Virus record (IMG/VR): IMGVR_UViG_3300031629_000082 | Coordinates: 1-24,029 of that record | DNA length: 24,029 nucleotides | Direction: 5' to 3' (one strand) | From: a virus | Shown here: one piece after another, positions 1 through 24,029 of the stretch | How the letters are laid out: every line of letters starts with the position of its first letter | Position numbering within the stretch: position 1 is the stretch's first letter | Made by a program: the position numbers and the translations under genes | Notes under the pieces: generated by a model | The model's database searches: none | What the model was told of the DNA's origin: nothing | Seen by the model: the letters and a program-made list of their open reading frames with translations, nothing else

Positions 1-1468
1 CTACATCGTTAATGACTTGTTTGAACGCATCATCGCCTAACTTTGCAAGCCCTTGAGCATCACGAACCAATACACTGCTTGGTGGTAATGGTGGCATTTT
101 GTTCATTGCGTCAGTGCCTAGCTCACGAAATACCTTAGCAGCATCGATGGCTGTTCCTGTACCTTCTGCGATATTCTTTATAGCTGCTCGCTGCCTAGCG
201 TCCGATGGCGTAACACCATCAGCCTCTTTCCACACGCGAGCGTTAAGCAATACTTGGTTAGGGTCTTGGCCAGCATCTAATGCTCGGTTAGCTAGAGCAA
301 GGCGTTGGTGTCCATCAACAATGAACCGCTCTCCGTCTAATCGCTCCCATACAACAACAACACCCGCTAAATCAATATCCCATTCATCAACACCTTTAAG
401 CCGATCTGTAACGCCAGCCTTATCGCCTGAAGATTTAAACTGGAATGTCTCAGCATCGACAATGATAGTTCTTGGATCTAGTGAATCGATTTGCTGCTTA
501 GACTCTGTTTCAAGCCTAATATTATCAATCTCTGCCTGAGTAATCGGCTTACCTGCTGCCGCGTTCTCCATTGCCCTGTCAGTTACTTCAAGGTGAGTAT
601 CTATTTCATGCGTAGTTTGTGGAGTAATCTCATCAGACAAACGCTGAACTTCTTCGATCTGCTCCACTGCCTCTCTAAGCTCTGGTGTATCGACAACTGT
701 ACCGTTAGCAATGCCACGCTTATACCCTGCCACTAAAAGATGGCCAGCACCCCTTAAAAGGCCAGCACCGACACCCGACATTAATACAATATTGGCAGCT
801 TCTTGGAAACTAACCTCACGCCCTAACTCTTCCTTAAATCCGAAGTTCTTATACTGAATACCTGACTCGGTAAGCATAACTACGCCAGAATCCCAAGCAA
901 CCTTAGAAGCAAGCCCCCAAGCTGATGGAGCCGAAGCCAATACCATAGCTGCTACGTTAACTGGGTCAGTCATTGATCCCCAACCAACACCCATTAAGCT
1001 ACCAGTAATTTTCTGCCCAGTAGTTGCTTGGTGGTGTACTCTAGCTTGCTCTTCTTCTAGCGCGTCAATGTCAGCGTTAATGTTAGACATTATGTCATCA
1101 CGGGTAAGGAAGCCAGCATCAGGGAACCGATCCTTTAACTTCTCCGTAGACATTAGTAGTGATTCAGCATTCTCAAAATATAGATTGTCACCATTGTTAT
1201 TGGCAGCTTCAAACTCTGCCACCCTACGAGCTTTATCAGAAGGGTACTCTTGATCCCTAGCTTCTGACAGCCCCTCTGGATACATCCAAGGCGCGTGCTT
1301 ACGCATCGCATCCATGTTTTGTATATGATACTTACGCCAAGCATTACCCTCTGAAGTGGATTGTTCTGTGGCTTCAAATACATTAAAGTCAGCAGCGGCA
1401 ACATCAAGAGAAGTGCTTACTCCTGTGAAGGGTACGCTGGTATCTATATTTAATCGCCCGATTCCCAT
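1..1468 (-). CDS. Large internal virion / polyvalent-type protein with ParB-like motif (partial, C-terminus beyond window)
   Basis: The frame is open without a stop from the ATG at 1468 to the left edge, so at least 489 residues are visible and the end is missing. The start overlaps the upstream stop by one base (TAATG). Residues 385-389 read DGHQR inside FIVDGHQRLALANRA, the core motif of ParB/sulfiredoxin-type domains. Before it, roughly residues 160-260, lie two apolar Ala/Gly/Val-rich stretches that could insert in membrane. It is the last gene of the tail and ejection cassette, where T7-like phages encode the largest ejected core protein. ParB-like domains are known in phage 'polyvalent' proteins that enter the cell with the DNA. 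A virion-borne, ejected protein is an inference from position. Enzymatic domains may follow beyond the edge. Confidence 0.75.
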   Translation of the reverse strand, partial: MGIGRLNIDTSVPFTGVSTSLDVAAADFNVFEATEQSTSEGNAWRKYHIQNMDAMRKHAPWMYPEGLSEARDQEYPSDKARRVAEFEAANNNGDNLYFENAESLLMSTEKLKDRFPDAGFLTRDDIMSNINADIDALEEEQARVHHQATTGQKITGSLMGVGWGSMTDPVNVAAMVLASAPSAWGLASKVAWDSGVVMLTESGIQYKNFGFKEELGREVSFQEAANIVLMSGVGAGLLRGAGHLLVAGYKRGIANGTVVDTPELREAVEQIEEVQRLSDEITPQTTHEIDTHLEVTDRAMENAAAGKPITQAEIDNIRLETESKQQIDSLDPRTIIVDAETFQFKSSGDKAGVTDRLKGVDEWDIDLAGVVVVWERLDGERFIVDGHQRLALANRALDAGQDPNQVLLNARVWKEADGVTPSDARQRAAIKNIAEGTGTAIDAAKVFRELGTDAMNKMPPLPPSSVLVRDAQGLAKLGDDAFKQVINDV

Positions 1469-3561
1469 TATTCTTTATACTCCAGAATGAACGGCTCATT
1501 ACCAGCCATAAGTGTTTGGTTATTCCACATTAGATAGTATCGGCCTTGCTCACCATACGAAGTAAGTTCAAGCACGTTTTTCTCAATCAACTGCTTAATA
1601 TACTCAGACGAAGATTGTGTCCTCATTTCTGTAGGGCCGCTTAGGTCTGAATAGCTGCTTGGAGTTCTAGCATTTGGAAGTGGAGCGTAATCCAAGATCT
1701 CTTGATCAGGTACGTTAGTGATAGTGTCGAAGGTAGATGCTGGGTGGCTGTTCTTCCACTTAATCATCTCAGTCTGCCCCATACCACGCCTTGCTGGGAA
1801 CGTACTATAGTTAATACTGCCATGCCCTTGATTCGCTCGCATAGATACAGGCTTTTGCATAACCATATCCATTGCTGCGTTCATACGCTCTTCGTTTATA
1901 TCCTTGCTGTAATCATTATCATCAACAGACAGGGAAGCGTAGGCGTGTCGCACGTTGGCAATCATACCCATTCTAAAGTTCGCATCACTCTGCGGATAAA
2001 GCCCACTATTAAACCTAGTATTAAATGCTGGTGACATATCAGCCATCGTGGGTAATACATCAGAACCCTTTAGCTTCATTCCAGCAGTAACGTGCTTCAC
2101 TGCTTCTTGTCCATCTACTTGGGCCATTAAAGTGCCTAGAATAACCTTGTCGTTAGATACCTTACCTAGAAGCTTCTCAAGAACGTCATAAGAACGCTGG
2201 CCAACATTATCAATAAATCCACCTAAGAAGTCAGAACCTTTCTGGTCGATCATCTGGGCAAGTATATTTGTATCAGCATCTGAGAATAAAGCAGAGTTAA
2301 TACCCCATACTTCATCCAGCTTCATCTTGCGAGAATCCATTTCTGATATAAAGGTTTTAAGGTCGCCTGAATCAATACCCTCTTGAAGCGTGTTGATCTG
2401 AGGTTTTAATAACCCCATCTGTACCGCTGCCTGTTGAGGATCATTCTTCACTAAGGTCATCATCTTTTCAATTGAGGCAGCAATAAACTCATTATGCTCA
2501 GACTCATCTAGGTTATTTGCCCCAGCGCCTAAAGCTTCATTCCTCATTTGGTTTAGATCAGAAATTGTCATAGTGCCAATAGCTGTCCGAATCTCTTCGC
2601 TCCACGCTAGAGCTTGGGCCATAGACTTCTGAACGTCAGTATCTGTGATCTGGTTTGCTGTATTCTCATACTCCACAATGAACTTATCAGTAACTAAACC
2701 GCCTTCTTTAAGTTGATCAGCCATGCTATTACCAAGCTTCTCAAGACTTGCCTGCCTAACCTTCTCTTCAGCCGTAACCAGCGCAGCGGCCACCTTAGCA
2801 GTAGCACGATCCTGACCTAAGAACGTGTTCATGCGTGATTGCAAAGTTAACTGCTCATCGATGGGCATACCTTCTGGTGGACTATCAGTAAACGCCTCTA
2901 AGAAATCCGCTCCTGATTCATAGCTATCTGCCCGCTGTGTACCAAACGCATCAAGCGTTACGTTGAACTGCCACTTAGCTCGGAACTGATCCATTTCCTG
3001 CTCACCACGCGACATAGTAATCACCTGACCAGCAACTTTAGACTCAATGTTTGCCTTAGCATTAATTAAGCCGTTCTCTAAATCTGTTTCATAATGGATA
3101 AGGTTTTGGGTTAACTCACCTTGAAGGAACTCAGTCTGTCGGGTTCTGTGCAAGCTATTCATTTTACCTGTCACTTGCAGGCTGTATATATCAGCACTCT
3201 GGGTGTAAGCAGTCTTTGACGCTGGGTAATTTAGGTTATCGCCATACTTCTTAATGATACCTTCCAAACCCTTATCAAATTGAGGCTTCATATTGTTGTA
3301 TGTTGGATTACCATCAGCATCAAACGCAGCCTGCTCGCTAATGTTTTGCATCAATGCTTGGGTGTCTTTCTCTAAGCCAATACTGGCAGAATGTAGCTCT
3401 GACTCTTGCTCGGCTTTCTGTACCTTGTCTTGGTAGTTGTTAACCACTTTAGTTAGTGAAGCACTTCTCTGGAACTTAGCACTTGCAGCAGACGAAATAG
3501 CACCAAGGCTCATTTGCTCTGCCCCACCAACGCCTGTCTGATTAATGTTTGGTATTCTCAC
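1468..3561 (-). CDS. Internal virion (ejection) protein, about 697 residues
   Basis: The start is GTG, immediately after the stop of the upstream gene, with GGGGGA as ribosome binding site. The N-terminus MRIPNINQTGVGGAEQ is the short 'RIP' style seen at the start of podovirus internal core proteins. The rest is long, polar, Glu/Gln/Lys-rich and largely helical-looking, with no signal peptide and no recognised catalytic motif. It sits between a small virion protein and the very large ParB-containing protein, matching the order of the gp14-gp15-gp16 ejection genes of T7-like phages. By that analogy it would form part of the internal core and be ejected to build the DNA channel. The function is inferred from gene order and composition, not from a motif. 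Confidence 0.7.
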   Translation of the reverse strand: MRIPNINQTGVGGAEQMSLGAISSAASAKFQRSASLTKVVNNYQDKVQKAEQESELHSASIGLEKDTQALMQNISEQAAFDADGNPTYNNMKPQFDKGLEGIIKKYGDNLNYPASKTAYTQSADIYSLQVTGKMNSLHRTRQTEFLQGELTQNLIHYETDLENGLINAKANIESKVAGQVITMSRGEQEMDQFRAKWQFNVTLDAFGTQRADSYESGADFLEAFTDSPPEGMPIDEQLTLQSRMNTFLGQDRATAKVAAALVTAEEKVRQASLEKLGNSMADQLKEGGLVTDKFIVEYENTANQITDTDVQKSMAQALAWSEEIRTAIGTMTISDLNQMRNEALGAGANNLDESEHNEFIAASIEKMMTLVKNDPQQAAVQMGLLKPQINTLQEGIDSGDLKTFISEMDSRKMKLDEVWGINSALFSDADTNILAQMIDQKGSDFLGGFIDNVGQRSYDVLEKLLGKVSNDKVILGTLMAQVDGQEAVKHVTAGMKLKGSDVLPTMADMSPAFNTRFNSGLYPQSDANFRMGMIANVRHAYASLSVDDNDYSKDINEERMNAAMDMVMQKPVSMRANQGHGSINYSTFPARRGMGQTEMIKWKNSHPASTFDTITNVPDQEILDYAPLPNARTPSSYSDLSGPTEMRTQSSSEYIKQLIEKNVLELTSYGEQGRYYLMWNNQTLMAGNEPFILEYKE

Positions 3562-3984
3562 TTAACCTATCCCCCACCAATTGTTATCGTTACCAACCTT
3601 ACCAACCCCACTAATCAATAAGCTCTCACCTTGGCTTTGCATTGTGCTGGCTTGTGCCGAAGCGCCTGCTCGTCTGGCCGCTGCTGTACGCGCACCCTGC
3701 TCCGCTGCAAAGGTCATTTCACGCTCTGCAACATTAGCCGCCTCTGCCATTACTGCCAAAGTAGATCCACTAGATAGATCAACCCCAGACTTAGCATAAG
3801 CTACAATTCTCTGGCCCTGTTCTTGTCCGTGTTTATACCGTGAGCGCCTTAAACGCTCTTCCGTTTCTATCTCGGCAAGCTGGGCGTTCTTCTCACCTGC
3901 TGCCAACATCTTATCAGCAGCAGAGTTAGCGTCACTATATTGCTTAACCGCTCCCGCGATTTGCAGAAATGCCATAAAACTCAT
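3562..3984 (-). CDS. Small internal virion protein, gp14-like position
   Basis: A 140-residue Ala-rich protein. I chose the internal ATG (MSFMAFLQIAGAV) over the GTG five codons upstream: GGGGGA lies at proper distance before this ATG, and the upstream gene stops one base before it. The N-terminus is apolar, followed by a long charged Ala/Glu/Arg helix (residues about 20-60), then an AKSGVDLSSGS turn and a second Ala-rich helix. This architecture, with the motif around 'SGV..SGS', is typical of the small internal virion protein that lies directly after tail tube B in podoviruses. It probably contributes to the ejected complex that crosses the outer membrane. Confidence rests on position and composition. 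Confidence 0.75.
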   Translation of the reverse strand: MSFMAFLQIAGAVKQYSDANSAADKMLAAGEKNAQLAEIETEERLRRSRYKHGQEQGQRIVAYAKSGVDLSSGSTLAVMAEAANVAEREMTFAAEQGARTAAARRAGASAQASTMQSQGESLLISGVGKVGNDNNWWGIG

Positions 3985-3985
3985 G

Positions 3986-5962
3986 TTAATCCCCCACACT
4001 TAAAGTGCCAAATATCGAAACGATATGGCAGGCCAGTGGTAAATCTTGTTCAATTAAAATTCGGCCATCACGGTCATAGCCAATATTCCTCACCTGAACG
4101 TCCTCTGATACCACAGGTTCTTCGTTGCCAAAATTTGTGGTCGTGGATCGTACAGGTGGACGCTGGCCATTAATCATAGGGATGGCAGACTTATCAAGGC
4201 GTACAAAGATTTCATTCCATCGCTTGAATTTGCCTAGTGTTGTACCTGCTCCAGCATTAGCGCCATGACGAGTAGGTGTTAGCTTCGACACATATTTAAG
4301 GCCAACATTAATATACGCAGCTTCATAGTTAAGTGTTAACGAACCACTTGCAACGACCATATCGGGGTGTACAGCACCATCGGCTGTGATCTGAACTGTC
4401 TTACCTTCTAGGTGATCTAATCCTGTCACTGCGCTTGTAGCTGGCCCTATCGTTGGATCGTAGGAGATCATCGAATCAAGGTGAATATCAGGCGTGTATA
4501 ACTCAATGTACTGCTTAATTACACCACCAATAGTGCGCTCAACAACGAACCATAATTGATCTGGGCCGTCTTCTGAGATCACTGCTAATGATTTGAATTT
4601 GCCGTCTGTAATATGCCTATGCCATCCGATCACTTCTTGGGTTGGTTCATAGGTCAGCATTAATAATACGCCATCAGAACGCAAGCCCATCAGGATTGAA
4701 TCTGGAACGTGTGAATAAGCCAGTGCGGTCATGCCACCTGTGGTTATGTGTTCAGCCAAGAAGGTTATATCATCTGATTGAAATGAATCACTTTCCCATT
4801 TATAGGCCACATTACGCACCTGTGTGCCACTTCGTTGGATGAAAAACACATCTGAGCCAACATAGGCTGGATGGCCTAGCTTAGATCCATAGGAGGTTTG
4901 ACGGCGAACGTCTACGTTAGTTGGAGTGATAGCAGATTCGTTACCACCAGTTACACGGAACTCACCACCAGACGTACCTACGATCAACACGCGCTGTGCT
5001 GCCATCCACTTGATATTGTTCACTCGGTCAGACGCAATGGCATAACTCAGGCCATCGGCTGCTAAAGCGCCAAGGTTAAAGTCTTCATATACGCCTGTCC
5101 TAGACCCCCATAATGTTTGAGGCTTGTGTGCAGTACCACCATACCAAAGGCGCTGCTCATAGAACACTACCGCCGAAGGGTGTCCCCTATAGGCAGTAAA
5201 AGCAGCTTCTTGCCATAGGCTAGTCGCCGCTATAGCTTGTGGCATGTTGGTTAGGTCTTTAATGGTTATGTTTGCTGTTGTGGAAAGCCCATCTGCGTTA
5301 ACACTTCCGATACTATTAACTCTAACCCAAACCACCTCACCCGCTGGGTTGTTAGGCAGCGTATCTATAAGCCAATCACTACCAATATGAGAAGTGTGAA
5401 ACATAGCAGAACTGGAAGTGATAACTTGAGTTGCAGAAACGAGATCAGCAAATGCAATGGTAAGTGATTCATCTTGGTTAACAGGTAGGAACGGGCCTTG
5501 TTTAAATACTTCATCTGCTATTGTCCAACTGTCATGGTCTAACCTAGTTAGTTTTCTAGGCTTATGGCTAGGATGAACGATCCACATAACGTCTGCGTTC
5601 TGGGCAAACTGTAGCTCATTTACTTCGGTATGTAGGTAGGTTGTAGTGATCTCATAAGTTGCACCACCTGACTGAACCTGACCGCCATTAGTGTAGAAAC
5701 GAATGTAATTGTTTCCAAACTCAAGCACATAGGTTTGATCCACGTTGTACTCGAATGGAATTAAGCGGGTAGTATGCGCTGAGTTTTTAACCTCGTTAAT
5801 AAAGCTAGTCCCACCACGCCTTTTAGCTCCACCATGCGGCAGGGCCATGAAGTTTTCCATAACCTCACAACCTGAAGCATACTTAGGTGAGTCTGTGCGG
5901 CCCATCAATCGTGGTGATAACTCGCCTGAAGCGAATGAATTGATTATTGGGGTTAGCCTCAT
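3986..5962 (-). CDS. Tail tubular protein B (tail nozzle)
   Basis: A 658-residue protein with the characteristic N-terminus of the family: FASGELSPRLMGRTD, then KYASGCEVMENF and a Gly-rich GGAKRRGGTSF segment (residues about 10-55). These are the conserved nozzle-protein signatures of T7 gp12-like proteins. The rest is beta-rich with many WxxG-type turns. The length is within the family's usual 600-800. It would form the hexameric distal part of the short tail, attached to tail tube A. The start overlaps the stop of tail tube A by four bases (ATGA), with GAGGGAG as ribosome binding site, so the two are translationally coupled. Confidence 0.92.
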   Translation of the reverse strand: MRLTPIINSFASGELSPRLMGRTDSPKYASGCEVMENFMALPHGGAKRRGGTSFINEVKNSAHTTRLIPFEYNVDQTYVLEFGNNYIRFYTNGGQVQSGGATYEITTTYLHTEVNELQFAQNADVMWIVHPSHKPRKLTRLDHDSWTIADEVFKQGPFLPVNQDESLTIAFADLVSATQVITSSSAMFHTSHIGSDWLIDTLPNNPAGEVVWVRVNSIGSVNADGLSTTANITIKDLTNMPQAIAATSLWQEAAFTAYRGHPSAVVFYEQRLWYGGTAHKPQTLWGSRTGVYEDFNLGALAADGLSYAIASDRVNNIKWMAAQRVLIVGTSGGEFRVTGGNESAITPTNVDVRRQTSYGSKLGHPAYVGSDVFFIQRSGTQVRNVAYKWESDSFQSDDITFLAEHITTGGMTALAYSHVPDSILMGLRSDGVLLMLTYEPTQEVIGWHRHITDGKFKSLAVISEDGPDQLWFVVERTIGGVIKQYIELYTPDIHLDSMISYDPTIGPATSAVTGLDHLEGKTVQITADGAVHPDMVVASGSLTLNYEAAYINVGLKYVSKLTPTRHGANAGAGTTLGKFKRWNEIFVRLDKSAIPMINGQRPPVRSTTTNFGNEEPVVSEDVQVRNIGYDRDGRILIEQDLPLACHIVSIFGTLSVGD

Positions 5963-6519
5963 GCTCGGACTCCCTCAAATACAGTAGCGGTTATGTCCTC
6001 TGTACCGACTTCAGTACCGTCATAGATTGAAGCTTCTGTAATTGCCTTATCTGCCATAACCCACATATCGTTAGATAATGATCTGTTTTGGGTTAAAGCA
6101 TAAGACACTTCAGCGCTAACACGGGTGGCAAGAGCAAAGACAAGTGCTGGGTCGAACTGGCCAGCGTCAGTAATGCGTGCGACAAACTTAATGGTCGCAG
6201 TGTCGGAATTGCATACAAGGTTACGTCCCTCAATGCGGTATTGTGACTCTTCTTTTAGATCTAGCACTGCAAGGCAATACGGATCATTAGGCAAGCTGTA
6301 CGCTTTGTCATAACCCCATATTGGTGCGGTTGCTATCTGGGCTAGAGCAACCCGTTGAATGGCGCACGACCAAGGAAACGCTCGTAGTACCGCATCACGC
6401 GCATCGGCGTAAACTGCGTTACATACATTGGCTTCAGTCGAACCATCTGCTAATGAGGTGATGGTATTAGCACCAAGAAGAGCTAATGCTCTGTTACATA
6501 TTGAAACTTCGCTAGCCAT
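5959..6519 (-). CDS. Tail tubular protein A (head-tail adaptor)
   Basis: A 186-residue protein opening EVSICNRALALLGANTI, followed by the conserved pattern of Cys/Asn and 'YADARDAVLRAFPWSCA' around residues 35-52. This is the hallmark of the T7 gp11 / P22 gp4-like adaptor family, and the length matches. It would form the ring that joins the portal to the nozzle protein encoded next. The start has GAGGATGAT as ribosome binding site, 14 bases downstream of the terminator that follows the capsid gene. Tail genes must therefore be transcribed by readthrough of that terminator or from an unrecognised promoter. Confidence 0.92.
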   Translation of the reverse strand: MASEVSICNRALALLGANTITSLADGSTEANVCNAVYADARDAVLRAFPWSCAIQRVALAQIATAPIWGYDKAYSLPNDPYCLAVLDLKEESQYRIEGRNLVCNSDTATIKFVARITDAGQFDPALVFALATRVSAEVSYALTQNRSLSNDMWVMADKAITEASIYDGTEVGTEDITATVFEGVRA

Positions 6520-6533
6520 ATCATCCTCTATCT

Positions 6534-6560
6534 AAAAAAAGGGGCGTATTTCAGCCCCTT
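6534..6560 (-). terminator. Rho-independent terminator after the major capsid gene
   Basis: On the minus strand the sequence forms AAGGGGC, an 8-base loop, GCCCCTT and then a run of T. It lies 20 bases after the capsid stop and before tail tube A. A terminator just after the capsid gene, leaving capsid mRNA abundant and tail mRNA reduced, is a familiar podovirus arrangement (compare T-phi in T7). Confidence 0.88.
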
Positions 6561-6579
6561 GTTATACTACTGGCTAGAA

Positions 6580-7434
6580 TTAAGCCTCAGTACATTGCAC
6601 TTCTACAACACATTCATCCTGTACGCGGGTTGCGCCAGCTACGAATGACAAGTATACCTGATGAGCATAAGACTTATCAGGACGCACATCGATCTGGGTC
6701 TTAACATCAGAACCAATACCTAAGCCCATTGCACTCTTAGTGAATGCAAAACAGGTGCGGGTAGTGGAAGCTAATGCTAGACGCTCAGAGCGTAAGAACT
6801 TAAAGCCCATAAACGTATCAATGTCACCTTGAACCAAGGCTTTGATTGAGTTGTAGTCAGCAGACTTCACTTCAGTGGTGTTCAACAGGTTAGAAACCTG
6901 CTTAGAACCAAGCACCATGTAGCGTTCCTCATCTGGATCAATGTCATTCCCATCTAGGATTTCCTTTGCAGAAATTAATTTTGCAAGGGTTAAACCAGCA
7001 GAACCATGCACGATCTTCTGACCAGCAGGTAAAGCAATAGAAGTGCCATCGCCATCAGTAGCAGCACCAGTAGCAGCGGTGATGATCAAGTCATCAATAG
7101 CGCGAGCCATAGAGTTTGCGCCAGATTTGGCATAATGAGACTCAGGAGTAACCAACATACGAACTTTATCTTCGTTGTCGATCAAATCTGCCCAGTGGTA
7201 ATCGGCCATAGTAGCTGTACGGCGACTATGTGGAACATCAAGAACTGGTGTATTGGTGTGGCGAGTTGTTTTCGCAACAGCAGCAACAGTACCTAGACGT
7301 TCAAAGTGGAATTTCTCACCTGTCACAGATTGTTCGTTTACAGAACTACGCAAACGTGAACCCTTCTGTTGGGCAAGGTGGATTAAGTTGTCCTGAAACT
7401 GCTGAACAAACGCTTTTGAAATTGTATTAGCCAT
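6580..7434 (-). CDS. Major capsid protein
   Basis: A 284-residue protein, MANTISKAFVQQFQDN..., starting at an ATG with GGAGA at ideal spacing. An in-frame upstream ATG at 7482 would add 16 basic residues but has no good ribosome binding site, so I rejected it. The central part has the pattern of podovirus coat proteins: an N-terminal helix rich in Gln, an RTATMADYHWADLIDNED stretch (residues about 72-89), an ARAIDDLIITAATGAA helix typical of the HK97-fold spine region, and 'ERYMVLGSKQVSNLL' near residue 170. It follows scaffold, has a dedicated leader with hairpins upstream and a terminator downstream, all expected for the most highly expressed gene. Confidence 0.9.
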   Translation of the reverse strand: MANTISKAFVQQFQDNLIHLAQQKGSRLRSSVNEQSVTGEKFHFERLGTVAAVAKTTRHTNTPVLDVPHSRRTATMADYHWADLIDNEDKVRMLVTPESHYAKSGANSMARAIDDLIITAATGAATDGDGTSIALPAGQKIVHGSAGLTLAKLISAKEILDGNDIDPDEERYMVLGSKQVSNLLNTTEVKSADYNSIKALVQGDIDTFMGFKFLRSERLALASTTRTCFAFTKSAMGLGIGSDVKTQIDVRPDKSYAHQVYLSFVAGATRVQDECVVEVQCTEA

Positions 7435-7479
7435 GAGTATTTCTCCGAATTGGCAGTGAAATTGGCGTTTTCTGGCTAC

Positions 7480-7495
7480 CACTCAGTATTGAGTG
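7480..7495 (-). other. Short hairpin in the capsid leader
   Basis: CACTCA and TGAGTG form a perfect 6-bp stem with a 4-base loop in the transcript, about 46 bases upstream of the capsid ATG. There is no T-run, so it is not a terminator. It could protect or expose the 5' part of a processed capsid mRNA. Confidence 0.5.
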
Positions 7496-7541
7496 ACCGT
7501 AAACTGGCAATAACGCTTGCTTCAGCGAGAAGGGAAACGGC

Positions 7542-7588
7542 CCATCTAACCCACAGAACTAAATTTAGCTACTCTGATAGTTAGATGG
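7542..7588 (-). other. 9-bp inverted repeat with nested palindrome in the capsid leader
   Basis: CCATCTAAC at 7542-7550 and GTTAGATGG at 7580-7588 are perfect inverted copies 29 bases apart. Inside them lies the 10-bp palindrome CTAAATTTAG (7559-7568). The element sits in the 180-base gap between scaffold and capsid, one of the longest gaps in the late block. As RNA it makes a long stem suited to RNase III cutting or to stabilising the capsid mRNA; as DNA it could be a protein site. No T-run follows. Confidence 0.55.
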
Positions 7589-7600
7589 TCGTTTATTCCT

Positions 7601-7614
7601 ATGCGGTTATTAGA
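7601..7614 (-). repeat. 14-bp direct repeat, copy 1 (TCTAATAACCGCAT)
   Basis: The minus strand carries TCTAATAACCGCAT directly after the scaffold stop codon. An exact second copy is at 11747-11760 at the end of the large terminase gene. Both copies are followed within a base or two by GGA and lie in gaps upstream of structural genes. Function unknown. Confidence 0.6.
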
Positions 7615-8433
7615 TTAACCTTCAGGATATGCTTGAGAATATAGGTGTTCCATCTTCTCAACTTCAGTTTTGTGTTGCGGGTGGTTGTTTATATTGTAAG
7701 GATGCTCGTTATTACGCCTAACCTCACCGATACGATCCATTGCCTCAGTAGGCGATAGTGTAAAACGGTTATTGTCACCACCCTGTATGGACTGTTCCTC
7801 TGTCAGCGTAGCACCGATACTAGCCATCAGACGGATCATTCCAGCGTTGTTAGCTAGGCCACTGTCCTTTAGGAACTGTTGTGTCTCAGCATCAGCATAC
7901 GCCGTAACTGCGTTTCTAGCTTGAGCTAACTTAGCATCATAAGCATGGCCCCACTCTTTCTTGAGTAAGTCGTTGGACTCTTGCATGTCAGCATCATAAT
8001 CAGCATCAGACTTTGTGGCCTGCCCTTGGGTGTTCTCTTGCCATGCCTTTACTTGAGAAGTAGACAAGCCATTGTCGAATGCCCACTGAACAAAGTCAGG
8101 GTCAGCACCTTCAATCTGATAGCCATCGACTGTATCGGGACGGCCTAAACGAGCATACATAGCATTCTTTGCTTCTTGCTCATCCTTGGGTAAGTTAAGA
8201 AGTGTTGGCACTTTGGCGGTTAGCTTGGCATTGAATGCCGTCCAATCGTCTGCGCTTGCCTCTTCACTTGGAATGCGTATTGAACCACCAGCGTATTGCT
8301 GCGCGTCTAAGTAAGATTTAGCCAAGGTGTTAAGGTCTGGTATCTGAGATAGTGACTCGTTGCCACGATACTCATCAGACAAACCCGAATGCCACGACTC
8401 GGTTGATTCGGTTACAATTACATCATCAGTCAT
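7615..8433 (-). CDS. Capsid scaffold / assembly protein
   Basis: A 272-residue acidic, Gln/Asn/Ala-rich protein lying immediately upstream of the capsid gene and downstream of the portal, the invariable place of the podovirus scaffold. It contains the segments found in this family: a Pro-containing N-terminal part (residues about 50-65), 'YARLGRPDTVDGYQIEG' near residue 95, and a long charged helical region with 'LLKKEWGHAYDAKLAQARNA' around 155-175. Scaffolds line the inside of the procapsid and leave before DNA packaging. The start has GGAGAAGA as ribosome binding site and overlaps the preceding small gene by eight bases, suggesting coupled translation. Confidence 0.85.
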   Translation of the reverse strand: MTDDVIVTESTESWHSGLSDEYRGNESLSQIPDLNTLAKSYLDAQQYAGGSIRIPSEEASADDWTAFNAKLTAKVPTLLNLPKDEQEAKNAMYARLGRPDTVDGYQIEGADPDFVQWAFDNGLSTSQVKAWQENTQGQATKSDADYDADMQESNDLLKKEWGHAYDAKLAQARNAVTAYADAETQQFLKDSGLANNAGMIRLMASIGATLTEEQSIQGGDNNRFTLSPTEAMDRIGEVRRNNEHPYNINNHPQHKTEVEKMEHLYSQAYPEG

Positions 8434-8617
8434 TATTCTTCTCCACTACACTGTTAATTTCTAAGTAGATGCTGCGTTGACCTTCACGAAATGCTGTCTC
8501 GTAAGGGTCTTTGCAGAATGAACTACGATCACCGTAAGCCACTTTCATATTGGCAAGCATTCGCTGACCTGTCTTAGTGCTAAACAATTCTCGTATATCC
8601 TTAGCTAGTTGATCCAT
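8426..8617 (-). CDS. Bbp19-like small structural-cassette protein
   Basis: A 63-residue protein. The segment DPYETAFREGQRSIYLEI (residues about 37-54) matches the conserved core I know from the Bbp19-like family, first seen as a small gene of Bordetella phage BPP-1 and common between portal and scaffold genes of podoviruses. Its role is not established; position suggests a structural or assembly aid. The start overlaps the end of the portal gene, with GGAG ten bases upstream, and its end overlaps the scaffold start, so portal, this gene and scaffold form one tightly coupled translation unit. Confidence 0.72.
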   Translation of the reverse strand: MDQLAKDIRELFSTKTGQRMLANMKVAYGDRSSFCKDPYETAFREGQRSIYLEINSVVEKNND

Positions 8618-10232
8618 TTACCATCTGCTCCAATTCCACCGCTTGTGCTGCGCCTGCCATTTCCTGCTGGCCCTGATCCATTTCGGCTTGCTGTTGTTGC
8701 TGCTGCTGTCGAGCTTGACGCTTCTCAGCTACCTGTTCAGCACCTAGCAATATATCTGCTGGTGCGCCTAGACGATCTGCTATAGTTCGCCCTGCTTTAT
8801 CAACATCAACAATGTCCAATACATTAGGGTTAACATTTGCAAGCTGCATGATACCATCAATCGCACGTTGAATGCCTGTAACCTCATCCATCTTCTGACT
8901 ACGGGCTAGTGGGCCTACATATTCAATGTCCAAATCACCACCAACTTCTTGCAATACATCTGGCATTGGAGGTAAAGCATTACCACGCATCATGGCATAA
9001 AAAGCGCGTTCAACTACTGGGTTAAGGAACTCAGACTGTAAGCGTCCAAGCGTGGGGCCGAGCAATCTTTGCATCAACTCATAACGCACCTGCACTTCAG
9101 TCGCTGTCATTTGTGGCCCATCGTTCAACTCTAACTGGTCAGAGAAGAAGATTCGCCTTACAGATCCACGCACATCAGCCAACATTAACTGGTCAGCATT
9201 CCAGTTAGTAGCATTCACAATCGGCTCAAGGTTATTCATATCACGCACATAGGTGACTGTACTTGGGCGCATATCAATCTTGCCGAGGATACCATTTTGC
9301 AAAGCCTTTAATGGTGGGTCAATCGACTTCTCCCACGCTTTCATGGCCAGTTTACGGGACTCATTAAGGGTCTTAATGTCTGGGCGAGCTACGCAAGCTG
9401 GGCCAAATCCATACACATCGCCTGTCGTCTTAGACCAACGTGGAACCATGAAGGGTAATTCATAGTATCCTGTCTCCATACAGATCTTCTTGTCGATCAC
9501 ACTAACGTAGTAGCATGCCCAAGGGCGTAGATGTGGTGGTGCAACCAATGGAGCCTCACCCTTTAGCTCACGCGGGAACACAGCATGGATGTAATCGAAC
9601 TCTTTATCTGGATCTGTCTTTAGGGCTTTCATTGCCTTATCACCGCAGTCATCACCAAACTTCTGGTTAGCCTGTCGAGCGGTTAGTTTGATCTTGCGAA
9701 ACACTGTATCGATTCGGCCCTCTTCACTCTCAGCAATAACAATGCCTGACAAATGACACGCTCGGAAGTTGAAGCCACCGAAGTTGCCATCTTTAGTCTT
9801 AATGTCAAACTGTAGGGCAGCAGTACCAAAGCCCACAACGTCTTGGTACGCCTCAGCCACCTCAGTTGAGAAATTAGACTTGCCAAATTCTTGGAACATA
9901 GACTTGCTACATTGCTCAAGCCAGTTCTTAGCTTCTTTGTTCTCGTTCAACTCATCCTGACGGAACCTAAGACCAAACCATTTAGTCGATGGGCTAGTCA
10001 ATGAGCCGTGAAGAGAGGCAGATAGGATCTGTAACGCATGAATAGCAGTAGAATCATAAACCTCTGCGGCACGTTTAGTACCCTTAGTGGTTGTTGAAAT
10101 AAAGTCTACCTTGGATGGCATGAGATATGTGGCTAACTCTTCCCACATTTGATCCCAGTTCACCCTAGCAGCCTTTAGGCTGTCGTAGCGTTTGATTATC
10201 CCTTCAGGGGAGAATAATTTAGGGTCGATCAT
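8601..10232 (-). CDS. Portal (head-to-tail connector) protein
   Basis: A 543-residue protein with the features of podovirus portals: N-terminal 'RYDSLKAARVNWDQMWEELA' and YLMPSK (residues about 15-40), 'STAIHALQILSASLHGSLTSP', a central PFMVPRW...GDVYGFGPA motif near 265-285, and 'MTATEVQVR' near 390. It would form the dodecameric ring through which DNA is packaged and leaves. The C-terminus is a Gln-rich tail with seven consecutive Gln (residues 509-515), encoded by a CAG/CAA run. The start overlaps the previous gene by four bases (ATGA), with GGAG as ribosome binding site. Confidence 0.94.
   Translation of the reverse strand: MIDPKLFSPEGIIKRYDSLKAARVNWDQMWEELATYLMPSKVDFISTTTKGTKRAAEVYDSTAIHALQILSASLHGSLTSPSTKWFGLRFRQDELNENKEAKNWLEQCSKSMFQEFGKSNFSTEVAEAYQDVVGFGTAALQFDIKTKDGNFGGFNFRACHLSGIVIAESEEGRIDTVFRKIKLTARQANQKFGDDCGDKAMKALKTDPDKEFDYIHAVFPRELKGEAPLVAPPHLRPWACYYVSVIDKKICMETGYYELPFMVPRWSKTTGDVYGFGPACVARPDIKTLNESRKLAMKAWEKSIDPPLKALQNGILGKIDMRPSTVTYVRDMNNLEPIVNATNWNADQLMLADVRGSVRRIFFSDQLELNDGPQMTATEVQVRYELMQRLLGPTLGRLQSEFLNPVVERAFYAMMRGNALPPMPDVLQEVGGDLDIEYVGPLARSQKMDEVTGIQRAIDGIMQLANVNPNVLDIVDVDKAGRTIADRLGAPADILLGAEQVAEKRQARQQQQQQQAEMDQGQQEMAGAAQAVELEQMVNGSTS
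8688..8708 (-). repeat. CAG/CAA codon run encoding seven Gln in the portal tail
   Basis: Seven successive Gln codons, mixed CAG and CAA, in the disordered C-terminal tail of the portal. Such a tract can vary in length by slippage, but the mixed codons limit that here. Confidence 0.8.
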
Positions 10233-11680
10233 TTATCTGCTCCATATAAAATACTCATCTTAGACCGCTTAGTGTCAGCGTCATCCAGTAGGCCAGCAAA
10301 CCTAGTGCTAGTTCTATTCATACGCATTAGCATCAACCTACGCTTATGCAACGCCTTTAGCTTAATTGGGTCAGTCTCAGTCTTGATCTGACTGTCGATA
10401 GAGCTAAGTTCTTTAGTCACATCAGCACCAGCATCAACCCTGTCATCAATAGCACCTAAGCTTGATGTAACCTTGTCGTCTTCACCAGTTTTTGTGTAGG
10501 TATCAATGCCGTTAACATAAGTCTTAGTTACATCATCACCAAAGCTAACCCCACCAATTTTAGGTGAATATAAATCATTCGTTGTAGTTACTGGCTTACC
10601 TGTTCCAATATCGTAAGAGTTAGTGGTTCTGACTCGCTCATCAAGTAAGCCTGATGTTTCAGTAGTCGTGGTTGGTTCAATGCCAGAGCGTAGTATTGAC
10701 TCAAGTATATATTTACTTCTTGCTTGATCTTCTTTACTTACCACTAGATCACCAGAGTATGTTTTCTTACTGCCTAGTGCTTTTTGCTCGGCCTCCATTT
10801 CTGCCTGAGTTGCGCCACCTTCCATCCTACCCATCCAATAGGCTTGGTTGTAACTAACCCCATCATTGCGGTACTTATCCTTAATAATGTCATCAAACAG
10901 GATGTTCTTGCTGTTCTTTCCTTCCTCGGCCTTAGCATCATAGGTTTCAGTATTAAACTTATCCTTCACAACTGGCTCTTGGTAAGATTTTTGTAAGTCC
11001 AAATGACGATCCTTAACGCTCTGATCAGAACTGCCTAGTGATATAGAACCCTGCTCTAATGGCTTAACGGTTAAGTCTTTTTTATCACTGGTTGTGAACC
11101 TATCACTCTCTGCGTATGGATCTGTGTTAACTGGCTTTTCTGGATTTACTTTAATACTACTAAACTCTTCAGCATGGGTTGTATCTTCAATGGATGTAAT
11201 AGGTGGCTTTGTTGTCGTCTTTTTATCTACCACTGGCACTGTCTTGCTCTTAACAAGTAACTGATCCGATATTGAAGAGCTAGAGGTGACTTTAGCTATA
11301 GGGTTGCCAGCAGACACTGTAGCTGTTGAAGAGATTAATCCAACAGGGTTTTTGTCAGCCTTTGGTGTGGTGGTTGTTTTATTCACCACTGGCTTTACAG
11401 TAGAAACTAAATCAACATTACGCTCATGTGGACTACCTTGGGTAACAACTGTTGTTGGCGCAACTACCTTTGGAACAACTGGGGCTGCTGGGGTATTGTT
11501 AGCTTTATTACGCGCGTCTCTAAGCCTTTTAGCAAGCTTTTCTGCTGCGCTATTAGTCCCGCCACTACCCGCTCGGCCACCATTACTGGTCTGTTTATTA
11601 GCAGAAGCATTGTTGTTCTTGTTCTGATACCCTGTCATGGCACTGTTGCCGCCGTTTGGTGTTGCAAATGTAAGTCCCAT
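10229..11680 (-). CDS. Low-complexity Thr/Lys/Ser-rich protein between terminase and portal
   Basis: A 483-residue protein that I cannot assign to a family. The first 250 residues look disordered: Asn/Gly/Ser-rich at the N-terminus, then repeated Thr-Lys-Pro-Val tracts such as KTTTTPK and DKKTTTKPP. The second half is more regular, with 'YNQAYWMGRMEGGATQAEMEAEQKALG' near residues 278-304, Thr-rich strands, and a basic C-terminal helix (KALHKRRLMLMRMNR). There is no signal peptide or membrane segment. It has a clear ribosome binding site (GAGGCAGTT before ATG) and overlaps the portal start. Position between TerL and portal suggests a virion or packaging-associated protein, but there is no motif evidence. 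The C-terminal half may be the folded, conserved part. Confidence 0.6.
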   Translation of the reverse strand: MGLTFATPNGGNSAMTGYQNKNNNASANKQTSNGGRAGSGGTNSAAEKLAKRLRDARNKANNTPAAPVVPKVVAPTTVVTQGSPHERNVDLVSTVKPVVNKTTTTPKADKNPVGLISSTATVSAGNPIAKVTSSSSISDQLLVKSKTVPVVDKKTTTKPPITSIEDTTHAEEFSSIKVNPEKPVNTDPYAESDRFTTSDKKDLTVKPLEQGSISLGSSDQSVKDRHLDLQKSYQEPVVKDKFNTETYDAKAEEGKNSKNILFDDIIKDKYRNDGVSYNQAYWMGRMEGGATQAEMEAEQKALGSKKTYSGDLVVSKEDQARSKYILESILRSGIEPTTTTETSGLLDERVRTTNSYDIGTGKPVTTTNDLYSPKIGGVSFGDDVTKTYVNGIDTYTKTGEDDKVTSSLGAIDDRVDAGADVTKELSSIDSQIKTETDPIKLKALHKRRLMLMRMNRTSTRFAGLLDDADTKRSKMSILYGADK

Positions 11681-11746
11681 AACTGCCTCTTATAAAATTT
11701 ATTTACCAGTTTGCTGGCATGTTGATTTATATGCTGCGCCTAATCC

Positions 11747-11760
11747 ATGCGGTTATTAGA
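11747..11760 (-). repeat. 14-bp direct repeat, copy 2 (TCTAATAACCGCAT)
   Basis: Exact copy of the 7601-7614 element, here overlapping the TAA stop of the large terminase gene (11756-11758) and starting the 75-base gap before the next structural gene. Downstream in the same gap are an AT-rich TATAAA and a small CCAG/CTGG hairpin, neither convincing as a promoter or terminator. Confidence 0.6.
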
Positions 11761-13003
11761 AAGATCCAATCACTTGAGGCTGGAGGCCAAGAGGTTCTTG
11801 GAAGCCTACACCAAAATACCTGAACGCATCAGCACCGTGGCTGGCAAAGTCGTGTACTGGTCGATCCTTGTACACTTGATTAACTTCATCGAACTGCTTG
11901 TGATAGGTAGCAAGGCAATCGAGGCCCAGCTTACACTTCTCTTCATCGAACCAACAGCGGTTGAACAATGACCTTACTGCTTGGATACCATCCATTATAG
12001 GAATATTCTTCACTACATTGAAGTGTAGCCCCATTTCAGCAGCTTGCTCTAACCGTGAGCGTCCAGTACCCAGCTCCCTGACCTTAATGTCGTGTGGTGC
12101 GTTATGCTCATCATAGATATAAGGCTTATCCTGTAACAACTTAACGTAAAACGCCAAGCCCTCACCAGAATGCTGTTCGTAATCTATTACTCTTATCTCT
12201 TTATTCACTACCTGTGTGAACCAAATAGCCGTTGCGTCTGCTACTCCGAGGTCAAACCAAGTCTGAACTGGTACTTGTTGCTCCCAAGGTACGTTAGTAA
12301 TGCGGCCCTCTGCTCTTGCTTCACGCATTTGCTTGGCATAGTACGCGCCTTTACTTACCGACATACACTCACCTTCCCAAACGTGCATATATAAATCTGG
12401 ATCAGTATTCTTTAAGTGAAGCCGCTCGGCCTCCAGTGCTTTAGGGAACCAAGGATTTGAATCCCAATTGGCTCGAACAGCACAAATGTCTGGTGGTGGG
12501 GATATAATGAACCGCTGGTAAGTATCATCGAATTGTCGCATAGGGTTAAAACTAACTATGATCTGGCTAGAGTCAGACCTTATTGTCGGTATCAATACAT
12601 CCCATGACGCTTTTGTTACCGCTTCAGCCTCTTCTACCCAGACTCGATCAATACCCTCCATTGATTTAATCTTGTTTACGTTAGACCTTAGCCCCTCGAA
12701 GATAAACCTAGATCCGTTCTTGGCTAGTATCTGTGTCTTCTGTACCTCAAAGAACGAAGTAAGCCCCAGCCTATCGATGGTATCTGATAGTAACTGAAGC
12801 ACCGAGTCTGATACTGACCTCTGTATTTCACGCGCACATAATATTCTGGTTGGGTTTGCCCTAGCCTGAAGCACTAGCATAGTTGCTATAGCCCAACTTT
12901 TCCCTGATCCCCTACCACCCCAAGCCACTAAATACCTAGCATCACTCTGCGAGAACTCCCTAAATAGTTCAGGCATGGTAGCTTTAATCGTCAAGGAACT
13001 CAT
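11756..13003 (-). CDS. terL: Terminase large subunit (PBSX/phage terminase type)
   Basis: A 415-residue DNA-packaging motor. The ATPase domain has Walker A GGRGSGKS (residues 29-36), Walker B VWVEEAE (121-127) and the coupling motif SFNP (151-154). The C-terminal RNase H-like nuclease domain shows [11 protein letters not shown] with its acidic residue at D251, VIDYEQ about 25 residues later, and a final acidic residue in HGADAFRYF near residue 400. Length and motifs fit the PBSX-like terminase group. It would cut the concatemer and pump DNA through the portal. The start overlaps the small-subunit gene by 20 bases, with AGGA as ribosome binding site. Confidence 0.95.
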
Positions 13004-13292
13004 TTGGCATATCCTGAAATTCGACTAATATCTTTGAATGAACATCTAAGCCAAGCTCACCAGTAACCTCAATCGCCTTACGTTTAGCTGCCTTATACTG
13101 GGCTAGTTCTTTAAAGCATTGAAACGCCATAGCATAGTCTTTAGCCTCCATAGATAGTTCTGCTAACTTAACCATGCCAGCGATAGGATCACATCCAAGC
13201 GCGTCTAATTGTTCAGTAACGCTCGATGTAGCCTTGTTCTGTGTGCCTTTCTGTCTGCCTCCCGTTTTGGGTGAGCCTTTTAATTTAGCCAT
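12984..13292 (-). CDS. terS: Terminase small subunit (probable)
   Basis: A 102-residue basic protein directly upstream of, and overlapping, terL. The N-terminus [17 protein letters not shown] (residues about 9-25) is the basic 'GGRxKGTxNK' segment recognised in many phage small terminase or DNA-binding packaging proteins; a helical region '[23 protein letters not shown]' follows. The small subunit normally recognises the packaging site and loads TerL. The start has only a weak ribosome binding site (AGAG). The packaging site itself could not be located. Confidence 0.8.
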
Positions 13293-13334
13293 TCTATTAA
13301 CACTCTAGTTTAGATTGATTCTTCCACGGGCCTT

Positions 13335-13565
13335 TTACACCCTACGCCCTGTAATATTGGCAGCAGATTGAGCATCAACATAAAGCCAGCCGTTGTCGCT
13401 ATCATCTACACCTGCCATACAGACAATGAAAACGTCACTCTCATTTGTACGACTATCATGCCTACAGACTGAAATGACATAAGACGTATTTAAAAGCACC
13501 TCATCCCCTTTATCGTATGTTCCATTACTCTCATCTAGCACCAATACTTCAGCAAATTCGTTCAT
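13335..13565 (-). CDS. Small unknown protein upstream of terminase
   Basis: A 76-residue protein, MNEFAEVLVLDESNG..., started at the ATG whose ATGA overlaps the stop of the HTH gene. An in-frame earlier start at 13589 would lie wholly inside that gene and lacks a better binding site. It is acidic and beta-rich, with GDEVLLNTSYVISV and 'GWLYVDAQSAANI', which looks like a small barrel or RNA/DNA-binding-like fold, but I recognise no family. It is co-transcribed with dut and the terminase genes. Confidence 0.65.
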   Translation of the reverse strand: MNEFAEVLVLDESNGTYDKGDEVLLNTSYVISVCRHDSRTNESDVFIVCMAGVDDSDNGWLYVDAQSAANITGRRV

Positions 13566-14005
13566 AACTTCCACGCCTTTCTTAACCATACTGATTCAAC
13601 ATCATTAGGATGTGGCTCCCTGTCACGCCCCTCACGGTACTGCCAATTACCTTGCCTTACTGGTTCACCTATTGACTGTTCTACCGTCCAGCCGTAGCGT
13701 AGACGATCTGACAAGGTTTTACGCGGTATCCCACTAAGCTCTGATAATTCCCTTATGGTGTACTCTTCCCCTAAGTGAAGAACACGATGGTGTCTGTCGA
13801 TAGCTTCCTTACCATTTTGGAAGACTATTCCTAATTCCCATGCTCTCGTTTTGATGGTGCTGTACTTTATGCCGAGGCGTTCTGATGCCTCCCTTAAAGT
13901 AAAACCCCTTAACGCAAAAAACTGCAATATCACCGAAGTGTCGCAGTTGTACCTATCCCGCAAGAAATTATGCGGCTGTCTTTTCGCCTGTTGATCCAAA
14001 GCCAC
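13562..14005 (-). CDS. Protein with two helix-turn-helix-like segments
   Basis: A 147-residue protein starting at GTG with AGAGG upstream, overlapping the end of the dUTPase gene by 38 bases. Two segments look like helix-turn-helix units: 'FTLREASERLGIKYSTIKTRAWELGI' (residues about 35-60) and 'YTIRELSELSGIPRKTLSDRLRYGWTVEQSI' (82-112). The second resembles the HTH repeats found in HNH endonucleases and phage regulators, but no catalytic HNH motif is present. It may be a DNA-binding regulator of late genes or a packaging-site binder, since the terminase genes follow; this is inference. The start is uncertain. Confidence 0.65.
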   Translation of the reverse strand: MALDQQAKRQPHNFLRDRYNCDTSVILQFFALRGFTLREASERLGIKYSTIKTRAWELGIVFQNGKEAIDRHHRVLHLGEEYTIRELSELSGIPRKTLSDRLRYGWTVEQSIGEPVRQGNWQYREGRDREPHPNDVESVWLRKAWKL

Positions 14006-14435
14006 CTATGCCTCTGTCGGTTTCTTCTAACTCATCTACTACATCCCACACGATTTGATCTACCTTCTCGATAACTAGCTGTGCGATACGATCACCTGAT
14101 TCAATGTACTGGGTTACTTGGCTATTGTTATACAGTGATACAAACACCTGACCTCGATAGTCACTATCGATAATACCAACACAATTACTGGGAGCTAATC
14201 CTTTCTTATCAGCCAAACCACTACGGGCAAATACCTTACCGCAGTAACCAACTGGAATATGTAGCTGGATACCTGTTGGGATCAACTCGGCCATGCCTTG
14301 TATAATATACTGTGGCTTACCTATCTCAGCGTATAAATCCATCGCAGCAGATCCCTTAGTTTGATACGCAGGCAATGGGTGCTTACCCGTATGCTTAATC
14401 TTTACCTTAATGCCTGTCTTCTTTGCTGCTGCCAT
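13968..14435 (-). CDS. dut: dUTP diphosphatase (dUTPase)
   Basis: A 155-residue trimeric-type dUTPase with all five motifs in order: AAMDLYA (30-36), ARSGLA (70-75), GIIDSDYRGQV (87-97), GDRIAQLVI (114-122) and the C-terminal P-loop-like RGIGGFGSTG (141-150). It hydrolyses dUTP to dUMP and pyrophosphate, keeping uracil out of phage DNA and supplying the dTTP precursor. The length is normal. It is the first gene after a strong extended -10 promoter whose transcript would run on into terminase and the head genes. The ribosome binding site is weak (CTGGA close to the ATG). Confidence 0.96.
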   Translation of the reverse strand: MAAAKKTGIKVKIKHTGKHPLPAYQTKGSAAMDLYAEIGKPQYIIQGMAELIPTGIQLHIPVGYCGKVFARSGLADKKGLAPSNCVGIIDSDYRGQVFVSLYNNSQVTQYIESGDRIAQLVIEKVDQIVWDVVDELEETDRGIGGFGSTGEKTAA

Positions 14436-14466
14436 TCCAGATACCCAGATATTAACTCAATGGTTT

Positions 14467-14475
14467 ATTATACCA
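14467..14475 (-). promoter_or_regulatory. Extended -10 promoter for dut and late genes
   Basis: The minus strand reads TGGTATAAT, a perfect sigma70 -10 (TATAAT) with the TG extension. No good -35 lies at 16-18 bases upstream, which extended -10 promoters can dispense with. It sits in the 42-base gap between the 62-residue gene and dut, so transcription would start near 14460, upstream of the dut ATG. Confidence 0.65.
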
Positions 14476-14477
14476 CA

Positions 14478-14666
14478 TTACTGAATCATGCTACGAAATT
14501 CTTCTATTGTCATACCCAGAGCCTTGGCTTCTTTGTGGTCATCGATGCCATTCCGAGCCTTACACTTAACCGCGTAACTAGCATCCATCATCTTCTCATT
14601 CTTGGCCAATATCTTCTTAGCCTCAGTTTCAGAATAATAGGTACGGCGGTAATGATCATTGCTCAC
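14478..14666 (-). CDS. Small basic unknown protein
   Basis: A 62-residue protein, VSNDHYRRTYYSETEAKKIL..., started at the GTG whose GTGA overlaps the stop of the membrane-protein gene. A TTG ten codons upstream would lie inside that gene. It is charged and probably helical, ending ALGMTIEEFRSMIQ. I recognise no family. It is the last gene before the dut promoter. Confidence 0.6.
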   Translation of the reverse strand: MSNDHYRRTYYSETEAKKILAKNEKMMDASYAVKCKARNGIDDHKEAKALGMTIEEFRSMIQ

Positions 14667-14806
14667 CCAGAGATACCGAGTAAGAACAAAACCCAACAGC
14701 CTGACATTAAGACGGAACCCATTACGCTAACAATTATCAGCGCAGTGTCACGCTTCTCAACAGCCTTTACTAAATCGCTTGATGCTAAATATTTATAATC
14801 CTTCAT
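14663..14806 (-). CDS. 47-residue single-pass membrane protein
   Basis: A short gene with a good ribosome binding site (AGGGG, about eight bases before ATG), overlapping both neighbours: its start lies within the end of the previous gene and its TGA overlaps the next GTG. The first 20 residues are polar and charged (MKDYKYLASSDLVKAVEKRD), followed by an uninterrupted apolar stretch from about residue 22 to 45 (ALIIVSVMGSVLMSGC, then WVLFLLGI), long enough for one transmembrane helix. The likely topology is N-terminus in the cytoplasm. It could be a small phage membrane effector, pinholin-like or involved in exclusion, but nothing in the sequence decides this. MSGC resembles a weak lipobox, probably by chance. 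Confidence 0.72.
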   Translation of the reverse strand: MKDYKYLASSDLVKAVEKRDTALIIVSVMGSVLMSGCWVLFLLGISG

Positions 14807-14990
14807 CACAATACCCCTTTACCCTATTAAGCTCGGTTAACCATGCGGCCAGCGCACTATCTGCTCTATTACTATACGGAACAAGAAGCGACATATCAAA
14901 GCCGCCTGCCTCAGTGTGTTCTTTATAGACCTTGTTGTACTCTCCAACAGCCTCAAGGCGCTTTACGTTTAACTGCTCTAGTAAATCCAT
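14793..14990 (-). CDS. Small unknown protein
   Basis: A 65-residue protein, MDLLEQLNVKRLEAVGEYNK..., with AGGGGG seven bases before the ATG. It is helical and acidic at the start, with 'SNRADSALAAWLTELNRVKGY' near the end. I recognise no family. It lies eight bases after the preceding gene and overlaps the membrane-protein gene by 14 bases. Confidence 0.65.
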   Translation of the reverse strand: MDLLEQLNVKRLEAVGEYNKVYKEHTEAGGFDMSLLVPYSNRADSALAAWLTELNRVKGYCDEGL

Positions 14991-14998
14991 AATACCCC

Positions 14999-15268
14999 CT
15001 AGTAGTTCACTTCTTGATATTCAGCCCACTCGCGCGCATCATCAACGCCCTCGCTTTCCATATCAATATCGTTGTACACATCTTCAAGCTGATCTGGAGA
15101 CAACACCCCAGTGCGCTTAATAAACTTCATCTGGTTAGCGTTTCTGAATAAATCCATCAACCCCTTTTCAATCAAGTTGCGCTCATAGTTATCTCTTGGC
15201 ATTTCCCACGCCATAAAGCCACTCTTCATAATGCGCTCAATATCTAACCTTAATTCATTATTAGTCAT
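14999..15268 (-). CDS. Small acidic unknown protein
   Basis: An 89-residue protein. I chose the ATG at 15268 (MTNNELRLDIERIM) because GAGGTG precedes it; an alternative GTG two codons upstream has no room for a binding site. It is strongly acidic towards the C-terminus (QLEDVYNDIDMESEGVDD) and has two probable helices. No family recognised. A very stable UACG hairpin sits just upstream of its ribosome binding site. Confidence 0.65.
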   Translation of the reverse strand: MTNNELRLDIERIMKSGFMAWEMPRDNYERNLIEKGLMDLFRNANQMKFIKRTGVLSPDQLEDVYNDIDMESEGVDDAREWAEYQEVNY

Positions 15269-15280
15269 AACCACCTCACT

Positions 15281-15294
15281 GGGGCCGTAGCCCC
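15281..15294 (-). other. UNCG tetraloop hairpin abutting a ribosome binding site
   Basis: The minus-strand transcript contains GGGGC-UACG-GCCCC, a 5-bp GC stem closed by a C(UACG)G loop, one of the most stable RNA tetraloops. It lies between two genes, three bases upstream of the GAGGTG of the next gene. No T-run follows on this strand, so it is not a normal terminator. On the opposite strand a T/A-rich tail follows but no gene needs it. Confidence 0.7.
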
Positions 15295-15301
15295 TTATTA
15301 T

Positions 15302-15541
15302 TTAAGCTGCTTTTCTTGCGTAGTATTCTTCAGCACCCAAAGCCATGTAAGTTAACAAGTCTTCAGGAGTCTGGAAAAGGCGAGCGATCAAACCGTCAAC
15401 CTCACCTTCAATCTTCATCCAGTAAGCATCTTCCATGCCGTCATATAAACCAGATCCGATTTCGATACCGTCTTTCAAAAGTACAAGCTTCTTGTTGGTA
15501 GAACCTTCGATTGCTTCTAGTGATGTAATAAATGTTGTCAT
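15302..15541 (-). CDS. Small unknown acidic protein, first gene after promoter
   Basis: A 79-residue protein, MTTFITSLEAIEGSTNKKLV..., with GAGG eight bases before the ATG. It looks like a small alpha/beta protein: strands 'KKLVLLKDGIEIGSGLYDG', then a helix 'PEDLLTYMALGAEEYYARK'. No family recognised. It is the first gene downstream of the promoter at about 15590, so it is probably among the more highly expressed leftward genes. Confidence 0.7.
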   Translation of the reverse strand: MTTFITSLEAIEGSTNKKLVLLKDGIEIGSGLYDGMEDAYWMKIEGEVDGLIARLFQTPEDLLTYMALGAEEYYARKAA

Positions 15542-15563
15542 GGTGAACCTCTTCGTTGTTTGG

Positions 15564-15612
15564 TTTAACTAAACTACACCACCACCATATATACATTTAT
15601 GTTCATGGTCAA
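15564..15612 (-). promoter_or_regulatory. Leftward promoter with conserved downstream element, copy A
   Basis: On the minus strand TTGACC (15612-15607), 17 bases, then TATGGT (15589-15584) make a good sigma70 promoter. The 26 bases from the -10 onward (15564-15589) are 22/26 identical, without gaps, to 18497-18522. The part just downstream contains GTTTA-GT-TAAAC, a perfect inverted repeat, which suggests an operator over the transcription start. Confidence 0.7.
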
Positions 15613-15635
15613 CACATTTTTGAATATAAACTAAA

Positions 15636-16031
15636 TTAATTTCTGGAGGTCATCGCCGCATGTCGGGCTTGGGCTAACCTGTATCGCTTAAAGTCAGCTA
15701 GAGACTGCTGCCTACCACCGCGCTTATCAGCCTCATAAATCATCATCACTACCTTGTCTGTTTCTATCGTGGCTCGCTGCTCCCGCGATGGGCCAGTGGG
15801 ACGGCCTGAGTCTGGTGGGAATAACTCGTTAACACTTACGCCAACCGATTCTGCTACCTCCATTGCGCTAGCTCCACAGGCGAAACAGTTTATTAGCACT
15901 GTACCATCTGAGCATTCTTTTAGGCTTAGGCTTCCTGAACCTCCACCATGTACAGGACAACATGCCCTCCACCGATTAGTACCACTAGACCTAACCCCCT
16001 CCAGCATCATTAAGATTGCTTCAACACTCAT
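15636..16031 (-). CDS. Stand-alone CHC2 zinc-finger (primase-type) protein
   Basis: A 131-residue protein with the zinc-binding arrangement of DnaG-type primases: C25-P-V-H28, then C49-F-A-C52, with G53 following as usual, and the helical 'AMEVAESVGVSVNELFPP' that caps the zinc domain. After it comes a short basic helical tail, and the protein ends without a TOPRIM catalytic domain; none is encoded nearby. The zinc domain normally recognises primer initiation sites on single-stranded DNA. It may be a split primase subunit or a helicase partner. The start overlaps the helicase stop by four bases (ATGA), which implies joint function. Confidence 0.82.
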   Translation of the reverse strand: MSVEAILMMLEGVRSSGTNRWRACCPVHGGGSGSLSLKECSDGTVLINCFACGASAMEVAESVGVSVNELFPPDSGRPTGPSREQRATIETDKVVMMIYEADKRGGRQQSLADFKRYRLAQARHAAMTSRN

Positions 16032-17503
16032 GCTGCTTTTCCTTTTGCATATCTGATCTGGGTACTGATTATATATTTTCTGGTTTCTTCTGAAATGCCA
16101 TCGACCATGCGAGGCTTGATTGCGTTAGGCCATACACCATATCGATTCCTGTAAGTGTGGCTAGCCCATGAGTCTTTATAGTTCTTACCGCGAGAATACA
16201 AAAGCACTTCACTATAGAACTTGGTCTTGTCTTCTTTGGTGTGCTTCCTGTTCCGCTGCTCTGGTGACAACTTGGTTAGGATCTCATCAGTAGAATCAAG
16301 CTGCTCCTGTAAGCTGATCTCATAGCCGCACTTACATCGTAATCCCACCATCTGCTGAGTGCAAACTGGGCATTCCTTAACTTTAACCTCATCCTTCTTT
16401 TTGGTCAATTTCTTCTCGCTGAACTTTTGATCACCATCATCTAAAACATCGGGAACAACATCCTCAGCAAAACCATGCCTTGCCACGTTACCAGAATGAT
16501 CTAGGTAGATGGCGTTCTCTTTACCCTCGAAGGTTCTTTGAATGCGGCCTGCCCTCTGGCAAAACGAAATTAAACTCTTTGTACTGTATGCGTCAATTAA
16601 ACAAGAAACTCTTGGCTCGTCATAGCCTGTGTTAAGTAGGCGTGAGCAACTTAGAATCAAGAACTCACCATTGTTATGGGCTTGGTAGATATGCTGTCTT
16701 AGCTCATCGTCCATATAGCCATCGATGTGGCAGGCTGGATACCCTGCTTGAATGAATGTTTCAACCAAAGTCTTGGAGTGTTTAATAGATGGGGCAAAGG
16801 CGATGGTCTGCCTACCCTCTGCGTACTTAACCCAGTTGGCCACTATGTCACCGACCAAACCCTTATCTTCTTCGATGGCCTGAGACAAGCTAGCTGGATC
16901 ATAATCACTGCCACCAGTAGACAATGCCTTAGTCTTTACACCCTTTAACGCAACGCTACGCCCACCATAGTAATCTATTGGGCATAAGTACCCTTGCGCT
17001 AGCAGCTCACGCGGGGAAATTGGAGTAATGAGGTTATCGTAGTGTTTACCCAAGCCCTTAGAGTAAGGTGTGGCGCTTAGGCCAATGAAGGGTACGTTGT
17101 TGTAAGTCTCCATGATGCGAGTCATCGAGTTATAGTGCGTGTGGCATTCATCCACTATCGCTATATCAAACTCAGGTATGCGCTTGCGCCTAGCTAGTGT
17201 CTGTATGCTGGCAATCTGAATTGGTGCTGCTGAGTTAGATAGTTCATGGTTCCCTTGGATAACACCGAAGTCTAAACCAAATGAGGTGAACGCTTCCTGT
17301 GTCTGCTGAACCAGTTTGATACGATCCATTATAAAGATGCCGCGCTTACCCTTAGTTTCCCAAGCAGTCTTCAGTATCGAAGCTGCTGTTATGGTCTTAC
17401 CAAATGAGCAAGGCGCTGCCAGTATCGGGCGAGTCTTCCCTTGTCGAAGTGAAGCTCTTAGCATTTCAATCGCCATTTCTTGGTGTGGTCTGAGCTTAAT
17501 CAT
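16028..17503 (-). CDS. SF2 DEAD/DEAH-type helicase with C-terminal zinc ribbon
   Basis: A 491-residue helicase. Motif I is PCSFGKT (31-37), motif II DECH (118-121), motif III SATP (143-146) and motif VI QRAGRIQR (316-323), with 'LNTGYDEPRV' before it. This layout resembles the XPB/RadD and type III restriction-like branch of superfamily 2. After the core, a short zinc ribbon follows (CPVC at 378-381 and CKC at 390-392). Phages use such helicases for replication or recombination; the coupled CHC2 gene favours a replication role. The ribosome binding site is weak. The helicase could alternatively be a RadD-like recombination accessory. Confidence 0.9.
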   Translation of the reverse strand: MIKLRPHQEMAIEMLRASLRQGKTRPILAAPCSFGKTITAASILKTAWETKGKRGIFIMDRIKLVQQTQEAFTSFGLDFGVIQGNHELSNSAAPIQIASIQTLARRKRIPEFDIAIVDECHTHYNSMTRIMETYNNVPFIGLSATPYSKGLGKHYDNLITPISPRELLAQGYLCPIDYYGGRSVALKGVKTKALSTGGSDYDPASLSQAIEEDKGLVGDIVANWVKYAEGRQTIAFAPSIKHSKTLVETFIQAGYPACHIDGYMDDELRQHIYQAHNNGEFLILSCSRLLNTGYDEPRVSCLIDAYSTKSLISFCQRAGRIQRTFEGKENAIYLDHSGNVARHGFAEDVVPDVLDDGDQKFSEKKLTKKKDEVKVKECPVCTQQMVGLRCKCGYEISLQEQLDSTDEILTKLSPEQRNRKHTKEDKTKFYSEVLLYSRGKNYKDSWASHTYRNRYGVWPNAIKPRMVDGISEETRKYIISTQIRYAKGKAA

Positions 17504-17513
17504 AATATAGCCA

Positions 17514-17915
17514 TTAATTATTTAGTTGCTCAAAATCTTTTAGCTCATTGCTAGCCTTATCTATACGCTCCCAAGCGTCATTCTTGTCATGCCTAGCTTC
17601 AACATAAGAAAGGTATTTATTGGCGTAATCTTGGCCAGCACTGTCAGCCTCAGCTTTTAATTTTTGCAACATTCCGCTTAAATCAATGTGAGTCATATTA
17701 GCCATATCATCCTTTGAGTAGACTTCATTGCCATTGATACCGCCAAACATATACCGATTTGGGCTTATCTTCTTGGCTTTGTTTTGAGCCTTACGCTTAG
17801 TCTCTGCTTCAACAACTAAAGAAACAAAGAATGTTGTCTTAGGATAATCACCATAGCCAAACTCAGCAGTGTTATCGTTATCAGTTTTTTTTGAAATAAT
17901 ATACCAAGTGTTCAT
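17514..17915 (-). CDS. Unknown protein with coiled C-terminal part
   Basis: A 133-residue protein with a strong ribosome binding site (GGAGG, four bases before the ATG). The N-terminal part, 'TFFVSLVVEAETKRKAQNKAKKISPNRYMFGGINGNEVYSKDD', looks like a small alpha/beta fold that might bind RNA or DNA. The C-terminal 55 residues are a charged coiled helix. No family recognised. It precedes the helicase by ten bases and is preceded by a UUCG hairpin. Confidence 0.65.
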   Translation of the reverse strand: MNTWYIISKKTDNDNTAEFGYGDYPKTTFFVSLVVEAETKRKAQNKAKKISPNRYMFGGINGNEVYSKDDMANMTHIDLSGMLQKLKAEADSAGQDYANKYLSYVEARHDKNDAWERIDKASNELKDFEQLNN

Positions 17916-17926
17916 GCTGCCTCCAG

Positions 17927-17942
17927 TAGCCCCGAAGGGCCA
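17927..17942 (-). other. UUCG tetraloop hairpin abutting a ribosome binding site
   Basis: The minus-strand transcript forms UGGCCC-UUCG-GGGCUA, a 6-bp stem (one G-U pair) with the very stable C(UUCG)G loop, two bases upstream of the GGAGG of the next gene and ten bases after the previous stop. No T-run follows. T4 uses CUUCGG hairpins between genes in the same way. Confidence 0.72.
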
Positions 17943-17951
17943 TGATCATTA

Positions 17952-18473
17952 TTAGATATGTGGGTTTCTTGTTTCAGTGTGGCCACCTTGCATTGTCCAA
18001 GTGCCGTACTGCTGCCAAACTCCCTGATGGTGATTGTTCCTGTAGAACTCTTCACCAGTAGTGGTAGTGATCTTTTTAAAAGTCTTGCTGATCCTAGCAA
18101 TCTCTCCGCAGATGTAAGTGTCACCGTTGAAATTCTTGCTAACCTTCTGACCAACCTCTGGCATTTTAAGAACTTTGTAAGTCTGCTTGGTTGGGCTATA
18201 GATCCCGTTCATATTAAGCTCGCCATCTTCACCACGAACAAACCCTAGCAACTCTCTGCGATCCCTTCCACGAATGATGTGGTAAGTACCGCCATTCTTT
18301 TCCTTCTCCAACCGAACCATTTCAGCTTCGTCCAGTTCAAATATCTGGTCAAGGTATTGAAAACCAAACTCAATAGGGTGATGCCCCATACCAACTGTTG
18401 GTTCAACTACAGCCATCTCTTCTTGGTCTTTATAGAAGACCGCTTTGTTCCCTTCAATTCGATACATACTCAT
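17952..18473 (-). CDS. Unknown 173-residue protein, first gene after promoter
   Basis: MSMYRIEGNKAVFYKDQEEM..., started at the ATG preceded by AGGGTGA. The protein is rich in aromatic and charged residues, with a beta-strand character and a patterned 'YHIIRGRDRRELLGFVRGEDGELNMNGIY' near the middle and 'TTTTGEEFYRNNHHQGVWQQYG' near the end. No transmembrane segment or recognised motif. It is the first gene after the promoter at about 18520, followed by the unknown and helicase genes, so it may serve the same replication stage. Confidence 0.65.
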   Translation of the reverse strand: MSMYRIEGNKAVFYKDQEEMAVVEPTVGMGHHPIEFGFQYLDQIFELDEAEMVRLEKEKNGGTYHIIRGRDRRELLGFVRGEDGELNMNGIYSPTKQTYKVLKMPEVGQKVSKNFNGDTYICGEIARISKTFKKITTTTGEEFYRNNHHQGVWQQYGTWTMQGGHTETRNPHI

Positions 18474-18496
18474 AAGATCACCCTGATTTAATGTTG

Positions 18497-18546
18497 ATTA
18501 ACTTAACTTCAACACCACCATACCACTCACTTATGTATCAGTGCAA
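18497..18546 (-). promoter_or_regulatory. Leftward promoter with conserved downstream element, copy B
   Basis: On the minus strand TTGCAC (18546-18541), 18 bases, then TATGGT (18522-18517). From the -10 onward 26 bases match the element at 15564-15589 in 22 positions, ungapped. The -35 overlaps the end of the upstream nuclease gene. The second copy supports TATGGT as the -10 at both sites and suggests common regulation. Confidence 0.68.
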
Positions 18547-19020
18547 CTCTTTTTTGAATGTTTTTAACTCACTTTGGTTTAGCGCGTAGCCCTCACCATG
18601 CCCAAGGTCGATTAGGTTCGCTTCCCTTAGTAACTCAGTAGCCCAGCACCAGCCTGCTATTCTGTAGCTTGGGAATGAACCCACCACTAGAACGTAAACA
18701 TCGCAGTCATCAACATTCTTTTTCTTGGTGGCCAGCATACGGCCATGCTTATACTTTGTGGTTTTAACATCTACCCGACTACCCTTAGCAGTAAGCAGGT
18801 CGTACTTCGGTAAATCAATTAGGTCTATCTCTGTGTCTGGGTACAGGTTAAGCACCTTACATACCACCAGCTCACCAGCGATACCTTCCAAGTCTGTCTC
18901 TTCGTCTGACTGATTACCCATCTTTGTATTGGGCTTGCCCTTACTTCGGGCGTTCCTGTTGCGGCTGATTGCCAGATGCTTGGCTATCTTCTGCTCACAT
19001 TCATTCAAGGTTATTTCCAT
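18538..19020 (-). CDS. Probable PD-(D/E)XK nuclease
   Basis: A 160-residue protein with the spacing of a PD-(D/E)XK active site: E50 in LEGIAGELVV, D74 in PKYDLL, then D84-V-K86 in SRVDVKTTKY. A following 'DVYVLVVG' strand and a tryptophan-containing C-terminal part fit the fold. The family covers restriction enzymes, Holliday-junction resolvases and phage exonucleases; the small size and isolated gene suggest an endonuclease for recombination, host DNA breakdown or branched DNA. The ribosome binding site is AGGGGG. The fold is inferred from motif pattern only. Confidence 0.68.
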   Translation of the reverse strand: MEITLNECEQKIAKHLAISRNRNARSKGKPNTKMGNQSDEETDLEGIAGELVVCKVLNLYPDTEIDLIDLPKYDLLTAKGSRVDVKTTKYKHGRMLATKKKNVDDCDVYVLVVGSFPSYRIAGWCWATELLREANLIDLGHGEGYALNQSELKTFKKELH

Positions 19021-19021
19021 G

Positions 19022-19219
19022 CTACCCCCTAGACCTTAACAGATCACCAGCGTTATTATAAATCTTCACCCTTAACCTACCACCAGCGTCTTGCTGATAT
19101 ATTTTAATTGGCAGATCCGACTCCACACAATCTTCATACCACTCTATCGCCTTAGCTAAAGTTTTCACTGGGTGAATTGACTCAGTGCAAGTACCGCCCC
19201 TTGGGTTATCTACTGCCAT
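19022..19219 (-). CDS. Small unknown protein
   Basis: A 65-residue protein, MAVDNPRGGTCTESIHPVKT..., with AAGGAG eight bases before the ATG. It has a helix 'TLAKAIEWYEDCVESDLPI' followed by two probable strands, 'KIYQQDAGGRLRVKIYNNAGDL'. No family recognised. It is the first minus-strand gene left of the 545-base non-coding region, one base ahead of the nuclease gene. Confidence 0.65.
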   Translation of the reverse strand: MAVDNPRGGTCTESIHPVKTLAKAIEWYEDCVESDLPIKIYQQDAGGRLRVKIYNNAGDLLRSRG

Positions 19220-19262
19220 GTTATTGCTCCTTATCGCTAAACGGTTTGAGTGATTGGCTTTC

Positions 19263-19756
19263 TTTAGGTAATACTCCCCTAACCAAGCATAAGCCTAGCT
19301 AGAAGAAATTACCTAAATCCTGATTCGCTATTACGGAATCGGTCATGGAAAATTTAGGGCAGGCCATTAGTAAGAACGCCTGCTAACATGATTACGGTTT
19401 TACTACCGCCCAACACGCTCATGTTCGCTTCTCGATGCGTATACCCCAAGGATAAACCAATATAGGGTCGCGTGAAAAACTACTCATAACGTACTAAAGG
19501 CAAGGCTTATTGGATACCTAGTTTATACAGTAGGAGACTGCTAAAAGCATGACCACCTGTTGCTTGCCTGTTGGCAGCTAGGATCATTAAAGGAGCGAGG
19601 ATAGAGAAGGGTTGCACAGCATTAACACGTTTGATAAACTACACTTGTGTTGGCGCTGGATTTTCCTCTAGTTTCGCTGGCTCGAATGAGGCTCTAACCT
19701 CTTCACCAACACACCCATTCTAGCCCCTTGCTCTATTACGGTCAAGGGGCTTTTTC
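19263..19756 (+). ncRNA. Candidate large structured RNA (about 475-500 nt), opposite to flanking genes
   Basis: No gene is visible in 19220-19765, the longest non-coding stretch in the window. It is packed with perfect inverted repeats: a 10-bp pair (19263-19272 with 19308-19317), GATTC/GAATC (19322-19340), GCAGGC/GCCTGC (19359-19383), AACATGA/TCATGTT (19385-19425) enclosing CGGT/ACCG, ACCC/GGGT (19443-19468) and AGGCAAG/CTTGCCT (19498-19569). A four-way junction follows, closed by an 8-bp stem (19646-19653 with 19706-19713) with three hairpins inside. A plus-strand terminator comes directly after. A weak promoter, TTGAGT-N17-TAATAC (19246-19274), could start it; the 10-bp repeat would then overlap the promoter and may be an operator instead. 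Large ornate phage RNAs such as GOLLD and ROOL are a possible comparison; no homology is claimed. A replication origin is the main alternative. Confidence 0.55.
19722..19756 (+). terminator. Rho-independent terminator, plus strand
   Basis: AGCCCCTTG, a 12-base loop, CAAGGGGCT and then TTTTT: a perfect 9-bp stem with a T-run on the plus strand only. No plus-strand gene precedes it, which is the strongest evidence that the upstream region is transcribed as RNA. Confidence 0.88.
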
Positions 19757-19765
19757 TTGCCTGCG

Positions 19766-20098
19766 TTAAAATGGACGCTGTTCATCTTCATAATGCTTTA
19801 AGATTATTCCGTCTGGGATGGAAGCAGAAAACTCTTCAAGGATCTTCTCACAAGTAAACTCTCGCGCTTCAACTTCATTAGTTGTTTTGAACTCAGTAGT
19901 TCTACGGAATAGCATGTGGATAATATTGTTCTTATCATCATCGCTCATGCTTTCAATAAGGTCATTTAGCTCAAGGTTAATTCCATCAACCATGATGTTG
20001 CCATCGACTTGAAGCTCCCAAAATAGATCATCACGGGTTTCTGCGATTTCACTTTCATAGTCAGGGAGGTCATATACTGTTGGGTTATTTACATTCAT
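19766..20098 (-). CDS. Unknown acidic 110-residue protein, leftward side of the divergent promoter
   Basis: MNVNNPTVYDLPDYESEIAE..., with GGAG eight bases before the ATG. It is very acidic, with 'LELNDLIESMSDDDKNNIIHMLFRRTTEF' as the probable helical centre. No motif recognised. It lies alone between the divergent promoter region and the plus-strand terminator of the structured RNA. As an early, small acidic leftward protein it could be a host-takeover or DNA-mimic type product, but this is only a suggestion from composition. Confidence 0.65.
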   Translation of the reverse strand: MNVNNPTVYDLPDYESEIAETRDDLFWELQVDGNIMVDGINLELNDLIESMSDDDKNNIIHMLFRRTTEFKTTNEVEAREFTCEKILEEFSASIPDGIILKHYEDEQRPF

Positions 20099-20131
20099 TG
20101 TCCCGCTCCATTCATATTAATAAGTAACCAT

Positions 20132-20159
20132 CTTATACCTAGCGATTTAGGATTGCAAA
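20132..20159 (-). promoter_or_regulatory. Leftward promoter of the divergent control region
   Basis: On the minus strand TTTGCA (20159-20154), 16 bases, then TATAAG (20137-20132), about 33 bases before the ATG of the 110-residue gene. A moderate sigma70 match. It lies back-to-back with the rightward promoter, with ACATTTG repeated at 20159-20165 and 20193-20199 and the palindrome TGTATACA at 20188-20195 between them, candidate operator sites. Confidence 0.5.
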
Positions 20160-20189
20160 CATTTGTGTATAATATATTTACCATTGCTG

Positions 20190-20218
20190 TATACATTTGG
20201 ATTAAATATGTTTAGAAT
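20190..20218 (+). promoter_or_regulatory. Rightward early promoter 1
   Basis: TATACA, 17 bases, TAGAAT gives a fair sigma70 promoter ahead of the recombination operon. It shares TACAT-N7-AAATATGTT exactly, with identical spacing, with the promoter at 22718-22745. A perfect TATAAT at 20168-20173 offers a second possible start but has no good -35. The palindrome TGTATACA overlaps the -35. Confidence 0.6.
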
Positions 20219-20250
20219 AGGTTGTAGGTTAAATAACTTGGAGCAAATAT

Positions 20251-20442
20251 ATGAACTTAAACTTAGAAAATAAGTTAGAAGAAATTGCTAGGGTAACAAA
20301 GAAATTGCAAGCAGCTACTATAAAGCAGCGTCATTTCTCTAACCTAGAATTTACTTGGCAGCTAGAGGTTAATGAATTGCAAGATGCGATGGATACCATT
20401 AGCCAAGAGATTAAAGAATTAACTGCGGAGGTGGCAGCATGA
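20251..20442 (+). CDS. Small coiled-coil protein, first gene of the recombination operon
   Basis: A 63-residue helical protein, MNLNLENKLEEIARVTKKLQ..., with GGAG eight bases before the ATG. Leu/Ile heptads run through most of the length, pointing to a coiled coil. No family recognised. Its stop overlaps the annealase start (ATGA), so it is translationally coupled with it and may be an accessory of the recombinase. Confidence 0.68.
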   Translation: MNLNLENKLEEIARVTKKLQAATIKQRHFSNLEFTWQLEVNELQDAMDTISQEIKELTAEVAA

Positions 20443-21062
20443 ATCAGTCAGAATCAATCATAGACCTTGCATCGGCACTATGTCTTGCACAGGCAGAAAT
20501 GGGTGGCGCTGTTAAAGACAGTAACAACCCTTTCTTCAAGTCTAAGTACGCAGACCTCACTAGCGTCATTCGAGTGATCAAGCCAGCCTTTGCAAAGCAT
20601 GGTCTATCATTCATTCAGCTACCTGTAACGTCAGAGGGTGGTAAGGGTGTTGGGGTATCAACTATGTTAATGCACAATTCAGGCCAGTGGATACAAGGTG
20701 AGTATCTATTGCCGATGGATAAAGTGTCGGCACAGGGTGCGGGTTCGGCCATTACTTACGCAAGGCGTTATGCCTTATCAAGTCTCTGCGGCATACCCCA
20801 AGTCGATTTGGATGCCGAAGACATTACAGTTCACGAAGACGAAGATTTGGTTTTAGATAAAGTACCTGAAGCCCCAATGAAGCGAGTAAGTAAGAAACTT
20901 ATTCAAGATGTGGTGGCGCTGGTAATGTCTAGTGAACTATCTGGTGAAACAAGTGAGTTGATAGAAGCGTTAGCTGAACTTGAAGAAAATGAGAAGCAAG
21001 TTATCTGGAAGCAGTTAACAGGCAAGCAGCAAGAATTTGTTCGTTTAACTAAGGAAATGTAA
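20439..21062 (+). CDS. erf: ERF-family single-strand DNA annealing protein
   Basis: A 207-residue protein with the ERF superfamily signatures: NPFFKSKYADL (30-40), GLSFIQ, a Gly-rich VGVSTMLMHNSGQWIQGEYLL segment, and GSAITYARRYALSSLCGI (102-119) followed by an Asp-rich D-L-D-A-E. ERF proteins anneal complementary single strands in phage recombination, as P22 Erf does; they act without RecA. The C-terminal 70 residues are a charged tail, probably for partner contacts. The next gene encodes an SSB-like tail and NinB and NinG follow, making a full recombination operon. GGAGG is the ribosome binding site. Confidence 0.92.
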   Translation: MNQSESIIDLASALCLAQAEMGGAVKDSNNPFFKSKYADLTSVIRVIKPAFAKHGLSFIQLPVTSEGGKGVGVSTMLMHNSGQWIQGEYLLPMDKVSAQGAGSAITYARRYALSSLCGIPQVDLDAEDITVHEDEDLVLDKVPEAPMKRVSKKLIQDVVALVMSSELSGETSELIEALAELEENEKQVIWKQLTGKQQEFVRLTKEM

Positions 21063-21064
21063 TT

Positions 21065-21325
21065 ATGAGTGACTATGACAACAACAACACAGGCGCTTTA
21101 TTCAAGAATGAGAAGAAGCAATCGGATCGTCACCCTGACTACAATGGTAGTTGTGAGGTGAATGGTGTGGAAATGTGGATGAGTGCTTGGATTAAAACGA
21201 GCAAGGCTGGCAAGAAGTTTATGTCGTTTGCCTTTAACCCTAAAGAGGTTCAGGCCACTACCAAGTCGCAGCCAACCGCAGCACCAGTAAATGACATTAT
21301 CGAAGATGACGACATACCGTTTTAA
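21065..21325 (+). CDS. Small protein with an SSB-type C-terminal tip
   Basis: An 86-residue protein. Residues about 10-60 ('GALFKNEKK...CEVNGVEMWMSAWIKTSKAGKKFMSFAFNPKE') form a compact beta-like domain of a type often seen, unnamed, in phage genomes. The linker is Thr/Ala/Pro-rich, and the last residues are EDDDIPF, identical to the acidic tip by which bacterial SSB recruits RecO, PriA, RecQ, exonuclease I and others. It sits between ERF and the XRE gene. It may be a mini-SSB, or a mimic that recruits host repair proteins to the annealase. AAGGAA is the ribosome binding site. Confidence 0.75.
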   Translation: MSDYDNNNTGALFKNEKKQSDRHPDYNGSCEVNGVEMWMSAWIKTSKAGKKFMSFAFNPKEVQATTKSQPTAAPVNDIIEDDDIPF

Positions 21326-21334
21326 TCTAGGCAG

Positions 21335-21361
21335 AAAAAGCCCCGCTGTTTTAAGGCGGGG
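21335..21361 (-). terminator. Minus-strand terminator inside the rightward operon
   Basis: On the minus strand CCCCGC, a 9-base loop, GCGGGG, then C and TTTTT. On the plus strand the same stem has no T-run, so rightward transcription passes. It would stop leftward transcripts arriving from the holin side before they reach the early control region. Confidence 0.7.
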
Positions 21362-21383
21362 AAGGTCTTACTGGAGCAAATAA

Positions 21384-21389
21384 TATAAT
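21384..21389 (+). promoter_or_regulatory. Possible -10 for the XRE gene
   Basis: A perfect TATAAT lies 24 bases before the XRE gene start, inside the only sizeable gap of the operon, but no convincing -35 is found at 16-18 bases upstream. It could give the regulator its own weak promoter. Confidence 0.3.
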
Positions 21390-21412
21390 AGCATAAAGAG
21401 GGGAATCAAATA

Positions 21413-21625
21413 ATGGAAATTAACATCGGCTCATCGCTGAGAGTAGCCCAAGCAAAAGCCCAAGTAAATAGCTCTGACCTAGCTAGGATATTTAAAGTAC
21501 ACCCGCAGCAGATTATGCGCTGGAGGAACGGACGCGATATGAAAATATCCCTAGCCATTCGCTTCGCTGATCACTTTAACATCACCCTTACTGAGTTCAT
21601 TACATTGGGGGCTGACAATGGCTGA
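21413..21625 (+). CDS. XRE/Cro-type helix-turn-helix regulator
   Basis: A 70-residue protein with a clear helix-turn-helix, NSSDLARIFKVHPQQIMRWRNG (about residues 19-40), followed by the helices usual in Cro/CI-type folds (SLAIRFADHFNITLTEFI). There is no second domain, so it is Cro-sized rather than a full CI repressor. It is encoded in the rightward operon whose promoters carry repeated motifs and is a candidate to bind them. AGGGG is the ribosome binding site at a longish spacing. The stop overlaps the NinB start. Confidence 0.85.
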   Translation: MEINIGSSLRVAQAKAQVNSSDLARIFKVHPQQIMRWRNGRDMKISLAIRFADHFNITLTEFITLGADNG

Positions 21626-22091
21626 TATTGAGTTTGTGGTTACGCTGGATAATGTGAAGACTGAAATGACCAAGGTGTGGGAGACTACTAATAAGGGTTT
21701 GCGTAGCGGTGAGCCTGTACTCCTGACACTAGGCCGTGAGCGTCAGTCTAGGCTACAAGAGAAATGCCAACACGCTATGATAGGTGACATACAAAAGCAG
21801 GCTAATAGAGTGGGTGGTAAAACTACCCTAGCTCAATGGAAGGATCTTCTTGTATCTGAGTTTGCCAGAGAGAAGCAGTTAATGGGTGAGCCTTTAAGTG
21901 AGGGTAATTCATTCTCGATTAGTTTATGTGGAACCTACATGGTAGCCCATCGACCTACCACTAAAAGCTTCAATAAGAAGATTGGCAGTGAGTACATTGA
22001 GTACATATTCGTAAAGGGTGCTGAGTTTGGGGTAGAATTTACCGACCATTCATTAGAAGCATACGAGACTCAAAAGCAATCTTATGGCTAA
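21618..22091 (+). CDS. ninB: NinB / lambda Orf-like recombination mediator
   Basis: A 157-residue protein. The segments 'SRLQEKCQHAMIGDIQKQA' and 'TTLAQWKDLLVSEFAREK' in the first half, and 'RPTTKSFNKKIGSEYIEYIFVKGAEFGVEF' near the C-terminus, follow the NinB pattern. In lambda this protein (Orf) binds single-stranded DNA and SSB and helps load recombinase, replacing RecFOR. Length is in range. The start lies just before the XRE stop and its end overlaps ninG. Position after ERF and before ninG fits. Confidence 0.85.
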   Translation: MADIEFVVTLDNVKTEMTKVWETTNKGLRSGEPVLLTLGRERQSRLQEKCQHAMIGDIQKQANRVGGKTTLAQWKDLLVSEFAREKQLMGEPLSEGNSFSISLCGTYMVAHRPTTKSFNKKIGSEYIEYIFVKGAEFGVEFTDHSLEAYETQKQSYG

Positions 22092-22674
22092 TGCAAAGAA
22101 GAAGTGCCGACATTGTAAAGAGTACCAATTGGCTGAGTCAGGGATCAAAGTCCCGCTCGGCTTTTTCTGTTCTATGTCCTGCGTGGTGGAGCATGGCAAG
22201 AAGCTGGCTCCATTCACCGTAGAGAAGCGCAAGAAGGAAAGTGATACTAGGTTAAGGTTGGAACTTAAAACAGCCTCACAGTGGCGCGTAGAAGCTCAAA
22301 TAGCCTTTAACACATACGTCAGATACCGTGATCGTGATCTACCTTGCATAAGTTGTGAAGTTTCTGGAGCGCATAAGGGTGTTGGTGGGTACTGGGACGC
22401 TGGGCATTACCGTAGTAGAGGGGCAGCTAGACACCTAAGTTTTAATTTATGGAACTGCCATCGCCAGTGTTCACGTTGCAACAGGTATTTAGGGGGGAAT
22501 ATTTGTGCCTATAGATTGAAATTAATACCCCGTATTAGTCTGGCTAAAGTTGTGCTATTAGAAAGCAACAACGATATTGTAAGGCATGACATAAAATACC
22601 TAACCAGAATCAAGCAAATATTCACCCGCAAGTTACGGATTAAGAAGAAATTCAATAAGTACATAGCAAAATAA
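22084..22674 (+). CDS. ninG: NinG-like recombination protein (HNH-type zinc nuclease)
   Basis: A 196-residue basic protein. A zinc-binding N-terminus (C8, C11, C29, C33) is followed by a charged helix and an HNH-like part: CISC (88-91), WDAGHYRSRGAARHLSF (104-120), CHRQCSRCN and GGN (139). This is the NinG family, which in lambda acts at the Red pathway and may resolve recombination intermediates. The C-terminus is a basic tail. It is the last gene of the operon, overlapping ninB by eight bases. An AT-rich stretch with six T follows, perhaps a weak terminator. Confidence 0.9.
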   Translation: MANAKKKCRHCKEYQLAESGIKVPLGFFCSMSCVVEHGKKLAPFTVEKRKKESDTRLRLELKTASQWRVEAQIAFNTYVRYRDRDLPCISCEVSGAHKGVGGYWDAGHYRSRGAARHLSFNLWNCHRQCSRCNRYLGGNICAYRLKLIPRISLAKVVLLESNNDIVRHDIKYLTRIKQIFTRKLRIKKKFNKYIAK

Positions 22675-22717
22675 TAATATTTTTTTACGACATTTCAGCA
22701 TTTCTTCTACACAAGTG

Positions 22718-22745
22718 TTTACATCATCTACAAATATGTTATAGT
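22718..22745 (+). promoter_or_regulatory. Rightward promoter 2 with extended -10
   Basis: TTTACA, 16 bases, TATAGT, with TG one base before the -10 (TG-T-TATAGT), a strong sigma70 promoter in the 106-base gap between ninG and the next gene. It shares TACAT-N7-AAATATGTT, at identical spacing, with the promoter at 20190-20218. Confidence 0.75.
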
Positions 22746-22780
22746 GAAGTCAAGTTAATCAATTAACAAAGGCGGTTCCC

Positions 22781-23062
22781 ATGATATTCCAGACTGTAAA
22801 CCATAGTGAATTCCAAGATGCTTTCAAGGCGATGCGTCCAGACCAGTTTAGCTACGCAGCTTTATGTGTGATGTTCGATTACTTTGATGAGTTCGAGAAC
22901 TACCACTTAGATGTTATTGCCATCTGTTGTGAGTGGGAAGAGTTCGATAGTATTGAAGATGTAGCCCTCGCTTATGATGATGTACATTGTATCGAAGACC
23001 TTTACGAAATGACGCTGGTACTTGAAATGGATAACGGCAGTCTCGTTGTTCAGCTATTCTAA
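22781..23062 (+). CDS. Conserved-looking acidic phage protein of unknown function
   Basis: A 93-residue, strongly acidic and aromatic protein, MIFQTVNHSEFQDAFKAMRP..., with 'FSYAALCVMFDYFDEFENYHLDVIAICCEWEEFDS' in the centre and 'VLEMDNGSLVVQLF' at the end. I have the impression of a widely spread phage and plasmid family of unknown role with the same start and 'LDVIAICCE' core, but I cannot name it. It is the first gene after a strong promoter, so it should be well expressed. An acidic antirestriction or inhibitor role is possible but unproven. The ribosome binding site is AAGGCGG. Confidence 0.75.
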   Translation: MIFQTVNHSEFQDAFKAMRPDQFSYAALCVMFDYFDEFENYHLDVIAICCEWEEFDSIEDVALAYDDVHCIEDLYEMTLVLEMDNGSLVVQLF

Positions 23063-23076
23063 CCAAGGAGAAGTTT

Positions 23077-23214
23077 ATGAAATATGAAGTGAACAAAACC
23101 CCACCCAAAAAACTACCAGATAAGCTTCCTCCAGATAAGGAGGCTGAAGCTGCTGCTAAGAAAGCTAGAATAAAAGCCTTAGCAGATAAGTTTAGATACT
23201 GGATGAAAGACTAG
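23077..23214 (+). CDS. 45-residue basic small protein
   Basis: A short gene with an ideal ribosome binding site (AAGGAG, six bases before the ATG) and close packing between neighbours. The product, MKYEVNKTPPKKLPDKLPPD..., is Lys/Pro-rich at first, then an Ala/Lys helix ending RYWMKD. No family recognised. Too short for usual ORF cutoffs. Confidence 0.68.
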   Translation: MKYEVNKTPPKKLPDKLPPDKEAEAAAKKARIKALADKFRYWMKD

Positions 23215-23224
23215 GAGTAATACC

Positions 23225-23407
23225 ATGACTGCAAAAGATAAACCAATCTCGAAGCCGATGAACAAGAATTATTCTGAAGGGTACGATAGGATCTATGGTA
23301 AGAAGGATGTGCCAGTGGGTGAAGACACTCGGCCAAAGGATCGTGTGAAGCTAGGCTTGTCTCCGAGCTGCGTGGTGGAAGATATAAACTCTGAGGATTT
23401 AAAATGA
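23225..23407 (+). CDS. Small unknown protein
   Basis: A 60-residue polar protein, MTAKDKPISKPMNKNYSEGY..., with AGGAG eight bases before the ATG. It contains 'YDRIYGKKD' and a Lys/Asp-rich part and looks mostly unstructured. No family recognised. Its stop overlaps the next start (ATGA). Confidence 0.68.
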   Translation: MTAKDKPISKPMNKNYSEGYDRIYGKKDVPVGEDTRPKDRVKLGLSPSCVVEDINSEDLK

Positions 23408-23775
23408 GCATTATATGGAAGCCTAAAATACCAGCCGTCTTTACTAAATCTAAGCCCAAGGAAAAGAAATATAACTTTGGTAGTGGGCATATCACCGATA
23501 TAAAGGTTAAAATCGTTCCCCGTGAACAGATCCTTTGGCCTGAATCAGACCTACGCTTCCTTGTAGAACTGCGTGTATTGAAATGCTCGTATGAGGAATG
23601 TGGCGAATATCTAGGCAGGTCAGCTAATTCCTGCACTGGCGCAGTCGCAACAAACAACCTTTACGAAGCTATAAGAAAGAAGCGTAAAGCCCTAATAAAT
23701 GAGGTGTTAAATGAATTTAAAAGAAAAGATACTACTCCAGAAAAAACTGGATTACGTCAAGGGCGAGATTGCTAA
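23404..23775 (+). CDS. Helix-turn-helix-like protein (GcrA/Myb-like segment)
   Basis: A 123-residue basic protein. 'WPESDLRFLVELRVLKCSYEECGEYLGRSANSCTGAV' (residues about 46-82) follows the pattern of a short DNA-binding HTH in which a trihelical unit ends in 'LGRSxNSxxGxV', as in GcrA-like or Myb-type phage proteins. The N-terminus is Lys/Pro-rich. It may regulate late or lysis genes. The stop lies inside the next gene, which begins in another frame. Confidence 0.68.
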   Translation: MSIIWKPKIPAVFTKSKPKEKKYNFGSGHITDIKVKIVPREQILWPESDLRFLVELRVLKCSYEECGEYLGRSANSCTGAVATNNLYEAIRKKRKALINEVLNEFKRKDTTPEKTGLRQGRDC

Positions 23776-23878
23776 CTATGAAGCCGCAGTAAAAGTAGGC
23801 AAGAACCAGACGTTCAATACCTACAATGAAATGCGGATAGCATTATTGAATAATGAGCTTGAAGCTATTTTAACTTGA
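23711..23878 (+). CDS. 55-residue helical small protein
   Basis: A short gene with GAGGTG before the ATG, starting inside the end of the previous gene. The product, MNLKEKILLQKKLDYVKGEI..., is a charged helical protein ending 'MRIALLNNELEAILT'. No family recognised. Its 3' end overlaps the leftward holin-like gene by 14 bases, making the two genes convergent. Confidence 0.7.
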   Translation: MNLKEKILLQKKLDYVKGEIANYEAAVKVGKNQTFNTYNEMRIALLNNELEAILT

Positions 23879-24029
23879 CCGCACTGAGCTTGCCTGAGAC
23901 TAGCTTGGTTAGTAGTCCACGCATACCGAACTTAACCACGTACACACCAATCACTAGGTACTGATACCACTCTGGCATAACGGCAAACGATTCAAACGCT
24001 GCCGTTACTTCATCTTGATACCCTACAAA
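23865..24029 (-). CDS. Holin-like membrane protein (partial, N-terminus beyond window)
   Basis: The frame is open from the right edge to a TAG at 23865-23867; 54 C-terminal residues are visible. The segment VMPEWYQYLVIGVYVVKFGMRGL is typical of the last transmembrane helix and turn of small three-helix podovirus holins. The tail after it is basic (KLVSGKLSAVKLK), as in many holins. A holin would permeabilise the inner membrane at the end of infection. The gene runs leftward, opposite to its neighbour, and may start another leftward block to the right of the window. Assignment rests on this C-terminal part alone. Confidence 0.55.
   Translation of the reverse strand, partial: FVGYQDEVTAAFESFAVMPEWYQYLVIGVYVVKFGMRGLLTKLVSGKLSAVKLK

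Follow-up and report, generated by a model that had tools for sequence, protein, structure and literature searches.

To our knowledge, few large ornate RNAs are known in phages, GOLLD and ROOL among them. HEARO, raiA, OLE, HOLDH, DUF3268 and drum are examples of curated intergenic structured RNA motifs of phages and bacteria, of the kind collected in Rfam 15 and found by comparison, and the pRNA of phi29 is a phage-encoded, structured and self-assembling RNA. GOLLD, which occurs in phages and prophages, has a conserved 3' region and a less conserved 5' region, and ROOL is a large ornate phage RNA whose 5' and 3' regions are intertwined and co-evolve (PMC12286853). Assembly into a homo-oligomeric nanocage is a trait of GOLLD and ROOL; the family described below is known from sequence comparison.

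The window (the whole stretch of DNA analysed, an IMG/VR fragment of 24,029 bases from an uncultured phage) contains a gap that is very probably the gene for a dedicated, structured plus-strand RNA of about 475 nt, both in its existence and in its anatomy. A dedicated RNA of this size, perhaps of another class, had been proposed in the original prediction, and it is the best-supported reading given the covariation, the terminator and the lack of an Rfam match. Searches with cmscan at the gathering score and at E values up to 10 gave nothing credible for the window, GOLLD and ROOL included, or for the type B homologue L012, and searches at the gathering score only gave no match for L101, L117, L020 and L035. 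The outcome of this covariance search, which had been suggested with GOLLD and ROOL in mind, is consistent with another class.

Like GOLLD, the RNA is a large phage RNA with a conserved 3' and a less conserved 5' part, a trait that we consider analogous and not homologous. However, its length of about 475 nt compares with more than 800 nt in many GOLLD members, Rfam returned no match, and the two have no helices or motifs in common as far as tested. GOLLD often lies near tRNA genes, whereas ARAGORN detected no tRNA or tmRNA in the window and no tRNA near the RNA in 14 of 15 loci, the exception being L123 with two tRNAs about 1.4 kb away. The RNA resembles ROOL in being large, ornate and phage-borne, but the ends of ROOL co-evolve, whereas here two domains have been exchanged independently, again with no Rfam match. 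The other phage and bacterial motifs of Rfam 15 are likewise intergenic and comparison-found, and none of them matched the new family at the gathering score, or credibly at E values up to 10. It also differs from phi29 pRNA, since it is much longer and does not lie near the terminase gene, and no relation to pRNA was found. On account of the missing Rfam match, the shorter length and the absence of a tRNA neighbourhood, we filed it, from its sequence, as a new family within a known kind, the large structured phage RNAs.

The gap and its homologues

The ORF-free gap spans 19220-19765 and is flanked by minus-strand ORFs at 19022-19219 and 19766-20098, so the ORF positions bear out the predicted gene-less stretch between minus-strand neighbours. 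Among the 38 type A and B elements described below, the gap of the window included, no ORF keeps its length or frame. The phage encodes head-tail adaptor, tail, terminase, helicase, primase-like, Erf, SSB, NinB and NinG proteins; its tail protein is nearest to those of Pelagibacter phages (about 40%) and its helicase to those of Pseudomonas, Pseudoalteromonas and Vibrio phages (about 36%). A small Cro/C1-type HTH protein is encoded at 21413-21625 within the Erf-SSB-NinB-NinG operon. An identical copy of the element is present in a 37-kb record.

Relatives were fetched from IMG/VR via the flanking proteins, then by blastn with the gap, and then with a pattern of the 3' domain. With blastn, two additional homologues matched over their full length (87-89%), and in about 20 other contigs the match was confined to the last roughly 170 nt; these contigs have in common a different 5' part of roughly 300 nt. 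After the pattern search, 38 distinct elements were available, comprising three of type A (the element of the window, L033/L114 and L035/L136) and 35 of type B. Motifs of the type B 5' domain led to the distant types C (L099, L101 and L167) and D (L170-L174), and in all, about 47 distinct homologous phage sequences of types A-D were obtained from IMG/VR. The helicase of L101 is 47% identical to that of the window, and identity among the terminases of the carriers drops to 32%, which suggests that the RNA was kept or transferred while the remaining genome turned over.

The reference phage and plasmid collections contained no match to the RNA family. Fourteen pattern matches in bacterial genomes, mostly of GC-rich taxa, were attributed to chance, as none was convincing with the 3'-domain covariance model. 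Viral contigs L162, L165 and L169, which matched a short motif, and L166 were rejected because the rest of the domain was absent. Since the family is absent from Rfam and from the annotated phage collection searched, standard annotation would miss it. We found no earlier description in the open literature; subscription papers and the supplementary tables of large screens lay outside that scope, and an unnamed earlier listing is possible.

The features assigned to the locus are as follows; the 5' end of the RNA is estimated to within 10 nt on either side, and its 3' end is the T-run of the terminator.

19262-19275, plus strand: conserved upstream box CTTTAGGTAATACT (TTTAGGCAATAGT-like in types B and D), aligned across types
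19281-19755, plus strand: predicted structured noncoding RNA of about 475 nt (homologues, covariation, terminator, no conserved ORF)
19281-19589, plus strand: type A 5' domain of about 300 nt, common only to the window, L033/L114 and L035/L136
19359-19383, plus strand: predicted hairpin GCAGGC...GCCTGC with compensatory changes in both relatives (RNAalifold, three sequences)
19385-19425, plus strand: predicted stem AACATGA/TCATGTT enclosing a CGGT/ACCG hairpin at 19395-19408 (RNAalifold)
19590-19713, plus strand: conserved core of the 3' domain in types A and B, with a diverged homologue in type D (covariance model, alignment)
19595-19679, plus strand: possible pseudoknot of a purine with a pyrimidine tract, crossing h12
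19647-19653 with 19706-19712, plus strand: helix h12, GTGTTGG/CCAACAC (covariation), GAGTCGG/CCGACTC in type D
19684-19704, plus strand: hairpin h13, GAA-T-GAGG ... CCTC-TTC, with compensatory changes at four of seven pairs
19722-19755, plus strand: intrinsic terminator, 9-bp stem followed by T5, conserved in homologues

Terminator, covariation and helices

The terminator stem AGCCCCTTG/CAAGGGGCT pairs 19722-19730 with 19743-19751 and is followed by T5. A terminator hairpin was found in 38 of 38 type A and B sequences, built from several unrelated stem sequences, and the T5 run on the plus strand in 37 of them. The predicted plus-strand terminator with its 9-bp stem and T-run was therefore borne out by the sequence and by these homologues.

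The inverted repeats, on which the original prediction had leaned, fared less well. The 10-bp repeat TTTAGGTAAT/ATTACCTAAA (19263-19272 with 19308-19317) is present, but the repeats do not exceed chance, with a plus-strand fold of z = -1.09 and 16 of 100 shuffles equally or more stable, and several small repeats listed earlier lie outside the supported structure. Because the fold is no better than that of shuffles, a list of short repeats alone is no evidence, and the evidence against chance comes wholly from the comparison with relatives. The minus strand of the window folded with z = -3.5, owing to one 25-bp hairpin confined to the three type A sequences. This hairpin is formed by the minus strand of the 19263-19317 repeat just upstream of the ORF at 19022-19219, and may serve as an operator or as a hairpin for leftward regulation.

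In the whole unrefined type B alignment, the covariation term of RNAalifold was positive (unfavourable) for both strands, and for this reason a helix-by-helix model of 66 pairs was used for 26 type B sequences. In this model, which was partly chosen on the data on which it was then counted, 92.2% of cells were paired, compensatory changes occurred at 20 of the 66 pairs, and the double-change cells numbered 121, against 45.3 ± 6.6 after shuffling (0 of 500 shuffles reached it) and 10-18 with slid pairing partners. Shuffling breaks the relatedness of the sequences and the slid-partner control keeps it; the compensatory changes exceed both, and types C and D, which were found later, keep helices independently. 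Aligning the same gap in related phages, as had been suggested, thus revealed abundant compensatory changes together with the conserved plus-strand terminator. Outside the terminator and pseudoknot columns, the non-Watson-Crick cells included 27 G-U and 8 A-C, indicating that the plus strand is favoured as the RNA.

For the 3' domain, the covariance model scored 130.9 bits (E 6e-28) on the window, whose own sequence is part of the model. The putative pseudoknot would join the purine tract GCGAGGATAGAGAAGG (about 19595-19610) to the pyrimidine tract ending in TTTTCCTCTAGTTTCGC (about 19661-19678); it can form in every sequence, but swapped partners fit about equally well (permutation P = 0.17). 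Helices h1 and h9 of the 5' domain are modelled as pseudoknotted with their neighbours, with one fully compensatory pair each. A stretch of the type B 5' domain, for example 3241-3258 of L012 (TCAGTCCCATCANTCCTG), is near-invariant across types B, C and D; hardly any of its positions is assigned to a pair, and it is a candidate binding site.

The type A 5' domain could not be aligned with that of types B, C or D, and an exact pattern scan recovered the same three contigs only. Within it, the hairpin at 19359-19383 changes from C-G to U-A and from G-C to A-U, and in L033 the hairpin at 19395-19408 reads CGAC/GTCG in place of CGGT/ACCG, with two pairs altered on both sides. RNAalifold counted 11 compensatory pairs from these three sequences, with an overall covariation term that was not favourable.

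Domain make-up of types C and D

Helices h1, h2, h3, h4, h6 and h7 persist in types C and D, mostly with altered sequence at homologous positions, in strings that were chosen by eye and then checked by script, and hence not blind; type D additionally keeps h5, h12 and h13. Helix h2, for example, is CACTTACC/GGTAAGTG in type B, CGTAATTTG/CAAATCACG (L101) or CGCAGAG/CTCTGCG (L167) in type C, and AATACGCC/GGCGTATT in type D. In our view no other single item of evidence is as strong as these helices, since their pairing has outlasted changes in their sequence.

Type A consists of the A-type 5' domain and the 3' domain, and type B of the B-type 5' domain and the same 3' domain. In type D, a diverged B-type 5' domain is followed by a diverged 3' domain, with the terminator and the TTTAGGCAATAGT box present, and in type C a diverged B-type 5' domain is joined to another 3' part. 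This supports a modular family, in which a 3' domain of roughly 170 nt and a 5' domain in at least two unrelated versions appear to be inherited separately. The RNA of about 475 nt foreseen at the outset was supported, but what is conserved is a pair of units, the 3' domain of 170 nt and a 5' domain that can be exchanged. To the known large phage RNAs the locus contributes a family that covaries clearly, sits at a defined place next to the replication operon and, unusually, shows natural swaps of its domains both ways; these swaps are a built-in experiment on which part of the RNA does what.

The type C RNA lies immediately upstream of the Erf gene, is directed toward it in the same orientation, and has an uncertain terminator there. 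A 220-nt RNA terminating at h7, considered for L101, was dropped since L167 has no T-run at this point and conserved sequence continues. A palindrome, TGTCAA-N6-TTGACA, lies immediately upstream of the RNA in L101 and L099 and looks like a repressor operator. Downstream of the RNA in L101 and L167, about 110 nt separate the conserved complementary blocks CCCGTCA ... TGACGGG; the second block immediately precedes the start codon of Erf, and the pair may be a leader switch.

Genomic position and rival readings

In all four types the RNA is divergent from the adjoining helicase operon and points toward the recombination genes, and in types A and B the next gene after it is convergent. The upstream box, which in type A is the left arm of the 10-bp inverted repeat, is a probable promoter or start element, although a family-wide scan found no recognisable sigma-70 promoter in it. 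Candidates such as TTGAGT-N18-AATACT were rejected because the scan did no better than on shuffles, and so was the idea that the box is a repeated phage promoter, its copies in the window not being above chance. Antisense targeting within the window was also dropped, as the longest complementarity there, 12 nt, equals the chance expectation.

The dedicated RNA has two chief competitors, a structured RNA serving as primer or origin and, in type C, a leader function. The gap might act in cis as a leader or attenuator in the 5' region of a flanking mRNA, either of the leftward minus-strand operon or of the plus-strand Erf operon. The position of the type C RNA directly before Erf, possible transcription of the leftward operon across the gap from 20.1 kb and the stable minus-strand fold all speak for this. 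We nevertheless judge it improbable, because the RNA of types A, B and D stops at a plus-strand terminator, the next gene in A and B is convergent, the G-U over A-C bias favours the plus strand, and the minus-strand hairpin is confined to type A. A replication origin, with the repeats as DNA structure or with a primer RNA, has the same low standing: the minimum of cumulative GC skew falls near 19.5-20 kb, beside the helicase and primase genes, but this turn coincides with the switch in gene strand, and an RNA is what the conserved intrinsic terminator, the compensatory changes and the G-U pairs indicate; a structured primer RNA at an origin would still be compatible.

That the family is instead a highly diverged GOLLD or ROOL seems more improbable still. 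It is large, phage-borne and terminated, and its 3' domain is conserved while its 5' domain varies, as described for GOLLD (PMC12286853), yet neither the window nor type B or C members matched Rfam, the length falls well below that of many GOLLD members, and no tRNA island adjoins. Chance repeats in a non-functional spacer would agree with the unremarkable plus-strand fold of the single sequence, but not with conservation and covariation across about 47 sequences, and a missed small gene would not agree with the lack of a conserved ORF. Unless the alignments are wrong, covariation, terminators and the helices of types C and D already refute both.

If the dedicated RNA is the correct reading, its start would lie just past the upstream box, with the helicase/replication operon running leftward from the other side, and its end, for types A, B and D, at its own intrinsic terminator. 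Judging from its location next to the genes for replication and recombination, it would be made early to middle in infection, from their control region. From termination before any gene (types A, B and D), a fold kept despite divergence of the sequence and of the neighbouring genes, and the swapped domains, we infer that the RNA might act in trans as a structural or scaffold RNA; this is a guess, and one that we think rather unlikely to be right. Such a scaffold would either self-assemble like GOLLD and ROOL or associate with a protein of the phage or the host; the 3' domain would be its common core, and the 5' domain would be adapted to the host or partner. We give slightly less than an even chance to a new class of large phage RNAs with interchangeable domains that self-assemble or scaffold proteins in replication, recombination or host takeover.

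On the far side of the terminator, the relatives of the ORF at 19766-20098 (families F6 and F13) are small genes on the minus strand that run toward the RNA. Among them, a conserved family without a name (about 95-123 aa) ends directly after the terminator in 25 relatives.
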